From Fimbriimonadaceae bacterium (GTDB lineage: Bacteria > Armatimonadota > Fimbriimonadia > Fimbriimonadales > Fimbriimonadaceae): a stretch of DNA of 64,000 nucleotides. This document shows positions 1 to 64,000 of the stretch, in pieces (the stretch's first letter is position 1; each line of letters opens with the position of its first letter). A model generated the notes under the pieces. That model did not search any database and was not told the origin of the DNA. It worked only from the letters and a program-made list of their open reading frames with translations. Position numbers and translations under genes: made by a program. Where the stretch lies: positions 1,582,605 to 1,646,604 of the forward strand of contig JAHBTE010000001.1 in NCBI GenBank assembly GCA_019638675.1, given 5' to 3'.

Positions 1-284
1 CTAAGCGTGAAAGAAGGAGCATTGCCTGCGGTAATCGTATATAGCCCCTGACCTGACTTGCTCCAACTACCGGAGCTTTGGCGTCCAGCGGCTCCAGTCT
101 GCCCAGGCTGGTCGATTTCAACGGCTCCTCCTGAATGAAACTCCAGTACCGAACCTGACTCTTGCTCAATCCACTTTGCTTGAACTGGGTCATGGGAGGC
201 ACAACCTGTCGCGTACAGAAGCAGAGCCAACGAGACCAGACACGTTCCGGCAAATCTGAGCCATGAAGAGGCGAAAAATTGCAT
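1..284 (-). CDS. Lipoprotein, C-terminus cut by window edge
   Basis: A partial gene running off the left edge. Translation from the ATG at 284 gives 94 residues starting MQFFASSWLRF, then a hydrophobic stretch ending LLLYATGC, a good lipobox with the lipidated Cys near residue 29. The mature part reads ASHDPVQAKWIEQESGSVLEF and shows no domain I recognise. It is probably anchored to a membrane on the outer face. No clear Shine-Dalgarno precedes the ATG; an inverted repeat shared with the divergent XRE gene lies just 2 bases upstream. The open frame and signal sequence support a real gene; the function is unknown. Confidence 0.7.
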   Translation of the reverse strand, partial: MQFFASSWLRFAGTCLVSLALLLYATGCASHDPVQAKWIEQESGSVLEFHSGGAVEIDQPGQTGAAGRQSSGSWSKSGQGLYTITAGNAPSFTL

Positions 285-286
285 TG

Positions 287-311
287 AGGTGACTTTATCA
301 TCTAGTCACCT
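287..311. promoter_or_regulatory. Inverted repeat between divergent genes, candidate operator
   Basis: AGGTGACT (287-294) and AGTCACCT (304-311) are perfect inverted copies separated by 9 bases. They lie between the starts of the lipoprotein (284, minus) and the XRE regulator (332, plus). The spacing of half-sites suits a dimeric HTH repressor, so autoregulation by the neighbouring XRE protein is a reasonable inference. No binding data can be read from the sequence. Confidence 0.45.
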
Positions 312-331
312 ATTTTCGCTACCGTCTCTTT

Positions 332-610
332 ATGGGTCGACAAGATACGATCACGATTCATCGTGATGAATACAAGACCCTGATCCGTTTGATCGTTGAT
401 GAACGTTTGAAAGCTGGTTTAGGGCAACGCGAGGTTGCACGTCGGATCAAACTTCCTCAAGCTACGCTTTGGACCATTGAAAAGGGCGAACGTCGTTTGG
501 ATGCCCTTGAGTTCTTGAACCTTTCAGTTGCAATCGGATTTAATCCCGGTGAACTGCTTGAAGAAGTGAAGCGGCTCCATCCCGAAGTCTACAACTCAGA
601 AGACGTTTGA
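332..610 (+). CDS. XRE/Cro-family HTH transcriptional regulator
   Basis: A 92-residue protein that is almost entirely a Cro/C1-type helix-turn-helix. The segment from LGQREVARRIKLPQATLWTI to EKGERRLDALEFLNL (about residues 30-65) has the usual scaffold and recognition helices followed by the E-x-G-x-R turn. Such proteins bind short inverted repeats as dimers, and one lies just upstream at 287-311. There is no extra effector domain, so it is a simple repressor or an antitoxin-like regulator; no toxin gene is next to it. The ATG lacks an obvious Shine-Dalgarno. Confidence 0.85.
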   Translation: MGRQDTITIHRDEYKTLIRLIVDERLKAGLGQREVARRIKLPQATLWTIEKGERRLDALEFLNLSVAIGFNPGELLEEVKRLHPEVYNSEDV

Positions 611-854
611 TTTTTCAAACATAGAGGGGTTTATAGCCTTGCCCGTACACATACTGGGTTGCGTGATTGACAGTCAATCTGTCCATTCTGTGGAGCTATG
701 AGGTCAGAAAATCAGATGCCCCAGTGGAACGCCACCCGTTGTATGGGGGTTATGCCACCCTGTGAGTTTTCAAGGCGGTGAGAGCTGTGTCTACAACGGA
801 GTACCAACAACATTTTGTGTGTTGTTAAACAGCATTTCCCCGATAGGATGTGTA

Positions 855-1514
855 CTAAGTAATAGACCAATTATCCCTATTGGCTTGACGAGGTAGAGAG
901 TACGGAGTTTTCTCCACCGCGTCATCGTATTCCTGGCCGATTAGACGTTTCCACAGTGCACTTTTCTTAATCTTTTTCTGGAAATCCTCTCGGAATATAG
1001 CGAAGTTGTGCAAGTTCCAGGTCTTACCGTCCAGAAGTAACTCGGATTCCATTGTTCCTTCCGAATGCAGGACATCACTAAAGCGGGTAACTAACCCCAT
1101 GCTTCCAAGATTCCATTCTGCTACAGCAACTTTGATTTTGCCAAGGTTGTGGTCGAAGAAGAGGTGGTTAGCAAATAGGCCGAAGCCAGCGGCCGCGATT
1201 TCCCGTCGCCGGTACTCTGGTGCTACATAGAGTCCTACGCTTGTTCCGGTGCGATAGATGCCCTTAGGCTCTGCGTAAATAAACCCAGCAGGGATGCCGT
1301 CGGGCGCAAGAATGATCGCAGAGTCCATAACACGCTCTGACAAAGCCTGAAGTTCAGACTTAAATCCTTCAGGGTCGATGAAATTACGTTCTCCATTCCA
1401 GAGAAAGAGTTCGGTGATTGAATTACGCCAGCGGAACATGAGGGGGAGGTGTTCGGGCAAGACTGGTCCAAGGGCCACTCCGCATTTTGCACTTAAGGTT
1501 GCAATTTGATTCAT
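855..1514 (-). CDS. GNAT-family N-acetyltransferase
   Basis: From the ATG at 1514 the protein has 219 residues and begins MNQIATLSAKCGVALGPVL, a normal N-terminus for GNATs related to ribosomal-protein acetyltransferases. The region VGLYVAPEYRRREIAAAG (about residues 93-110) matches the acetyl-CoA motif A, though the usual G-x-G turn is degenerate. A longer frame from TTG 1607 exists but overlaps the tiny peptide gene at 1583-1633 and adds unconserved sequence. The gene lies 68 bases downstream of that peptide on the same strand and is probably co-transcribed with it. The substrate is unknown; the peptide is a candidate by context only. Confidence 0.75.
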   Translation of the reverse strand: MNQIATLSAKCGVALGPVLPEHLPLMFRWRNSITELFLWNGERNFIDPEGFKSELQALSERVMDSAIILAPDGIPAGFIYAEPKGIYRTGTSVGLYVAPEYRRREIAAAGFGLFANHLFFDHNLGKIKVAVAEWNLGSMGLVTRFSDVLHSEGTMESELLLDGKTWNLHNFAIFREDFQKKIKKSALWKRLIGQEYDDAVEKTPYSLPRQANRDNWSIT

Positions 1515-1582
1515 TTTATAATTCCATTTTTGTAGGGTTAGCGGGATCTCAATAGATCCCGCTTCAAGGTGAGAAGTAGAGT

Positions 1583-1633
1583 CTACGGTTTGCAAATTGG
1601 CTTGCAAATTGGCTTACAAATGAAAATCTTCAT
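1583..1633 (-). CDS. Tiny C-K-P-I repeat peptide (leader or precursor)
   Basis: A 16-codon frame reading MKIFICKPICKPICKP then TAG. It is preceded by AAAGGAGG (RNA sense) 7 bases upstream of the ATG, one of the strongest ribosome sites in the window, which is the main reason to believe it. The DNA holds near-perfect 12-base tandem copies that encode I-C-K-P three times. An upstream in-frame ATG at 1639 is only 1 base from the ribosome site, too close to be the start. It could be an attenuator leader for the GNAT gene, a peptide signal, or a ribosomally made peptide that is modified. The role is inference only. Confidence 0.5.
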   Translation of the reverse strand: MKIFICKPICKPICKP

Positions 1634-1648
1634 TGCCATACCTCCTTT

Positions 1649-1684
1649 AATCAGTTTTGAGATTCAACAATCTCCAAACTGATT
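1649..1684. promoter_or_regulatory. Long hairpin just upstream of the tiny peptide gene
   Basis: The arms AATCAGTTTTGAGATT (1649-1664) and AATCTCCAAACTGATT (1669-1684) pair at 15 of 16 positions around a 4-base loop. In the minus-strand RNA the hairpin sits directly before the ribosome site of the 16-residue peptide, and it follows the stop of the HTH-methyltransferase gene by 85 bases. There is no T tract in the minus direction, so it looks more like an operator, an attenuator or a processing site than a plain terminator. Confidence 0.6.
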
Positions 1685-1769
1685 TTAATAGAGGTTTGCT
1701 CGAAACATATATGCTTAGAATCTCTTGTCAAGAATATGTCAAAGTTCCGCCAAGTCCGTCAAAATTGAG

Positions 1770-3095
1770 TCAATTTCTTTTGAGAAGTAGCACTCCGTGT
1801 CCAAGGCCTCCTTCTCCCATTAACGACTTTGAGACGACAGTAAAACCTTTCTTAATTAGCCATTCCTCAAATGAATCCAGCCGGAATCGCCATATGCTCA
1901 AAACAGGATGAGCGAAGTCTTTGTCTTTAAAAATAATCGCTAAAGCATCAGGCACGCAACAAGAACTCGATTCCAATTCTGTTGTCACCAGTTCGGAGAA
2001 GCGCCTTACAGCCTCCTCAGTCTCAATCCTTCGCTTTCTCCCTACGGCGTATGCCAAAAATCGAACAAATTGATTTGAAAGCTCCTTGTTATAGTATGGG
2101 TCTGATTGCAATTGGTATGTAACAGGATCGTAAATAGATACGTGAAATAGAACAGCGTCCTCCGAATTTAGATTGTCGCTAAGCTGGTCGATAAACGTTG
2201 TCTGATGACCATCCAAGTTACCAAGAGTATTACCTAGGATGCTGAAAAGTCTTGGAGAATTTGAAACATGCTTGAGACGGTCAAACATCCGAGGCATAGA
2301 TTCTTCAAAGTCGCAAAGCATTCCGAAAGGCACACGGAATCCTGCATTCCGAAGTTCGCGCATCGAACGACCTAACAGGAAAGCGCAGATATCGACCGGA
2401 ATATAGTCTTCTGGGCGAATTCCAAGTCTTCCAAGATATGCCATTAGCAGAGAGTCTTGTTTTCCGTCCCCGGGGCCCATCGAAACAAAAGTTTTGACCT
2501 CGCGAAATATTTCTTCGATTAACTCTGCACTGAGGTCTGCAACTACTTGTGGTTGAGCTCTTCGTTCATAGTCAGATGCCACCAGCTGCGACCAGTTACG
2601 ACCGCCGTGGAAGCCCCAGTACTTGAGTCGCCCATAATGGTCATCTGCTGGTTCTCCAAGTTGATAATCTACAGTCTCAGCTTCGCCATCAATTCGTAGC
2701 CAGTGGGCGTCAGTTGGGTCTGTTCCGCGTAGATCGATGGTAAGACTTTTTAAGTCCTGATTAGCATTTTTGAGGGCCTTGCGGAGTTCAATGGCTTTCT
2801 TTTGAAGCACAGCTACAGAACCATCCTCGAGCAGAGATTCGTATTTCAGAGCTATCAACGTAAGTTTATCGTTTGGAATAACTCGCTTAAAATTTATCCA
2901 CTTACTTACACTTCCAGGATCAATACTAAGGTCGGATGCAAGATCTCGCTCCGTAATAGGAAGTCGCGACCAAACCTTCATCCACATTCCAGCGTATTCA
3001 TTTGCCAACTGGATTAGGTCGATTGGAATTGTGTTTGTTACAATCTCACTGTTCCCGGGCTGAGGAGCATTATGGGTTTGGAATTGAGTTCCCAT
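1770..3095 (-). CDS. HTH domain fused to EgtD-like SAM methyltransferase
   Basis: A 441-residue protein. Residues 46-82 (ITERDLASDLSIDPGSVSKW and following) look like an XRE-type helix-turn-helix. Residues 190-441 match the histidine-specific methyltransferase family that includes EgtD: a SAM loop GPGDGKQD at 207-214, an acidic ribose-binding VD at 234-235, and GNTLGN at 288-293. EgtD trimethylates histidine for ergothioneine synthesis, but the other ergothioneine genes are absent here and the DNA-binding domain is unusual for the family. The gene is AT-rich compared with its neighbours. It is upstream of, and on the same strand as, the tiny peptide and GNAT genes. The methyl acceptor is unknown. 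Confidence 0.75.
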   Translation of the reverse strand: MGTQFQTHNAPQPGNSEIVTNTIPIDLIQLANEYAGMWMKVWSRLPITERDLASDLSIDPGSVSKWINFKRVIPNDKLTLIALKYESLLEDGSVAVLQKKAIELRKALKNANQDLKSLTIDLRGTDPTDAHWLRIDGEAETVDYQLGEPADDHYGRLKYWGFHGGRNWSQLVASDYERRAQPQVVADLSAELIEEIFREVKTFVSMGPGDGKQDSLLMAYLGRLGIRPEDYIPVDICAFLLGRSMRELRNAGFRVPFGMLCDFEESMPRMFDRLKHVSNSPRLFSILGNTLGNLDGHQTTFIDQLSDNLNSEDAVLFHVSIYDPVTYQLQSDPYYNKELSNQFVRFLAYAVGRKRRIETEEAVRRFSELVTTELESSSCCVPDALAIIFKDKDFAHPVLSIWRFRLDSFEEWLIKKGFTVVSKSLMGEGGLGHGVLLLKRN

Positions 3096-3347
3096 AATTA
3101 TTTGTAGTTCTGAGCGAATACATCTCTTGATGTCCTCGCATCTGATGACTTACTTAAACCTAACCAACATTTTGTTTTGATTACGACGACCAGTGAGTAT
3201 TTTTCCACCAAAGATTCTTTTGACTCCAATTGTAGAGGGATTTCGGAAATTAGGATAACAAAGAATAGCACTCTATTTCAATAGTAGTTTTCATTCTCCC
3301 AATAACTATCCTTAGAAACCCCGAGAGTATGGCGATAAAATCACACT

Positions 3348-3860
3348 ATGGATCAAGAAGTTCGCCACCTTATTGAAGCATGGCATTGGATGTATTTTGA
3401 AACCGATCTTGTGCTGGGCGGGGTTAAAGCTGAGAACCTGCACCGTCGCCCTGCTCCGAACCTCCTTTCGATCAGCGAACACCTAGCTCATGTGGTGCGG
3501 TCAGAAGCATCCATAGTCTGTCGCTACCTGGCTCGGCAAGAAGATTCGGAATGGGCGAACACGGTTCTCACCAAGCCGATCTTTGGGTGGCCGCCAACAA
3601 TGCTGGAATCGCCATTGGATGCAGACCTTGCGGCTATGGGGCTAGAAGAACTCACCGCCGAATACTTGAACCACCACGACAAGTGCTACAAACTGGCTCT
3701 CTCGTTGGATTTATCCGCAGATTACGAGTTTCAGGATGGGTGGGATCGAGTGACTTCGGTGCGCGACCGTCTCCGAATCGCGGCGTATCACGTTGGCTAC
3801 CACGCGGGGCAAATCTACACTGTTCGGCACTTGCTGGGCGAAGAAACACCCGAAAACTGA
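3348..3860 (+). CDS. DinB-family protein
   Basis: A 170-residue protein of the DinB/YfiT-like four-helix family. The likely metal ligands are His45 (or His48) in SEHLAHVV and His148 and His152 in AAYHVGYHAGQ, the usual His triad. Family members bind a divalent metal, and some transfer bacillithiol or mycothiol or handle other small thiols; no substrate is evident here. It is followed 11 bases later by a DUF1801 gene on the same strand, so the two are likely co-transcribed. It is one of five DinB-type genes in the first 17 kb. Confidence 0.85.
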   Translation: MDQEVRHLIEAWHWMYFETDLVLGGVKAENLHRRPAPNLLSISEHLAHVVRSEASIVCRYLARQEDSEWANTVLTKPIFGWPPTMLESPLDADLAAMGLEELTAEYLNHHDKCYKLALSLDLSADYEFQDGWDRVTSVRDRLRIAAYHVGYHAGQIYTVRHLLGEETPEN

Positions 3861-3871
3861 TTGAACGAAAT

Positions 3872-4294
3872 ATGGATGTTCAGGAAGAAATCAGTAAATA
3901 TATCGCGAGCCAACCCGAACCAAAACGCGGTGAAATGCAAGCGTTGCACGAGCTTGTTCTAGGGATAAATCCTAAGGCGAAACTGTGGTTCACGGAAGGC
4001 AAAAACGAAGCGGGGAAGGTGGTTTCCAACCCAAATATCGGATATGGCGCATACACAATCCAATACGCAGATAGATCAACGAAGGAGTTCTACAGAATTG
4101 GCCTGAGTGCAAATACTGCAGGGATTTCGGTTTATATTCTTGGGCTTGAAGACAAAACGTATCTAGCAAAAACTTATGGCGAGACAATTGGAAAGGCAAG
4201 CATAACAGGCTATTGCATCAAGTTCAAGTCAATCAACAATATTAATCTTGACGTGCTGGAATCAGCCGTACGATATGGGTTTGAAGCCGGCTAA
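3872..4294 (+). CDS. DUF1801 domain protein
   Basis: A 140-residue protein starting MDVQEEISKYIASQPEPKRG, a typical DUF1801 (YdhG/CyaY-like fold) N-terminus, with NIGYGAYTIQYADR in the middle. I chose the ATG at 3872, 11 bases after the DinB stop, because the longer open frame upstream overlaps the DinB gene in another frame and encodes unlikely protein. The biochemical role of DUF1801 is not established. The 3' end overlaps the convergent DinB gene by 4 bases. Confidence 0.85.
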   Translation: MDVQEEISKYIASQPEPKRGEMQALHELVLGINPKAKLWFTEGKNEAGKVVSNPNIGYGAYTIQYADRSTKEFYRIGLSANTAGISVYILGLEDKTYLAKTYGETIGKASITGYCIKFKSINNINLDVLESAVRYGFEAG

Positions 4295-4776
4295 CCTACG
4301 TAAACCTCTTGATCATCCCAGCAGGTTTGAAGGAAATCTATCTGCCCCATGTGGAGAGTTGCATGGAAGCCGGGCAGACCCATTAGGAACGACATTGGCA
4401 TTGACCATCCTTGCCCAGAATCGAGGGTCATTTCTGCTTCTTCGTGCGAAAGTGAATCTAATGCGGCGATGACTTCCGCAGTGCCTTCTCGGAAGATTCG
4501 TTCGACTTCCTTTCGGTCAGTCAGTGCGATCTCTTCGGCGTCGCGCTGGGCAAGCCACGCTTCTAAATTTTCAGGTACCGGAAGCTTTCGATCTCGGATC
4601 ATTGCGGCGAACCGAGCGGCGTAGAGCGCCGTGTGGGCCGCGATTCTGAGTGGCGACTTTGCGGTCGGAGTTGCTTGCCAAGTGAGTTTTGCATCGGGCA
4701 CGTGCGAGAAGTTTCGCAGAAACATTTCCATGCCGTTGATAGCGGCTTTCTTGTGGGATTCAATGACTGGATTCAT
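4291..4776 (-). CDS. DinB-family protein
   Basis: From the ATG at 4776 the protein has 161 residues, MNPVIESHKKAAINGMEMFL, a normal DinB first helix. His48 (RIAAHTALYAAR) and His138 and His142 (GFHATLHMGQ) form the expected metal-binding triad. A longer frame reaching 4860 overlaps the end of the upstream AlkD-like gene and adds low-complexity Lys/Asn-rich sequence, so the internal ATG is preferred. It probably follows the alkylation-repair gene in one transcript (10-base gap), which fits the damage-linked origin of the DinB name but does not prove a repair role. Confidence 0.8.
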   Translation of the reverse strand: MNPVIESHKKAAINGMEMFLRNFSHVPDAKLTWQATPTAKSPLRIAAHTALYAARFAAMIRDRKLPVPENLEAWLAQRDAEEIALTDRKEVERIFREGTAEVIAALDSLSHEEAEMTLDSGQGWSMPMSFLMGLPGFHATLHMGQIDFLQTCWDDQEVYVG

Positions 4777-4786
4777 AGGATTCTGC

Positions 4787-5494
4787 TTAGCACCGAGCCG
4801 ATTTGCGTTTTTTGCCGATGGTGCCTTTTGATTCTGCTTTGCGGATGTAATCTGGAGCAAACGGAACTTTGCAATCAGTATTGCCCATGTTTACTTTCAC
4901 TTCTCCGATATTTTCGCCGGCGCGAAGCGCAGATTCGGTGAGAGCGGGCACATGGCTCCCGAGGGCAATGACAAAGTTATTCATTTTGTATCGCACGCGG
5001 TTGGGCTGAGTATTGATTGAGTTCTGAACCCTTTCGAGTAACTGCTTTAGCGCGGCTATATCTAAATCGTCATCCTTTTTCACGGCAACCCAACTGGAAA
5101 GTGTTCCCCAACCAATTACCGCATATTTCTCGTCTGGGGAGTCAATCCATTCCACTGCCAACTCCCATCCGTGCGGTCCATCTGCCGCGACCCAGGCAAC
5201 TGCGAATTCTGCTACATTGTCGCTGGTTGCTTTATCTAACCAGCCGCGTAAATCATCCTTGGTCATTTTGGATTCATCGGCGATCAATCCTGCCAAATAC
5301 ATCGCATCGTAAATGCCTGTGTCGTACAAATCGAGCGCAAGTTGATAATCTTTTTTGATGGCTTTTTCGTATTTTTTGAGTTCGGAAACTTTGACCCCGA
5401 AGAGCGGGCCAGTGATGCCGTGATTACGCAAAATCTTGCGATACCCCTCGGTGCCGAGTGGCTCTATTTCGGAAATAATCTGCGCGGCGGTCAT
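4787..5494 (-). CDS. DNA alkylation repair protein, AlkD-like
   Basis: A 235-residue all-helical protein of the DNA alkylation repair family (AlkC/AlkD, HEAT-like repeats). The N-terminus TEGYRKILRNHGITGPLFGV and later ELKKYEKAIKKDYQLALDLYDTG are typical, as is AVIGWGTLSSW in the middle. AlkD-type enzymes flip out and hydrolyse positively charged alkylated purines. The C-terminus is Lys-rich and ends KKRKSARC. It is followed directly by a DinB gene on the same strand. Confidence 0.85.
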   Translation of the reverse strand: MTAAQIISEIEPLGTEGYRKILRNHGITGPLFGVKVSELKKYEKAIKKDYQLALDLYDTGIYDAMYLAGLIADESKMTKDDLRGWLDKATSDNVAEFAVAWVAADGPHGWELAVEWIDSPDEKYAVIGWGTLSSWVAVKKDDDLDIAALKQLLERVQNSINTQPNRVRYKMNNFVIALGSHVPALTESALRAGENIGEVKVNMGNTDCKVPFAPDYIRKAESKGTIGKKRKSARC

Positions 5495-5590
5495 GATTTC
5501 AATCTACTAAATAATTATGCCCTGAAGTTATGGATTTGGCGCAAAGTCGACCAAGCGTGCCGTAGAATCCACTAGCAGGAATCTAAACCC

Positions 5591-6067
5591 ATGAAAGCCA
5601 AGAACACAATCTGCATTTGGTACGACAAAGATGCCCTTGAAGCCGCGAAATTTTACGCCGAGACATTTCCAAATAGCGAAGTCACGGGGGTTTTTGAAGC
5701 CCCAAGCGATTTCCCCGCCGGAAGTAAAGGCGACATTCTTACTGTCGAATTCACAGTTTGCGGGATTCCATGCATTGGCCTGAATGGTGGCACTGTGTTC
5801 ACTCAGTCTGAGGCGTTTTCATTCCAGATTGCGACTGATGACCAGGAAGAAACCGATCGGTATTGGAATGCCATCGTCAACAATAGCGGGGAAGAAAGTA
5901 TGTGCGGCTGGTGCAAGGATCGATGGGGCGTGTCATGGCAAATCACTCCACGAACTCTTACAGAGGCAATGGCCGCCGGTGGAGAAGAAGCCAAGCGTGC
6001 ATTTGAGGCTATGATGACCATGCAGAAAGTGGATGTGGCCGCAATTGATGCAGCGCGGCGAGGATAA
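5591..6067 (+). CDS. VOC-family protein, PhnB-like
   Basis: A 158-residue protein of the vicinal-oxygen-chelate superfamily, PhnB/3-dmu-9_3-mt subgroup. It opens with NTICIWYDKDALEAAKFYAE, includes GGTVFTQSEAFSFQI, and has the signature CGWCKDRWGVSWQITP near residue 105. Despite the old methyltransferase label, most such proteins have no demonstrated activity. It sits 6 bases upstream of the YciI-like gene and forms a two-gene unit with it. Confidence 0.9.
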   Translation: MKAKNTICIWYDKDALEAAKFYAETFPNSEVTGVFEAPSDFPAGSKGDILTVEFTVCGIPCIGLNGGTVFTQSEAFSFQIATDDQEETDRYWNAIVNNSGEESMCGWCKDRWGVSWQITPRTLTEAMAAGGEEAKRAFEAMMTMQKVDVAAIDAARRG

Positions 6068-6073
6068 GTCAGC

Positions 6074-6409
6074 ATGAAGTTTTTAGTTGCAATTCACCAC
6101 CCAGATAATTACGACGGCTCGAAAGAAGATGCTCAAATGCATCGGGATATTGATGACCTCAACGATGAAATGCAGGCGGCGGGAGTTAGGATTCTCGCGA
6201 TGGGGCTTCAATCGCCTCGATTGTCAAAAACCTTGACCGCCCAGGAAAATGGGGAAGTGACAGTTACAGATGGCCCTTATTTGCCGACGAACGAACATAT
6301 CGGCGGCTTTTGGATTTTAGATACAGCAGACATGGACGAGGCTGTCGAATGGGGGCGCAAAGCGGTCATCGCGTGCCGTGCTCCGGTGGAAGTGCGTCCT
6401 TTTCACTAG
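6074..6409 (+). CDS. YciI-family (DGPF-like) protein
   Basis: A 111-residue ferredoxin-like-fold protein of the YciI/DGPF family. The family core is visible: a start MKFLVAIHHPDNY, the loop VTDGPYLPTNEHIGGFWIL and the C-terminal CRAPVEVRPFH. Many bacteria encode these beside PhnB-type VOC proteins and ECF sigma factors; here only the VOC neighbour is present, 6 bases upstream. The function is not known with confidence. Confidence 0.9.
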   Translation: MKFLVAIHHPDNYDGSKEDAQMHRDIDDLNDEMQAAGVRILAMGLQSPRLSKTLTAQENGEVTVTDGPYLPTNEHIGGFWILDTADMDEAVEWGRKAVIACRAPVEVRPFH

Positions 6410-6528
6410 GTTGAGAACCACAATCCGGCTTTCCGGACAAGTTGTGTTTTAAGGCGTCTGAAGCTCGATAAATTTCGCTTTCACGGTAATTCACGCACGA
6501 TTCATAAACTCCTTCTCAGGAGTAAAGA

Positions 6529-7410
6529 ATGAACTTCAAACAATCTCTCATTTTTAGCGCAATTGCGCTCGCTATGTTCGGATGTGCGGGCAGTGGCGGC
6601 GGCGGGTCTACGGTTGCGATACCTCTCATCGGCTTTGATAGCGATGAAGGTGGCGATTCCGAAATCATGGTTAGTGATGCGGATGGCAATCTCATCGCCC
6701 TCACAAACAATACTGACGATGAAGCCTTCGGCAACTTTAGTTCAGATGGTTCTAAGATCGTGTTCAAGCGGTCGGTTGGAGGCACCAACGACGAAATCTT
6801 TGTGATGAATTCGGACGGGACAAACGTTGTCAACGTGTCGAATCACATCGAAGATGATTACCATCCTGTGTTTAGTCCAGACGGAACCAAAATTGCATTT
6901 GCAACTCGCAGAGACGGCAATAGCGAGATCTATATGATGAACGCAGACGGTACCAACGTCGTTAACCTTTCGAATGACCTCGAAGATGATTACAATCCGG
7001 CTTGGAGCCCAGATGGGACAAAGATTGCATTCGAGAGCTGGCGAGACGGCGATTCCGAAATCTATGTTATGGATGCTGACGGCTCAAATGTTGTTCAATT
7101 GACCTTCAACTCAGCGTTTGATGAGGTTCCATCTTTTGGTCCAGATGGCAATTTGGTTTTTAATAGCAATCGTGATGGTAATTCCGAAATCTATTGGATG
7201 AACGGTGACGGATCAGGTCAAACCAGGCTAACGAATAGCTCTGGTGACGAGTTTGAGCCAGCGTTTAACAGCGACGGAAGCAAGATTATCTTCATTTCAA
7301 ATCGAGATGGAAATTTTGAGATTTATATGATGAATGCTAACGGATCGGCGCAAGTCAGACTGACAAATCGCTCGGGTTCTTACGAGAGCAACCCGGAATT
7401 TACACCTTAA
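6529..7410 (+). CDS. PD40/TolB-like beta-propeller lipoprotein
   Basis: A 293-residue exported protein. The lipobox AMFGC puts the lipidated Cys at residue 19, followed by a Gly/Ser linker. The rest is a row of about six PD40 repeats with the pattern DGTKIAFxSxRDGxSEIYVMNADG, as in the TolB propeller and WD40-like Tol proteins. It is likely a surface or periplasmic binding or sensory module. The next gene, a SARP-like regulator, starts 28 bases downstream on the same strand, and a related lipoprotein is encoded at 38157. Confidence 0.85.
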   Translation: MNFKQSLIFSAIALAMFGCAGSGGGGSTVAIPLIGFDSDEGGDSEIMVSDADGNLIALTNNTDDEAFGNFSSDGSKIVFKRSVGGTNDEIFVMNSDGTNVVNVSNHIEDDYHPVFSPDGTKIAFATRRDGNSEIYMMNADGTNVVNLSNDLEDDYNPAWSPDGTKIAFESWRDGDSEIYVMDADGSNVVQLTFNSAFDEVPSFGPDGNLVFNSNRDGNSEIYWMNGDGSGQTRLTNSSGDEFEPAFNSDGSKIIFISNRDGNFEIYMMNANGSAQVRLTNRSGSYESNPEFTP

Positions 7411-7438
7411 ATAGGCGGCACGGGAACATACTGTTCCT

Positions 7439-8797
7439 GTGCCGACAAGTACTTGGAATATCCGGCTGTTCGGGGGATTTCGTATCGAAACGCCAGAAGG
7501 CGACGAAATCGAAATCCCTTCCCGAAAAGGAAAAGCTCTTGTGGCCCTTCTTGCGCTGCAAGATGGCATCGCAGTTTCTCGTGAATTACTGGGGCAAGAG
7601 TTGTGGCCAGATAAACCAAAGCTCAGCCAACAACAAAATCTCCGACAAGCGGTTACCCAAGTTAAAGTTGCCCTTGCTCCGTGGAATGGATTAGAGGCAA
7701 CGCGAGAAACTTGTCGACTTACTTTTACCTATTACTGCGATGCTCTAGAGTGCCTCACATCAGGAAAAGATCCAGGTAAGGAACTGTTACTACCAGAAAT
7801 GCCAGAACCAGTTTTTGAATCCTACAGAAGCGAATTTGCGAGCAATGCGCCTTTAGGAGATGAGGGTGAAGCGGCCCGAGGGGCGGCGCGTCTCCTTGAA
7901 TGGACACTGATGCATGATCCTAAGCGGTGCTTAGATTTGCTGCACAGTTGTCGAGAACTCATTCCAAGCATGCCGCTCCCTTTATTGGAAAACGCTTTGC
8001 GGCTCAGCTTGAACGAAGTTTCAGAAAACGATCCGATTCACTTATGGGGCCGTTCGCAGTTCGCAGTAGTTCTCATGTGGGCGGGGCACTGGGAAGAAGG
8101 AATAAAGGTTGCACGCCAGGCTTTGAGTTCAGTGGAGCCAGGTCAAGATCCATCTGAGTGGACCGCTGCGGCTCATACGGCAGCAATATTTTTGATTTTT
8201 CGTGGTCGATTTGATAAGGCAGAACATCTCATAAGTAACGCAATCGAAATTGCTGAAACACATGGCCTTGTCAACGCAATCAACCGATTTAATCATGCTC
8301 GGGCGCTAAAACTGGGTTACCAAGGTGAATATTCTCAAGCAGTAAAAATTCTGGAGACCCTTCAGCCATCTGCAATCATTTGCGCCCACATCTCCACGTA
8401 CTATGCCGCCATGGGAGATGCAGCACAGGCGAGAGAATATCTTGCCCGTGCTAAAGATATTCAGCCAAGCCAGCTAGATTTGCGGCTCGCTTGCCAATTT
8501 GGTCTAGCAGAATGCAGCGTGTTGGCCATTGAGGGTCAAATTGACTCGGCAAAGGGCCTCGTTTTGGAAATGCTCAAATTATGCGAGGACACAGGAATGC
8601 ATCTGCCGATGATCCACGCTTTAGAAGGTCTTGCCGTTGTGGAAACAAATGCTGAAATAAGGCATGAGCGGCTTGCCCGAGCTCTTTCACTACGGTCACG
8701 CCACCGCTTTCCACTTTTGCCAGGAGATAAGATTCGACTCAAAAATCTTCTTCCAGAGATCGCTCAAATTGCTGGTATTACCGAAGCCCAGATTTAG
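7439..8797 (+). CDS. SARP/BTAD-like regulator with TPR domain
   Basis: A 452-residue protein from a GTG start. Residues 5-90 (IRLFGGFRIETPEGDEI, KALVALLALQDGIAVSRE, ELWPD) form an OmpR/PhoB-type winged helix as in SARP regulators. Residues 180-440 are helical TPR-like repeats (GHWEEGIKVARQAL, GRFDKAEHLISNA, GEYSQAVKILE). This architecture is best known from actinobacterial antibiotic regulators, and members also occur in other phyla. There is no AAA+ domain. It follows the propeller lipoprotein by 28 bases; coupling of the two is plausible but unproven. Confidence 0.8.
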   Translation: MPTSTWNIRLFGGFRIETPEGDEIEIPSRKGKALVALLALQDGIAVSRELLGQELWPDKPKLSQQQNLRQAVTQVKVALAPWNGLEATRETCRLTFTYYCDALECLTSGKDPGKELLLPEMPEPVFESYRSEFASNAPLGDEGEAARGAARLLEWTLMHDPKRCLDLLHSCRELIPSMPLPLLENALRLSLNEVSENDPIHLWGRSQFAVVLMWAGHWEEGIKVARQALSSVEPGQDPSEWTAAAHTAAIFLIFRGRFDKAEHLISNAIEIAETHGLVNAINRFNHARALKLGYQGEYSQAVKILETLQPSAIICAHISTYYAAMGDAAQAREYLARAKDIQPSQLDLRLACQFGLAECSVLAIEGQIDSAKGLVLEMLKLCEDTGMHLPMIHALEGLAVVETNAEIRHERLARALSLRSRHRFPLLPGDKIRLKNLLPEIAQIAGITEAQI

Positions 8798-8801
8798 GGT
8801 T

Positions 8802-9092
8802 TTATCCACTTGTAATCTCTATCTGCACTTCTACTGTGTCCCCCACGCTAACATTTTCCGACCGCTGGACAGCTACTTTAATCGGAACCATATAAACTCC
8901 ATTTCGGGGAATCATTGCGGTCGTGAACTCTGTCTTGCCGATTCGGACGGTTACAGGAATACAGCCCCATCCATAACTAATCGTAGTGGCAACATTTTTG
9001 ACCTCAGCTGACATCGGTTCTGGCATTGGAACAAACACGAAAGGAGCAGGCCCGCGCCATTCAATTGCTTCGCCCGTGAATTCCAGGATCAT
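8802..9092 (-). CDS. DUF1905 protein
   Basis: A 96-residue beta-rich protein matching DUF1905. It starts ILEFTGEAIEWRGPAPFVFV, then SYGWGCIPVTVRIGKTEFTTAMIPRNGVYMVPIKVAVQ, and ends with a VGDTVEVQIEI strand, all typical of the family. DUF1905 proteins are small barrels of unknown role, often fused to bacteriocin-protection YdeI/OmpD-like domains; that partner is absent here. The stop lies 4 bases from the convergent regulator. Confidence 0.85.
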   Translation of the reverse strand: MILEFTGEAIEWRGPAPFVFVPMPEPMSAEVKNVATTISYGWGCIPVTVRIGKTEFTTAMIPRNGVYMVPIKVAVQRSENVSVGDTVEVQIEITSG

Positions 9093-9156
9093 GGTGTGAT
9101 TATATCGGTCACCTAATTCAAAAATATGTTGCTTGCCGCAGTAGAATTCTCGAAAC

Positions 9157-10020
9157 TTGACTCCTAAGATTGCGCTTCTAACTCTTCTGACCCTCGTTGC
9201 CTTTGCATCGAACTCGATACTCTGTCGGCTTGCATTGGCATCCGATTCTATTGATGCCGGATTATTTACGCTAGTTCGGATTATCTCAGGGGCACTTGCG
9301 TTAATTATTCTCTCTTACGCACACAAACGAAAGTCGCCAGTTGGCTCGGGCAACTGGATTTCCGGAGCGTTGCTTTTCAGTTATGCGGCGGCTTTTTCGT
9401 ACGCATATATCAATCTTTCTGCAGGAACGGGTGGGCTTTTGCTGTTTGGAACGGTTCAGTTCACGATGATTGGCGTTGGAATCTATCGTGGAGAACGTCC
9501 TTCAATACTTGAGTGGCTCGGATTGGTAGCCGCTCAGGCGGGATTGGTTGTGCTCGTGTTTCCCGGTCTCCATGCGCCTTCAGCTATAGGGTCGGCACTG
9601 ATGATCATCGCTGGTATTTCGTGGGGGTTGTATTCTCTACGTGGCAAAACCGCGAAAGATTCGACGCTTGGAACCGCAGATAATTTCCTTCGCGCAGTGC
9701 CATTTACGCTGATATTAGGATTGGTAGCTTTTCCGCAATTCTATTCATCGCCGTCGGGAATTGCCTTAGCGGTTGTTTCGGGGGCGATTACTTCAGGTGG
9801 CGGTTACGTGCTTTGGTACTCGGTATTGCCGCATTTATCGGCAACAAGGGCCGCGATCGCTCAACTTGCGGTGCCCGCGATTGTCGCAATTCTTGGAGTG
9901 ATAGTGTTGGCAGAGCAGTTTAATACCAGGATATTGCTTGCGCTCATCCTTATGCTGGGTGGCGTCGGCTTGGCAGTATTGGTCAAAAATAGGAAGCCTG
10001 CAACGATTCAATCTCAGTAA
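9157..10020 (+). CDS. EamA/DMT-family permease
   Basis: A 287-residue integral membrane protein with about ten hydrophobic helices arranged as two EamA repeats (residues roughly 1-135 and 140-280), the drug/metabolite transporter pattern. The N-terminal segment SNSILCRLALASDSIDAGLFTLVR is characteristic of repeat 1. The start is a TTG; a TAG lies in frame shortly upstream, which rules out a longer protein. The substrate cannot be deduced. Confidence 0.85.
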   Translation: MTPKIALLTLLTLVAFASNSILCRLALASDSIDAGLFTLVRIISGALALIILSYAHKRKSPVGSGNWISGALLFSYAAAFSYAYINLSAGTGGLLLFGTVQFTMIGVGIYRGERPSILEWLGLVAAQAGLVVLVFPGLHAPSAIGSALMIIAGISWGLYSLRGKTAKDSTLGTADNFLRAVPFTLILGLVAFPQFYSSPSGIALAVVSGAITSGGGYVLWYSVLPHLSATRAAIAQLAVPAIVAILGVIVLAEQFNTRILLALILMLGGVGLAVLVKNRKPATIQSQ

Positions 10021-10088
10021 GAATTCTTTAGTAACTTCTTATGCCGACTTAACTTAGGTTGCGTTACACTAAGCTCGGAGAACAACAC

Positions 10089-10598
10089 GTGAGCACACAA
10101 ACAGAACAAACCGAACCACAACCAACAAAGCCAATTGAACAACACAAGTGGTTAGAAAATCTTTTGGGAGAATGGAATGTCACGACTTCAATGATCATGG
10201 CTCCAGGAGAGCCAGAAGTCACATGTGAAAGCAGTGAGACAGTTCGCAGTTTAGGCGGACTGTGGTCTGTGGCTGAGAATATCGGGGAAATGCCAGGCGG
10301 CGCAAAGGCAACCAGCTACACGGTTCTTGGCTACGACGTTTCCTTTAACGAATACCGTGGATGTTTCTACGGCGATATGTCCTCGCATTTGTGGAAGTAC
10401 GTGGGAACGCTCAGTGCGGATGGAAAGATAATGACATTGGATTGCGAAGGCCCGAGCATGGTGGTCGATGGCGAAACTGCCAATTACCGCGATGTAATTG
10501 AACTGATTGACAGCAACAACCGCACGATGACTTCTTATGGTCAAGATGATAAAGGCGAGTGGCAACAGTTCATGAAGTCACATTACACGCGGGTTTGA
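10089..10598 (+). CDS. DUF1579 protein
   Basis: A 169-residue protein from GTG 10089, which has GGAG eight bases upstream; the longer TTG frame from 10059 lacks such a site. The family core is clear: HKWLENLLGEWNV, SLGGLWSVAEN, YTVLGYDVSFNEYRGCFYGDM and a C-terminal EWQQFMKSHYTRV. DUF1579 is a lipocalin-like beta-barrel of unknown ligand. A strong hairpin follows the stop. Confidence 0.85.
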   Translation: MSTQTEQTEPQPTKPIEQHKWLENLLGEWNVTTSMIMAPGEPEVTCESSETVRSLGGLWSVAENIGEMPGGAKATSYTVLGYDVSFNEYRGCFYGDMSSHLWKYVGTLSADGKIMTLDCEGPSMVVDGETANYRDVIELIDSNNRTMTSYGQDDKGEWQQFMKSHYTRV

Positions 10599-10600
10599 AA

Positions 10601-10660
10601 AGTTAGGAAGCCTAGGCAATCTGAGTGATCGAGTAGATCGCTACCCTAGGCTTCCTAATT
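10601..10660. terminator. Bidirectional hairpin terminator
   Basis: TTAGGAAGCCTAGG (10603-10616) and CCTAGGCTTCCTAA (10645-10658) are perfect 14-base inverted arms around a 28-base loop that holds a second small stem with GATC arms. It lies between the convergent DUF1579 and SRPBCC genes, where a two-way terminator is expected. Only short T runs follow. Confidence 0.6.
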
Positions 10661-10688
10661 AGCTTTAACTTTGGGGATTGCCAACCAA

Positions 10689-11201
10689 TTACAAATTGGA
10701 TTTAATCATCGCAACCATCTGCTCAAGCGCAGTGCCCCAACCGCTCTCGAATCCCATCGCTTCGTGCTGTTTTTTCGCCTCTTCGTCCGCATGGATTGCG
10801 AGGGCTGAGTATTTGGTGCCTGACTCGGTTGGCTCCATGCAAATTACGGCCGTGAACAAAAATCCACCTTGTTCCTCTCCGGCGGCTTGAGGTGGCTGAG
10901 GTCGGTAGCCGGGAAGCAAAGCAGATGTCCAAACAAGTTTGCGATTTTCTACTACTTCAAGAAAACATCCCTTTCCGGGGAATTCATCGCCTTCAGGAGA
11001 TTGCATAGTGGTTGCAAAAACGCCCCCGGGTCGAAGATCCATTTCACAGGCGATTGTTTTCCAGGGGACGGGAGTGAACCACTTCATGAGTAGGTCGGGG
11101 GTTGTCCAGGCCTTCCAAACCAGTTCAACTGGTACATCAATAGTTCGTTCTAGCAGTAGATCAAGTGAGGGGTCAGGGGTGTGTTGAAGAGGTGTGTTCA
11201 T
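10689..11201 (-). CDS. SRPBCC (AHSA1-like) protein
   Basis: A 170-residue START/Bet v1-like protein of the AHSA1 group. It opens [30 protein letters not shown], followed by [20 protein letters not shown], and ends with [14 protein letters not shown], all standard landmarks. Such proteins have a hydrophobic cavity, and most have no known ligand. The start overlaps the upstream ArsR gene by 4 bases, so the two are translationally coupled. Confidence 0.9.
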
Positions 11202-11536
11202 GGTTGTTGTTCTTTGAGACTAATGAGCAAGCTGTCGAGTTGGTCAAGCCGCTTTTCCCACTCACGACGCCGAGCATCTATCCAATGCTCAGCGGTAATC
11301 AGGGCTGGCGGTTCAAGTTGGAAAATTCTCACTCGGCCGGTTTTCTTGGATGTGACCAATCCTGCTTCTTCCAATACTTGGAGGTGTTGAAGGAAGGAGG
11401 GAAGAGCCATGTCAACTGGCTCGGCGAGGGAGGTCATGGATGCAGGGCCGCGGCCAAGTTGTTCAATGACATCCCGCCGAGTTGGGTGAGATAACGCCCG
11501 AAACACGTGATCAAGGGTTTGGGTTTCATTAGGCAC
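11198..11536 (-). CDS. ArsR-family HTH regulator
   Basis: A 112-residue winged-helix regulator: [20 protein letters not shown], then [26 protein letters not shown] as the recognition region and a wing [14 protein letters not shown]. The metal-binding CxC of classical ArsR/SmtB is missing, as is usual for ArsR proteins that pair with AHSA1-type SRPBCC genes. It heads the two-gene operon with the SRPBCC gene downstream and overlaps it by 4 bases. Confidence 0.9.
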
Positions 11537-11678
11537 TTACCTAAGTATTCTGCAAAATTGCGACGAATGTCAAGACTTTTGTAAATCTTAGACGCTCTTC
11601 CATATCGATTCCGTAAAGCCCCACATGGACGAGAAACTAACGGCGTTTGAAACAGGAAAAGGGGGACGGAGAAAGTTT

Positions 11679-12008
11679 ATGAAGAACATGGCAGTAATGG
11701 ATCGATGCATTGAATCTTGCACAGAGTGCGCATATGCATGTCGCAGTTGTGCAACAGATTGCACGAATAAGGTCGGAGAGGATTTGTCCGAGTGTGCTCG
11801 TATTTGCAATGAGTGCGCCGATCAGTGCGACCGAACAGTTGAGACAATGAAGAACGGATCACATTCCGAATGTGCAAACTGTGCTCAAGTTTGCGAACGG
11901 TGTGCCGTTGAATGTGAGAATCACAAATATGATTTCATGCGTAAATGTGCGGAAACTTGCCGCAAATGCGCAGAAGTTTGCCGAGAGTCGGCAAAATCGG
12001 CTAGCTGA
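11679..12008 (+). CDS. Cys-rich four-helix copper-binding protein
   Basis: From ATG 11679 (GGAG seven bases upstream) the protein has 109 residues; a longer frame begins at 11625. It has 19 cysteines in helical C-x2-C and C-x3-C spacings, such as CIESCTECAYACRSC and CANCAQVCERCAVEC. This is the pattern of the DUF326/Csp copper-storage four-helix bundles, whose Cys-lined core binds many Cu(I) ions. No signal peptide is evident, so it resembles the cytosolic Csp3 type. No copper transporter is adjacent. Confidence 0.85.
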   Translation: MKNMAVMDRCIESCTECAYACRSCATDCTNKVGEDLSECARICNECADQCDRTVETMKNGSHSECANCAQVCERCAVECENHKYDFMRKCAETCRKCAEVCRESAKSAS

Positions 12009-12022
12009 TACTGAGTTAGTCA

Positions 12023-12052
12023 TGAGCGGGCAGTTGTAAAACTGCACGCTCA
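12023..12052 (+). terminator. Hairpin after the copper-storage-like gene
   Basis: TGAGCG-g-GCAGTT (12023-12035) pairs with AACTGC-a-CGCTCA (12040-12052) around a GTAA tetraloop, with one internal mismatch. It begins 14 bases after the stop. The T-rich tract downstream is weak, so it is a probable rather than certain terminator. Confidence 0.5.
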
Positions 12053-12121
12053 CCCAAATATTTCTTAATTTCTCAAACTATCACTTGTATGTAGAATTAT
12101 TGCCTGCTCTATAATGCGGAT

Positions 12122-14923
12122 ATGAATCTAGTTGTTGCTTTGCTTGTATTTGCGCCTGCTATTAAATCTGCGCAGACCCAGAATCTGCTAGGTGCCGATG
12201 AGGTACTGAAAAGACTGAAAGCTGCTGAAGCGAGCTACCAGAAATTGATAAAGGAAGAGATAAATTCATCTGAAGATGAGGAGTTTGGAAAGTATATGAA
12301 GTTCCAAAAGAAGCTTAACAATTTTGGCGATTCAATGAATTCTATGCCCCCTCGCACTGCGGCTGCGCAATGGATTGGACTACTTGACGAGAGCTTGATA
12401 TTGCAGGCTCCAACTTATTCGTTGATACAGCTTATTCCATCTCCTGATTCATGGGAATATATCCGCCCTGCTATTAAGGCGAGAATGGAAAAGAAAACCT
12501 CGATAAAAGGCGTAGGGCTTAATGTTTTTGGAACGTTTCTCGGTAATGATTTGAACGCTCAAGCAGAAGTAATTGACAAGAGCATTACAACGCTTTCAGC
12601 CTCGAAGGATTCGCTAGCCGCAACTGCCGTCGATAGCCTAAAACAACTAAAGCTCCTTACTTTAAGTTCCGGCCATGCTCAGAACACCAAAAGAGCCGTA
12701 CTTGATGCAGCCAAGAATCCGAATGCGAAAGTGAACTTAACCGCTGAACTATTTACTTCATTAGGTAGCGAAAAAGAGTCGTTCCTTACAGAGCTCTTTC
12801 GGACGTCTAAGGCTCCAATCGTTTATTCGAATTACGGCACGCTAGGATCGATTGAAGAAATGCTGAATAAAATCGTCGTGCAGACAGCGGCGGATCACAA
12901 GGCGCCTCACTGGGGGGCTATACATAACTTTGGCAATAAGGATGCTTACGAAGCAATTGCCAAGAAATTTAATCCATACAAACCTTGGCCAAGTACAGCG
13001 AAAAAGAGTTCAGACAGCACAAATGGGGGTTTAGTCGCTCGAGCATATTACTTGTACGCATTAGCCAAAAGTGGAGCGGTGGAACGCGCGGTTCAGGGAG
13101 CAGGCGATGGCAATATTTTGAGGTCAGTCAGTCAGTTTCACGAACTGTTGGCGGACAAAAATGTCAACGAGTTCCTTAGAAAAATATTGATTGCAAATCC
13201 AACTGCTGATCTCTGGGATGAGTATTCGGCAAGTAGCATGCTGATCGGTAAATTTGATCAGGTTTTAGTTGCAACCGATGAGGTACTGAAGCGAAAAAAT
13301 CTTTCTGATGATGCAAAAATTAAAGTGCTTACGAGCCGGGAATCGGCTTTATTATTCTTTGATCGTGTAAGCGAAGCAGTTACTCTGATGAAAGCGCGGC
13401 ATGTAATCGAAAGCAAAAAGAACTCTGGATACAACGGCTACTATTCTGCTGTTAAGCGCTTGGAACGAATAGCACTCCTTCTAGAAGATAAAGCATTGAT
13501 CGCAGAAGTGCAACGCATGTTGGCATCTAGTCAGAACGAAGAAGATCAGCCCGAAAAACCTGGCTCTCTGGTTGAGCGGGAAATGGCGGTTGCTGAAACA
13601 AGTGGAGCCGAGCTTTCTTACTCAGGGGATTCCATTGGAGCCGAGTTAATCAGCATTTACTCTGAAGCTGGTAGACCAGCTGATGTTGTCAAAGTAGCAG
13701 AAGCCGCACTTTGGGAATCAGATGACATAGGCCAACTGAATGAAATGATGCGGTACATGGGTGAGGAACATCAACAACTCACCATTAATCTAGCTAAGGC
13801 ACTAAACGAAGTTGGAAGAAAGGAGGAAGCGCATCAAATTGCATTGAAAATGATTAAGGATAAACCAGGCGAAGATGCTGGCTATGAATTTTTACTGAGC
13901 TTGGATTCTCCGCAAGTTATTGCTGATCTTGATCAAATGTACAGTGCAGACCCATACGAAGAACGCCCACTGATCTGGAAGGCAAAGTTGCTTTTTGATC
14001 AAGGCAAGTTGGATGAAGCGGAAACTGTTGTTAAGCAAGCAATTGCCGTCGATCCTTCCGATGGGGAGCAGCACAACGGTCGGAGAATGTACGTGTACAC
14101 GGTGTACGCAGATATATTGGCAAAGAAAGGCGATGCCGATCAGGCTGAGCTGTATCGTAGTGCCGTCAGAGCTATCCGTATTGCAGAGAAAGCAGATCAA
14201 CTTTTAGAAGCGGGGCTAGTCAAGCGGGCAATAAAGATGTACGACGACGCTTTATCCGTTTTTTCGGATGCATATTGCATTCAGTCTCGGCTTGCGATTT
14301 ATCTTGCTCAATCGGGTCGTATGGATGAGGCAGTTGTGCACTATCGACGAGCCTATGAACTGATGGCCGATAGCTTTGGCTATGTCGAAACGCACTGCTT
14401 TGGATGTGAACTTGCATTTGAAGGAGAGACCCAGCAGCAAATCGCGGAAGAAGTATTCAACCGAATTGTTCGTGAGAGGCCAAATAAGCCACAGATTCAT
14501 TACTTGCTGGGATATCTCAGAGAAACCCAGGGTCGATTAGATGAAGCAGTAACTCATTACAAACGTGCAGTTGAACTGGATAGCAAGTATCTCAATGCAT
14601 GGAGGAGATTGAGCAATATTGGAGAAGGCATTCTCTCGCCGGCAGAAATCAAGGAGATCTCGGCGCAGTTGGCAAAGATTGATCCCAGCAAAGAGGATCA
14701 ATTAGCCCGACTTTATTCTAGTCTTGAAACATCCAGTTTTGAGCAAGCCTATCGGCTTGGGGAAAGCCTGAGCAAAAAGTCTGCTTCTATATTCAAACTC
14801 AAAAAGAACGGATTAGTTTCGGGCGAAATGTACGGTTGGTCATCAACGTACTCTCAAAACAGGCCCGCTCAGTATTTGACGTCAACCGGAATTTTCAGAT
14901 TGTTATCTCCGATGATCCAGTAG
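12122..14923 (+). CDS. Large secreted TPR-repeat protein
   Basis: A 933-residue protein with a short signal sequence (MNLVVALLVFAPAIKSAQ). The N-terminal 400 residues are helical and unrecognised. The C-terminal half has TPR-type repeats, for example KLDEAETVVKQAIAVDPSDG, GRMDEAVVHYRRAYELM and QGRLDEAVTHYKRAVELDSK. TPRs bind partner proteins, so a periplasmic scaffold role is a fair inference. Codon use is AT-rich compared with neighbours. It ends 18 bases before the first of three DinB-type genes on the same strand. Confidence 0.75.
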   Translation: MNLVVALLVFAPAIKSAQTQNLLGADEVLKRLKAAEASYQKLIKEEINSSEDEEFGKYMKFQKKLNNFGDSMNSMPPRTAAAQWIGLLDESLILQAPTYSLIQLIPSPDSWEYIRPAIKARMEKKTSIKGVGLNVFGTFLGNDLNAQAEVIDKSITTLSASKDSLAATAVDSLKQLKLLTLSSGHAQNTKRAVLDAAKNPNAKVNLTAELFTSLGSEKESFLTELFRTSKAPIVYSNYGTLGSIEEMLNKIVVQTAADHKAPHWGAIHNFGNKDAYEAIAKKFNPYKPWPSTAKKSSDSTNGGLVARAYYLYALAKSGAVERAVQGAGDGNILRSVSQFHELLADKNVNEFLRKILIANPTADLWDEYSASSMLIGKFDQVLVATDEVLKRKNLSDDAKIKVLTSRESALLFFDRVSEAVTLMKARHVIESKKNSGYNGYYSAVKRLERIALLLEDKALIAEVQRMLASSQNEEDQPEKPGSLVEREMAVAETSGAELSYSGDSIGAELISIYSEAGRPADVVKVAEAALWESDDIGQLNEMMRYMGEEHQQLTINLAKALNEVGRKEEAHQIALKMIKDKPGEDAGYEFLLSLDSPQVIADLDQMYSADPYEERPLIWKAKLLFDQGKLDEAETVVKQAIAVDPSDGEQHNGRRMYVYTVYADILAKKGDADQAELYRSAVRAIRIAEKADQLLEAGLVKRAIKMYDDALSVFSDAYCIQSRLAIYLAQSGRMDEAVVHYRRAYELMADSFGYVETHCFGCELAFEGETQQQIAEEVFNRIVRERPNKPQIHYLLGYLRETQGRLDEAVTHYKRAVELDSKYLNAWRRLSNIGEGILSPAEIKEISAQLAKIDPSKEDQLARLYSSLETSSFEQAYRLGESLSKKSASIFKLKKNGLVSGEMYGWSSTYSQNRPAQYLTSTGIFRLLSPMIQ

Positions 14924-14941
14924 AAATGGTTGGGATAAAGC

Positions 14942-15427
14942 GTGAATATTAAGTCTGCCTTGAAAGGCCAGTACCGCGCGGCACTCAAGATGCTGAGGCA
15001 ATGTATTGAAGCTTGCCCGCAAGAACTTTGGCTAAGCGGAGAGCATCCTCGGAACTACTGGCGGATTGCTTACCACGCCCTTTTTTATGCTCACTTATAT
15101 GCCATGCCGACCCATGAGCACTTTATTGCTTGGGCGAAGCACAAGCCCGATATTGAATGCCTTTGGGAAGCTCCTCCTCACGAGGCTGCTTACTCGCAGA
15201 GTGAAGAATTAGAGTATCTAGAATTCATTGATCATCACATTGATGAATGGGTTGATGCCCTTGATCTTGAGAGCCAAGAAACAGGTTTTCCTTGGTACAA
15301 AAACATGAGCAAACTTGACCATCAAATCATGAATGTTCGGCACATTCAGGGGCATGTCGGTCAACTGAGTGAACTTCTCATGGCAAACGGGATAGATATC
15401 GACTGGGTGGGAAAGCACCCTCGATAG
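14942..15427 (+). CDS. DinB-like protein
   Basis: A 161-residue protein from a GTG start. Its helices resemble the DinB_2 group: RNYWRIAYHALFYAHLYAM near residue 45 and VRHIQGHVGQLSELLMANGI near the end supply the His ligands. It is the first of three consecutive DinB-type genes (14942, 15436, 15970) behind the large TPR gene. No substrate is known. Confidence 0.75.
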   Translation: MNIKSALKGQYRAALKMLRQCIEACPQELWLSGEHPRNYWRIAYHALFYAHLYAMPTHEHFIAWAKHKPDIECLWEAPPHEAAYSQSEELEYLEFIDHHIDEWVDALDLESQETGFPWYKNMSKLDHQIMNVRHIQGHVGQLSELLMANGIDIDWVGKHPR

Positions 15428-15435
15428 AAGTTAAG

Positions 15436-15927
15436 ATGATAACGATGGACTCTGCATCTCTGATCCGTTCGCAACTTTCCTCTGTTCGCAATGAGTTCGC
15501 CGAATCTTTTCCTCATATCACAGACGAAATGCTTGGCTATGCTCCGGTAGAAGGAATGCGGACAATTCATGGTCAGTTCACCGAGATATTGAGCACCGAG
15601 ACCACCATCATTAAGCGCATCCGTGGGGAAGAACGCATTTCATATCCTGAACTGGAGGACAGTTACTTAGAAATCAAAACAGTGGCGGGCTTGATTGCAA
15701 AACTTAAGGATGTACGGAACCAAACACTAGAGATTTTGAACTCAGCCGATGAGGCAGAGCTTGCCAGAGCAGTGGAGACTTCAAAAGATTTTGCAACCTG
15801 GTTAGAACTTGATCAGCCAATCGTTTCTGAGATGTTGCGATTTATAGCGCGGCACGAGTCATATCATTCTGGTCAGCTTGTTTCGTATCTGTGGGCGTAC
15901 GGCATAAACCCTTATGACGAGATTTAG
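15436..15927 (+). CDS. DinB-family protein
   Basis: A 163-residue DinB-superfamily protein. GMRTIHGQFTEILSTETTII carries the first His, and RFIARHESYHSGQLVSYLWAY near the C-terminus carries the H-x3-H pair, completing the metal triad. It lies 8 bases after the preceding DinB-like gene, almost certainly in the same transcript. The sequence differs clearly from its neighbours, so this is not a recent tandem duplication. Confidence 0.85.
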   Translation: MITMDSASLIRSQLSSVRNEFAESFPHITDEMLGYAPVEGMRTIHGQFTEILSTETTIIKRIRGEERISYPELEDSYLEIKTVAGLIAKLKDVRNQTLEILNSADEAELARAVETSKDFATWLELDQPIVSEMLRFIARHESYHSGQLVSYLWAYGINPYDEI

Positions 15928-15969
15928 TAAAACATTGACAAGTAGAATAATGTCTGGTAATGTTACTCC

Positions 15970-16467
15970 ATGGAACTGTTAGAGACGATTTTAGAATCGT
16001 GGCATCGGCAAGCGCAGATGACCAAAAATCTGTTGACTTTATTCGATGATAATTTGATCAACGTTAAGCCAGCAGAGGATAGTTTTCGGGCGGCGGGACA
16101 CTTCGCTGATATCCATGGATGCCGGGTGGAATGGCTCCGTGCGGCAAGTGGCGAACCGTGGTCTGAATTGGAAGATTTATGGTACGAAGAAGACGACGGC
16201 TGGTTATTTGTTACCAATCTCACTAAAATCCGTGCTTGCTTAGAAGCGAGCGAAGCGGCAGTCGAAAAATGGGTGCGGGAGGCAATCGCCACTGGTAAAC
16301 AAAAGTGCGGCCCTTACGATCATCCGCTGTTCTATCTTCAGCATCAACTCTGGCATGAGGGCTACCACTTTGGCATGCTTCACTTGGCGTTAAGGCAAGG
16401 CGGAGCCGAGCCAGCGCAGGAGTGGGAAGAAAAGAACGTTTGGGGTCTCTGGCGGGATTCGGATTAA
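15970..16467 (+). CDS. DinB-family protein
   Basis: A 165-residue member, starting MELLETILESWHRQAQMTKNLL, with the first His in AAGHFADIHGCR and the pair in QHQLWHEGYHFGMLHLALRQ. The last part is rich in Glu and Trp. It is third in the DinB row and overlaps the convergent alpha/beta hydrolase by 4 bases. The 42-base gap before it is AT-rich and may hold its own promoter. Confidence 0.85.
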   Translation: MELLETILESWHRQAQMTKNLLTLFDDNLINVKPAEDSFRAAGHFADIHGCRVEWLRAASGEPWSELEDLWYEEDDGWLFVTNLTKIRACLEASEAAVEKWVREAIATGKQKCGPYDHPLFYLQHQLWHEGYHFGMLHLALRQGGAEPAQEWEEKNVWGLWRDSD

Positions 16468-17477
16468 TTACTTGAAGCAGGCGTGTAATTGAACGGCCAG
16501 CCGTACTTAATACGTTCTTGCTTTTCGTCAAAGCTTGGGCCATCTTCTTCAAAAGTTTCGTACTGGGTGATGTAGGATGGAGGATCAATCTTTAAGCCTT
16601 CGTAAGCTGAGGCAAAAAATGGCATCAGTGACTCGATCCACGGAAAGTGGCCAGTTTGAGGCAACAAAAAGATGGATGCTCCTGGCAAATACTTATCTCT
16701 CAGAAGGTAAGGCATTGCAGCTCCGCACGGATCTTGCTGTCCCTGGATCATGGTTGCTCGCAACTTTAGATTGGGAAGTTTTGCGAGGTCATTTCTGTAT
16801 GCTTCTGGGTTAAGGATGTGCTTTTGTAGACTCGTAAATACGTCGGCATTAAATAGTTTCGGTGGAGCCAGTGTGGCGATGTGTTCACCATACGCAGGGC
16901 GATAAAAATAGTAAGGCATTAGCAGGAGGATTTGCTGTTCTAACTTTTGAGATTTGCTGAGAGTCTGATCGATTTCAATAGCCAGAATTTGCTCATTCAC
17001 TTCATTAGGGATAGTTTTATTAAGGTTGTCGCTAAGGGTATGGCCATCAAATCCGATTCCAGGAATGCTTGTGAGCAGAAGTTGATCGACGTGATCAGGA
17101 TATCTCGCCGCATAAACGAGTGCTACAATCACTCCCCAACTCTGACCGCACACAATCCATTTGTTAATTTTTTCTGATTTGCGCAGCGCCTCTAAATCAT
17201 CCACCGTTGAGTTGAGCTGGATTAAAGTTGAGAGGTCAGAGTCTTGCTTTTTGGGCTGGCTTTTGCCTGTTCCTAGCTGATCAAAAAGATAAGTGCAAAC
17301 GTTTGATCTCATCCCAAATCCTATGCCCCATATCGATTTCCCGGAAAATCCAGGCCCGCCCGCAATCGCAACCATTGGGTGTCCGGTTCCGATTTTTTCA
17401 GCATGAATCACGTAATCCCCCCGGTCAACAATCACGCTGGTTTGTAGAATTGTGAGAAAGACAGCAGACGCTAGCAT
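16464..17477 (-). CDS. Secreted alpha/beta hydrolase (prolyl aminopeptidase-like)
   Basis: A 337-residue alpha/beta hydrolase. A signal-like N-terminus (MLASAVFLTILQTSV) is followed by VAIAGGPGFSG (oxyanion GGPG near residue 40) and the nucleophile elbow GQSWG with Ser113. The acid is likely the Asp of GQQDPCG and the base the His of QTGHFPW. The GGPG and GQSWG motifs are those of the proline iminopeptidase group, but specificity cannot be fixed. Its 3' end overlaps the convergent DinB gene by 4 bases. Confidence 0.85.
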   Translation of the reverse strand: MLASAVFLTILQTSVIVDRGDYVIHAEKIGTGHPMVAIAGGPGFSGKSIWGIGFGMRSNVCTYLFDQLGTGKSQPKKQDSDLSTLIQLNSTVDDLEALRKSEKINKWIVCGQSWGVIVALVYAARYPDHVDQLLLTSIPGIGFDGHTLSDNLNKTIPNEVNEQILAIEIDQTLSKSQKLEQQILLLMPYYFYRPAYGEHIATLAPPKLFNADVFTSLQKHILNPEAYRNDLAKLPNLKLRATMIQGQQDPCGAAMPYLLRDKYLPGASIFLLPQTGHFPWIESLMPFFASAYEGLKIDPPSYITQYETFEEDGPSFDEKQERIKYGWPFNYTPASSN

Positions 17478-17593
17478 GGACTCAGTTTAGCCCGATTAAA
17501 GCAAGGACAAACTATTTAAAGTCGGCAGTCTGCTTTAAGTGTTTTAATAGGTTTGTACACTGACTTGTTTGTATAGAGCCCTTATAAACTCCA

Positions 17594-19060
17594 TCAGCAC
17601 AAGTGAAATGCGGGCGTAGCGAACAGCAGCTTTACAACTGGGGCGAGAGCATTGGATGCTTTTTGAACCTCAGTCAATGATGCGAGTCCACCTTCATCAT
17701 TGAGAGCCCTGATGAGGATTTCTCTTTGCGTAGCGGTTACGGGCACATCAAACATATCAATGAGAACATCTATCACGTCCTCAACAGATTTTGCACCTGC
17801 ATCGCGTGCACGCAGAAGAATCAACGAAGCAGTCCCCGTTCCGCGACCCGGCCCGAGCAGGTAGGAAGCGAACTTGCCTCTCTCCATCATCATCGCCGGG
17901 CTTACCCAGGCGTTGCCCCATTCCCAGCCGCTAACATCTGGTGGGTAAAGCAAAAACATTCCCTGAAGGCGCATAGCACTCAGCAATATCTCCGAAACAC
18001 CGCGCGGATATTGGCTGATTGGTGTGAACCAGTCAGATTTAGGGTCTCTACCGCGCAATGCGGCGTCTCCTAGTTCCAACTGTCGGATGATTGAAATCGT
18101 GAAATCAACTGGGCTTTTGATCTGTTGGCGAACGCATTTTTCGCTCCAGAACTCGGGCGAATCAACAATCGCCTTGATTACAGACTTGATGTTCCCATCG
18201 GTTGATTGAAAAACCTTTGCTATGCGGTCGATAACGGCTTTTTCTGGATTGGGATAAGCAAAAAACTCCCACAGCTTTCCGCAAATATAACGAGCCGTTT
18301 GTGGATGCTTTGCTAGTTTATCGAGCAGAGAATCTGTATCGAAAGCCTTGGTTTCGCCAAGGATCGTCTTCATGCCTGGATCGTGATATCCGTCGCTATA
18401 AGTTGAAGCTACGAGCGGGATATTGGATTCAAAAGCGGCAGTCAGGCGGGCGCGGGCGGAATTGGCTCCAACCGTGGGAATGACCGATCGCAAACTCCAA
18501 CCAGTTAGCGAGCGGGCACATTCTTTGACATCTGTTTCTGAGTAATTGCCGATGCCTAAAGTAAAGAGTTCGAGTAATTCGCGGGCGAAATTTTCGTTAG
18601 GAACTCCGCGTACGCTTTGGTCGTTATCCAGCCACTGAATCATCGCGGGATCTTTTGTGACTGCTCCTAAAAGGTCAATGAATTTGCCGTTGCAGTGCGA
18701 CCTCAGGGTTTCCAAATGCACGAGCATAATGACCCCAGATTCCACTTTGGCGCCGCTGACAGCAAAATGGTCGTGCCAGAACAACGTAAGCCGCTCTTGG
18801 AGTGGCCGTTTTGTCATTAATAAACGCAACGCCCACCATCGGCCAATCCTGGTTGGATCAGTTAGAACTTGCCCGTCTTCTTGGAAGCAGAACTCCCACG
18901 GATTGACGGGAAATCCTTCATCAACTTTTTCGAAGTCCAGAAGCCACTCAATGGTTTTCGGAACCCCCATTTTTTCGCATGCAGCGATTTCAGATGCGGA
19001 AGCCCCTAGCCCCAAGCGTCGGAGCAGATGAGTGATTTGATCCCGAGTCGAAAGATTCAT
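17594..19060 (-). CDS. DUF1800 family protein
   Basis: From ATG 19060 (AGGG a few bases upstream) the protein has 488 residues. A longer frame to 19150 adds unlikely sequence. Hallmarks of DUF1800 are present: an N-terminal HLLRRLGLGASASEI, PLQERLTLFWHDHFAVS, the segment NENFARELLELFTLGIGNY, and DVSGWEWGNAWVSP. In Planctomycetota, Armatimonadota and others these large proteins usually pair with DUF1501 genes; no such partner lies next to this one. The function is unknown. Confidence 0.85.
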   Translation of the reverse strand: MNLSTRDQITHLLRRLGLGASASEIAACEKMGVPKTIEWLLDFEKVDEGFPVNPWEFCFQEDGQVLTDPTRIGRWWALRLLMTKRPLQERLTLFWHDHFAVSGAKVESGVIMLVHLETLRSHCNGKFIDLLGAVTKDPAMIQWLDNDQSVRGVPNENFARELLELFTLGIGNYSETDVKECARSLTGWSLRSVIPTVGANSARARLTAAFESNIPLVASTYSDGYHDPGMKTILGETKAFDTDSLLDKLAKHPQTARYICGKLWEFFAYPNPEKAVIDRIAKVFQSTDGNIKSVIKAIVDSPEFWSEKCVRQQIKSPVDFTISIIRQLELGDAALRGRDPKSDWFTPISQYPRGVSEILLSAMRLQGMFLLYPPDVSGWEWGNAWVSPAMMMERGKFASYLLGPGRGTGTASLILLRARDAGAKSVEDVIDVLIDMFDVPVTATQREILIRALNDEGGLASLTEVQKASNALAPVVKLLFATPAFHLC

Positions 19061-19192
19061 TTTGCCCTGTTGAACGATTCTTTGATATAGTGCATGATCC
19101 AAACCATATCTGTATATATTTTTCACCAATCTGATTGGTTGCAGGTGCAATTAAGTGAAAAAATTCGCTTCGGTTAAAATGAAGGGAAGTCC

Positions 19193-19588
19193 ATGCCAAA
19201 GGTAGTTTTGAATTCGCAAGAAGTTGACCAGTTTATGGCGGGATTAGAGCATCCCCTGCATGCCGAGCTCGCCGCTTTGCGTGCGCTGATTATGGGCGTT
19301 GACCCTGGCATCGAAGAAGGCATTAAATGGAACGCGCCGAGCTTTTTCTACCGCGATTATTTTGCGACGTTTAACCTGCGTTCAACCGATAAGGTTCAAG
19401 CAATTTTCCACACCGGAGCCAAGGTGAAGGCCAGTGCTACAGAAGGACTGGAGATAGATGATCCGCACGGCATGATGAAGTGGCTCGCCAAGGATCGGTG
19501 CATGTTGACGTTGCAAGATATGGCAGATTTGGAAGCGAAACGCGAATCGTTAGAATCCATTATTCGGCAATGGATTCAGCAGATGTAG
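19193..19588 (+). CDS. DUF1801 domain protein
   Basis: A 131-residue DUF1801 protein: LEHPLHAELAALRALIMGVDPGIEEGIKWNAPSFFY near the start and ATFNLRSTDKVQAIFH in the middle are classic. The family has a YdhG-like alpha/beta fold with no settled biochemical role. It is the second DUF1801 gene of the window, distinct from that at 3872. It stands alone; the next gene is convergent, 7 bases away. Confidence 0.9.
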   Translation: MPKVVLNSQEVDQFMAGLEHPLHAELAALRALIMGVDPGIEEGIKWNAPSFFYRDYFATFNLRSTDKVQAIFHTGAKVKASATEGLEIDDPHGMMKWLAKDRCMLTLQDMADLEAKRESLESIIRQWIQQM

Positions 19589-19594
19589 CACTTG

Positions 19595-20785
19595 CTATTC
19601 TTTAAACAAACTCAAGGTAACCCCCATCGGAGCCGGGCCGCGATCGCTGGCTCGCTGGTTGAACTGAGCCGCTCCTCCGCGCATGCCGAGCCACACCAAA
19701 TCTAACCGCGAGAACTTGCCAACCTTGGAATCGTATACGCCTTCGCCGTAGCAGGTGGCGGAATACGATTTGTTTCCGTCGGTGATCTGCGCCGAGCCTG
19801 TGTATTCGATGACTTGGCTACCGTTGCTGTTGCGAACCAAATTCATGCGGATCGCGATGTTCTTAATATCTTGGTCGCGCCATTCTGGATTTTGACCGCG
19901 CACGTTATCGAGTAACGCTGTTCTAGCAATGCTCCGCGCGACCGAAATCGGAACCGTTCCCGCACCACTTGAATCGGGGACAAACGATTGGGTTTTGGCA
20001 ACGCCCACCCAGGTTTCGTTCCACGCCCATTTGGTGAAATCCATAAATGCGTTGGAAGTGCGCTCAGCTTCGGTGATTCTTCGACCAGAGCGGTCGCCGG
20101 ATCCACGCGGCAGATCACGAGAATTCACTCGGAAGATGAGTTCGCCGCTCACGTCGGGCGGGTAAGTGGCTTTCACGGCAGGAATCGGCGAGTTGGCATA
20201 ACCCTTAGATTGGCGTAGGGCATCCCAGCGTTGAATGGCTCGCCTCAGCCGCGCTTGAATATCTGCGGGGTTAGAAGCGGCAGCGAATTTGCCTTCCAGA
20301 TACTCGCCGTTTGGCCCCATCATGTAAATGCCTTGTTTGGTGCCTGGGTGGTTCCAATCACCGGGCGGCATGCTTTCTCCGTACTTCTTAAAAAAGAGGT
20401 GTGCCGGGTCGTCTTTCACCCGGTTCAGGTTGCCCGGATCTTCAGGGTAGAGCATATAAACTTCGTCGGCAACGGTGACGAACTGAGCGCTGAGTCTAAT
20501 AATTTCTTGGTCTGACCAGACCAATTGTCGTCCGCGGACGCCATTGTTTCACGTACAGCCCAGCGGGTGCCCGTTCATTGTCCAGAACAGGATGGGCCGC
20601 CCGAGTCGTTTTGCTTCTTGCACGGCGGGCCAAAACTTGTTACGCCAAGGGATTTCCTTGTATCTCTGCTCGCTGGCATCTGGCTGGATGAATGCCAGGT
20701 AATCACGGAAGTTCTGCGCGGTCGGCGTGTGGTTCGGGCCGCTGGCAACCTGCGTGGTGAGCATCGTGAGCAGAGCGGAGATCAT
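19595..20785 (-). CDS. Secreted thioredoxin-like protein with in-frame UGA
   Basis: One frame is open from ATG 20785 to 19595 except for a single TGA at 20551-20549. Residues 1-20 look like a short signal peptide. PILFWTMNGHPLGCT just before the TGA resembles a thioredoxin-type strand and active-site loop, and the same frame continues NNGVRGRQLVWSDQEIIRLSAQF, as expected for one protein of about 396 residues. The TGA follows Cys-Thr, and 24 bases after it a hairpin TTGGTCTGGTCAGACCAA (20524-20507) has a GGTC loop. It may be a selenocysteine codon, a nonsense mutation or a sequencing error. Without recoding, only a TTG restart at 20524 remains. The C-terminal 150 residues are beta-rich and unrecognised. 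Confidence 0.55.
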
Positions 20786-20883
20786 TGTTAGATTATACGA
20801 TGGCTTTCGGTTAATCCGTATTCAATTTTGCATATAGGATTGGCGATTATTGGCACGAATTCGATTCGGTATGATTGCGCATC

Positions 20884-21134
20884 ATGGTTGTGTTTGTGGA
20901 TGTTGACGATACTCTTGTTCGTACAGCCGGAACGAAGCGGATTCCAATAGTTCGGATGGTTGAGAAGGGAATGAGCTTTATTTGTGGAGTACTGGTGGCA
21001 GGGAATATGCGCGTCGGTCGGCAGTCGAGCTGGGAATTGAAGGTTTGATTATCGGGTTCCTGCCAAAGCCGCAGTTGTACATTGACGACCAGGAGTTTGA
21101 GGAGTGGCGGGGGGTGGTTTATGAACGACCCTGA
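20884..21134 (+). pseudogene. Frameshifted HAD-like phosphatase gene
   Basis: The first frame gives MVVFVDVDDTLVRTAGTKRIP, with the D-x-D-x-T/V motif I of HAD hydrolases, and runs out at the TGA at 21046. From about 20975 the next frame gives LYLWSTGGREYARRSAVELG, then FLPKPQLYIDDQEFEEWRGV and a TGA at 21132, which looks like the rest of the same protein (a LWSTGG motif II and a YIDD motif IV). The break lies near 20962-20978, where a linker also seems short. It is therefore probably an inactivated gene of about 85 residues, unless it is a sequencing error. Confidence 0.65.
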
Positions 21135-21140
21135 CAGCAA

Positions 21141-22322
21141 TTACTCAACAGTTAAGTAAAGTGACCCCTCAACTGACTGCGGAAGGTTTTCGACTGATGA
21201 ATTCCAGCGAAATTCGTATGTACCAGGGCCATCAAATCTAATTCTGACTTTAGCGGTGAACTGCCTATCCTGTCTCAATCCTTGGCGTCTCAATAATGAG
21301 ACGGTATCCGTCGAGTCGTCGCTAATATCGAAATCTCGATTTATTGAACCAACTCTTAAATAGTCGTTCCAGTATTTTGCGAATCTGCATCCTGCAGGTG
21401 CATTTAGAATGAGATCGAATTCGCCTGCTTTTGCAGTTCCGGAGTTACCAATCTCAACTTCAATATCGACTTCGGAGTATTTTCGTTTTGGCTCTTCGAA
21501 CGGTTTATTGCTATCGGGTATGAGGTGAGATAATTTAGACTGCATACGGTTAATATTCTCAAGGGAATCCATAAATGCTGCTGTTTTCGAATCAAGCTGA
21601 GGCAGCTCGATATCAATTACCTTGCTTGGGCTATTTTTATATTCATCAATTATTCTATTGATTAAATTCGACTTTACTGTGTTTACTTGCGGCCTTGGTT
21701 CTTCCCTTATTTCATTATCAGTATTCATCATGTCGATAAAAATAGCATCTGCGCTGATAGTTCCGTCCGTCCATTTAACAGAAAGCAGTGGAGACTGTGG
21801 CTTGAATTCCGAACGTAACTGCTCGTCATCAAATCGATCCCATGGGCGACAACTCGAACCATCTCTAATAATTGTTGCCTGTGATTGCCAAAGCTCCTTC
21901 GTATCTTCAGCCGTTCCATAGTTAAATGACTTCTTAAACCTAACGGGCCTACGGTGGCATTTATCTATCGAGAAAATGATCAGGTTCTTTCCTTCATATA
22001 TGACTTCATGAAGCGCCCACTCAACTCTTGTGTCTAGCTCAGACTGGATTTTTTGTCTCAGATGAGCCTCGTCGATGCCGATAGTGTCAGCCCCCTCGAC
22101 GTTTTTGTCGTTATCAATACCAATAATTATGTACTTGGTTCCGTCACTATGGCAGTTTGAAAAAGCATGAATATCTTTGATTAATCCTCCAAGATGTTTC
22201 CTATCTGTACAATCAAGCCTTAGCTTAAAGTCTACGCTGTGACCTTCACCTCGGCTAATCAATGTCGAAATAAGATCCGTATCGGGGATGGTATGGTAGG
22301 ACATGATCTCCCATTGTACCAT
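21141..22322 (-). CDS. AlbA_2 (Schlafen-type) domain protein
   Basis: A 393-residue protein. Residues 20-150 match the AlbA_2 domain: RGEGHSVDFKLRLDCTD, then KDIHAFSNCHSDGTKYIIIGIDND, the usual nucleic-acid-binding core shared with Schlafen proteins. The C-terminal part (residues 280-393) is beta-rich and ends with an immunoglobulin-like stretch (GPGTYEFRWNSSVE), not typical of the simple transcriptional regulators in this family. It is AT-rich next to a very GC-rich epimerase, a possible sign of transfer. AlbA_2 proteins occur as regulators and in defence loci; the role here is open. The start may instead be ATG 22304. Confidence 0.75.
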   Translation of the reverse strand: MVQWEIMSYHTIPDTDLISTLISRGEGHSVDFKLRLDCTDRKHLGGLIKDIHAFSNCHSDGTKYIIIGIDNDKNVEGADTIGIDEAHLRQKIQSELDTRVEWALHEVIYEGKNLIIFSIDKCHRRPVRFKKSFNYGTAEDTKELWQSQATIIRDGSSCRPWDRFDDEQLRSEFKPQSPLLSVKWTDGTISADAIFIDMMNTDNEIREEPRPQVNTVKSNLINRIIDEYKNSPSKVIDIELPQLDSKTAAFMDSLENINRMQSKLSHLIPDSNKPFEEPKRKYSEVDIEVEIGNSGTAKAGEFDLILNAPAGCRFAKYWNDYLRVGSINRDFDISDDSTDTVSLLRRQGLRQDRQFTAKVRIRFDGPGTYEFRWNSSVENLPQSVEGSLYLTVE

Positions 22323-22376
22323 ATTTGCACTATTATGAATAGACGAACGTCTGCTTGTTTGCGAAATTTTTGAATT

Positions 22377-23351
22377 TTAGCCCGGCGAGCAGAGTTTGTC
22401 CTCGAGGGCGTTGAGCTTTTCGTCGACTGTACCGGGGTTGTCGAGGTAGTGCCGGACGATTTCCATGGCACCGCGGGAGAAGGGGGTGGTGCAGCGGAAA
22501 TCGGGGACGAAGGCTTTGATCTTTGAGTTGTCGAAGACCATGCTGTTGGACTTATCGCCAAGCAGGCCGGGGCCGCGTTCGGGGTGGATTTCGGCGATTT
22601 TGGTGCTGGGGACGTACACCTTTTTACACTTGATGTCGCGGCCGGTGAGGGTGGCGGCGGCGAGGGCGAGCAGGTCGTAAATCTGGTTCCAGGTCAGCCA
22701 TTCGTCGCTGGTGATGTGGAAGTTCTCGACGACTGCGCCGCTATGGCCGAGCAGGCCGTTGAAGCCTTTGGCGAAGTCGGTGTGGTGGGTGAGAGTCCAG
22801 AGGGAAGTTCCGTCGCCGGGGACGCAGACGGGTTGGTTATTGAGGATACGGTGGAGGATGGTGTAGCCGGTATCGAACGGGAGCAGGGTTTTATCGTAGG
22901 TGTGGGAGGGGCGGACGATGGTGATGGGGTACTTCTCTTCTCGGTAGGCGCGGACGAGGCGTTCTTCGCACGCGATTTTGTTGCGGGAGTATTCCCAGTA
23001 GGGGTTATCGAGGGGGCATGATTCCCTGACGGGGAGGATGCTCGGCGGGGTTTGGTAGGCGGAGGCGCTGCTGATGAAAACGTATTGATTGGTTTTGCCG
23101 CGGAAGAGGTCAAGGTCGCGTTCGATTTGGTCGGGAGTGAAGATGATCCAGTTGACGACGGCGTCCCAATAGTGGTCTTTGAGGAGGTCTTTGGCGTTAT
23201 TGATGTCGCCGGTGATGGTTTTTGCGCCTTCGGGGATGGGCCGGGAAGATTGTCCGCGGGTGAGCAGGTGGAGGTCGATGCCTTGTTTGACCGCGAGCTC
23301 GGTGCACGCTGAGGAGATAATTCCGGTTCCGCCGATAAAGAGGACTTTCAT
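22377..23351 (-). CDS. NAD-dependent epimerase/dehydratase
   Basis: A 324-residue short-chain-dehydrogenase-like protein from ATG 23351, beginning MKVLFIGGTGIISSACTEL with the GGTGxxS nucleotide-binding loop. SSASAY at about 109 and YSRNK at about 133 provide the catalytic Ser and the Y-x3-K pair. LTHHTDFAKGFNGLLGH is typical of the extended SDR subgroup related to chloroplast mRNA-binding CSP41-like proteins. The gene is much richer in G+C than its neighbours, with G or C at most third positions. The substrate is unknown. Confidence 0.85.
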   Translation of the reverse strand: MKVLFIGGTGIISSACTELAVKQGIDLHLLTRGQSSRPIPEGAKTITGDINNAKDLLKDHYWDAVVNWIIFTPDQIERDLDLFRGKTNQYVFISSASAYQTPPSILPVRESCPLDNPYWEYSRNKIACEERLVRAYREEKYPITIVRPSHTYDKTLLPFDTGYTILHRILNNQPVCVPGDGTSLWTLTHHTDFAKGFNGLLGHSGAVVENFHITSDEWLTWNQIYDLLALAAATLTGRDIKCKKVYVPSTKIAEIHPERGPGLLGDKSNSMVFDNSKIKAFVPDFRCTTPFSRGAMEIVRHYLDNPGTVDEKLNALEDKLCSPG

Positions 23352-23553
23352 AGAGCGTTTTAGTTTAGCGCTTTGACGAGAAAGAATCACAATTGAGGAA
23401 AACAGAGGGTTTTCACCAGGCAGAATTACTAGATTCAGGAAATGTTCAGAATAATTTTGCGTGATAGAGCTAAGTCGTGGTAAGTTAGAAATTGAATTGA
23501 GCTAGGTTCGGTTGCCACTGGGTGACTGTGCTTTATAGCTTAGGAGTGGATTA

Positions 23554-24180
23554 ATGAAAAATTTTGGAAAACTCATGATCATCGCTGCTAGCGTGGTTGT
23601 GGCAGGTTCTGCTCAAGCAACCTGGTACACCAACGAAGCTGCATTTTTGGCTGCTACTAGCGGACCAAACTACATTGAAAACTTCAACTCGTTCACCACG
23701 TTTGGTACCCCTCTTGACGGTACTCAAACTTCTTGGAGTGCTCCAGGTGGAAACGGTTTTGGTTTTGATGCTGGTGCAACTGGCGGACTTTGGTCCAACA
23801 TCGGTGCGCTGTCAACCAACCTCGCTAACGATCCAATCACCCTCACCTTCACCGGTAACCCTGTTACTGCTTTTGGTCTGTTGATTGGTAACACCGACAT
23901 CAGTGGTAACTTCATTGCTGGTACCGCTACCGTTACTCTTTCCAACGCTGAAAACCAATCCATCTCGGTTACCACAACCGACGGATTCTTGGGTTGGACT
24001 GGTGGTAGTGCAATCACTAGCGCTGTTCTTACTGCGACTAACCCGAACATCACCAACAACTGGGTACAAGCTGACCACGTAATCCTCGGAACTGCAAACG
24101 CAGTACCTGAGCCATTCTCGATGGTTGCTCTTGGACTCGGTGCTCTCGGACTCGCTGCAAAGCGACGACGAAAGAGCTAA
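23554..24180 (+). CDS. PEP-CTERM sorting-domain protein
   Basis: A 208-residue secreted protein with an N-terminal signal (MKNFGKLMIIAASVVVAGSAQA), a Ser/Thr/Gly/Asn-rich beta body, and a C-terminal PEP-CTERM tripartite tail: VPEPFSM, a hydrophobic GLGALGLAA helix and basic KRRRKS. Exosortase systems cleave such tails during export to the cell surface or matrix. A good ribosome site (AGGAG, 7-base spacer) precedes the ATG and a terminator follows. No exosortase gene is in the window. Confidence 0.92.
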   Translation: MKNFGKLMIIAASVVVAGSAQATWYTNEAAFLAATSGPNYIENFNSFTTFGTPLDGTQTSWSAPGGNGFGFDAGATGGLWSNIGALSTNLANDPITLTFTGNPVTAFGLLIGNTDISGNFIAGTATVTLSNAENQSISVTTTDGFLGWTGGSAITSAVLTATNPNITNNWVQADHVILGTANAVPEPFSMVALGLGALGLAAKRRRKS

Positions 24181-24198
24181 TTTAAATTAGCCAAGCTC

Positions 24199-24229
24199 AA
24201 ATCTCCTCCAATTTTGGAGGAGATTTTTT
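24199..24229 (+). terminator. Rho-independent terminator of the PEP-CTERM gene
   Basis: AAATCTCCTCC (24199-24209) and GGAGGAGATTT (24216-24226) form an 11-base perfect stem with a 6-base loop, followed by a run of T. It starts 19 bases after the stop codon. Confidence 0.9.
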
Positions 24230-24249
24230 ATTTCTGCGATACTTGAAAA

Positions 24250-24981
24250 ATGGCAAAGCTATATATCGGACTTTCGGGATACTCTTATCCTGAGTGGCAA
24301 GGAGAAGGATTGCTGTATCCTCCTAGTCTCAAGAAGTCTCATTTTCTGAACTACTATGTTTCGCGATACAACGCCTTGGAGTCCGATGGAACTTTCCGAC
24401 GCTTGCCTAGTGATTCAGCTGCTGCCAAGTGGAACAAAGAATTCCCAGAAGGCTTCTGCTATTCGCCTAAAATGCACCAGTCCGTTACCCACTTCAAGCG
24501 GCTCAAGCCAGAGAGCTACGATATCGTCTCTGAATTCGTTAAACCCCTAGATCCATTGGAAAGCTCGGACAAGCTTGGCCCGATTCTCATTCAACTTCCG
24601 CCGAATTTCAAACGGAATGATGACTTGCTAGCTGAATTTTTAGTGAGTATTCCGCATAGGGAAACACTCAGGTGGGCGATAGAATTCCGCAATACTTCTT
24701 GGCATTCGGATGAAGTCGAGTCAATTCTAGCAAAACACAATGTTGCTTGGGCGGCGGTGGAAACTGACAATGAGCAATCTCAACTCCGACATTCTTCCCC
24801 CGAGTTTTCATATGTGCGTCTCCGAAAGTTGACATATTCTGATGACCAACTCAAAAAATGGGCTGACTATTTTCGAGGGCTAATAGGAGAAGGCAAGGAC
24901 TGCTTTGTGTTCTGCCGTCACAAAGATACGGTCGCCCCTTGGACTTGGGTCGACCGTATTCTGGAGCTACTTGAATGCTAG
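24250..24981 (+). CDS. DUF72 protein (YecE-like)
   Basis: A 243-residue TIM-barrel-like protein of the DUF72/YecE family. It starts KLYIGLSGYSYPEWQGEGLLYP, contains GPILIQLPPNFKRN and ends with CFVFCRHKDTVAPWTWV, all standard. The canonical family also has a Phe-Tyr-Pro motif near the start; here it is LLYPP. The activity is unknown. Its stop overlaps the convergent copper-amine-oxidase-N-like gene by 4 bases. Confidence 0.88.
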   Translation: MAKLYIGLSGYSYPEWQGEGLLYPPSLKKSHFLNYYVSRYNALESDGTFRRLPSDSAAAKWNKEFPEGFCYSPKMHQSVTHFKRLKPESYDIVSEFVKPLDPLESSDKLGPILIQLPPNFKRNDDLLAEFLVSIPHRETLRWAIEFRNTSWHSDEVESILAKHNVAWAAVETDNEQSQLRHSSPEFSYVRLRKLTYSDDQLKKWADYFRGLIGEGKDCFVFCRHKDTVAPWTWVDRILELLEC

Positions 24982-25652
24982 TTGCCGCCGTCTTTCGGAA
25001 CGAGATTGATTCTAAAACTCGGGTCGGGCACTGAATACACCGCACCCATTCGCTTCAGAAATGCTTTGGTTGGATCATCTGGTGTGATGCGCACGATCAT
25101 TTTGATTGGTTTGCGTCCATTGCCTTCATCGTCGAAATAAATCAGCGATTCTTTTATGGTAGAGCCTTGGCCAATCGGGCGATTGAATTCTGTTATGTTA
25201 TAGGGCGCTGGAATAATATTTTGATCTTCCATCACCAACTGCACGCTTTGGAATCCGGTGCCGTCGAGGGCCATGTTGTCGGCGGTGGTTCCGTTGCGAA
25301 GTTCAACGTCTACTTTCCAGCCTGGTCGGTCGCCTTCCAGTGGGTTAACCGCAAGGACTCGAAATCGCCAGATGCCGTTAAAAAGCCAGTCGTTTAATCC
25401 ACCTTCTAACGCACCAAGTTGGTTAGCTCCTCCGGGGGCGGCAATGGTTATTGTGAGCGTGCCATCTTTGCTTGTCACTACGGCTCCACCCGCTTTGAGC
25501 GCGCTGACAGGAACATAGGTTTGTCCGTTCGAGACAATAGTTTTTCCTTCAACCGATTTGCCGTTGATCACAAGTTTTTGATTAGCTTGGATTGCAAGGG
25601 CACTTGCGGCAACTGTGAAAACGACCAGGCCTAAGATGATTGGCTTTTTCAT
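24978..25652 (-). CDS. Secreted copper-amine-oxidase-N-domain-like protein
   Basis: A 224-residue exported protein with a signal peptide (residues 1-20, ending ASALAIQA). Residues 28-75 (LVINGKSVEGKTIVSNGQTYVPVSALKAGGAVV) match the Cu_amine_oxidN1 domain, a surface-associated module not itself catalytic. The remainder is a beta-rich domain with IRFRVLAVNPLEG-type strands. A role at the envelope is likely; the ligand is unknown. Confidence 0.8.
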   Translation of the reverse strand: MKKPIILGLVVFTVAASALAIQANQKLVINGKSVEGKTIVSNGQTYVPVSALKAGGAVVTSKDGTLTITIAAPGGANQLGALEGGLNDWLFNGIWRFRVLAVNPLEGDRPGWKVDVELRNGTTADNMALDGTGFQSVQLVMEDQNIIPAPYNITEFNRPIGQGSTIKESLIYFDDEGNGRKPIKMIVRITPDDPTKAFLKRMGAVYSVPDPSFRINLVPKDGGN

Positions 25653-25705
25653 TGCCCAATTATGCCGAAAAGAGGGGTTGCCAAAAATAAGGTTTCTATT
25701 AAGTT

Positions 25706-25735
25706 ATCAGCCGATCAATTAATTGATCGGCTGAT
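25706..25735. terminator. Perfect 30-base palindrome between genes
   Basis: ATCAGCCGATCAATT and its exact inverted complement abut at 25720/25721, giving an uninterrupted palindrome. It lies 10 bases beyond the stop of the SRPBCC gene at 25746 and 53 bases upstream of the start of the copper-amine-oxidase-like gene. It can fold as a hairpin, so termination of the upstream operon is likely; an operator role is possible because no T tract follows. Confidence 0.5.
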
Positions 25736-25745
25736 TGATGTTCGA

Positions 25746-26240
25746 CTAATCGAGCCGAATGATATATTCTTCGAGGCGATCAAGTGTGCCGCCCCATCCT
25801 TTATCAAGGCTATCCATCGCCTTGATAAAGGTATCAGTTTCTAGCTGACTTGAGTTGTGTGGGATTGTGGACACTGTGACTCTCGTTTTGCCTTCATTTT
25901 CAGGTTGAAAAGTCACAATGGTCATCATTTCGGCTGGCCAATCTGGGGCCATAGGGTGGCGAGTAATTCCACCGTTTTCATCAGAAAATGAAGCTATCCA
26001 AATGAGGCGGTCGTTTGGACTCAGCTCTTGATACTGGAAGCGTCCCCAAACCTCCATTCCGTCCGGCATTTCTAGACGGTAGTGGTAGAAGCCGCCTGGT
26101 CGAGCCTCCATTTTCGATTGCGTGATTCGGGAGCCACTTGGGCCAAACCACTTGTCAAGATGGTTGGGGTCTGACCAAAGTTTGAACATCAAATCTTGTG
26201 GAGCATTGAAAATCCGGGTGATTGTAAATTCGGAATTCAC
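25746..26240 (-). CDS. SRPBCC (AHSA1-like) protein
   Basis: A 164-residue AHSA1-type protein: ITRIFNAPQDLMFKLWSDPNHLDKWFGP, EARPGGFYHYRLEMPDG and a terminal KGWGGTLDRLEEYI. It is the last gene of an ArsR-headed operon with three SRPBCC genes. One base separates it from the gene upstream. The three paralogues differ markedly, so they probably bind different ligands. Confidence 0.9.
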   Translation of the reverse strand: MNSEFTITRIFNAPQDLMFKLWSDPNHLDKWFGPSGSRITQSKMEARPGGFYHYRLEMPDGMEVWGRFQYQELSPNDRLIWIASFSDENGGITRHPMAPDWPAEMMTIVTFQPENEGKTRVTVSTIPHNSSQLETDTFIKAMDSLDKGWGGTLDRLEEYIIRLD

Positions 26241-26241
26241 C

Positions 26242-26682
26242 TTAGTTCACTTCCTTCTTGATCAGTTCTTCGAGATTATCGAAACTTTGATTCCAGCCGA
26301 TCTTGCAACCTTCAGCGAAATCTTCACTTGGTGCGGTGAGTGAAACAGTTACCAAGGTTTTTTCACCATGAGCGGTAAAACTAATTTCAGTTCTCATGTC
26401 TTTCATCTGAAATTCGCCGTACTCGACTCCGAAATCGTATGCAATGTACGTATCTTGTTCAAAATCCGTGATCGTTCCTTTTGCATAAGATCTCACTCCT
26501 GTCTGGTCGTCAAATACGGTTAGCATTTGACCGCCTTGCTTTGGCTCAAATACGAGTTCAGGACAAGTAAAGCCATCTGGTGCCATCCACTTTTGCGCCA
26601 TCTTTTGGTCAGCAAATGCACGAAATACCAAGTTCAGTGGTGCATTCAATTCCCGTTCAATAACAACAGTTGTTTGGGTCAT
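26242..26682 (-). CDS. SRPBCC (AHSA1-like) protein
   Basis: A 146-residue AHSA1-type protein beginning VIERELNAPLNLVFRAFADQKMAQKWMAP, with FEPKQGGQMLTVFDDQTG and a terminal IGWNQSFDNLEELI. It shares its first base with the stop of the upstream paralogue, which implies translational coupling. The ligand is unknown. Confidence 0.9.
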   Translation of the reverse strand: MTQTTVVIERELNAPLNLVFRAFADQKMAQKWMAPDGFTCPELVFEPKQGGQMLTVFDDQTGVRSYAKGTITDFEQDTYIAYDFGVEYGEFQMKDMRTEISFTAHGEKTLVTVSLTAPSEDFAEGCKIGWNQSFDNLEELIKKEVN

Positions 26683-27167
26683 TAACTTTGCTCCGAAAGA
26701 TAGCGGTCAAGGGCGTCGTAGCTGGCGGCGGCACCTTGCTCCATGCCAGACCCGTAGTGTCCGTCACGCGCAGTTTTATTGAGATGTCGAACCATGATCT
26801 TAACTGTGGTGACGCCATTTTCTTCCTCAAACGTTGCACACTCGACAGCCGCCCATTCGCGAATATCGGGCACGTTAAATATAAAAGTGCGCACAAACCG
26901 CTCGCCGGGAATCGCTTCTAAACACTGACCAAAGCAATGAAAATCCCCATGTTCTCCCATATCCATCTTAAAGCTCCAGGGCTCGCTAATTTCGGGCTTG
27001 CCAAATGATTCGGTGACATTGCCGAAGCCGCAACCCACCCAATGCTTATGAGTAGATCCATCCGCGAAGCAACGGTAAACCAAATCGCGCGGAGCATCGA
27101 ATTTACGGGTTAAAAGAATTTCCGTATCCGACGGAAGTGTGATTTCAAGTTTGTGAGTACTGGTCAT
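26682..27167 (-). CDS. SRPBCC (AHSA1-like) protein
   Basis: A 161-residue AHSA1-type protein: ILLTRKFDAPRDLVYRCFAD, then KHWVGCGFGNVTES and a terminal MEQGAAASYDALDRYL. It overlaps the upstream ArsR gene by 4 bases and is the first of three SRPBCC genes under that regulator. Confidence 0.9.
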   Translation of the reverse strand: MTSTHKLEITLPSDTEILLTRKFDAPRDLVYRCFADGSTHKHWVGCGFGNVTESFGKPEISEPWSFKMDMGEHGDFHCFGQCLEAIPGERFVRTFIFNVPDIREWAAVECATFEEENGVTTVKIMVRHLNKTARDGHYGSGMEQGAAASYDALDRYLSEQS

Positions 27168-27511
27168 TTTGTGTCCTTATCTTTTTCGTTTTGCTGAATT
27201 TCTTTGAGATATTCGTCAAGGCGGTCGAACCGTTCTTCCCAATGCTTGCGGTACTGCTCAATCCAATCGGTGGCGGCTTTAAGAGGCTCAGCTTCAATCT
27301 TGCAAGGTCGCCACTGAGCTTCTCGCCCGCGTGAAATGAGGCCTGCGTTTTCAAGCACTTTCAAGTGTTTTGTTATGGCGGGCATAGTCATATCGAACGG
27401 CTGCGCGAGTTCTGTAACTGAAGCTTCTCCACTGGAGAGCCGCGCCAATATTGCTCGCCGAGTTGGGTCGGCGAGGGCAGAGAACGTGGCACTGAGTTGA
27501 TCGGTTTGCAT
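27164..27511 (-). CDS. ArsR-family HTH regulator
   Basis: A 115-residue winged-helix repressor: TFSALADPTRRAILARLSSGEASVTELAQPF, the recognition segment MTMPAITKHLKVLENAGLI and a wing GREAQWRPCKIE. It lacks the CxC metal motif. It heads the operon of three SRPBCC genes, a common ArsR/AHSA1 arrangement, and an AT-rich palindrome that may be its operator lies just upstream. Confidence 0.92.
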   Translation of the reverse strand: MQTDQLSATFSALADPTRRAILARLSSGEASVTELAQPFDMTMPAITKHLKVLENAGLISRGREAQWRPCKIEAEPLKAATDWIEQYRKHWEERFDRLDEYLKEIQQNEKDKDTK

Positions 27512-27525
27512 TTATTTAACTGTTA

Positions 27526-27537
27526 AGTTAATTAACT
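27526..27537. promoter_or_regulatory. Palindrome upstream of ArsR gene, candidate operator
   Basis: AGTTAATTAACT is a perfect 12-base palindrome 15 bases upstream of the ArsR start, within an AT-rich stretch that also carries a nearby AACTGTTAAGTT inverted motif. ArsR repressors usually bind such sites over their own promoter. This is inferred from position only. Confidence 0.45.
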
Positions 27538-27587
27538 AATTGGTAATATACCAGGCGATATTTAGTCTGTCAAGGGGGCAAATAAAA

Positions 27588-27614
27588 AAAGCAGTCCGAA
27601 GATCGGACTGCTTT
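27588..27614 (-). terminator. Rho-independent terminator of the DoxX gene
   Basis: In the minus-strand RNA, AAAGCAGTCCGA and TCGGACTGCTTT pair perfectly around a 3-base loop, and a run of T follows (plus-strand A tract 27584-27590). It begins 22 bases after the DoxX stop. Confidence 0.92.
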
Positions 27615-27635
27615 CAAGTCAAGTTAAATTTGCGC

Positions 27636-28091
27636 TTATTTCATTTTGAAGATTGCGCGATCGAGCGAGAATCTTCCTGGCCCAACAAACATCATCATCA
27701 CAGCGATACTAAAGTAGAGAGCGGCAAGTTCGTAGGAACCTTGGTTAGGGCCGGTCGCAACGAAGGCGTCTCCCATCTTAATTGCGTGCGTGTAAACCGC
27801 AACCGCCATAGTGAAGAATATTCCCAAGGAAGCGAGGGGAACCAGCAACCCAAGAATCCAGGCGAGTCCGCCACCAAATTCTGAGATAGCGGCCAGAGCT
27901 TGAAAGAAACCAGGAATATCAGCCTGTGGACCCATCCATCCTGTGGGGTTTTGAATTTTTGATTGTCCATGAAGCATAAATGCGCTTCCGCCTACCAAGC
28001 GCAGAAGAAGCAACCCCACGCTTCCAGGTGTGCTGACGTCGGGAACCGCAAAAAGCGATTTCAGAGAGAATTTTGAACCTGTTTCTGACAT
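27636..28091 (-). CDS. DoxX-family membrane protein
   Basis: A 151-residue protein with four hydrophobic helices typical of DoxX: GLLLLRLVGGSAFMLHGQSKI, GFFQALAAISEFGGGLAWILGLLVPLASLGI, FFTMAVAVYTH and ELAALYFSIAVMMMFVGPGRFSLD. DoxX-like proteins are membrane components often tied to redox or thiol stress. It is a single-gene unit with its own strong terminator. Confidence 0.9.
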   Translation of the reverse strand: MSETGSKFSLKSLFAVPDVSTPGSVGLLLLRLVGGSAFMLHGQSKIQNPTGWMGPQADIPGFFQALAAISEFGGGLAWILGLLVPLASLGIFFTMAVAVYTHAIKMGDAFVATGPNQGSYELAALYFSIAVMMMFVGPGRFSLDRAIFKMK

Positions 28092-28236
28092 AAAGAATTC
28101 CTTTTAGGGTTAGTGATTTGCTTTAACCAGCCCTCTTCACTGACCCTTTTTCGTTAATTACGACAGTGATTCAAGAAATAGTGCACGATTCTCAAATTAT
28201 GAGACGTTTCGTCTCGAAAATAGAAATTGTCAAAAG

Positions 28237-28743
28237 TCAGTATCCAATAATGAGGATTTCCGTTAGAGGGAGAGAAAGTCGGTCGCTTGCATAAAGCGTT
28301 TCAAAAAAGTTGCATACTTTCTTAAAATCGTCGTTTTTGCGGTAATCCTTTCTTACGGCAATACATAGCGTATTTACCTCTTGCATCATACATGCTTGAA
28401 AAAGATCCTTCAAAAACTGATTATTATCTACGGCGCGTCCGGCCTCTACTTCAAGCACAATCCCTTCTTTCTGATGAAACGCATCTGCTTCAAATGACTT
28501 TAAAATTGTGCCGTTTTTTCCAAAGAGGACTGGAACTGATATCTTTTGGTCAACTTTCTTGCCCGACTCAACTTCAAACCCAAGTGCCGTCAATCGTGTA
28601 GATAATTCTGCTAAAACTTCATTACTACTCAAATTGTTATACTCGGACGTGATTTTAGCAAATGACGCATTGAAAATTTCAGGAATTTGAACCAGAAAAG
28701 AGGACGCTTGCCTCGACTTCGGAAAAAGTTGCCACTCAACCAT
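28237..28743 (-). CDS. Putative PD-(D/E)XK-like nuclease-fold protein
   Basis: From ATG 28743 the protein has 168 residues (MVEWQLFPKSRQASSFLVQI). The longer frame overlaps the carbonic anhydrase gene and is rejected. The core ILKSFEADAFHQKEGIVLEVEAGRAVDNNQFLKDLFQA has the order acidic residue, then E-x-E on a strand, then a helix, and resembles restriction-endonuclease-like folds, but the usual Lys of ExK is Glu. Activity is therefore doubtful. It follows carbonic anhydrase by 4 bases and is probably co-transcribed. No methylase is near. Confidence 0.55.
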   Translation of the reverse strand: MVEWQLFPKSRQASSFLVQIPEIFNASFAKITSEYNNLSSNEVLAELSTRLTALGFEVESGKKVDQKISVPVLFGKNGTILKSFEADAFHQKEGIVLEVEAGRAVDNNQFLKDLFQACMMQEVNTLCIAVRKDYRKNDDFKKVCNFFETLYASDRLSLPLTEILIIGY

Positions 28744-28747
28744 TGGC

Positions 28748-29386
28748 TTATTTCTTTTGAGTCGCCTGATAGTACATTTCGTTGACCTCACCCGGTTTAT
28801 CGCATGTGATCTGCAGATCACGAAGAAGGCCATCGTGTAGAGCATAAATCCAGCCATGAATGGAGAGAGATTGCCCTGAATTCCACGCCTTCTGAACCAC
28901 AGTTGTGCGACACACATTGTAAACCTGCTCGATTACGTTCAGCTCGCAGAGGCGATCAAACTTTTCGGGCTCGGAAAGGTGAGCCATTTGAGACTCAAAC
29001 TTTGTGTAGATATCCTCAATGTGTTGAAGCCAGTTATCGATGATTCCAAGTTTAGGCGGATTAAGGGAAGCTTTCACTCCGCCGCACCCGTAATGACCGC
29101 ATACGATAATGTGCTCAACTTTCAGAGCTTCGACCGCATACTGAATCACCGAGAGGCAATTGAAGTCTGTGTGAACAACAACGTTGGCAATGTTGCGGTG
29201 TACAAACACGTCGCCCGGACGCAATCCCATGATCTGGTTAGCTGGAACCCGACTGTCGCTACATCCGATCCAAAGATATTTCGGTGTTTGCTGATGAGCG
29301 CTCATCGCGAAGAAGTTCGGATCTTCAGTGCGGATTTTTTCCGCCCATTCCTGGTTTTGCTTGAATATGTTTGGCAGAGACTTCAT
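28748..29386 (-). CDS. can: Beta-class carbonic anhydrase
   Basis: A 212-residue beta-carbonic anhydrase closely resembling E. coli Can. Zinc ligands are Cys42 in GCSDSRVPAN, His98 and Cys101 in CGHYGCGG, with the Asp44-Arg46 dyad. NWLQHIEDI and CELNVIEQVYNV are also conserved. It interconverts CO2 and bicarbonate in the cytosol. I prefer ATG 29386 because homology starts there; a frame from ATG 29464 has AGGG upstream and would add 26 unconserved residues, so it cannot be excluded. Confidence 0.93.
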   Translation of the reverse strand: MKSLPNIFKQNQEWAEKIRTEDPNFFAMSAHQQTPKYLWIGCSDSRVPANQIMGLRPGDVFVHRNIANVVVHTDFNCLSVIQYAVEALKVEHIIVCGHYGCGGVKASLNPPKLGIIDNWLQHIEDIYTKFESQMAHLSEPEKFDRLCELNVIEQVYNVCRTTVVQKAWNSGQSLSIHGWIYALHDGLLRDLQITCDKPGEVNEMYYQATQKK

Positions 29387-29538
29387 TGAGATTCTAAAAG
29401 CATATCGTACCTGGAGGTTCGTTGACGAATTTTTCAGTTTGACCTCAAGTGAATCTACTGCCATAAAGAATCCCTAAAGATTCGCGAATTCGGCCTTTGA
29501 CAACGATGCTTTGAGCAGAAAGAAACGTTTTGGCTTGT

Positions 29539-30372
29539 ATGAGACATTGGAAAACGATCCCGCTCATCGCATTTGCATCGTTGGCATTCGCGACTCAAGC
29601 AAAAGCGGATGTAAGCATGACCGCGATCATTCGCGACCACAACTTATCTGCTTTGGAAGCTGCGGCAGCGATTGTGATTGCCGATGCCCTAAACTTGGAT
29701 GCCGATTTCGTGGTTTCCACTAGTCGCAACTACGGCACGCGACCTTCAATTCTCGGGCCAGTTTGGATTATGAGCCGCGAGGCTCATCGGCCACTACCAG
29801 ATGTTTGGCGTAGCTATCGCAAAGGAAAAGGTTGGGGCAACGTTGCCAAAGAATGTGGCATGCACCCTGGCGACTTTAACAAACTCCGTGTAAAAGGTAA
29901 CTACGGCATTGATGAATATATTTGGATGAATTGTGCGCACGACCGATACGGTTGGAACGCGAATCAATGGACTAGCTTCCGCCGCTCTGGCTACACACCG
30001 AATCAGATCATCTACGCCTCAGTAGCTGAACGTGGAAACTATTCTCGAGCGAAGGAAAGCGCGAAGAAGAAATCTTGGAACAACTACAAGCCTTCCAACG
30101 GAAAGACTTCAGGTGCGTACGATAAGCGAGAGGCAATTCAAGGCCCGAGTCGAGCTACTGCTTCTAATAAGAACAAGAAGTCAGCTCCTGCAACTAGCAA
30201 GAGTCGAACATCGAACTCAAGTAAGAGTAAGGCACCTGTCAAGGCAAAAAATAGTTCAAGTAAAGGACAAGCAACTGCTAAGTCAAAAGGATACTCGGCA
30301 CAAAAGAGTAAAGGAAACTCAGGTGCAAAGAAGAGTTCTTCTAACAAAGGAAAAGGTAAAGGCAGAGGATAA
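29539..30372 (+). CDS. Secreted protein with Lys/Ser-rich tail
   Basis: A 277-residue protein. Residues 1-24 are a signal peptide (MRHWKTIPLIAFASLAFATQAKA). Residues 25-165 form a compact region I do not recognise (DALNLDADFVVSTSRNYGTR, YRKGKGWGNVAKECGMHPGDF). From about 175 the chain is low complexity and very basic, made of Lys, Ser, Gly, Ala and Asn, like a histone-tail or nucleic-acid-binding extension. A basic secreted tail could bind polyanionic matrix or extracellular DNA, which is speculation. A terminator follows. A TTG at 29530 is a less likely start. Confidence 0.7.
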   Translation: MRHWKTIPLIAFASLAFATQAKADVSMTAIIRDHNLSALEAAAAIVIADALNLDADFVVSTSRNYGTRPSILGPVWIMSREAHRPLPDVWRSYRKGKGWGNVAKECGMHPGDFNKLRVKGNYGIDEYIWMNCAHDRYGWNANQWTSFRRSGYTPNQIIYASVAERGNYSRAKESAKKKSWNNYKPSNGKTSGAYDKREAIQGPSRATASNKNKKSAPATSKSRTSNSSKSKAPVKAKNSSSKGQATAKSKGYSAQKSKGNSGAKKSSSNKGKGKGRG

Positions 30373-30391
30373 GCTGACTACCGGATAGCCT

Positions 30392-30425
30392 GAATAAGCC
30401 GCCGAATACATTCGGCGGCTTATTC
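30392..30425. terminator. Bidirectional terminator
   Basis: GAATAAGCCGCCGAA (30392-30406) and TTCGGCGGCTTATTC (30411-30425) are perfect 15-base arms around a TACA loop. It lies between convergent genes and overlaps the stop codon of the minus-strand EEP gene. Confidence 0.88.
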
Positions 30426-31388
30426 ATTTTCAAGGGCGAATTCTGCAAAGAGCGCGTGATGATCGGAACCTAATGCAGACTCAACCACACATTTCACAGG
30501 CCGGATTCCTTTTGAAGACAAAAGGTGGTCAATTCTGACAAGTTTATATTTAGAATTGAATGTTAAGCCCGGCCCTGCACCGACCAAAGTGAATGCATTT
30601 TGCAGTTGACTCGAAAGTTGTCGCATTAATCCGTGCCGCGGTGTGCAGTTGAAATCCCCGCCTAATATGACCGGTAGTTCTGATTCCTGAATAGCTTGCA
30701 CAGTGGTTTCGAAATCGGCGTGTTGATCAGGGAAGTTTGCTCGAAGCAATTTTTTCCGGAACTGTGGAACGCTCCAATGACAGGTCATCGCTCGAAAAGG
30801 AGTGGGTGCGTTGACTCTTGCACTGAGCACAACTCTTTGGGGAAGCGAACCCAGGGGAGTTGATCTGACGTCGCTGAGTTCAAATCGAGAAAGGATTGCG
30901 GTTTCTCTCTCGGTTACCATGTGCCATCCGGGCAAGTTTTTTTGGAGATAGCTGGCAGGGGATTCTTCGCCGCCTTTGACTTCCTGAAGATAAACGACGT
31001 CAATCTTGTTTTCGATAATGTAGTTACGAAGCTCGGGTACCTCGCGGGATTCAAAGTTGACGTTGTGGGTGACGACCCTAACCCAATGCCCATTCGTCGA
31101 ATTTTGCGAGTGGGGAATCTCGTAGGTGAAGATGATCGGCATTGATATCAGGATTGCCGCCGCCAAGAATGGATCAGTTCTGAGGTTCCTTTTGCGGCAA
31201 ATCTTATAGAAGAGTACGGCTAAAACTGGAACGAGAGGAGCACATAAAACAACTGGCGGAGCATAGTTGAACAAAGAGTGAAAGATGTTGTTAGACGGTG
31301 TGTAGGGTGATAGCAGAACTGTGATTAGATAAATCTTTGCAAGGATAGAAAGTATTGGATTTCGCTTCTTTGGGGGTTCGGATTCCAT
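30420..31388 (-). CDS. Membrane-anchored EEP-family hydrolase
   Basis: A 322-residue protein with two to three hydrophobic helices in the first 95 residues and an endonuclease/exonuclease/phosphatase domain after. Catalytic landmarks are VTHNVN, VVYLQEV (metal-binding Glu), ILGGDFNCTP (Asp and Asn), VRIDHLL and ALGSDHHAL (Asp-His). The family includes nucleases, sphingomyelinases and phosphoinositide phosphatases; the substrate is not determinable. The active domain probably faces outward. Confidence 0.88.
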   Translation of the reverse strand: MESEPPKKRNPILSILAKIYLITVLLSPYTPSNNIFHSLFNYAPPVVLCAPLVPVLAVLFYKICRKRNLRTDPFLAAAILISMPIIFTYEIPHSQNSTNGHWVRVVTHNVNFESREVPELRNYIIENKIDVVYLQEVKGGEESPASYLQKNLPGWHMVTERETAILSRFELSDVRSTPLGSLPQRVVLSARVNAPTPFRAMTCHWSVPQFRKKLLRANFPDQHADFETTVQAIQESELPVILGGDFNCTPRHGLMRQLSSQLQNAFTLVGAGPGLTFNSKYKLVRIDHLLSSKGIRPVKCVVESALGSDHHALFAEFALENE

Positions 31389-31431
31389 GAATATGCTCTG
31401 AAACTTTGAGAAAATTTGGTAACTTCACTAA

Positions 31432-32142
31432 ATGAGTTTTGTTGCCGCCATTTTAACCTACACCTTGCTCAATGATGATCTGGATAAGCACGTTTATCCA
31501 ATGGCGCCTGCTTTGGTTTGCCCTCCCGTTGAGATTGATGTCAGCGATTTTCCGGAAGGCAAAGCGTGGGCGGAAAAAGCCAAAGCTCTGGTTCAGCAAT
31601 GGTACGGCCCGCTAACTTCCATGCTCGCCACAAATGGAACTGATCCGGTTACAGGTGAAAAGGGCAGAGCCTACGAGCCTTACAAAGTCATAAAACTCAC
31701 CTTTAAGAAAGAAATTTCAGCTCCGGCTTGGGCGGCTGGCGGTGAAATTACAGTGAGCGGAAAGTGGATCACCGAGCATCCCGACGATCTGGGAATGATG
31801 GTTCATGAGCTCACGCACGTGATTCAGCAGTATGGCGGTCCGAACACTCCAGGTTGGTTAACCGAAGGCATTGCCGATTATATTCGTTGGTGGCGGTATG
31901 AACCCGAACTTCATGCAACCACTGGGCGGACAAAGATCGATTTCTCAAAAGCCAAGTACACCGACGCCTACCGAACAACTGGCAAGTGGCTCGCTTGGAC
32001 AAGTCGCAAATACGATATGCGGTTAGTTCCTTGTTTGGATAAAGCATTGCGAAGCGGGGAAGATGCCATGCCAGTGTTCAAACGCCTCACCGGAAAAACG
32101 GCCGACGAATTGTGGGCAGAGTTCGCCAAGAATTCAGATTAG
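31432..32142 (+). CDS. Basic-secretory-protein-type metallopeptidase
   Basis: A 236-residue protein of the plant BSP / peptidase-like family. The zinc motif HELTH is at residues 125-129, followed by QQYGGPNTPGWLTEGIADYIRWWRYEP, a gluzincin-like arrangement with Glu145 after the second helix. A short hydrophobic N-terminus may be an export signal, though weak. It is probably a secreted protease. Its 3' end overlaps the next gene by 4 bases. Confidence 0.85.
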   Translation: MSFVAAILTYTLLNDDLDKHVYPMAPALVCPPVEIDVSDFPEGKAWAEKAKALVQQWYGPLTSMLATNGTDPVTGEKGRAYEPYKVIKLTFKKEISAPAWAAGGEITVSGKWITEHPDDLGMMVHELTHVIQQYGGPNTPGWLTEGIADYIRWWRYEPELHATTGRTKIDFSKAKYTDAYRTTGKWLAWTSRKYDMRLVPCLDKALRSGEDAMPVFKRLTGKTADELWAEFAKNSD

Positions 32143-32414
32143 TCCGCATCAAAGATTTCGGTGATTGTACTGCTTGCCCCGGATTCATCCCAGAGCGGAT
32201 TAGCGGCCAGTCGTCGTGGGTCTTGACCGAAATTATCGAAATCTGATGCTGTGGTGAATTCAACGATGTGAAACTCTTCTGTGCCTGCATTGTTTCGATA
32301 TTGGCCCACAAGAGTTCCATTGTGCTCAGCAAGTACGGACAGCACGATCGATTCGTATTTACGAAATGCTCTAATTCCTGATTCGGGAATTGTGATGTGT
32401 ACGAAGAGCTTCAC
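32139..32414 (-). CDS. Small ferredoxin-like-fold protein (ABM/DUF1330-like)
   Basis: A 91-residue protein: VHITIPESGIRAFRKYESIVLSVLAEHNGTLVGQY, then EEFHIVEFTTASDFDNFGQDPRR. The pattern of a strand, a helix, a strand with HIVEF, then a helix beginning ASDFDNF is that of dimeric alpha-beta barrel proteins (DUF1330 or antibiotic-biosynthesis-monooxygenase-like). No cofactor residues are evident. It stands 9 bases upstream of the stop of the large propeller gene on the same strand. Confidence 0.6.
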   Translation of the reverse strand: MKLFVHITIPESGIRAFRKYESIVLSVLAEHNGTLVGQYRNNAGTEEFHIVEFTTASDFDNFGQDPRRLAANPLWDESGASSTITEIFDAD

Positions 32415-32423
32415 TTATGCTTA

Positions 32424-34952
32424 TTAAGAAACCCACGACATTGACATGCGAACCACATACCACTCACCGTCAATTTTTTGGAGCAGTACTTCATATCCAT
32501 CTGCCCCAAGAAAATCGAAGTAGGTGCTGACCGAAACTTGAGCTACCGTTTTATCTTCGTTCCAACGGATGTTGAAAGGATTTTCTAAAGCCTGTTCGAG
32601 GGTTTTAGGCGGAGATCCCACATCTATCAGGGTTACTCCATGTGAGTAAACATTTCTCAGCGGATGAATTTCTTCGTCTGAGCCAAGGTTATAGATAACT
32701 GGCCCATCCCAGCCAGGGAATTCAATAGGTTTCCAACCCTTGGGCGCGGCAAATAGTGCCGGAACATCCCAATGTGAAAATTGGTAGCGAGCATCGATGG
32801 TGGCGGCGATTACTTTTTCACCCTCCGTTCGAGGGGCGATGTAAGGTGCGTTTGGCGAAGGGTCGATGCTATCGATGTCGCCATCTCCATCGGTATCTGG
32901 ATTTTCTGGATTTGTGCCAAGTCGCCCTTCCATAGCATCGGTCAATCCATCATTATCCGTATCTCGGGTGATTGTTGAATTTTGAGGTAGTAGTTTAATC
33001 CACTCGCCAGCAACAAGCTCTTTGGGTGAGCGGCCTTCAAATAATGGAGAAGTCCACTTTCCAACTTCCATATGAAATGGTTGACTTTCGTTTAGCGTGA
33101 CACCAACAAAGTACGGATTGACCCACTTGCCAGCAACCAGTTCGGCGATCCAAAGATCACCATCACTCCCGAGAATAACGGAAGTAAATAACCCATATGT
33201 TCTTCCATCGGAGGCAACAGCTTTGGTAATAAAGGCCGAATATCCTTGTTCACCTTCAGGAAGTTCTGCTTTTTCTAATTCAAGCCTATCAATAATAGGT
33301 TTTAATAGGGTTCGCTGTCGTCTCATTCGTTTTACTGCAGCCCGACCTTGTTCACCGCCGATTAGCCCTAGGTTCACATATGCAGTTCTTCTAAGGTATG
33401 AATCGGCATTCGGGTCTTCTAGTACTGCGATTGCTCTAGCAACGGCTCTGGAATCACTCCGAGTACTCAGATATCGATCGACGGATTCAGGAATCTTTGG
33501 CCCAAGCTTAATGGCTCCTTCCTTTTTGTCCATTGCATCCAAAAGCGCATTAGTTACGAGCTCTGGATCCCCTTTTCTCATTAGTATTTGAAGTAGTGAA
33601 CCAAAGATTCCGCCTTCGTAACTCATTTCCTTCAGTGCTTTAATTAGCTCTGGACAGTCATCTTTTGTACATATCTTGGAAAAAATTTCAGCAAGCTTAT
33701 AGTGGTATTCGTAACTGTCATAGTTATAGCCAATATCCTTTTTTGCAAGGTTGATGAGCTTCAATCCTTCAATGAACTCAGAGCCACAGTCATTGCCTGT
33801 GACCAACAATAGCTCACGTTCACGCTCGTCAAGGTATCTAAAATCAGCAATCATTTTTTTCGCAAGAGCTTTCTTTTCGGATTGCTGAGCAGGCGGTGGC
33901 GGTAAGTTGCCTTTGCGGTAGTAGGCAACACCTACATTTGTTTCAGTCGCAATAACTTTGCCATCTGTCCAAATGAATTGAACTATCGCGTTCGGATCGC
34001 CTGACCAAAGGGCTTTGCCTTTCGAGTCTAAAATAACCGAGCCAACTGCAGAGCCAGCGAGAATTAAACCATTGTATTCTTGCAAAAAAGCGCCTGATGC
34101 ATAACTTTCGTTATTAAATTTATGAGTCCAAGCAAGCTTTTTTTTAGCGAGGTCTACGGCGATCACTTCGCTTCCACTGTTACTTACCAAAAGTCCGTTG
34201 GTTATCAAGCTTCGACTTGACATCTCAGCTCCGGCGACTGTCCAGGCGACTTTGCCTGAAGTAGCATCTAAACAATCGATCCAGTGTTTTTCGTCTTCCT
34301 CCTGAGGTACGACTATCTGGGTGTCATTTACTTGGATTGGTTCGCCATTCCATTCAAATTCCTTTTTCCAAATAAGCTTTCCAGTTTGAGGACTGACAGC
34401 GTGCAAAGTGCTGAGACAATTTGCAACTAAGATTTCGTTCATGACCATGAAATCGGACACACCTAGTTGCCAGTCGTCTGCGTCCTTTAATCCGATATCG
34501 GTTGTCCACAATCTGTTATGGGTTTTCATATCCAGCGCGGTGAGCTTGCCTGGTTCGAGAGATGTGAATATTTTTGTGCTAGAAAATGCTACTTCAGGTG
34601 GGCCGTCGGTGGCTTTTATAACCCAATCTTGTTTTTGCGTGGCGATGTCAATGCAAGCAAGTTCATATGATTTGTAAGTGGTATCTCCAAGCCCGGCGTA
34701 AATTTTGCCATTATGTACTTTTATAGTTTGAAAATACAGAGCACTGTCGGTCGTAAAAAGAACCTTACGGGTTTTGGAGGGGATATCTATGACAATGATA
34801 TCTTTGTGAGAAGGAGAATAAAGCTTACTACCGATTTGGTGGGATCCTCTGGCTTCTCCGAAAATAGGTACGGTTTCTTGGCGTACAAACGGGCCAGTAG
34901 GCACTTGAGGTGCTAAGATAGTGCTCAAGAAAAACGCAGTTAACAACGACAT
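32424..34952 (-). CDS. Secreted PQQ-propeller/HEAT/TSP3 mosaic protein
   Basis: An 842-residue exported protein. After a signal (MSLLTAFFLSTILAPQV), residues about 25-350 form a PQQ-like beta-propeller (IYAGLGDTTYKSYELACIDI, LIWKKEFEWNG, GKVAWTVAG). Residues about 370-560 are HEAT-like helical repeats (VARAIAVLEDPNADSYLRRTAYVNLG). At about 660-695 a thrombospondin-type-3/dockerin-like calcium motif appears (DTDNDGLTDAMEG, DTDGDGDID), then a C-terminal domain. The mixture suggests a surface protein with several binding modules. No catalytic residues are recognised. Confidence 0.8.
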   Translation of the reverse strand: MSLLTAFFLSTILAPQVPTGPFVRQETVPIFGEARGSHQIGSKLYSPSHKDIIVIDIPSKTRKVLFTTDSALYFQTIKVHNGKIYAGLGDTTYKSYELACIDIATQKQDWVIKATDGPPEVAFSSTKIFTSLEPGKLTALDMKTHNRLWTTDIGLKDADDWQLGVSDFMVMNEILVANCLSTLHAVSPQTGKLIWKKEFEWNGEPIQVNDTQIVVPQEEDEKHWIDCLDATSGKVAWTVAGAEMSSRSLITNGLLVSNSGSEVIAVDLAKKKLAWTHKFNNESYASGAFLQEYNGLILAGSAVGSVILDSKGKALWSGDPNAIVQFIWTDGKVIATETNVGVAYYRKGNLPPPPAQQSEKKALAKKMIADFRYLDERERELLLVTGNDCGSEFIEGLKLINLAKKDIGYNYDSYEYHYKLAEIFSKICTKDDCPELIKALKEMSYEGGIFGSLLQILMRKGDPELVTNALLDAMDKKEGAIKLGPKIPESVDRYLSTRSDSRAVARAIAVLEDPNADSYLRRTAYVNLGLIGGEQGRAAVKRMRRQRTLLKPIIDRLELEKAELPEGEQGYSAFITKAVASDGRTYGLFTSVILGSDGDLWIAELVAGKWVNPYFVGVTLNESQPFHMEVGKWTSPLFEGRSPKELVAGEWIKLLPQNSTITRDTDNDGLTDAMEGRLGTNPENPDTDGDGDIDSIDPSPNAPYIAPRTEGEKVIAATIDARYQFSHWDVPALFAAPKGWKPIEFPGWDGPVIYNLGSDEEIHPLRNVYSHGVTLIDVGSPPKTLEQALENPFNIRWNEDKTVAQVSVSTYFDFLGADGYEVLLQKIDGEWYVVRMSMSWVS

Positions 34953-34999
34953 TTGTAAATTCTATACTAATGCCCAATTGAATAATGCAGGTTTAAGTT

Positions 35000-36580
35000 T
35001 TACTCCACTCTAAACGTTTGACGGTCAGAATAGGTTTGCCCGTACATATCGGTAGTGCGGACTTCCACAACGTGTAGACCGGCTCCGAGGTTTGTCGGCA
35101 GGGCACCCTTCCACATATGGTCTACAACGCTTGGGCTTGGGGTCTTGCGTCCCGGCGGTGGAGTTTCACTGACTTCAAGATCGCGAATTTTTAACATGTA
35201 TGGGTCTTGAGCGGGTGAGTGGGGAACGGCTTGCCAGTTGCCGTTGTTCAGCCGCATTTCCACTTTTGAACGAGTAGATCCCGCGAAGATGTTGATCATT
35301 ACATCGGCTGATTCACCAAATTTGACCGTTTCAGGAATGAAAATAGCCATCTGCTCGTTTTCTGGCCGGCTCGCTGGGCGGAAAGTGACCTTGTATTTGT
35401 TGCCGTCAAATTCGGCAATCGAATAACCGTTGGGTGCTCCATCCGACATCGTGGCGTGAGGGATTCCTCGTTCGTCTGGTGCGCCACCCCACCAACATCC
35501 GCAAACTGTTGCGTGGTTAAGGTGATGGTGAGGTTTGCCTCCGCGCCAACCTTCTTTTTCACCGAGGAAATGATTCCTTTGAATATGCGTGTGAGCGGAA
35601 AGTGAGAAGCAGTGGCTCCGTCCCTCTAACAATCGGTAGAGTGCCTCGCGATTATTGATATCCACGAGTGGGATATGCATTGCAACGACTACGAGATTGT
35701 CGGCCGGAACATGCGCGAGATCGTTTTTGACGAAATCGAGTTGCCGCTGTGTGAGCTCTCCGTGGTATCCGGTTTGTTCTTGACCATGGAACACAACGTC
35801 ATCAAGAACAATGAAGTGAACCTTGGCATAGTTGAACGCATAGTAGGTTGGGCCGTAGATGCGCTGGAATGTCTCGGTGGAAGCAAGATCGTTCGGCGTA
35901 TCGTAGTTCATGTCGTGATTACCGACCGTGTTGTACCAAGGCAACCCGATGGTGGCGATTGAGCTATTCAGGGCATCATAAAACTGGAGGTTGTCGAACA
36001 TCTCATCGCCTAAACTGATGCCGAATTTGGCATCAACGGCGGCCGCGTCTCGAGCGCATTGCTCAATCACGTCGTGCGACATGTAATCGATTTCTGTCTG
36101 GTTGCGGGGCTGAGGATCGCCGAATAAAATCGCTCTAAATTTGTTGTCTTCTTTCTGCTGGCGCAAGGCAAAGTTGACTTCTTTCGGAAGCGACCCGGTT
36201 GGTTTGACTCCTTCGTATTTTGTTGCGGGTGAGCCGTTTGGTTTGTGGATGTAGTGGTACTGAGGAAGATTGTTCTTATCAACTGGAACACTGTAGCCGC
36301 TGGGCTTGATGACAAAAATAATTGAATCGTCGGTGATCGGCAGGCGATACTTTCCTGAGCGGTCGGTTTTGACGACCTCTAACCCGTTGGAGACGCAAAC
36401 GTTTGCTATTCCTTCATCGCCTGGTTCGCGTTTGCCGTTCCCGCTGCGGTCGTGGAACACGTAGCCTTCGACATACCGCACGTTTTGAGCGCTTGGAATC
36501 AGGTTGCCAAACGATCGCTTGGTGAGGGTCAGTCCGCCCAAAACAGCGGCGGTGCCTTTGAGAAAATCGCGCCGGAACAT
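35000..36580 (-). CDS. Tat-exported calcineurin-like phosphoesterase
   Basis: A 526-residue protein with a twin-arginine signal (MFRRDFLKGTAAVLGGLTL). Residues 38-150 are an N-terminal SdrD/MetallophosN-like domain (DRSGNGKREPGDEGIANVCVS). The metallophosphatase core has GDPQPRN, GISLGDEMFDN, NTVGNHDMNYD and VVAMHIPL, with a final SAHTHIQRNHF. A C-terminal domain (residues about 420-526) matches MetallophosC. It probably hydrolyses phosphodiesters outside the cytoplasm with two metal ions. Confidence 0.92.
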   Translation of the reverse strand: MFRRDFLKGTAAVLGGLTLTKRSFGNLIPSAQNVRYVEGYVFHDRSGNGKREPGDEGIANVCVSNGLEVVKTDRSGKYRLPITDDSIIFVIKPSGYSVPVDKNNLPQYHYIHKPNGSPATKYEGVKPTGSLPKEVNFALRQQKEDNKFRAILFGDPQPRNQTEIDYMSHDVIEQCARDAAAVDAKFGISLGDEMFDNLQFYDALNSSIATIGLPWYNTVGNHDMNYDTPNDLASTETFQRIYGPTYYAFNYAKVHFIVLDDVVFHGQEQTGYHGELTQRQLDFVKNDLAHVPADNLVVVAMHIPLVDINNREALYRLLEGRSHCFSLSAHTHIQRNHFLGEKEGWRGGKPHHHLNHATVCGCWWGGAPDERGIPHATMSDGAPNGYSIAEFDGNKYKVTFRPASRPENEQMAIFIPETVKFGESADVMINIFAGSTRSKVEMRLNNGNWQAVPHSPAQDPYMLKIRDLEVSETPPPGRKTPSPSVVDHMWKGALPTNLGAGLHVVEVRTTDMYGQTYSDRQTFRVE

Positions 36581-36619
36581 GCTTGCCGGATGTTACCAGC
36601 GAAGATTGTTAAGAAAGGT

Positions 36620-37102
36620 TTAGGTGCTTGATGGATGATGGCAAATGAACTCAATGCTGTTATCTTCTGGATCGCGGAAGAAGATTGCTTTTGCCTGCAT
36701 GTTTTTGAACTCCGCTTCCACCGGATTCAGCCCAAGTTCTGTGAGGCGATTCAAGTGTGCTGGGTACGTTTCGGGTGGGATTTCAAACGCAAGATGGTTC
36801 AGCGTTGAGTGTTCGGTTTTGAGGGCTTGGAATCTGACTTTTGCGGCGGCGTGCCGTGCGGAATCAATCAGCGCAAGCAAAACCGGATGCCCGTTTTGAC
36901 CAAGTGGGGTAGAGGTCGGCTGGATTTGGAGAAAGGTAATTGTAGGGCCTGCGTTTGGGTTGGGCGGATCTTCGTAATTGCCTTCGCTGACGAGTGAAAA
37001 GCCAAGAACCTGTTGGTAAAAGGCTTTCATTTTGGGCAGATCACGAACGTTGAGCACGACTTCTGCGATCCCGAGAATAGGCGGCATTTCTAATGGACTC
37101 AT
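36620..37102 (-). CDS. VOC/glyoxalase-family protein
   Basis: A 160-residue VOC protein: GIAEVVLNVRDLPKMKAFYQQVLGFSLVSEG, then STLNHLAFEIP and IFFRDPEDNSIEFICH, where the final Glu and the earlier His are the expected metal ligands. The reaction is unknown. It overlaps the upstream DUF1272 gene by 4 bases. Confidence 0.92.
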   Translation of the reverse strand: MSPLEMPPILGIAEVVLNVRDLPKMKAFYQQVLGFSLVSEGNYEDPPNPNAGPTITFLQIQPTSTPLGQNGHPVLLALIDSARHAAAKVRFQALKTEHSTLNHLAFEIPPETYPAHLNRLTELGLNPVEAEFKNMQAKAIFFRDPEDNSIEFICHHPSST

Positions 37103-37332
37103 GGAGAAGTTTTCACCACTCGCTCTGTTGAAGCGGGATATCGCTTTTGGAGCCTGGCTGGTCGGATTGGACGAGGAACAAAATTGCCGCCACAGTTCGG
37201 GCAGATTCCGCTGAGTTTAGATTCAACACAGTCCACACAGAACGTGCATTCAAAGGTGCAGATCATTGCGATTTCAGAATCGGGCGGGAGATCACAATCA
37301 CACATTTCGCAATTAGGGCGCAGTTCAAGCAC
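37099..37332 (-). CDS. DUF1272 zinc-finger-like protein
   Basis: A 77-residue protein of DUF1272. Four CxxC-like pairs are visible: CEMCDCDLP, CTFECTFCVDCVESK and CPNCGGNFVPRP, likely zinc ligands. The C-terminal RPxRP segment is typical. The role is unknown. The start of the following VOC gene overlaps its stop, so the pair is coupled. Confidence 0.92.
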   Translation of the reverse strand: MLELRPNCEMCDCDLPPDSEIAMICTFECTFCVDCVESKLSGICPNCGGNFVPRPIRPARLQKRYPASTERVVKTSP

Positions 37333-37428
37333 AACCCAAGATTACCGGTTGACCTCATTGATCAGCTTTCAAAAATTACAAAGTAAGGGTGATGTCATAT
37401 ATGTCAAATTCCGTATAAAATTGGTGAT

Positions 37429-38094
37429 ATGGCTTGGTTTACCGACGACGCGATCCAGTTTTTTGCCGAACTTGAACTGAACAACAACAAAGAATGGTTT
37501 GAGGCGAACAAAAAGCGGTACGAGAATTCGGTTAAGAAGCCAGCTGAAGCATTCGCTGCGGAGATGATTACGCGAATGAAAGAGCTTGATCCGGCGATTG
37601 ATGTCGAGCCTAAAAAATGCGTTTTCCGAATTTACCGAGATACTCGGTTCAGCAAAGATAAAACTCCGTACAAAACCAATTTCGGAGTCTCCATTTCATC
37701 CGGTGGCAAAACCGATTTCGCGACGCCCGGATTGTATTTTCATGGTGATGCCAAAAGCATGGGTGTGGCGACCGGGTGCTATCACTTGGAGCCGACCCAA
37801 CTGGCGGCGATGCGTCGGCATATTATTGATAACCGAGATGAGTTCAACAAACTTCTCAGCAACAAAGATTTCGCGGCGAAATTTGGCGAAATCCGGGGCG
37901 AAAAGAATAAGGTTCTTCCAGCTGAATTCAAGGAAGCCGCGGCGGACAATCCGTACGTGTTCAACAAGCAGTTCTATATGTGGTCGGAGCACGGTTCGGA
38001 AACTCTCCTACGCGATGACTTGCCAGATTTTGTGATGGATCATATCCGCACCGCCTGGCCGATGAACGAATTTCTCGTTCAAGCTCTGAAGTAA
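37429..38094 (+). CDS. DUF2461 protein
   Basis: A 221-residue protein of DUF2461. Landmarks are FFAELELNNNKEWFEANKKRYE at the start, FRIYRDTRFSKDKTPYKTNFGV in the middle, and GLYFHGDAKSMGVATGCYHLEPTQL. The family is widespread, and its biochemical role is not known. It is monocistronic. Confidence 0.92.
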   Translation: MAWFTDDAIQFFAELELNNNKEWFEANKKRYENSVKKPAEAFAAEMITRMKELDPAIDVEPKKCVFRIYRDTRFSKDKTPYKTNFGVSISSGGKTDFATPGLYFHGDAKSMGVATGCYHLEPTQLAAMRRHIIDNRDEFNKLLSNKDFAAKFGEIRGEKNKVLPAEFKEAAADNPYVFNKQFYMWSEHGSETLLRDDLPDFVMDHIRTAWPMNEFLVQALK

Positions 38095-38156
38095 AGAAGC
38101 GATTTCTTTATGTGAATCTTGTTGGCTCAGGCGCAATATGCCAGTAGTATTACGGT

Positions 38157-38987
38157 ATGAAGATATTTCGATCTTTATTGCTTGGCGTTGTAGCGGCGAC
38201 CGTTTTGGGAGGTCTTTCTGGCTGTGGAGGGGGCAGCGGCGGCAGCGGGCCGTTCTTTGTTTATGTAGAAGATGGGGTGACCATCGTCAAGCGACCTCTG
38301 AGCGGTGGGGTTGGCACGCCGATTATTGTTTCGCTTAACGTTCTGTCTAACCTTAGGCTGAGTCCCAATCAGACTCAAATTCTGTATACCGACAACAACA
38401 ATTTGTTTGTTGCGAATGTGAACGGCACGGGAGTTTTACAGTTGACGGGTTATCAGTTTGGTGACTGGAGTGCCGACGGAACCAAGATTTTTGCCGTAAG
38501 TACGGACAATAAAGTTCGGTCGATGAACCCAGATGGCACAGGAGTATCGAGCAATATTTTTGATGGCAACTTCGGTATAGGAATTACTGCAATTGATGTT
38601 GCCCCAACCGGAAATAAGATGGTGTTGACATACGGCCCCTCTGGTTGGTTTAGGCTGCTTTCCATGGATACGTCGGGTGGAAGCCAGCTATTTCTTACTG
38701 CGGACGCAACTCATTCCACTAATGCAAGGTGGAACCCAACGAGCACCAAATTGGTATTTCTAGGTTCTCCTGGCGTGTATACGGTGAACGCAGATGGCAC
38801 GGGACTTACCGGAATTGTGACCACGGGAACAAGCATTAACAGTGTTGTTTACCGGGCGGATGGAACCCTTCTTTACTCTTACGTAATAGGGAACGGAATT
38901 TGGAGCATGACGGATGCAGGCGGTTCGATGGCGGTGTTTTTTGATCAAGTTGGGGTGGGAGAATCCGGCCCTGACGTGATTGACTGA
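38157..38987 (+). CDS. PD40-type propeller lipoprotein
   Basis: A 276-residue lipoprotein with lipobox LSGC (Cys23) and a Gly/Ser linker. PD40 repeats follow: LSPNQTQILYTDNNNLFVANVNGTG, GDWSADGTKIFAVS, NPDGTGVS, WNPTSTKLVFLGSPGVYTVNADGTG. It resembles the lipoprotein at 6529 but is more divergent. It probably has a binding role at the envelope. Confidence 0.82.
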   Translation: MKIFRSLLLGVVAATVLGGLSGCGGGSGGSGPFFVYVEDGVTIVKRPLSGGVGTPIIVSLNVLSNLRLSPNQTQILYTDNNNLFVANVNGTGVLQLTGYQFGDWSADGTKIFAVSTDNKVRSMNPDGTGVSSNIFDGNFGIGITAIDVAPTGNKMVLTYGPSGWFRLLSMDTSGGSQLFLTADATHSTNARWNPTSTKLVFLGSPGVYTVNADGTGLTGIVTTGTSINSVVYRADGTLLYSYVIGNGIWSMTDAGGSMAVFFDQVGVGESGPDVID

Positions 38988-39086
38988 TGTGGTTTAACCT
39001 GCCTAGCCCTCCTGGCATTGGGAGGGAAGCGTTTAGGATATGACTTCGTTTTGATCTGCCAAAGATTTGATTAAATTGGTATCTGA

Positions 39087-39131
39087 CCTCCTCCCCAATT
39101 CTGGGGAGGAATTAAAGGAGGGGTTAACCCC
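39087..39131. repeat. Palindromic repeat, copy upstream of DUF559
   Basis: TCCTCCCCA and TGGGGAGGA (39089-39110) form a 9-base stem with a 4-base loop, followed by AAAGGAGGGGTTAACCCC. The same module, inverted, lies directly after the DUF559 gene, and further copies occur near 51.5 and 62.3 kb. Confidence 0.8.
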
Positions 39132-39160
39132 TTTCATGCTTTATCCAGCTAGAATGCAGT

Positions 39161-39526
39161 ATGCAAAGAAGGCCCACGGAGCGGGCAAAACTAGCGGCAA
39201 AACGACTCCGGCGGCGGATGACAAAGCCAGAAGAAATTCTGTGGAACGAACTGAAGTTATGGCGTGAACAAGGGGTCGTGATTCGTCGTCAGCGTCCCAT
39301 CGGTAATTACGTTGTTGACTTTGTTCATCTAGGCTCCCGAACGGTGGTTGAGGTTGACGGTCGGAGTCACGATGAGGTGAGATCGGCTTACGATGAAATG
39401 CGGGAAGCTGATTTGAACGCGGCAGGATTTAAGGTGGTTCGAGTTTCTAATGACGATGTTCTGAAGAATCTGCGTTATATATTGGATAACATTTATTCGG
39501 TTTTGAATGCGGAGGAGTCGGATTAA
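39161..39526 (+). CDS. DUF559 endonuclease-domain protein
   Basis: A 121-residue Vsr-like protein: RRMTKPEEILWNELKLWREQG, RRQRPIGNYVVDFVHLGSRTVVEVDGRSHDE and AGFKVVRVSNDDVL. The D-F and E-V-D residues on the two central strands and the trailing His fit the PD-(D/E)XK nuclease fold of DUF559. It is probably a DNA endonuclease, but the target is unknown. Its stop codon lies inside the first bases of a palindromic repeat, and an inverted copy precedes the gene. Confidence 0.88.
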   Translation: MQRRPTERAKLAAKRLRRRMTKPEEILWNELKLWREQGVVIRRQRPIGNYVVDFVHLGSRTVVEVDGRSHDEVRSAYDEMREADLNAAGFKVVRVSNDDVLKNLRYILDNIYSVLNAEESD

Positions 39527-39562
39527 CCCCTCCCTTCATCCCTCCCCAGAATTGGGGAGGGG
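39523..39562. repeat. Palindromic repeat, copy downstream of DUF559
   Basis: TTAACCCCTCCCTTCATC is followed by CCTCCCCA/TGGGGAGG arms around GAAT. Read on the other strand it matches the copy at 39087-39131 with a few changes, so DUF559 is bracketed by inverted copies. It may also serve as its terminator. Confidence 0.8.
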
Positions 39563-39670
39563 AACAGGCAAGAGATGTTGAGAGCCTGTTGCTTTAACTG
39601 CTTGTAATCGGAAAGTGAAATAAAAGAAAGGTTTAGTTAATCACTTACTAGTATTTGGTAGGAGAGAAGA

Positions 39671-41461
39671 TTAGTGACTTCCAGTCTGAACTCTCCACAG
39701 TGCCGCATATAAACCTCCAACACCGACCAACTCATCGTGCGTTCCAGACTCAATAACCTTCCCAGCTTCAAGCACCCAGATTTTGTGGGCATCTCTCACC
39801 GTTGAAAGCCGGTGAGCAATAACCAGCGAAGTGCGGTCTTTAGTGACCACCGAAAGCGACCTCTGAATCGCGGCTTCGGTCTCGTTATCCACAGCGGAGG
39901 TGGCTTCATCCAGAACCAGGATGGCGGGGTTGCGCAGAATCGCGCGGGCCAGGGAGATGCGCTGGCGTTGTCCGCCGGAGAGTTTTTGACCTCGTTCGCC
40001 GACCACCGTATCGTAGCCGTTGGGGAGTTGGAGGATGAATTCATGGGCTTCGGCGGATTTAGCGGCGGCTTCGATTTCCTCGGCGGTTGCGTCGGTTTTG
40101 CCGTAAGCGATGTTGTCGCGCACGGTTCCGTGGAAGAGGAACACATCTTGGCTGACGTAACCGATGACGCCCCTCATTCCAGAATAACTGAGGGTTTTGA
40201 GGTCATGCCCATCAATAGAAATTTCACCCGTGCGGGGGTCGTGGAACCGTAGAAGTAGGCGGATAATGGTGGACTTTCCGGAGCCAGTTGCGCCGACGAT
40301 CGCATGGGTTTGCCCGGCGGGGATTTTGAGCGAGATACCTTTAATAATGTCTGGCCCATCGGCATAACCGAACGTGACATCGCGGAATTCCACGTCGCCT
40401 CGGGCAGGAGTGGGCAGAGCCTGGACGCCTTCTTGCATTGTCGGATTGGTCTGCAAGAGTCCGTTGATGCGGGTGGTGCTGGCAAGGAATCGTTGGAACT
40501 GGTCGAGAGTTTCGCCTAGCCGGGTGAGGGGCCAGAGGAGCCGTTGGGTCATAAATACGAGCACGGAGTAGATACCGACTTCCATGCGGTTGTTGAGAAC
40601 GAGCCATCCACCCACAACCAGGGTGCAAGAGAATCCGGTGAGGATCGCCATGCGGATGAGCGGCACAAAAGCGGCGGAGAATCGGATCGCGTCTCGGTTG
40701 GCAAGGCGGTAATCATCGGAAACTCTTGTGATGCGGGCGGCTTCACGCGGTTCGGCGGTGAAGGCTTTGATTGTGGTGATTCCGCCAAGGTTTGTAGTGA
40801 TTGTGGAGCTGAGTTCGGCGACGGCTTCGCGGACTTTGGCGTAACGGGGTTTGAGCTTCTTCTGATAAAGGATCGATCCGGTGACGATGATGGGGATCGG
40901 CAGAAACGCGAGAACCATCACAAGCGGGGAACTGAGATAGAACACGGCTCCGACGAGCACGACGTTCCAGAACAGGGTGATGAGCGACGCGGTGCCGTCA
41001 TCAAGGAAACGTTCGAGTTGGTTGATGTCGTCGTTGAGGATGCTGAGGAGCCCGCCGGAGGTGGTGTCTTCGAACCAGGCGACTTCGAGTGACTGAACGT
41101 GTGAGTAGACCTTGGTGCGGAGTTCGTGCTCGATCGTTTGGCTGAGGTTTCTCCAACTGAGTGCGCTGAGGTATCCGAAAGTGCTCTCGAAAATCCAAGC
41201 GAAGGCGTTGAGGATGGCGAGGATAATGAGTTGGTTCCAACGGTCGGTGATGCCGAACGCCGTGGACATAAAACTGTCTTGCCCGCGAACGATAACATCT
41301 ATGACTGCGCCGATCAGGATTTCGGGCACGACATCCATCACCTTGCCGAGAGTTGTCCAAGTGCTGGCAAGGATGATTTTTGGTCGGTGGGGTTTTGCAA
41401 AATGCCAGAGCCACTTCAATCCGGCTTGGGCGGGGGGCTGGTGGGGTTCGGGCATGTTCAT
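39671..41461 (-). CDS. ABC exporter, fused permease and ATPase
   Basis: A 596-residue half-transporter. Residues about 25-325 hold six membrane helices (ABC_membrane type). The nucleotide-binding domain has Walker A GATGSGKSTI, a Q-loop YVSQDVFLFHG, the signature LSGGQRQRISLA, Walker B ILVLDEATSA and the H-loop IAHRLSTV. It should work as a homodimer exporting a lipid or drug-like substrate. No partner or substrate clue is adjacent; an amidohydrolase gene is divergent, 84 bases away. Confidence 0.95.
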   Translation of the reverse strand: MNMPEPHQPPAQAGLKWLWHFAKPHRPKIILASTWTTLGKVMDVVPEILIGAVIDVIVRGQDSFMSTAFGITDRWNQLIILAILNAFAWIFESTFGYLSALSWRNLSQTIEHELRTKVYSHVQSLEVAWFEDTTSGGLLSILNDDINQLERFLDDGTASLITLFWNVVLVGAVFYLSSPLVMVLAFLPIPIIVTGSILYQKKLKPRYAKVREAVAELSSTITTNLGGITTIKAFTAEPREAARITRVSDDYRLANRDAIRFSAAFVPLIRMAILTGFSCTLVVGGWLVLNNRMEVGIYSVLVFMTQRLLWPLTRLGETLDQFQRFLASTTRINGLLQTNPTMQEGVQALPTPARGDVEFRDVTFGYADGPDIIKGISLKIPAGQTHAIVGATGSGKSTIIRLLLRFHDPRTGEISIDGHDLKTLSYSGMRGVIGYVSQDVFLFHGTVRDNIAYGKTDATAEEIEAAAKSAEAHEFILQLPNGYDTVVGERGQKLSGGQRQRISLARAILRNPAILVLDEATSAVDNETEAAIQRSLSVVTKDRTSLVIAHRLSTVRDAHKIWVLEAGKVIESGTHDELVGVGGLYAALWRVQTGSH

Positions 41462-41545
41462 TTATCGTGGCACGGAAAAATCGGACGGGCGACAATTTCA
41501 AAATAAAAGAGTATTTTTTGGGTCGGATTTAGTAATACTGATTTC

Positions 41546-44500
41546 ATGTCATTTTTGGCGTTAGTTGCATTGGTGTCGACCGGGGCAAACGGCTCCGACA
41601 AGGGGCTGTGGCGGGTTCCGGCGAATGAGGTCGTGATTCAAAACGCTCGGATTGTGGTGAAGCCGGGCAAGGTCATTGATAAAGGGAACATTGTTCTGCG
41701 CGATGGAAAGATTGTCTCCGTCGGAGCGAAGGTTGATCCCGGCCCAAATACGGAAGTCATCGATGGAACAGGAATGACGGCGTACGCGGCGTTCATCCAT
41801 CCTCAGCTTTCGGCACGGATTAACGGGATTTCTCCGGCTACTGGCGGTGGAGGTCGGGGATTTGGCTCGACCCAAACTGCGGCGGAACAAGCGGCGGCAC
41901 AGAAAGAACGAGACGAAGATCCCTTTGGTCGAGCGCGGAATATGCTTTTGCAGTTCGCGGTGAAAGATGCCAAAGAAGTCGAAGTCGCGGCGATGAGCGA
42001 CTTGGCAAAGTCGGGATACGCGCTGGCGAACTTGAGCGCAATCGGCGGGATTATCGGCAGTGAGTCGCTGATTTATTCCACTGCATCAAACAAGCCAGAT
42101 ATGACAAAGGGCACGGATGCAGGGATGATTTCGTTCCGGCTGGGTGCACGCGGATTCGGCGGATATCCAAACTCGACGATGGGTGTGATTGCGTTCACCC
42201 GCCAGGCGCTAGCGGATGCGAAGGACTTCAAAGCAGGGACGGACGATCTGGCGATTTCTAAACTCGCGGCGGTTGCCAAAGGCGAAAAACTAGCGTTGTT
42301 TGAAGATGTGAACGGCGTTACTTTCTTCCAGGCGCAGTTAGTTGCCAAGGAATTTGCCCTCAAGCCAATCTATAGTTTCCGAGGTGATGTCGGGTCGGTG
42401 CTTGATTTGGTGAAGGTGAATGGCGCGAAGGTTTTTCTGCGTGGTTCGGTACCAAGCAAGCCAACAATTGGCGCAGATTTAGAAACGGTTTCCATCAACG
42501 GAGTGCGTAGCTACATCAGTGAAATGCAAGCCGGGGCAACATTGGAAAAAGCGAAAATCGGCTTCAGCTACGCTCCGGCAACGACAATCACACCGTTGGA
42601 TGGACTCCGCAGTTATGTGCGCGGCGGACTCAGTAGAGAGGCGGCGTTGGCCTCCGTTACGACTGAACCAGCTGCAGTTCTGGGTCTAGATGATGTCGGG
42701 ACAATCGAAGCTGGCAAACGGGCAAACATCACTCTGGTGCAGGGCGATGTATTTGATTCCAGTAGTCAGGTGATGGCGACCTTTGTCGACGGCGAACGAG
42801 TGGACTTCAAGATGCCGGAAAAGAAGAAGGCGGAAGATTTGAAGCCAGATTCGGTGATGAAGCTGCCGAAGCCGAATTACGAGCTGTTCCCAAAACCAGC
42901 AGAATCCACCCACGCGTTTCGACTTTATCGTAACGCAACGGTCTGGACTCAAGGGCCAAAAGGCAAGATTGAAAATTGTGATGTTCTGATTCAGGCGGGC
43001 AAGATCATCCAGGTCGGGCAGAAGTTAGAAGCTCCTCGCGGATGCCAAGTGGTAGATGCGACGGGCAAACATATTTCGCCCGGGATTTGGGATGCGCACA
43101 GCCACACGGGAATTAGCGGATCGGTAAACGAAGGTTCGAACATGGTGACGGTTGAGTGCAGGATTCGAGACGTAATTGATCCAACCGACCAAAACATATA
43201 CATTCAGCTTTCCGGCGGAACCGTTGGCGCAAATCAGCTTCATGGTTCGGCGAATGCGATTGGTGGTCAGAACAGTGTTGTTAAGTGGCGCTGGGGGCTG
43301 AGACCAACAGATTTTCCGGTTGCGGGAGCACCAGAAGGCGTAAAGTTCGCGCTCGGTCAAAACCCGATTCGGGAAGACGCTACGGGCGGCACTCAGCCTC
43401 CTGTAGGCGGAACGCTTTTGACATTCCGACCGCGCACTCGAATGGGGGTTGAAGAATCAATCCGACGTGCGTTGCAGTTAGGCAAGGAATACAACCAAGC
43501 TTGGGCTGATTTCCGCAGTGGCAAGACGAAAGTTCAGCCACGGCGAGACCTTCAATTAGAAGGTTTAGGCGAAATCGTTTCTGGTAAACGATGGGTTCAT
43601 AGCCACGGTTACAGAGCCGACGAGATGTTGATGCTGATACGGGTCACCAAGGAATATGGTGCACATCTCGCAACCCTGCAACACGTTTTGGAAGGGTACA
43701 AAATCGCGGACGAAATGAAAGATGCTGGAGTCGGTGGTTCCACGTTCTCTGACTGGTGGGGCTACAAGCTCGAAGCCTACGATGCGATCCCGTTTAACGC
43801 GGCATTGATGGATGCTCGCGGGGTTTCGGTCAGCGTGAACAGTGATAGCGACAACCATGCTCGGAGGCTGAACATTGAAGGCGCAAAATCCATGCGATAT
43901 GGCGGAGTTTCGGCAGAAAAAGCGCTGAGTTTTGTTACCATAGAACCTGCCAAGCAACTCGGAATTGCTGACCATACAGGTTCGTTAGAGGTTGGCAAAG
44001 ATGCCGACATGGCGGTTTGGTCGGATGACCCGACTAGCATTTATGCGGTTTGCTTGGAAACTTATGTTGACGGTATCAAGCGGTTCGACCGCGCTAACGA
44101 CGCAGCGCAACGGGTAGCCAGAGAAAAAGAAATCTTAGAAGCGAAAACCGCACTTGGATTAGATGCTCCTAAATTGGATGCAAATAGTCCATTTACTACT
44201 GGTGGAGATTCAAATACGAACGCGAATGTTGATTCAACGAGTGGTGCTTCGACTGCAAAATTCGGAGTTGGGCCGTTGCTCGGTCAACCAGGAACCGCCC
44301 GCTATCCACGCCAAGCAGTGTTGATTTCTGGAGCAACGGTTCACCCAATGGCGAAGGATCCGTTTGTCGGTGATGTGCTGATCGGTGGAGACGGAAAGAT
44401 TATCGCGGTTGGCAAGGTGCTGGAGGCTCCGAGTAGCAACTTGATTCGAGTTGACGGAACGGGCAAGCACCTTTACCCTGGCATGATTGATCCCGCAACT

Positions 44501-45610
44501 GGAATCGGCTTAAACGAAATCGGCCAAGTTCCAGCAAGTGATGATTCTTCAGAACGCGGGAACTTCCACCCTGACTATCGAGTGGAGCGTACGATCAACC
44601 CAGAATGGGAAACCATGGCAGTTGCACGAAATCAAGGAGTGCTGACGGTTGTGGTCAAACCTGGCGGCGGTGGAATCCCGGGCCAGGCGGCATTGATTCA
44701 CACGGAAGGTTATACGTGGGAAGACATGACGATTCAAGGCGGGCTTGCCTTGACTTATACGGTCGGTGGTGGCGGTGGACGATTCGGAGAAATTCGATTC
44801 GACGATAGTAAATGTTGTGGTGACTTTGATGTTGCTGGACACGATCACAATGCCTACGATGACGAAGAAATGACCTCGGGTAAAGAACTCGCGGAGATTC
44901 AGCAAGGCGGAGGAAGTTCGATGGACGGGCTTTCTAAGCAACTGCAGGATGCACGGGATTACGCAAAATCCAGAGCTGAAGCAACAGCTGAAAAGCCCGT
45001 GGCGGTTGACCAACGGCAGGAAGCGATGCTGAAGGTTGTGAACGGCGAGCTTCCGGTTCTGATCAGTGCCAATGGAGCGGCGGATATCAAGGCTTGCGTG
45101 GCTTGGGCAGAAAAAGAAAACGTGCGGATTATGCTGTACGGCTGTTCCGGTGCTGGAGAAATCGCGGAGTGGCTCGCCGAAAAGCAAGTGCCGATCTGCC
45201 TCGCGGCAGTGTTTGGTATGCCACGGACTGATCAACCAGTGGATTACTTCTACAACTTGCCGGCACGACTCGCCAAGGCTGGTGTGAAGTTCTGCCTGAC
45301 AACCAATGACGACAAGGACACCCGCCAGCTCCGCGACCAAGCAGGTTGGGCGGCAGCTTACGGCATGAATCACGAAGATGCGGTGAGAAGCATCACTTAC
45401 TGGACGGCTCAAGTGATGGGAATTGAAGATCGCCTTGGTTCGATTCAGGTTGGGCTAGATGGAACGGTGATCCTAACGGACGGCGACTTGCTTGAAACTA
45501 GAACAAAGGTTCTTCGAGCCTGGATTCAGGGCCGGGAAGTTGACTTGGCGAGCAGACAAACACGCCTGTACGACAAGTACAAAGCTCGCCCGATTCCTGG
45601 GTTGCCATAA
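41546..45610 (+). CDS. Triple amidohydrolase-domain secreted protein
   Basis: A 1354-residue protein with a weak signal sequence and three successive amidohydrolase-like units (about 25-425, 455-870 and 925-1350). Each starts with a composite-domain strand pattern such as VVIQNARIVVKPG, RLYRNATVWTQGP and VLISGATVHPMAK, and then a D-x-x-G line. Only the middle unit keeps the metal motif (H518-S-H520 in WDAHSHTG). The first reads FIHPQLS and the third MIDPATG, so these are probably non-catalytic. The later His/Asp residues of unit 2 also look intact (HSHGYRAD, SVNSDSDNHARR). The substrate is unknown; imidazolonepropionase-like or peptidase-like activity is possible. Confidence 0.9.
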   Translation: MSFLALVALVSTGANGSDKGLWRVPANEVVIQNARIVVKPGKVIDKGNIVLRDGKIVSVGAKVDPGPNTEVIDGTGMTAYAAFIHPQLSARINGISPATGGGGRGFGSTQTAAEQAAAQKERDEDPFGRARNMLLQFAVKDAKEVEVAAMSDLAKSGYALANLSAIGGIIGSESLIYSTASNKPDMTKGTDAGMISFRLGARGFGGYPNSTMGVIAFTRQALADAKDFKAGTDDLAISKLAAVAKGEKLALFEDVNGVTFFQAQLVAKEFALKPIYSFRGDVGSVLDLVKVNGAKVFLRGSVPSKPTIGADLETVSINGVRSYISEMQAGATLEKAKIGFSYAPATTITPLDGLRSYVRGGLSREAALASVTTEPAAVLGLDDVGTIEAGKRANITLVQGDVFDSSSQVMATFVDGERVDFKMPEKKKAEDLKPDSVMKLPKPNYELFPKPAESTHAFRLYRNATVWTQGPKGKIENCDVLIQAGKIIQVGQKLEAPRGCQVVDATGKHISPGIWDAHSHTGISGSVNEGSNMVTVECRIRDVIDPTDQNIYIQLSGGTVGANQLHGSANAIGGQNSVVKWRWGLRPTDFPVAGAPEGVKFALGQNPIREDATGGTQPPVGGTLLTFRPRTRMGVEESIRRALQLGKEYNQAWADFRSGKTKVQPRRDLQLEGLGEIVSGKRWVHSHGYRADEMLMLIRVTKEYGAHLATLQHVLEGYKIADEMKDAGVGGSTFSDWWGYKLEAYDAIPFNAALMDARGVSVSVNSDSDNHARRLNIEGAKSMRYGGVSAEKALSFVTIEPAKQLGIADHTGSLEVGKDADMAVWSDDPTSIYAVCLETYVDGIKRFDRANDAAQRVAREKEILEAKTALGLDAPKLDANSPFTTGGDSNTNANVDSTSGASTAKFGVGPLLGQPGTARYPRQAVLISGATVHPMAKDPFVGDVLIGGDGKIIAVGKVLEAPSSNLIRVDGTGKHLYPGMIDPATGIGLNEIGQVPASDDSSERGNFHPDYRVERTINPEWETMAVARNQGVLTVVVKPGGGGIPGQAALIHTEGYTWEDMTIQGGLALTYTVGGGGGRFGEIRFDDSKCCGDFDVAGHDHNAYDDEEMTSGKELAEIQQGGGSSMDGLSKQLQDARDYAKSRAEATAEKPVAVDQRQEAMLKVVNGELPVLISANGAADIKACVAWAEKENVRIMLYGCSGAGEIAEWLAEKQVPICLAAVFGMPRTDQPVDYFYNLPARLAKAGVKFCLTTNDDKDTRQLRDQAGWAAAYGMNHEDAVRSITYWTAQVMGIEDRLGSIQVGLDGTVILTDGDLLETRTKVLRAWIQGREVDLASRQTRLYDKYKARPIPGLP

Positions 45611-45630
45611 GCGCAAACCATCTCAAATAG

Positions 45631-45668
45631 GCCTCTATTTCTGGTTGAAATCGGAAATAGAGGCTTTT
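45631..45668 (+). terminator. Rho-independent terminator of the amidohydrolase gene
   Basis: GCCTCTATTTC (45631-45641) and GAAATAGAGGC (45654-45664) form an 11-base perfect stem followed by TTTT. It begins 20 bases after the stop. Confidence 0.9.
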
Positions 45669-45765
45669 CCTTTATGTTCTCTTCGCCCCTCTTTATTCTG
45701 CCTTTACAGGCTGAATCGTAAGATTAAATAACAGTAGAGGGAATCTACAAGGAGAACAACAAAAA

Positions 45766-46191
45766 ATGAAATGGAACGAGATTGAAGGACATTGGACAAC
45801 ACTGAAAGGTAAAGCTAAAACCCGATGGGGTCGCATGACTGATGACGACTTTGATCAAATCCAGGGTCGCCGAGACCAGCTTGTAGGATTTTTGCAATCG
45901 CGCTACGCGATGACTCTTGAACAAGCGGAAACCGAAGTGAACCACTTTGTTGACGAATGTCAAATTGATCGCCACAACTGGTTCGGTTTGACCAACGACG
46001 CAGATTCGGCTCTCAAAGGCGGAGCGATTGCGGGTGCAGTAGTCGGCGGCATTGCTGGCGCGGCACTTGGGCCAGGTGGAGCAGTTGGCGGAGCGGCGAT
46101 CGGCGGAGCACTTGGTGGCGCAGGTTCAGCTGCTGCAGTGCAAGCCATTGATAAAGTGGACGAAGACGGTTCACCTGGCGAACACCACTAG
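45766..46191 (+). CDS. CsbD-like protein with glycine-zipper region
   Basis: A 141-residue protein. Residues 1-60 (MKWNEIEGHWTTLKGKAKTRWGRMTDDDFDQIQGRRDQLVGFLQSRY) are a CsbD domain, a stress-linked helical hairpin of unknown role. Residues 85-130 are a Gly/Ala-rich glycine zipper (AIAGAVVGGIAGAALGPGGAVGG), suggesting membrane association. AGGAG lies upstream of the ATG and a terminator follows. Confidence 0.88.
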   Translation: MKWNEIEGHWTTLKGKAKTRWGRMTDDDFDQIQGRRDQLVGFLQSRYAMTLEQAETEVNHFVDECQIDRHNWFGLTNDADSALKGGAIAGAVVGGIAGAALGPGGAVGGAAIGGALGGAGSAAAVQAIDKVDEDGSPGEHH

Positions 46192-46231
46192 ACTACGACT
46201 TTTCTAACCCCGTTTGACAGTCATTGAAATG

Positions 46232-46261
46232 GCCGCGCTCGCCCTAGCGCGGCACTTTTTT
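46232..46261 (+). terminator. Rho-independent terminator of the CsbD-like gene
   Basis: GCCGCGCT (46232-46239) pairs with AGCGCGGC (46246-46253) around a 6-base loop, and a TTTTTT run follows. It sits 40 bases after the stop. Confidence 0.9.
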
Positions 46262-46299
46262 GCGTCGGATACCAGGCCATAAACGTATGGACATAATGC

Positions 46300-46572
46300 A
46301 TGGAGCACGAAGAAGGCAAAACTGAAGATTGGGCGAAGGAGTTGGCGGAACAAATACGCCAGCAGAATATTCTGCTCGAAAAACAGTTGAAGTTCGGCCG
46401 AAACTGGCGCGTGCAAATGCGAAATGGGCTGATTCAAGGATTTTCTTTTGCCGTTGGTGCATCCATCCTTGTGAGTACGATAATATGGTTAATCAAACCT
46501 CTTAAAGGTATTGAAGCGTTGCGTCCGGCGATTGAACAGCTTTCTCAGGATTTACAACGTCGCGGAAGGTAG
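46300..46572 (+). CDS. DUF5665-like small membrane protein
   Basis: A 90-residue protein: a charged helix (WAKELAEQIRQQNILLEKQLKFGRNW), one hydrophobic segment (GFSFAVGASILVSTIIWLI) and an amphipathic C-terminal helix ending LSQDLQRRGR. This matches the DUF5665 layout. It is probably a single-pass inner membrane protein of unknown role. Confidence 0.75.
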   Translation: MEHEEGKTEDWAKELAEQIRQQNILLEKQLKFGRNWRVQMRNGLIQGFSFAVGASILVSTIIWLIKPLKGIEALRPAIEQLSQDLQRRGR

Positions 46573-46575
46573 GTC

Positions 46576-46953
46576 TTATTTACACGCGGCGATGCAGTCA
46601 ATTTCGATGCCGCAACCTCGATTAAGAGTTCCGCACGGAATAATAGCGCGGGCGGGACGGTAGTCGCCGAACCATTCCGCTAAAGTAGCGTTGACCACCG
46701 CCCAGTCGGCAATGTCGGCCAGGAAGACGTTGAGCTTGAGAATGTGGTTCCGATCAGAGCCAGCGGCGATGAGCACAGTTTCTAGATTTTTCAGGCTGAT
46801 CTTGGCTTGTTTATCAATGGGACCGAGTTGGGCAACGCCATCCACCATGGGGAGTTGACCAGATACGTAAACCGTTCCGTTGTGAACCACGGCGGGGCTG
46901 TAGTGTCCGGCGGGCTTGGGGAATGAATCTGGCTGGATGAACTGGATTGACAT
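46576..46953 (-). CDS. RidA-family protein
   Basis: From ATG 46953 the protein has 125 residues, beginning SIQFIQPDSFPKPAGHYSPAVVHNGTVYVSGQLP, the normal RidA start. ISLKNLETVLIAAGSDRNHILKLNVFLADI and RPARAIIPCGTLNRGCGIEIDCIA complete the chorismate-mutase-like fold. The Arg of RPAR that binds imine intermediates is present. A longer frame to 47028 adds unconserved residues. It probably hydrolyses reactive enamines/imines. Confidence 0.9.
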   Translation of the reverse strand: MSIQFIQPDSFPKPAGHYSPAVVHNGTVYVSGQLPMVDGVAQLGPIDKQAKISLKNLETVLIAAGSDRNHILKLNVFLADIADWAVVNATLAEWFGDYRPARAIIPCGTLNRGCGIEIDCIAACK

Positions 46954-47056
46954 AGCCAAATGTTGGCACGTTCTGGATGAGTGCGACTGAATCTCTTGAA
47001 GAAGCTGCTGTAGTTGGCTAGTAGTCAAGCCCCTTTCGAAACGCCTTTAAATCCAT

Positions 47057-47623
47057 TCAGTGATACTCCTGGGAGGCGGTAATCTGCTTGACCTCTCCGT
47101 TGGTATAGAGGATGTTAAGTAAGACTGGTTCACCTGGCTTGCCGTGAACAGCATCAATAAACGGATCTACTAATACGGGATAATTGCTTGGATCTTTTTC
47201 ATAGAGTTCGTTGCGGCTCAAGCCCGACCCAAATATATTGTCTTTAATATCAAGAGGAACATTGGAAAAAAAACCAAGCTTTGAGTGGCTCAATATTTCG
47301 GGCGGAGCTAGAGGAGATTGAAAACATTCCTTGCCATCAGTTCCGGTGTACTGTGTTCGAATGTATCCGTACATCTTATGAAGACCATACATACTGAATT
47401 CATGACTATCGTTGTCGGCACTGTAAAGCATGACTGCCTTGTAAACATTTGCCAGCCGTTTTTGCGATTCATAATCAGCTTTGTCCCGTGGCTGTTCGAG
47501 CCAGTAGTAAAAATCTTTTGCAAAGTGAAGTTGCTTGGAATGTGCATGTGTGGTTCGTAGCAATAACGATAAAGAGATGCCGCATGCAAGGCCAGTGACT
47601 ATCATCCAATAACGTGCTTTCAT
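47057..47623 (-). CDS. Prepilin-like/DUF1559-type exported protein
   Basis: A 188-residue protein with an N-terminal hydrophobic segment (MKARYWMIVTGLACGISLSLLLR). KRLANVYKAVMLYSADND near residues 55-73 and a C-terminal NILYTNGEVKQI recall the globular part of type II secretion pseudopilins common in Armatimonadota and Planctomycetota. The canonical prepilin cleavage motif is absent, so processing is doubtful. The role is unknown. Confidence 0.6.
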   Translation of the reverse strand: MKARYWMIVTGLACGISLSLLLRTTHAHSKQLHFAKDFYYWLEQPRDKADYESQKRLANVYKAVMLYSADNDSHEFSMYGLHKMYGYIRTQYTGTDGKECFQSPLAPPEILSHSKLGFFSNVPLDIKDNIFGSGLSRNELYEKDPSNYPVLVDPFIDAVHGKPGEPVLLNILYTNGEVKQITASQEYH

Positions 47624-47685
47624 AATTAACCTAGCTTGGAGATGAAGTCATTTTATTTTATATCAAACTCTGAGGATGAGTTGCT

Positions 47686-49143
47686 TTATCTGCCGCGCAG
47701 GATCATTTTTCCGTTTCTTGCCCCGGTGAGATAGCCATTACGCATGGTGATTTGCCCGGATACGATCACGGCTTTGACTCCAGTACTGAGTTTGGTGGGA
47801 TCTGTAGGAGTCGCGTGATCTTGGATAGTTTTGGGGTCGAAGATTGTGATATCGGCGATGTAATTGGGTTTAAGCTCACCGCGTTCATGCAACTGATATG
47901 TTCGGGCGGTGAGGGCCGTCATCTTGCGGATGGCTTCTTCTAGCGAAATGGTTTTGCGCTCGCGGACGTATCGGGCGAGAACACGAGGAAACGATCCGGC
48001 ACCGCGCGGGTGCGAACCGCCGATGCTGCCATCACTGCAGAACATTGTTCGGGCAGAGCGGATGAAGTTTTCCAAATCAGGTTCGGTCATGGCAGTGACG
48101 ACTACCGACTCGCCACCTTCACCTTGAGTTTTATCGAGGATTTCCTGGATGATGGAGATTGCGTCCTTGCCCGTTTCCTTAGCAATCACATCAAGGGTTT
48201 TTCCAGCCCACGCGGGATTGTGGATGTATCTGGAGAGACGAACATTTTGAGGGCCACCGACATCGGCGAGTCCCTTTTCCCAGATATTTCTATCCTTCCA
48301 ATCGCGGCTTGGCGTGAGGGCGGCAATGGTGGATTGCCAACAGAGGTAGGGGTAAACATCGGCGGTGAAGGGGGGATTTGCGGTGATGCGGTTGACTTCG
48401 TTGGCGCGGTTCCAAACAGCGAAGGTTCCGAGTTTGACGTGAGAAATTTGAGCAGGAATATTGGCTTTGCTGGAAATTTCCTGCAGTTCGGCGATTGCCT
48501 TGAAAACAGAATCTCCTTCATCACGCATATGCGAGATATACATTCCCTGATACTTGGCGGCGACTTTACTGAGGGCGATGAGTTCATCCGTACCGCTGTA
48601 GTAACCAGGGTCGTATTCGAGTCCGCTACTTACGCCGAGAGCGCCGTCCTTCATATCTTGTTCGACTAACGCTTGCATTTGGGTGACTTCGCTGGCGGTA
48701 GCGGGGCGTTTATAATCGTTGCCCATGATGGCGGCGCGGATTCCGCCGTGGCCAGAAAACGACGCAAAGTTGATCGTGGGTTTTACGCTGGCGTAATCGG
48801 CAAATGCTTGCTTGATGGGCTTGTTCCACCCACCATCCTGACCAACAACGGCAGTAGTGATTCCTTGAGTGAGTTGAGAAATCGCAGTTGGTTCGGCCAT
48901 GACTCCGCTGCTGGCATGGGAATGGGCATCGATGAATCCGGGGCTGACGACGAGGCCCTTGGCATCAAGGAGCTTTTCGCCCGGTCGAGGAGCCAGGCTA
49001 GGTTTGATTTCGATGATCCGAGTGCCTTCGATTCGGAGATCGGCTCGGTAGCCAGGTTTGCCTGTGCCATCGACAATGGTTCCGCCTTGAATGAGAATGC
49101 TGGTTGGGGCGATGGCGATTGCGAGAAGGGATGAGAGGATCAT
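47686..49143 (-). CDS. N-acyl-D-amino-acid deacylase (amidohydrolase)
   Basis: A 485-residue D-aminoacylase-type amidohydrolase with a short signal. PGFIDAHSHASSG provides H74-x-H76; further ligands lie in GALGVSSGLEYDPGYYSGTDEL, MYISHMRDEGD and PAQISHVKLGTFAVW. FCSDGSIGGSHPRGAGSFPRVLARYVRE and LHERGELKPNYIADITIFDP are typical of the family. It probably hydrolyses N-acyl-D-amino acids or D-peptide-like wall fragments in the periplasm. It overlaps the upstream beta-helix gene by 4 bases. Confidence 0.92.
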   Translation of the reverse strand: MILSSLLAIAIAPTSILIQGGTIVDGTGKPGYRADLRIEGTRIIEIKPSLAPRPGEKLLDAKGLVVSPGFIDAHSHASSGVMAEPTAISQLTQGITTAVVGQDGGWNKPIKQAFADYASVKPTINFASFSGHGGIRAAIMGNDYKRPATASEVTQMQALVEQDMKDGALGVSSGLEYDPGYYSGTDELIALSKVAAKYQGMYISHMRDEGDSVFKAIAELQEISSKANIPAQISHVKLGTFAVWNRANEVNRITANPPFTADVYPYLCWQSTIAALTPSRDWKDRNIWEKGLADVGGPQNVRLSRYIHNPAWAGKTLDVIAKETGKDAISIIQEILDKTQGEGGESVVVTAMTEPDLENFIRSARTMFCSDGSIGGSHPRGAGSFPRVLARYVRERKTISLEEAIRKMTALTARTYQLHERGELKPNYIADITIFDPKTIQDHATPTDPTKLSTGVKAVIVSGQITMRNGYLTGARNGKMILRGR

Positions 49144-50288
49144 GGTTTTACAGGGAAGGCGTGGGCTCCGACTTTGGCGGCGGGCCCCTTGGGATTAACA
49201 TAAATGTCAATGTCGAAATCACTCAATTTATGTTGTGGATCTTTGCCACGGATTTCGCTTGATTCAATGATATTTGAATTCGGTTTTTCTGTTCCTGGTT
49301 TATCAATACAAAACCAAAAGTTATTGCTGAACAAAATAGATTTTGGGTTTGTGCCGCTACCAACGTTGATGCCGTTCTCTGACCACTTATCTGAATTAAA
49401 CAGGATTAAGTTCGAATCCACCTTGTTGTTACCGCAAGGAATAAAATCTTGCTCCCTTGATTCTTGCAAGATTCTGAACGCCCATTTTAACGGCTTATAT
49501 ATCGTATTAAATCTAACTTTTGAGTTGGTACAACCGACCATAGCAATACTCGCTGTTGCTCCCAACATTGTGCACCCTTGTACTGTGATGTTTTTGGCTT
49601 CTACCCTTTGACCTTCGGGCATAGAATCAAGCGGAGGGCGGAAGAATTCTCTGCCCGTGCTGCCTCCAATGTTTATGGTTCGCTGCCCGGCATCCTTAAA
49701 TCTGCACCTTTCAATTGTTACGTTGCTCGTTCCGCCTTTAAGTTGAATGGCATTATCTCCACCAGAGGAAAGAATTGAGTTCTTGATGACTCCGTTGTGA
49801 CACCCGACCATATCAATTCCAGAGCCTCCCCATTTACCAATAAGGCAGTCTTCAATTGAAAAATCTTGAACACCGGATAGTTTGATGGCGTCGTTATTGC
49901 CCACTGGCGTATTAAACACCGTCAATCGACTAATTTCAATGTGATTTGCGGGTGTTGAAGGTGAGCCGCCGTCATCAATGTTTAGGCCGTTCGTTTTGAC
50001 ATCTTGGATATTAATGTTGCGTATTTTGAGGTAGCTCGGTTTTGAAAAGTGAATACCATTCCCACCCTTAAATGTTGGAAAAAGATATGGGTGCTCGTTT
50101 GCAATGGTTATTGGCTTTTCCGCCGTTCCTTGCAAATTCGATTGGAAAATGCCGCCTTGGTAATCGCCAGGGGCAATGAGAATTGTCACTCCCGGCCTGG
50201 CGTTTTTGAGGGCGTTTTGCAACTCTGCGTCAGTGGAAACACGAACCTCTTGCGGCGCGATCACCAATGCAAAAATTGCGGCTAGCAT
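49140..50288 (-). CDS. Secreted right-handed beta-helix protein
   Basis: A 382-residue protein from ATG 50288 with a signal (MLAAIFALVIAPQEV). The rest is a parallel beta-helix with the Beta_helix/NosD-like ladder: KIRNINIQDVKTNGLNI, IEDCLIGKWGGSGIDMVG, NSILSSGGDNAIQLKGG, VTIERCRFKDAG. The N-terminal TILIAPGDYQGG is a DUF1565-type lead. Such folds bind or cleave polysaccharides; no lyase residues are certain. The frame could extend to 50369, but no signal supports that. Translation is coupled to the downstream deacylase by a 4-base overlap. Confidence 0.85.
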   Translation of the reverse strand: MLAAIFALVIAPQEVRVSTDAELQNALKNARPGVTILIAPGDYQGGIFQSNLQGTAEKPITIANEHPYLFPTFKGGNGIHFSKPSYLKIRNINIQDVKTNGLNIDDGGSPSTPANHIEISRLTVFNTPVGNNDAIKLSGVQDFSIEDCLIGKWGGSGIDMVGCHNGVIKNSILSSGGDNAIQLKGGTSNVTIERCRFKDAGQRTINIGGSTGREFFRPPLDSMPEGQRVEAKNITVQGCTMLGATASIAMVGCTNSKVRFNTIYKPLKWAFRILQESREQDFIPCGNNKVDSNLILFNSDKWSENGINVGSGTNPKSILFSNNFWFCIDKPGTEKPNSNIIESSEIRGKDPQHKLSDFDIDIYVNPKGPAAKVGAHAFPVKP

Positions 50289-50328
50289 ATTGTGATTATA
50301 AGCCGGAAATCGGGGGATAATTCCGTCA

Positions 50329-50748
50329 ATGATTGAGATTTCACGCGAACGAGCACTGATTGATCGCAAGTGCGTTTACCAGTGGATGAAGGAGTCTTAC
50401 TGGGCGGACGAGCGGACGCAAGATGTGATTGATCAGTCAATTGAAAATTCCGACTGCTGGAGTGCTTTTCAAAATGGCGTCATGGTCGGATTTGCCCGCG
50501 TGATTACCGATCGGGCGACCTTCGCTTGGCTTTGCGACGTTTTTGTGGGCGAGGAGTATAGAGGTCGCGGGGTTTCTACCGCGTTGATGGATGCGATCAT
50601 GGGTTGTGAGGAGTACGCAACCGTGCGATGGATGCTGGGCACGCGGGATGCGCACGGGCTATACGAAAAGTATGGATTTGAGATTTCAAAAGCCTGCGAC
50701 CGGTGGATGGTGAAAGGATTTCGTAATCGATTTCCAAACGATTGCTAA
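50329..50748 (+). CDS. GNAT-family N-acetyltransferase
   Basis: A 139-residue GNAT: WSAFQNGVMVGFARVITDRATFAWLCDVFVGEEYRGRGVSTALMDAIMG, with motif A at EYRGRGVSTAL, and a final HGLYEKYGFE. It is close to the YjgM-like small acetyltransferases. The substrate is unknown. Confidence 0.93.
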   Translation: MIEISRERALIDRKCVYQWMKESYWADERTQDVIDQSIENSDCWSAFQNGVMVGFARVITDRATFAWLCDVFVGEEYRGRGVSTALMDAIMGCEEYATVRWMLGTRDAHGLYEKYGFEISKACDRWMVKGFRNRFPNDC

Positions 50749-50762
50749 GCTAATTTTTCTGG

Positions 50763-51401
50763 CTATTTTAGGACCGCCAATTGTTCCTTTGTCAGATATT
50801 CGCGGCTGACGTAATCTGTTTCTTTCCACTGAGCGTGGCAGCTCATACAGTCGGGCAGGTTGTGCTTTTTGAGCTCGGTTTTGGCATCTTGGGCGTAAAC
50901 GAGGTATTGCCAGTCGCCGGTTTCGGGTTTTGTTCCGGCAGGGAGCTTGCGCATGACGGTGATGTAGTCAGCGGTTTTTGATTCCCAAGAGGAGTGACGT
51001 TCTTTGACGATAATTGAGCCCTCGGGGAAGTTCGGTTTGGCGTCCTTCAGCAGGGATGCTTCGCCGGTCGGATTTACATAGATGTGAATATAAGCATATC
51101 TATAAAGTTCCTTTTCTCCTTGCTCAGATTTGAAAACTACCGGTTTGTCAAAACCGTCTGGAACGGGAGTATGAGGATCATAAGGGGCTGGTTCCATCGC
51201 AACGCAACTCATGAGTATTTCCCCGTTGGTTAAATGAGGTTCTTTGGTGGCCTTTGTCCAAGACTTGTAATCGCTGATATCAAGTGCGGGCAACTCTTTT
51301 GTGCTTGCGAGCGGGAGTTCGCTTTTCTCTTGTTTTGGAGTTGGTGCACACGCGGCGAGCGCGAGCACGACGAGCGAAATCAGCAGAAATGATTGCTTCA
51401 T
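50763..51401 (-). CDS. Cytochrome P460-like lipoprotein
   Basis: A 212-residue lipoprotein with lipobox ALAAC (Cys18). KSWTKATKEPHLTNGEILMSCVAMEPAPYDP and the HSSWESKTADYITVMRK segment match the cytochrome P460 fold, and CMSCH near the C-terminus is the haem c attachment site. These periplasmic haem proteins oxidise hydroxylamine or bind NO. No maturation genes are in the window. Confidence 0.88.
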   Translation of the reverse strand: MKQSFLLISLVVLALAACAPTPKQEKSELPLASTKELPALDISDYKSWTKATKEPHLTNGEILMSCVAMEPAPYDPHTPVPDGFDKPVVFKSEQGEKELYRYAYIHIYVNPTGEASLLKDAKPNFPEGSIIVKERHSSWESKTADYITVMRKLPAGTKPETGDWQYLVYAQDAKTELKKHNLPDCMSCHAQWKETDYVSREYLTKEQLAVLK

Positions 51402-51490
51402 GGCGAACCTTCTGGTTGGCTAAACGCGCGAGGCAGGTGTGATGGTTCCCGGTGGCTAAAAAGTGTTTTAGATTTTCAACCCCGCCCTAA

Positions 51491-51512
51491 CCCTCCCCAA
51501 GCTTGGGGAGGG
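51491..51512. repeat. Palindromic repeat copy, perfect 22-base palindrome
   Basis: CCCTCCCCAAG and its exact complement abut at the centre, giving a perfect 22-base palindrome of the same family as those around DUF559. A second, partial copy follows at 51522. Confidence 0.8.
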
Positions 51513-51521
51513 AAATGCTGA

Positions 51522-51554
51522 ATAACCCCTCCTCTTATTCCTCCCCAGAATTGG
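51522..51554. repeat. Palindromic repeat copy interrupted by IS1595
   Basis: ATAACCCCTCCTCTTATTCC then TCCCCAGAATTGG, the left part of a repeat copy. The right part, AGAATTGGGGAGGAGGG, lies beyond the insertion at 54303. AGAATTGG occurs on both sides (51547-51554 and 54303-54310) as the 8-base target duplication. Confidence 0.85.
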
Positions 51555-51580
51555 GGCAATAATATACTTGACTCAGAGAA
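51555..51580. repeat. IS1595 left terminal inverted repeat
   Basis: Starts GGCAATAATATACTTGACTC and continues AGAGAA. It is identical, as inverted complement, to 54277-54302. Confidence 0.95.
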
Positions 51581-51622
51581 AAAACTTAACACAAATGGAC
51601 GGGAAATCTGTAGAATGGTCGG

Positions 51623-52603
51623 ATGGAGTGTTCATTCTCTTGTCATACCTTCCGTTTAACTAACTTAGAAGAATCCGAGCCTGATCTTAGCAATGTCCAG
51701 CCGGGAGTGGATGTGCTTAATGCAATAATTTCTGGTTTTGCTGCAAAAACGGGCAGTCTCTATCAACCAGGAAGGTTGAGGACGCTTGACGATGAGGCCG
51801 AGGAGGATGATTCTGGGCCGTACGTCGCGTACAAACTGGAAGCCGCAATCACTGATCTAGGCGGTAGAGTTATCAAGGGCGTCATACAGCGTGGCGACTG
51901 TGGAAAAGATAAAACTATATTCAATACGCAAACCTCAGAAATTGACTTTCGACAAGTAAAAGTACACTGCGATTTTTCGCCACTACACTATTTTATATGG
52001 GTTCCCAAGGGTAAGCATACAGGCTTTGTTTTTTGCCAAAAAGTAGGGATCATGAGTTGCCAAGGAGCTATACATTATGCCATGGACAGGAGCGTTATCG
52101 AAGCGAAGTGCAAGCATAAGTTATTTATCAGACCCTTTCTGCCTGATGGATGGATCCAAAAATACATTGAAAAGTCAACTGCAAAATCTTTCACCACAGA
52201 GATATTTCTCAGTCAATTGCCCGCAGAACAAAAGGCGATATTTAGTAAGTTCTACGGCTCAAACGCCAAAATGGTTATAACGCCATCAGCACGGAATGTT
52301 CGATACGTCCTGAAAGATGTAACAAAAGCCATAAAAAAGATGAAATCATTTAGAAGCAATACTCAGAATATGAATGCTGGGTCATTTGCTAGCGAGAATC
52401 CTTTTGGTCAAACAGAGCTGACCTTAGACATCGGGGATGGTAAGTCAAGAAAATGGGTTCACGGCTCAAATGATTTTTCATATCCTGTTGTATTTTTCAA
52501 TGACGCAGTCTATTCGGGAGGCCATGTAAGTGCAGATTATTTTTATAGTAAATGTGAAGAACTTCTGGTAGAATGTAAGGAAAGTATATATGGGGAAATG
52601 TAA
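51623..52603 (+). CDS. IS passenger protein A, unknown function
   Basis: A 326-residue protein with no domain I recognise. The N-terminal region has an acidic run (LDDEAEEDDSGPYVAYKLEAAI). Cysteines are frequent (CSFSCHTF, GDCGKD, KVHCDFS, CQKVGIMSCQGA), but no zinc motif is clear. The middle is basic, with RPFLPDGWIQKYIEKSTAKSF and KAIKKMKSFRSN. No membrane helix is evident, so it is probably cytosolic. It is AT-rich and lies inside the IS1595 element. The stop overlaps the start of the next gene by one base (TAATG), so the two passengers are translationally coupled and may act together. Confidence 0.75.
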   Translation: MECSFSCHTFRLTNLEESEPDLSNVQPGVDVLNAIISGFAAKTGSLYQPGRLRTLDDEAEEDDSGPYVAYKLEAAITDLGGRVIKGVIQRGDCGKDKTIFNTQTSEIDFRQVKVHCDFSPLHYFIWVPKGKHTGFVFCQKVGIMSCQGAIHYAMDRSVIEAKCKHKLFIRPFLPDGWIQKYIEKSTAKSFTTEIFLSQLPAEQKAIFSKFYGSNAKMVITPSARNVRYVLKDVTKAIKKMKSFRSNTQNMNAGSFASENPFGQTELTLDIGDGKSRKWVHGSNDFSYPVVFFNDAVYSGGHVSADYFYSKCEELLVECKESIYGEM

Positions 52604-53163
52604 TGCCATTACCAAAACTAGTAGAAAGATATAATCTCAACCAGAAGACAATTACAAAAGCATCATGGCGTCAATTGATTATTAGAATTTGGTTTTTGCC
52701 TGCCTTTACTGCAATTGTTGTTTGGGTATCTGGTTGTATTCTTAGCCCGGATATAGCGCAGGTACTCAGTACACTTGTTTCAGTATTCAGCGCACTATTT
52801 TTTGCCGCAATAATTCCCGTATTGGAGCTTAGGCGATTTGCTTCTGCTAAAGATGTAGATGAATCAGATGAATCAATCTACTGGAGGCGTTACAATAGAT
52901 ACCTGGGTCATGTTCTGACTTCCGTTTCTTGGGGATTATGGATTGCTTTTGTCACATTTATGTTTTTACTGCTTACGATTGCCCAGCCTAAGAAAAACCC
53001 TTCAGAGTCAGAATTATTTTTTGCCCGGTTAGGTTCGGCAGGAGCAATTTCAATGGTTGTAACATTCGTATTGTTCCTTAAAATCAGCATTACAGACGTT
53101 TTTCTAGCGTATGAAAAGTCTCATCCATCTGATAAGAAAGAGGGAATTACTCGTCCAGATTAA
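52603..53163 (+). CDS. IS passenger protein B, four-helix membrane protein
   Basis: A 186-residue membrane protein. Four hydrophobic segments are visible: LIIRIWFLPAFTAIVVWVSGCIL, STLVSVFSALFFAAIIPVLEL, VSWGLWIAFVTFMFLLLTIA and AGAISMVVTFVLFLKI. The segments flank a charged cytosolic loop (SAKDVDESDESIYWRRYNRY). I recognise no family. It is coupled by TAATG to passenger A and lies inside the IS1595 element. A membrane effector paired with a cytosolic partner is a common design in defence or toxin modules, but nothing here proves that. Confidence 0.75.
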   Translation: MPLPKLVERYNLNQKTITKASWRQLIIRIWFLPAFTAIVVWVSGCILSPDIAQVLSTLVSVFSALFFAAIIPVLELRRFASAKDVDESDESIYWRRYNRYLGHVLTSVSWGLWIAFVTFMFLLLTIAQPKKNPSESELFFARLGSAGAISMVVTFVLFLKISITDVFLAYEKSHPSDKKEGITRPD

Positions 53164-53169
53164 ATAGCT

Positions 53170-53322
53170 TTAATTGGCCTTCGCTTTCTTCTGCTCTGCT
53201 TCGCGCCTGTCTATTTCTTCTTTGGACACGCTTAAAACCTTCTTGGCGAATTCTTGAAAGTTCTTCGCTTCTTGGCTTTCTGCCTCTGGCGGGGATTGGG
53301 AGGAATCTTGTTTCTTCTTCAT
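53170..53322 (-). CDS. Small charged protein after the transposase
   Basis: A 50-residue frame starting at the base after the transposase stop (TAA|ATG). It is rich in Lys, Glu, Gln and Ser and has the core FQEFAKKVLSVSKEEIDRRE, predicted helical. Small proteins with a related L-x-V-x-K-E-E-x-x-R-R core occur beside transposases and as small regulatory peptides in many bacteria, but I cannot place this one. It is probably co-translated with the transposase. Confidence 0.6.
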   Translation of the reverse strand: MKKKQDSSQSPPEAESQEAKNFQEFAKKVLSVSKEEIDRREAEQKKAKAN

Positions 53323-54258
53323 TTATGCCACTTTGCCTGTAAGTTCTGAATACGTCAATCGCTTGCCGGATATTTGAGTCATAGCAGTAATGAATCGTCC
53401 TGCATCGTTGATCTTACGGTTATTGAATCTGAACACTTGTTCTGCCAGGTATCGGCTAAGGTGGATTGGTTCCACGCTTACATAGGTTCCGTTGATCGTT
53501 CGCTTGAGTAGTGACCAGAAGTTTTCAATACCGTTGGTATGCACGTTCCCACGGACGTATTCCCGGGCGTGCTGAATAATGTGATGCTCATAGTAGAACT
53601 TCATGTTATCGTAGCCAGTGTGAGCATCAGTAAAGAGCTTTGCATAGCCGTCAACCCGTGAAGTGATGACCCGCCCTAGAGTCTTACGGTCATTGTTTTC
53701 AATGATCTTGGCCTCTACTCTGCCTCCGCGTTCCATCATTCCGAACACAGCGGTTTTATTGCTGAATCGTTGACCGTAGAGTCTGCAAGCCTCACGTCTC
53801 CAAGCGTGCATATTCTTAGACTTGCCGCCGATATAAGTTTCATCAGCTTCTACCGTGCCTTTGAGTAGTTCCATTGAACCGCTTTGCATAGCGAGTCGGA
53901 TTCTATGAAGCATGAACCAAGCAGTCTTTTGAGTGACGCCGATTGAACGATGCAGTTCATAGGAACTGATACCGTTCTTAGCGTTTGCGATCAACCACAT
54001 AGCAATAAGCCACTTACCCAGTTTGATTGGACTATCTTCAAAGATTGAACCTTTCTTGACTGAGAACTGCTTATTACATCCCTTGCATTGCCAAGTCTTA
54101 CGAGTCGAAAGGAACGAATGTTCTTTGCATCCACACATGGGGCAGATAACTCCACCAGGCCAACGAAGATTAACCGCAAACTCAAACGCCTTATCTTCAT
54201 TGCTGAACTTAGTTACTGCCTCCATCAGTGTGGTTGGAAACGCCTTACTTGATTTCAT
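53323..54258 (-). CDS. IS1595-family transposase
   Basis: A 311-residue transposase from ATG 54258; the frame could start at TTG 54276. It has an N-terminal zinc ribbon (CPMCGCKEH and CKGCNKQFS), then KNGISSYELHRSIGVTQKTAWFMLHRIRLAM as an HTH, and the ISXO2-like DDE/N core: VEADETYIGGKSKNMH, LFTDAHTGYDNMK and HTNGIENFWSLLKRTINGTY. All catalytic positions look intact. It lies between perfect terminal repeats, so the element is likely active or recently so. Confidence 0.95.
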   Translation of the reverse strand: MKSSKAFPTTLMEAVTKFSNEDKAFEFAVNLRWPGGVICPMCGCKEHSFLSTRKTWQCKGCNKQFSVKKGSIFEDSPIKLGKWLIAMWLIANAKNGISSYELHRSIGVTQKTAWFMLHRIRLAMQSGSMELLKGTVEADETYIGGKSKNMHAWRREACRLYGQRFSNKTAVFGMMERGGRVEAKIIENNDRKTLGRVITSRVDGYAKLFTDAHTGYDNMKFYYEHHIIQHAREYVRGNVHTNGIENFWSLLKRTINGTYVSVEPIHLSRYLAEQVFRFNNRKINDAGRFITAMTQISGKRLTYSELTGKVA

Positions 54259-54276
54259 GAGTTCATTGTACCACAA

Positions 54277-54302
54277 TTCTCTGAGTCAAGTATATTATTG
54301 CC
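54277..54302. repeat. IS1595 right terminal inverted repeat
   Basis: Exact inverted complement of 51555-51580. It overlaps the proximal end of the transposase leader. Confidence 0.95.
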
Positions 54303-54330
54303 AGAATTGGGGAGGAGGGTTCGGATTATC

Positions 54331-55080
54331 TTAGAGGAAGTGGTGGTAAATCCGCTCGAAGGTGGGAATGACCTTGCGCCAGGGGCTAGAGGGTTCAAGG
54401 TCGGGATCGAATGCTCGGTCGATGTAAGTCCACGCAGCGATGCGCGCGGGGTCGAGCGTGAGAGCTTGAGATAGACGTTCAATTCGCCCGACTGTGAATT
54501 CAAAAAGGTCTTCGCGGAATGGGAGAGTATCGATAGGATTTCTCAAAAATGCGACACATTCGAATGCTGCATCGCCCACTAATCCTTTGGGGTCAATCGG
54601 TCGAAATTCGTTGGTTCGCTCGTCGAGCAAGATGTTCGAATGGTGCAAGTCGCCGTGCAGGAAAACAGGATTGGTGGTTGTGGCAAAGAGTGCTTTACCA
54701 AAATCGGGGAGATTTTGGTAGTAGTTTTCCAGCGGAAGGCAGTTCTCGGTAGAAAGCTTCTGCACCTGGCGAGCGAGGTGAATGAATGTCGGCTCGTCAG
54801 GTTGGCCAGATGTTGTCAGGCTCATTCCGCCGGGGATGAATTCCATGATGAGCGATCCGGTTTGTTCGTGCCCAGCATAGATTTTTGGGCCGCCGATTTG
54901 TTCCAGTTGATATGCCGCGTGGAACCCAGAGGTTTGCTCTTCGCCTTGGAACGGAAACTTGAGGATGCGGTCGCCGTGGCGGAAGATTCGCGAGCAGTAA
55001 CCGGGGTCGAGTTCTTGGGTGAGAGGGAAGTCGTTTGCTTGGGCAAAAGCTTGGACTTCGGCTGGGAGTGGTTGGCTCAT
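54331..55080 (-). CDS. APH-type phosphotransferase
   Basis: A 249-residue kinase-like protein from ATG 55080. The catalytic loop VFLHGDLHHSNILLDERTNEFRPIDPKGLVGDAAFE matches the aminoglycoside/hydroxyurea resistance kinase group (APH(6)-like), with HGDxHxxN and the metal-binding IDPKG. GYCSRIFRHGDRILKFPF contributes the nucleotide lysine. It phosphorylates a small molecule; a drug-resistance role is possible but unproven. It overlaps the upstream gene by 4 bases (ATGA). Confidence 0.85.
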   Translation of the reverse strand: MSQPLPAEVQAFAQANDFPLTQELDPGYCSRIFRHGDRILKFPFQGEEQTSGFHAAYQLEQIGGPKIYAGHEQTGSLIMEFIPGGMSLTTSGQPDEPTFIHLARQVQKLSTENCLPLENYYQNLPDFGKALFATTTNPVFLHGDLHHSNILLDERTNEFRPIDPKGLVGDAAFECVAFLRNPIDTLPFREDLFEFTVGRIERLSQALTLDPARIAAWTYIDRAFDPDLEPSSPWRKVIPTFERIYHHFL

Positions 55081-55715
55081 CGAATGATTTGGATAAGAGT
55101 TTTGAATAAGGGAATTGCCAACGTGACGAACAGGCACCAAGCTGCGATTTTGTATGTCGGGTTTGCATCAATTTTTGCTGCTAATTTTGTCCAAGATGAA
55201 CTTGTATTCACGATTCTGGGAGGATCAAGCCGGATTTCGGTGAGCGGGAAAGTTTTTTCCGTGCCCCAACCATCGGAGAGACGAACGAGGCGGTTTGGTT
55301 TATCGAAGCTGAGCACGGTGCATGTCCACCAACCCCAGTGCGGCCAATTGGCTTTGACTTTAGAGCCAGGGAGAAAAACGGCGGGTTGGATTTGGCTCGA
55401 TGGTACGGAGAGTTCGCTACCAATGAGGAACTGAACCGTGGTGGTATTTGAGCCAGATGATTTGACTTCTGCAACGTATAGTTTTCCGTCGGTAGAGGGC
55501 GCAAAAACGAACTCGCCGGGGGTGAGGTTTGGGGTTTGGGTGTCGAGTCGTTCGCGCAGGGCTTGCTCAACCGCTTCGCGGGGAAGTCCGGCTTCTTCCG
55601 CAGCTTTGATAAGAGCTTTTGTGTCGGATTCTTGCTCGTTGGTGGCCCCGAGGTGAATCTGCTCGGCGCGGGCTAGGATTTCGCGAACTTGCTGTTCGGT
55701 GAATTTGTGACTCAC
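55077..55715 (-). CDS. Membrane-anchored protein, paralogue of 56337 gene
   Basis: A 212-residue protein. Residues 1-55 are a helical pair (FTEQQVREILARAEQI, LIKAAEEAGLPREAVEQALRER). Residues 65-165 form small beta-barrel-like repeats with FVFAPSTDGKLYVAEV and VKANWPHWGWWTCTVLSFD, perhaps Tudor/SH3-like. A C-terminal hydrophobic helix ends the chain (KIAAWCLFVTLAIPLF). The same order appears in the gene at 56337. Function is unknown; it is coupled to the APH gene downstream. Confidence 0.7.
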   Translation of the reverse strand: MSHKFTEQQVREILARAEQIHLGATNEQESDTKALIKAAEEAGLPREAVEQALRERLDTQTPNLTPGEFVFAPSTDGKLYVAEVKSSGSNTTTVQFLIGSELSVPSSQIQPAVFLPGSKVKANWPHWGWWTCTVLSFDKPNRLVRLSDGWGTEKTFPLTEIRLDPPRIVNTSSSWTKLAAKIDANPTYKIAAWCLFVTLAIPLFKTLIQIIR

Positions 55716-55760
55716 TTTATTTATTCTATTTTAATGAGGTTATGGTTGCACGGGTTCACG

Positions 55761-56264
55761 TCAAAGCCCTTCCTCAGATTCAAGATCGAAACCCTTGGAC
55801 ATACAGAAAAATATCGCTAGCAAGTGAGGGGAAACGTTCTGAGAGTAGTGGAGCCAGTATCTTATGTTTTTGATAGAATCGTCATCGTTCCAGGAATTTG
55901 AAAGACTGGCAATAGGAATGCCTACTGCATCGCAAAGAACACGTATGTTATTAAGCACGCGCATGAAAAATGTATGATCTGCATACTCAACACGAAATTC
56001 AAATTTGCGAATGCTCTCCTGGAAGATTGCCGGGGTAGGGCTTGGCCCTTCAACATGAAAAACAACTTTATCATGTTGCCCGACTTTTCCAGCAAGTCGC
56101 CAAGTTTCGCCGCCGACCTGTATAGTGTGTGCACGATTACCTAGGTGAACTCTAAATATTAAGTTGTCTTTGCAACCAGCTGCGAGATTCCATCCGGGCC
56201 GACGACCTGTAAGGGGAGTATGAATCTCAAATCGCTGATTGAATGAATCTGGCTTCGTTTCCAT
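55761..56264 (-). CDS. Hypothetical protein
   Basis: A 167-residue protein I do not recognise. The N-terminal half has beta character (DNLIFRVHLGNRAHTIQVGGETWRLAGKVGQHDKVVFHVEG). A later segment (RKFEFRVEYADHTFFMRVLNNIRVLCDAVG) is helical. There is no signal or membrane helix. It lies between two paralogous membrane-anchored genes on the same strand. Confidence 0.6.
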   Translation of the reverse strand: METKPDSFNQRFEIHTPLTGRRPGWNLAAGCKDNLIFRVHLGNRAHTIQVGGETWRLAGKVGQHDKVVFHVEGPSPTPAIFQESIRKFEFRVEYADHTFFMRVLNNIRVLCDAVGIPIASLSNSWNDDDSIKNIRYWLHYSQNVSPHLLAIFFCMSKGFDLESEEGL

Positions 56265-56336
56265 GCCTTTTCCAAGAGTGATCAGTGTTGCTATTTATTC
56301 TGACTGAGATCGGTTGAGGTTGCGTAATGAGCCAGT

Positions 56337-56972
56337 TTAAGTTGTGAGTTTGATCAGCATGAACATATATGCCGCGAGAACGGATATTACGAGCAAGATG
56401 GCGTTTATGTTGGATTTTCGCGAGCTGAGCGTTCGGCGAATATCTGTATTCTCTCGAATTTGTTTTGTGGTCAATCGCAAATTGTCGAACGAATAATTGG
56501 TCTCGTTTCCAGTTTTAAACCGGATGGTCGCGCAATCTCGACCGGGGTTGAACTGGGTAACGGTGGCGGGGAACCACCATCCATTTTTTGATTTGACTTG
56601 AACCCGCTGTCCGGGTGAAAGTGCTGCAGGAAATGTGAGATCACGGTCTATAGATGTAGTTGTTCCATCCATGTAGCGAATTTCTGCCCGCGTGCCGTGG
56701 GTGCAAATTTGCTCGGCGATGTAGTAGCGGTTATCGAATTTGAGGGCAAACACATACTGCGGCGGGCCGATGAGTCGGCGGAGTCGGTGTTCTTCCAGCG
56801 CACGGGTGACAGATTCTTCCGAGACTCCCATTTCACGTGCGGCGTCGCAGATGTCGTCTGGCGTGTAGGAGGGAGTCAGACGGTCTTGGAGTTCTATTTC
56901 TTGAGCGCGGTTGATGATGAGCTCAAGTTCGGGTTCGGTGTAAGTTTCTTGATGAGCAAGGGTTTGGGTCAT
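56337..56972 (-). CDS. Membrane-anchored protein, paralogue of 55077 gene
   Basis: A 211-residue protein from ATG 56972, which has GGAG seven bases upstream; longer frames are less likely. Its order matches the 55077 protein: helical pair (YTEPELELIINRAQEIEL, ICDAAREMGVSEESVTRALEEH), beta region (QYVFALKFDNRYYIAEQI, RVQVKSKNGWWFPATVTQFN) and C-terminal helix (NAILLVISVLAAYMFMLIKL). It follows DUF1990 closely on the same strand. Confidence 0.7.
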   Translation of the reverse strand: MTQTLAHQETYTEPELELIINRAQEIELQDRLTPSYTPDDICDAAREMGVSEESVTRALEEHRLRRLIGPPQYVFALKFDNRYYIAEQICTHGTRAEIRYMDGTTTSIDRDLTFPAALSPGQRVQVKSKNGWWFPATVTQFNPGRDCATIRFKTGNETNYSFDNLRLTTKQIRENTDIRRTLSSRKSNINAILLVISVLAAYMFMLIKLTT

Positions 56973-56974
56973 TT

Positions 56975-57541
56975 TTATTCTCCAGTGATCTTGCGGAATT
57001 CTTGAATGGCGCGCCATTTTGCGCGGACTTGCAGGTGCCGTGCCCAGGGTAAGCCGATCCAGAAAAGGAGGGAGTTAGGGTAAGCGGTTGAGACAACTCG
57101 AATGGTGAGTTCATGGTCTGGGTGGCGGGTGATGGTGGCCGTCCAGATTCCACGGCCATGGTGGCGCTTTGTGGTGACGTAACCGATCTCGATTGTGTTT
57201 GCGGTTTGTTGGGCGAGATAGATTTCGACTATAGAAAAAGCTACGGGCCATTTGAGGGCAGGAAGGACTCGGGCTTGTTGGACGATGCGGACACCGGTAG
57301 ATAAGGGAGTTTTGGTGGGGAAGAATTCAACTGCGTCGGCAGGATAGTAGTGACCGGAAAAAGTAAGTTCGGCGATTTTCTGGAATCTTGCGCCGGTTGG
57401 ATCGGCTCCGAGCGACTCATCGGTTTCGTCTTGAAAGCAAACGGGCCCCCGCTTTCCTCCAGTGAGTGGGTTCCAGGCAAGAGGATGTTGTTGGATCGTT
57501 TTGAGTCGTTTTTGGATGGCGTTTGGAGTTTTTCCTGCCAT
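56975..57541 (-). CDS. DUF1990 protein
   Basis: A 188-residue protein of DUF1990: GARFQKIAELTFSGHYYPADAVEFFPTKTPLSTGVRIVQQAR, then TANTIEIGYVTTKRHHGRGIWTATITRHPD and PWARHLQVRAKWRAIQEFRKI. The family is START/SRPBCC-like with no known ligand. It is divergent from the TIGR01777 epimerase, an association I have seen described for these families in other bacteria, though from memory only. Confidence 0.88.
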   Translation of the reverse strand: MAGKTPNAIQKRLKTIQQHPLAWNPLTGGKRGPVCFQDETDESLGADPTGARFQKIAELTFSGHYYPADAVEFFPTKTPLSTGVRIVQQARVLPALKWPVAFSIVEIYLAQQTANTIEIGYVTTKRHHGRGIWTATITRHPDHELTIRVVSTAYPNSLLFWIGLPWARHLQVRAKWRAIQEFRKITGE

Positions 57542-57573
57542 AGTATTATTATATTCGGAATTTTCAGAAAAAA

Positions 57574-58524
57574 ATGAAAATCATAATTCCTGGTGGGACT
57601 GGACACATTGGCGCGGCTCTCATACGGCACTTTTCGCATGGGTTTGATGAGGTCGTCGTGCTTTCTCGCCAGCGCGCTGAAATCCCAAATGTGAAGGTTG
57701 TGCAGTGGGATGGATGCACACTGGGCGACTGGGTTGAAGAGTTAGAGGATTCTGACGTAGTGATCAATTTAGCGGGGCGAACTGTGAACTGCCGTTATAA
57801 CGCTAAGAATCTGGCAGAGATGATGCGGAGCCGAGTGGAATCTACGCAAATTCTAGGCGAGGCGATTGGAATGTGCATGACTCCACCGAAGCTCTGGCTG
57901 CAATCAAGTACGGCTACGATTTACGCTCATCGATTTGATGCACCCAATGATGAAGCTACAGGAATCATCAGTGGTGAGGAACCAGGGGCTCCGCCAAAGT
58001 GGGTTGCGAGTATTGAAATTGCGAAGGCTTGGGAAAAAGCATTTTTTGAATCTGATACTCCGCAGACAAGGAAAGTGGCGATGCGGAGTTCGATGGTGAT
58101 GTCGGTAGACAAAGGCAGTGTGTTCGACGTATTGCGGGGGTTAGTGTTGAAAGGTTTGGGAGGACGACTCGGTTCGGGCAAGCAGTACGTCAGCTGGATA
58201 CACGAGCAGGATTTCTGCCGCGCGATTTCGTTTTTGATTGATTCGGATTTATCGGGGGCGGTCAATGTTTGCTCTCCAAATCCGCTGCCACAAGCTGAAT
58301 TCATGCATGAATTTCGTACGGCGTGTGAAGTGAATTTTGGGTTGTCTGCGGCAACTTGGATGGTGGAACTTGGGTGCTGGGCTATGAGAACTGAAAGCGA
58401 GTTAGTGCTCAAAAGTCGCAGGGTCGTTCCTGGCAGGTTGCTTGACGCTGGATTTGATTTTGAATATCCGGTTTGGCGAAGTGCAGTTCGTGAGTTGGTG
58501 GGGCGGGCAAAAACTGAGAATTAG
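57574..58524 (+). CDS. TIGR01777-family epimerase
   Basis: A 316-residue extended SDR with the nucleotide loop IIPGGTGHIGAALIRHF at the start and VINLAGRTVNCRYN near residue 62, the family signature. YVSWIHEQDFCRAISFLID and a DUF1731 C-terminal domain (CWAMRTESELVLKSRRVVPGRLLDAGFDFEYP) are intact. The family (YfcH-like) acts on an unknown nucleotide sugar or similar substrate. It is divergent from DUF1990. Confidence 0.93.
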   Translation: MKIIIPGGTGHIGAALIRHFSHGFDEVVVLSRQRAEIPNVKVVQWDGCTLGDWVEELEDSDVVINLAGRTVNCRYNAKNLAEMMRSRVESTQILGEAIGMCMTPPKLWLQSSTATIYAHRFDAPNDEATGIISGEEPGAPPKWVASIEIAKAWEKAFFESDTPQTRKVAMRSSMVMSVDKGSVFDVLRGLVLKGLGGRLGSGKQYVSWIHEQDFCRAISFLIDSDLSGAVNVCSPNPLPQAEFMHEFRTACEVNFGLSAATWMVELGCWAMRTESELVLKSRRVVPGRLLDAGFDFEYPVWRSAVRELVGRAKTEN

Positions 58525-58571
58525 TTTTGAACGGAAATTACTTTTGAATACACTATTAACATAGGTGAAAA

Positions 58572-60791
58572 ATGAGACGGTCGCTTATAGTCGTTGCATC
58601 AATTTGTGTTATAGGAACGGTTTGGTGGGTAGGAACAATGCCCAAGCAGGCAAGGGCACAAGAGACTCCGACCGTGGTGCGTTCACTTCCGGCGGTAGCC
58701 CCACTTGAAGTCAAGGATTCTAAGTTGCCTGCCGAGCTTGTTTCGGCAATTAAAAAGTATGTTGGTCAAGGCATTCCAGATGTGCGCGGGGGAGAACTTC
58801 GCACAGCAAAAATGGCACAGGTTCCTGGCTACCAAGGAATGCCAGACCGAGTAGACGTGATTGGCTGGGTTATGCCGGCCGATGAAAATGGTGTTCAAGT
58901 GGTTGTTACGTTGTTTGGAGCGATTCATCGTGTCGCCAGCCCAGGCGAGCCGATTAGTGTTGACGAAGCTTTCAGCAAGTCTTATGATGCTGACCAATAC
59001 ATGGTGGAAATGAGCCGCATGATGATGGATCGGTCTTTATGTAAGATCGTTATGTTAGTTATTGCTGGCGAAACTGAAAGTGCAGAAAAGTATTTTGAGC
59101 AAATGAAATCCGGAAATCCGGGGGTTCAAAATTGGGTTAACGGGCCAAATACGAATTACGAATCATTTTTGGGTCAACTCTTTTTTAATTCAAATTTTGC
59201 CACGATGAACCGTCTTGCAAAAGACACAGACTGGGGAAATGCGCTGACCGCCGCAATCCGTGCAAAATACTGCGAAGAACATATTTCTACTGGTCAAGGA
59301 CGCATTTACCCAGGCTATGGCATTGGTTTGGTGAAAACCGATCAGATTATTCTCGATCTAGAACGTCGTATTAAAGAGAACCGCCCCGTTCCTAAAATTA
59401 TTGATATTGTTGCCCTAGAGCCAGAGGCTCGCCGTAAGGCTTTGATTCAGGCATTAGATGGGACGGTGAAGCTTGATCCGCAAGAACCACAGTTGTCTGT
59501 AGCAGGATTGATTACCGAGGAAGGAGAAGCAATTATTCCCGACCTGATTGAGGCCTACCGAACAGATGATCGAGTTTCGTTTACGATGAACGAATTCGGA
59601 TTTCCGAATAACATGCCTCAGCCCGTACGAACCTTAATTCATCGATATATTTCGCAACTTTGGGTAGGCATGCCAGCACTTCCTTATAGTTCAATGGAAG
59701 GAAGATATGATCGTTCGGCTGACTACTGGAGTGCCAGTTGGAAAGAGCATTCCAAGCTTTCTGGTGGTCAGCGATATTTGAATTCTATTGCTGACCTGAA
59801 GAATTCAGATCGTTCGGCTTCCTCATCATTAATGGGTTTATTTGCGAAAGGTACGGGAGGCGGCAAAGTCACATATGTTCCAGGACGAGTGCCGATTATC
59901 TTGGATCAGCTAACCGATGCGGAGCGCAAGAAGTTAGCTGAAGCTTTAGAGAAACGTATCATCCGCTTTGGTGATCCCATTGACAGGAATCCTGATTTTG
60001 AAGCAGTTGGTCAGCTTTGTATTGGTCTTGCTCACGTAAAAGGGAAAGATTCGATTCCTGCTTTGAGGCAGTTTACATTAGAGGTTTTAGCCAAGCTATC
60101 AGTTGCAAGTGATAACAGTTGGTCGCAATACGGAGGTGCTTTGGGAGCCGTGATTTCTCAAAGAATTGCCCTTGGAGATGAAAAGGCAGCCCTCGTTGAC
60201 TATCAGGCAGCCTTGGCTAATTATTCGGTTAAGAACGTTTTGAACCAAGATGCACTGCGTACGGGATGGGAGCATCCGAACAATGCGGCGGTTCAAGATT
60301 TAGTAGCTTCTGCACTTTCTCGCGCCATAAATAAACTTAAAAGCGAAGGCGGAAATGAAGTGAGCCGATCCTACGTCATGCTCAATAATTTCCATCGTCA
60401 ATCCTGGTTTGGTTCGCTGGGAATTAAGAGGGTGATTGCCGATATGGTTTCGGATAACACCCAACTTGGAACCATCAAAACAACTAGCCGCGACTCCTAC
60501 GTTCAGGTTGAGTACACATATCCAAATGGTCGTGGATCAACTTCCTACTCTAAAGATGTAGCGAATTTGGTTGCGGATAAGGAAATGACCTTGTACGCTG
60601 GTGACCTTTCGATCATGCAGATTGATAACGGCATCAAAGATATGAAATTTATCCTGGCCCGACCGGAGGAAGCAAGGAAATCGTTCCGCGCTGACTTTGC
60701 TAAGAAATTGAGGGACAAGGGCTTTGATTGGAAAGCCCATCTCGAAAATCGTTACTATGGCGGGAACGAGTTACCGATCTATCGGCCATAA
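58572..60791 (+). CDS. Large exported protein, unknown function
   Basis: A 739-residue protein with an N-terminal signal/anchor (RSLIVVASICVIGTVWWVGTM). The rest is mostly helical with HEAT-like fragments (KIIDIVALEPEARRKALIQALDGTV, ALRQFTLEVLAKLSVASDN) and a long acidic-basic alternation. No family is recognised. It is AT-rich with an ordinary start. A strong terminator follows it. Confidence 0.7.
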   Translation: MRRSLIVVASICVIGTVWWVGTMPKQARAQETPTVVRSLPAVAPLEVKDSKLPAELVSAIKKYVGQGIPDVRGGELRTAKMAQVPGYQGMPDRVDVIGWVMPADENGVQVVVTLFGAIHRVASPGEPISVDEAFSKSYDADQYMVEMSRMMMDRSLCKIVMLVIAGETESAEKYFEQMKSGNPGVQNWVNGPNTNYESFLGQLFFNSNFATMNRLAKDTDWGNALTAAIRAKYCEEHISTGQGRIYPGYGIGLVKTDQIILDLERRIKENRPVPKIIDIVALEPEARRKALIQALDGTVKLDPQEPQLSVAGLITEEGEAIIPDLIEAYRTDDRVSFTMNEFGFPNNMPQPVRTLIHRYISQLWVGMPALPYSSMEGRYDRSADYWSASWKEHSKLSGGQRYLNSIADLKNSDRSASSSLMGLFAKGTGGGKVTYVPGRVPIILDQLTDAERKKLAEALEKRIIRFGDPIDRNPDFEAVGQLCIGLAHVKGKDSIPALRQFTLEVLAKLSVASDNSWSQYGGALGAVISQRIALGDEKAALVDYQAALANYSVKNVLNQDALRTGWEHPNNAAVQDLVASALSRAINKLKSEGGNEVSRSYVMLNNFHRQSWFGSLGIKRVIADMVSDNTQLGTIKTTSRDSYVQVEYTYPNGRGSTSYSKDVANLVADKEMTLYAGDLSIMQIDNGIKDMKFILARPEEARKSFRADFAKKLRDKGFDWKAHLENRYYGGNELPIYRP

Positions 60792-60800
60792 GTAACCAGA

Positions 60801-60835
60801 TTAACCAGTCTTAGTCATTTGCTAAGACTGGTTAA
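60801..60835. terminator. Bidirectional terminator
   Basis: TTAACCAGTCTTAG (60801-60814) and CTAAGACTGGTTAA (60822-60835) pair perfectly around a 7-base loop. It lies between convergent genes and overlaps the stop codon of the thioredoxin-domain gene. Confidence 0.85.
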
Positions 60836-61917
60836 TTAGTAAGGAACTTCACCATGTCGTTGACTCCCCGATAGCCGACGGCGCGGTTGAGTTCTTTACC
60901 ACTTGGGTCAAGAAGAATCATGGTGGGGTAAGCGGTGACGTTGTACTTTTTGGTGAGGTCGCGGTGAATATCGCCATCCACCTTTACGGCAACGATATGC
61001 TTTGCCGCATCAACCACAGCTTGTGCGGTGTAAACGAGCTCATCCATCGTTTTGCAAGGCCCGCACCAGGTCGCTTCGAAATCCACGAGCATGTTCTTTT
61101 TCTCAGCTTTTGATTGCTTGAGCGCGGCCTTGAAATCATGACCGAATGGCACTGGTTTTGGCGCGCGTGCTGCAGCTTTGTCATCAAGGTAAGGGTCGCG
61201 CTGATTTGACTCTTCTGCTTCAGTGAAGCCAGGGTCAAACGATTCGAACTTGATGAACATTCCGTCTGGGTCGATTCCGAGCGGGCGGTAGCAGATGCCA
61301 TCAAGCCAGACGTGATCTTCGAGTCCGCGTGATTTAGGCTCCCAGAGTCCGGCTCTCGTGCGAGAAAGGATCCAGTGGTCGCGCTGATCGAAAACGCCAT
61401 CCATATTCATTTCGGTGATCAGAACGTATGCTGTTTGGTCTCCAAGTGTGACCTGGCCCTCGTGCCATCCTCGGCGACTCCAACGAAGGGTGGGAACGGC
61501 TTCTGGTTCAAGCGGATCTTCGACGTACCAGAGATTGATTGGGTAGGGTCGTGATTTGCCGTCGGCGGTTGGGATGGAAATATTCACCGGGCCGAAACTT
61601 GACCACCACTTTCCGGTGCGCTCGGTGGGCGTGGCTTTAAAGATTTCGTTTTCGGTTGATTGGCGGTCGCGGTTGCTATCGATCCAAAGCGTGTTGTAAT
61701 AGGGGGAGTCAACTTTGCTGAGTTGGATTCGGATTGGCTCGGTGCCCTTTGCTCCGAGCGGGAAGGAACCGAACAGGTCTTTCCCTTGAAGCTTAAGCGC
61801 GACGGCGGCTCCTTTGGGTGACCAGCGGATGGAATCTTTGGTGGCTGGGTCAGCGGGAGTAAGGGTTGCGGTAATGGTATCTGCCAAAGTGAGCGCAAGG
61901 ACGGCGGCAGTAATCAT
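60832..61917 (-). CDS. Thioredoxin-domain secreted protein
   Basis: A 361-residue protein with a weak signal at the N-terminus and a beta-rich body (residues about 20-240) of unknown family. The C-terminal 110 residues are a thioredoxin domain: MLVDFEATWCGPCKTMDEL, then VKVDGDIHRDLTKKYNVTAYPTMILLD with the cis-Pro and GYRGVNDMVKFL. The WCGPC active site is intact. It is probably an extracytoplasmic disulfide reductase or oxidase with a fused sensor-like body. Confidence 0.88.
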   Translation of the reverse strand: MITAAVLALTLADTITATLTPADPATKDSIRWSPKGAAVALKLQGKDLFGSFPLGAKGTEPIRIQLSKVDSPYYNTLWIDSNRDRQSTENEIFKATPTERTGKWWSSFGPVNISIPTADGKSRPYPINLWYVEDPLEPEAVPTLRWSRRGWHEGQVTLGDQTAYVLITEMNMDGVFDQRDHWILSRTRAGLWEPKSRGLEDHVWLDGICYRPLGIDPDGMFIKFESFDPGFTEAEESNQRDPYLDDKAAARAPKPVPFGHDFKAALKQSKAEKKNMLVDFEATWCGPCKTMDELVYTAQAVVDAAKHIVAVKVDGDIHRDLTKKYNVTAYPTMILLDPSGKELNRAVGYRGVNDMVKFLTN

Positions 61918-62020
61918 AGTCGCAGTTTACTGGCTTGTGTACGTTATTTGGATGTAGTTCTCTTGTGGCTTTTAGGTATCGGCAACGTGATTAAGCATAG
62001 GCCGGTAGTTGGTTTCAATC

Positions 62021-62236
62021 GTGAAATATCGCTTCCACGAGCTATGGGAAATTGTTTGGGAGTCGCTCTGTGATATCTGGGATTGGGTGCGGCAATTCGC
62101 CCAATCAGTGGGCGGTTGGTTTTGGGCGATTTATGCAAGTTGCGAGTGTCTGGGATGTTTGATATGGCTGGTTTCGAGTTTGGCAGCAGGAGTGGCTGCG
62201 TTTTGGAAGTTGATCGGCCAGGGTGCCCCACAGTAG
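62021..62236 (+). CDS. Trp-rich small membrane protein
   Basis: A 71-residue frame from GTG 62021, rich in Trp (eight) with HELWEIVWESLCDIWDWVRQ and GGWFWAIYASCECLGCLIWLVSSL. The second part is a hydrophobic, Cys-containing helix; the first is amphipathic. No ribosome site is clear and no family is recognised. It lies in a 418-base stretch between well-supported genes, and the composition is unlike a random frame. A TTG at 62009 is an alternative start. Confidence 0.4.
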   Translation: MKYRFHELWEIVWESLCDIWDWVRQFAQSVGGWFWAIYASCECLGCLIWLVSSLAAGVAAFWKLIGQGAPQ

Positions 62237-62257
62237 TTTTTAGCAAGTGTTTTCTAT

Positions 62258-62286
62258 CAACCCTCCCCAAGCCTGGGGGGGAATTG
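62258..62286. repeat. Palindromic repeat copy near 62.3 kb
   Basis: CAACCCTCCCCAAG then CCTGGGGGG, followed by GAATTGG. It is an imperfect copy of the repeat family around DUF559 and at 51.5 kb. It may also form the terminator of the small gene before it. Confidence 0.65.
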
Positions 62287-62335
62287 GAAAAAGCGCTTTG
62301 TACTGGGAACTGAGCTGCCAGCTGACTTTCATTAG

Positions 62336-62482
62336 ATGCCACCATCTGAATCGACATACCGTATAAATAGCGTGGGCGTGACGAGAAGAAAGAGAGAATA
62401 TTGGCGAGAGCGCGACACCGACTACTGGTGGGATTGGTGGATTCTTGGTGATCTGATTTACTGGTTGTGGTGGTGGCGATAG
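62336..62482 (+). CDS. Trp-rich microprotein
   Basis: A 48-residue frame from ATG 62336; GTG 62378 gives 34 residues. The C-terminal half is extraordinary: after a basic RRKREYWRERD stretch comes YWWDWWILGDLIYW and a final LWWWR, nine Trp in 34 residues. Such density suggests a membrane-interface peptide, for example antimicrobial or a Trp-rich sensory protein, but no family is known to me. It sits 46 bases upstream of the gluzincin-like gene and may be read with it. TATAAAT at 62362 may be a promoter -10 box. Confidence 0.4.
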   Translation: MPPSESTYRINSVGVTRRKREYWRERDTDYWWDWWILGDLIYWLWWWR

Positions 62483-62527
62483 GCCGTCTTAAAAAACAAT
62501 ACTTGTCCAAGCGTATGAAGACTATCA

Positions 62528-63475
62528 ATGAGTGATCTTCAGCCCATAGATAGCGGAATGATGACCGGCGTGGCGGGGCGCTACGGGGGCGCGGGGGCGA
62601 GCGTAGGATGGAAAATCGTACTTGATCTATATTACGAAGATCGTATTCAAGAAGCGTTTAATGAAGCGGTTGCTTTAGGAGTTGGGGAAGCCGCTTACGG
62701 AACGCGGATGTACCGGATGGTCGAAGCAGAGTATCGATCGTTTGAGGTGAGCGAGGTTCACGACGTAACCGAAATCTTGAGCGTTGAGCTTCCCAAAGAA
62801 CTTGAACAAACAGATAAGGAGTTTGTTTTACGTGCGGCTCGCGAAGAACTGGAATCGGTGTTTTCGAGCATGGGATATGAGCCTATCGAGAAGGTGCGCT
62901 TGAGCCTGCTCATGCCCGAGAGCCAGGCGATGTGGAATCCATATCGGTCGGGTTATTGTGTTGATAAGATTCCGTTCGACAAGGTGTGCCTGCCGGTGAA
63001 CATGATCGGCAACGAGCCGGCATTTAGAGGTGCGTTAAGACATGAGTATTCGCACGTGGTCAACTTAAATTTGGCGCAGGGCCACATGCCAACTTGGATG
63101 GAAGAGGCGATTGCCATGATCATGGAAGGGAACTTGAGTGGTCAGTATCTGTCGGCGTTGCGAACCGGTGCTGCAACTTGGCGCAACCCTCGAGATTTAG
63201 ATGCCCTCTTCGCGGGCGATAGGCGAGTTGCTACGACCCAGAATGGCATCTGGGAGGCTTATCAACAATCGGGCATGATTGGTCGGTATTTGGTTGCCCT
63301 CAAGGGTAAATCTGGCTTGGGAGAACTGGGCCGGGCGTTTTCAGATAACTCAGTTTTGCAAGAGATCAAAATGCGGGTAACGGGTCAGGCCCCAGCCGAC
63401 GAAGCTCTGCGCGAGACGTTCGACCTGGGGCTGGATGAAGTGTTCGACTCGGCTTATCAAGCGGCCATTGCTTGA
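62528..63475 (+). CDS. Gluzincin-like zinc metalloprotein
   Basis: A 315-residue protein. The zinc motif HEYSH is at residues 172-176, followed by VVNLNLAQGHMPTWMEEAIAMIMEGN, where the Glu of WMEEA is the likely third ligand (gluzincin pattern, peptidase MA-like). The N-terminal 120 residues (FNEAVALGVGEAAYGTRMYRMVEAEYRSFEVSE) are helical. No signal peptide is evident. It resembles the BSP protein at 31432 only in the catalytic region. Its end overlaps the convergent DUF2726 gene. Confidence 0.82.
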   Translation: MSDLQPIDSGMMTGVAGRYGGAGASVGWKIVLDLYYEDRIQEAFNEAVALGVGEAAYGTRMYRMVEAEYRSFEVSEVHDVTEILSVELPKELEQTDKEFVLRAAREELESVFSSMGYEPIEKVRLSLLMPESQAMWNPYRSGYCVDKIPFDKVCLPVNMIGNEPAFRGALRHEYSHVVNLNLAQGHMPTWMEEAIAMIMEGNLSGQYLSALRTGAATWRNPRDLDALFAGDRRVATTQNGIWEAYQQSGMIGRYLVALKGKSGLGELGRAFSDNSVLQEIKMRVTGQAPADEALRETFDLGLDEVFDSAYQAAIA

Positions 63476-63980
63476 AGAATTTCTTCAATTGTGATGGATT
63501 GCCAAGGTGCTAATCTTAAGATTGGAATCCCTGCCTCGGCCAATGCTTGATTTTTCACTTGGTCGCTTTTTTGGCGGTCAGCGCGTTGGTGACTCCGGTC
63601 GTCGATTTCAATAGCTAGGCGAATGCGCCCAGTATCTGATTCGATGATGACAAAGTCGAGGTGCTTTTGGGAAATTCGTCCAAAGTTTCCGTTCTTAAAG
63701 CCGTTCGATCCGTGATCTACGACGTCTTTGAATGAAACTTTGGGGCAAAGGTGAAACTCATTTGGGAGATATGGGTTGGTTCTGCGAGCAAAATCAAGTT
63801 CAGGAGCGGTTAAGAGGCTTTCTTTCGCCGAATAGTCAGAAATTGATACAGATGGAGATATTTTTTTTTAGGGGTCAGTAGACGCTTTAAATATATGCAT
63901 AGAATTTGAACAGCAGTCACTGCAAGAAGAAACGTAGCTATCATCTTTATGAAGGGCATCAGTATTGGTGTGTAGTCCAT
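63457..63980 (-). CDS. DUF2726 protein split by a frameshift at A9
   Basis: From ATG 63980 frame 1 reads MDYTPILMPFIKMIATFLLA, a membrane helix, then KRLLTPKKK up to a run of nine A (RNA sense, 63861-63869) and stops soon after. A second frame, opened by a -1 shift at that run, carries the DUF2726 core: SLLTAPELDFARRTNPYLP, FGRISQKHLDFVIIESDTG and LAIEIDDRSHQRADRQKSD, ending at TGA 63457. This second frame has no ATG, GTG or TTG near its start, so it depends on the shift. A -1 frameshift, transcript slippage, a mutation or a sequencing error could explain it. The gene has an N-terminal anchor, as DUF2726 proteins often do. Confidence 0.65.
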
Positions 63981-64000
63981 GTACTTAAGTCTTATTCCAT

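Follow-up and report, generated by a model that had tools for sequence, protein, structure and literature searches.

The SECIS element of E. coli fdhF is a short hairpin, which is located after the UGA codon and carries a GGUC apical loop. According to the bSECIS model, a G is found within the first two loop positions, the loop lies 16-37 nt after the UGA and the folding energy amounts to -7.5 kcal/mol or less (PMC13188914). The catalogue of 2026 lists 119 prokaryotic selenoprotein families and subfamilies, CxU proteins being among them, as exemplified by the thioredoxin-like Sec.1 (PF13192), UshA-like (NF041198) and ferredoxin-thioredoxin reductase (NF041072) families (PMC13188914). According to the deep-Sep work, known selenoproteins all seem to possess Cys homologues by now, whereby its authors conceded that families without Cys homologues may be missed by their method (PMC12013277).

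The family described here is absent from Pfam, NCBIfam and the 2026 catalogue, the known family closest to it being VPGUxxT (NF041383, NF041382). None of the catalogue models available in NCBIfam and Pfam recognises it above cut-off, with PF13192, NF041198 and NF041072 giving no hit at all. A literature search combining selenoproteins with Armatimonadetes, Latescibacteria or Fimbriimonas revealed no description either, which does not exclude an earlier mention. While selenocysteine (Sec) decoding itself is standard, the family and the near-absence of Cys forms within it are novel to the extent that this could be assessed.

The gene and its predicted product

The window, i.e., the whole stretch of 64,000 nucleotides that was analysed, stems from a Fimbriimonadaceae genome of 2.85 Mb (98% complete) and carries on its minus strand a gene (19595..20785; ATG at 20785, stop codon at 19595-19597) for a protein of 396 residues including Sec79. 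An initial sequence-only reading had noticed a frame that is open on either side of one TGA (20551-20549) adjoining Gly-Cys-Thr, and this codon (codon 79; 20549..20551, minus strand) was confirmed to be the single in-frame TGA of the gene, residing in the context NGHPLGCT-[U]-NNG. The Cys77 codon (20555..20557, minus strand), which completes a C-T-U motif and is proposed to encode the redox partner of Sec79, is conserved to at least 90% in an alignment of 58 sequences. The same reading had considered Sec decoding of the TGA as possible; given the complete machinery encoded in the genome and the TGA found in all close homologues, we regard it as nearly certain, albeit on sequence evidence without any experiment. 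A TATAAT hexamer (20792..20797, minus strand), positioned 6 nt 5' of the ATG, was identified from the sequence as a possible promoter and suggests a leaderless mRNA; the close relatives L055 and L056 likewise possess a TATAAT just upstream of the ATG.

The AF2 model calculated with 58 family sequences (pLDDT 92, pTM 0.89) predicts two domains. The first of these (residues 40-194; 20204..20668, minus strand; pLDDT 92) is assigned to the thioredoxin fold, with highest similarity in VIA-align to the DsbD-like domain 3f9u (Z 12.6, rmsd 1.9 over 103 residues), followed by 1sen (ERp19/TXNDC12; Z 11.5), AGR2/AGR3 (about 11) and the DsbD C-terminal domain (9.9). Foldseek alone returned no match below E 0.001, and a search of solved structures by sequence yielded nothing useful. 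The second domain (residues 216-393; 19607..20140, minus strand; AF2 alone, pLDDT 90) is beta-rich and beta-barrel-like with a helical insert; no structural match above Z 8 was found for it, and below that value it resembles small beta-barrels. As judged by eye, the N-terminus (20735..20785, minus strand) is signal-peptide-like, as are those of most relatives, some members showing a lipobox instead, and the Latescibacterota form seems to lack such an N-terminus. The notion of a thioredoxin-like secreted protein, put forward from the sequence at first, thus holds at the level of prediction, with the fold being backed by the model and its structural matches and the export by N-termini inspected by eye.

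As the active-site helix of the model begins at residue 80, Sec79 is predicted to be located at its N-terminus. The protein does not fulfil the definition of classical thioredoxins (CxxC and cis-Pro), its loop reading U-N-N-G and an invariant Gln151-Gly152 taking the place assigned by sequence inference to the cis-Pro. Profile comparisons conflict on the CxxC register, with Sec79 corresponding to the first Cys in the DsbD-like hit L149 and to the second Cys in hhalign.

Based on these features, a mechanism may be suggested. Sequence evidence, although not an experiment, strongly supports that the UGA is decoded by SelB and tRNA-Sec, directed by a GGUC-loop hairpin downstream; the product is predicted to be exported and to place Cys77-Thr78-Sec79 at the start of the active-site helix of its thioredoxin-like domain. 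Sec79 would most likely serve as redox-active nucleophile with Cys77 resolving it as a selenenylsulfide. The protein would hence be an envelope thiol/selenol oxidoreductase, no substrate being tied to it, and the barrel-like domain may bind the substrate. We consider a redox role probable, as inferred from sequence and predicted structure. A rival explanation is that the protein is a selenoprotein in which Sec79 is structural or binds a metal rather than acting as nucleophile: if Sec79 is the first residue of the C-x-x-C, a Gly (Gly82) stands where the second Cys is expected, and the invariant Gly152 occupies the cis-Pro position, both by sequence inference. Against this, a Cys precedes Sec by two residues in nearly all members (by one residue in the L003 type; L124 is a member without Cys at -2), which resembles a redox pair, and so the structural or metal-binding function is judged unlikely.

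Selenocysteine machinery

A search of the genome for selA, selB, selC and selD, as had been proposed along with the initial reading, identified the full set, meeting what is expected of a genome encoding bacterial selenoproteins. The tRNA-Sec (anticodon TCA, 72.9 bits), SelB (611 aa, 345 bits at a cut-off of 242), SelA (441 bits) and SelD (342 bits) all exceed their curated cut-offs, and their genes lie far apart from one another and outside the window. The selD gene (C1:651775-652689) itself contains one in-frame TGA, and SelD is thus probably a selenoprotein, too.

Within the phylum Armatimonadota, where relatives are present in 60 of 291 genomes, a selA match over cut-off was found in 45 of the 50 genomes with TGA members as compared to 93 of the 241 others (Fisher p 1e-11; genome lists read off by hand), and the wider collection gave 37 of 40 further family-bearing genomes. 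The five TGA-bearing genomes of the phylum that lack a strong selA match (G004, G013, G014, G027 and G070) are fragmented assemblies, 73-97% complete, and the selA-negative exceptions as a whole, those of the wider collection included, are mostly incomplete or fragmented.

These data bear upon the idea that the UGA is read as another residue, e.g., Cys or Trp, without selenium, be it by readthrough or by a general reassignment of the code. Such a reading draws support from the Cys which remote relatives possess at this column, but six of the 28 long open reading frames of the window end in TGA, which is hence a normal stop in this genome, the genome encodes the TCA-anticodon tRNA of the tRNA-Sec type together with all sel genes, and the presence of the family tracks selA. 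A decoding without selenium is therefore regarded as very improbable.

Conservation of the TGA column

Relatives of the protein, which were collected with patterns excluding the Sec codon so that the sample is not biased towards TGA, amounted to 171 in a scan of the genome collection, 80 of which were kept. The family is common in Sec-decoding Fimbriimonadaceae and is found in Planctomycetota, Latescibacterota and Marinimicrobia, too; the scan placed relatives in Fimbriimonadales as well as in individual MAGs that bear the labels Gemmatimonadota, Chloroflexota and Rhodothermota. Among named relatives, isolate ACE_ARM8 (CP075366.1, 95% identical) is the closest. Viral contigs contained no relatives by the patterns used, and clustering of open reading frames in 1.5 kb flanks gave clusters which overlie the family gene itself, without an obvious conserved neighbour.

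Aligning homologues at the TGA had been named as a check, and its outcome was uniform among close relatives: all 114 aligned rows (102 distinct contexts, as rows include repeats) possess TGA at the Sec column and none possesses Cys. Together with the Cys of remote relatives, this fulfils the definition of an in-frame UGA conserved at a thiol/redox-like position. Two paralogues in the same genome each contain exactly one TGA, and this in the same column (GHPTGCT-U-NNG and GDPRGHC-U-QNG). The latter context belongs to the L003-type paralogue (L003:1729-1731 and relatives), where a vicinal Cys-Sec replaces Cys-Thr-Sec. Downstream of the TGA, substitutions as compared to the relative L054 number 9/6/90 at codon positions 1/2/3, and the frame following the TGA is therefore under purifying selection.

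An arrangement of two genes, i.e., a 78-residue secreted peptide followed by a separate reading frame, is mechanically possible, since a 309-aa frame may start near TTG 20524. However, the predicted thioredoxin-like domain spans the TGA with high confidence, and the codons directly following the TGA are among the most conserved of the 58-sequence alignment, leaving this arrangement with hardly any plausibility. A nonsense mutation, which the sequence-only reading had still allowed for, or a pseudogene or sequencing error in an ordinary gene, as a lone stop within an otherwise open frame may indicate, is practically ruled out by the same TGA in all 114 rows from several phyla and in both paralogues and by the purifying selection 3' of it.

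The downstream hairpin

The proposed bSECIS hairpin TTGGTCTGGTCAGACCAA (20507..20524, minus strand; core stem 20509-20522, GGTC loop 20514-20517) begins 24 bases past the TGA with its loop 31 nt after it, and these positions, given beforehand from the sequence, were verified. The fit to bSECIS geometry proposed at that stage (a loop starting with G, 16-37 bases from the UGA) stands as well and is conserved. In the alignment, 98% of the cells are paired. In an energy scan, the window's own best hairpin reaches -7.4 kcal/mol, slightly short of the published limit of -7.5 (PMC13188914), and the family meets the bSECIS definition including this limit, with 85 of 102 distinct genes passing. A strict hairpin with a G[G/T] loop follows the TGA in 79 of the 102 distinct genes, compared to 207 of 3411 (6%) in-frame positions drawn at random from these genes. 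Of the 30 sequences in the window subgroup, 28 combine the GGUC loop at +31 with a stem of 5 bp or more; the larger group and the other subgroups possess the same kind of hairpin with the loop at +22/23. An Rfam search of 20400-20600 with E up to 10 returned no SECIS family and merely a chance miRNA match.

Between TGA and hairpin, the palindrome CGTCCGCGGACG had been noted, and it is indeed present. In the window subgroup it corresponds to a second, upstream hairpin GGCGTC-CGCG-GACGCC (20527..20542, minus strand), which is indicated by the RNAalifold consensus and a Gly codon bias and is probably an accessory stem.

Codon choice provides a further view on these elements. Of 30 sequences in the window subgroup, 28 use TCA as the Ser codon at the hairpin, although TCA makes up just 5% elsewhere in these genes, and 25 use GGA as the Gly codon at the upstream hairpin (9% elsewhere). 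The other group avoids CGY (CGC/CGT) entirely for its Arg codon (0 of 51, as compared to 56% elsewhere), and here the type of Arg codon is linked to the codon before it (NCC-AGR 24 and GGC-CGR 22 versus 2 and 2; p 1e-9, a value inflated by shared ancestry), a linkage that would fit two alternative stem pairings. A simple covariation count was positive in the larger subgroup only, and modestly so; the window subgroup gave none, its sequence being nearly invariant. Shuffling synonymous codons within columns left the mean folding energy unchanged, which is explained by the codons being nearly fixed already, whereas resampling from pooled codons did shift it, with z values of -5.7 for the window subgroup and -3.2 for the L003 subgroup, but not in the rest (-0.9). 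With covariation and shuffling both uninformative, RNA-level support in the window subgroup hence rests on codon choice.

Remote relatives and the scarcity of Cys forms

No Cys form exists at the ortholog level among the relatives examined, while Cys forms do exist in the wider superfamily. One full-length remote member (L134) possesses Cys at the Sec column. A remote thioredoxin-like subfamily has Cys in L139, L141-L143 and L145-L147 and TGA in L144 and L148; its contexts, DDEFC[U]TNARTLRA on the side of the latter two and DEEMP[C]ANARTLRA, document that Sec and Cys forms coexist there. Another remote group (L150-L153), from other Armatimonadota families, carries TGA in a C-U context, e.g., RC[U]GGAFALRA. 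Ser or Asp is found at the Sec column in four remote members only (L136, L137, L138 and L140), which have lost the neighbouring Cys, too; the genomes of three of them (G144, G110 and G145) gave no selA match, and that of the fourth (G109) has selA. According to a quick tree, the non-TGA members require at least four changes, with L134 nested within the L002-type clade, L137 (Ser) on a long branch with the window clade and L136, L138 and L140 forming a separate clade, long branches rendering these placements uncertain.

It is conceivable, though we lean slightly against it, that these enzymes are obligately Sec-dependent, meaning that Cys cannot replace Sec. If so, lineages would either keep the Sec machinery or, without it, lose the protein or retain it with its redox residues replaced, i.e., Ser or Asp at the column and the preceding Cys gone. 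Should obligate-Sec families exist, finders that require Cys homologues would systematically miss them. The present family looks like a blind spot of this kind, as no close Cys form was found for it and routine gene prediction would truncate it at the TGA. With it, phyla that have received little study gain an inferred envelope function dependent on selenium, and a single protein becomes available on which one may test why Sec is used and not Cys.

Comparison with known systems

As compared to the fdhF SECIS, the window hairpin is likewise short, follows the UGA and exposes a GGUC apical loop, but differs in the loop distance (+31, and +22/23 in the other subgroups) and in its flanking sequence, which is unrelated. 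Among protein families, the N-terminal domain shares its fold with Thioredoxin_7 (PF13899), the DsbD C-terminal domain, AGR2/AGR3 and TXNDC12 (Z 9.9-12.6). Thioredoxin_7 hits six of the 58 members (best E 9e-4) and not the window protein. Unlike these proteins, the family lacks a CxxC, possesses the invariant Gln-Gly at the cis-Pro position and carries the additional beta-barrel-like domain. With the catalogued CxU selenoproteins it shares the Cys-x-Sec spacing (PMC13188914). The closest comparison is that with VPGUxxT, likewise a thioredoxin-like domain with Sec in its active-site loop: a profile-profile comparison by hhalign gave a probability of 89% (E 2e-6, 116 columns), whereas single family members were hit weakly (best E 8e-4) and the NF041383 cut-off of 275 bits was not met (L101 16.8 bits, window protein no hit), so that, as judged from these profiles, only distant homology may be assumed. 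The V-P-G-U-x-x-T motif is not fulfilled, the window family having HPLGC-T-U-NNG instead; in the hhalign alignment, Cys77 stands opposite their U and Sec79 opposite their second Cys/Thr, and the C-terminal parts of the two families differ.
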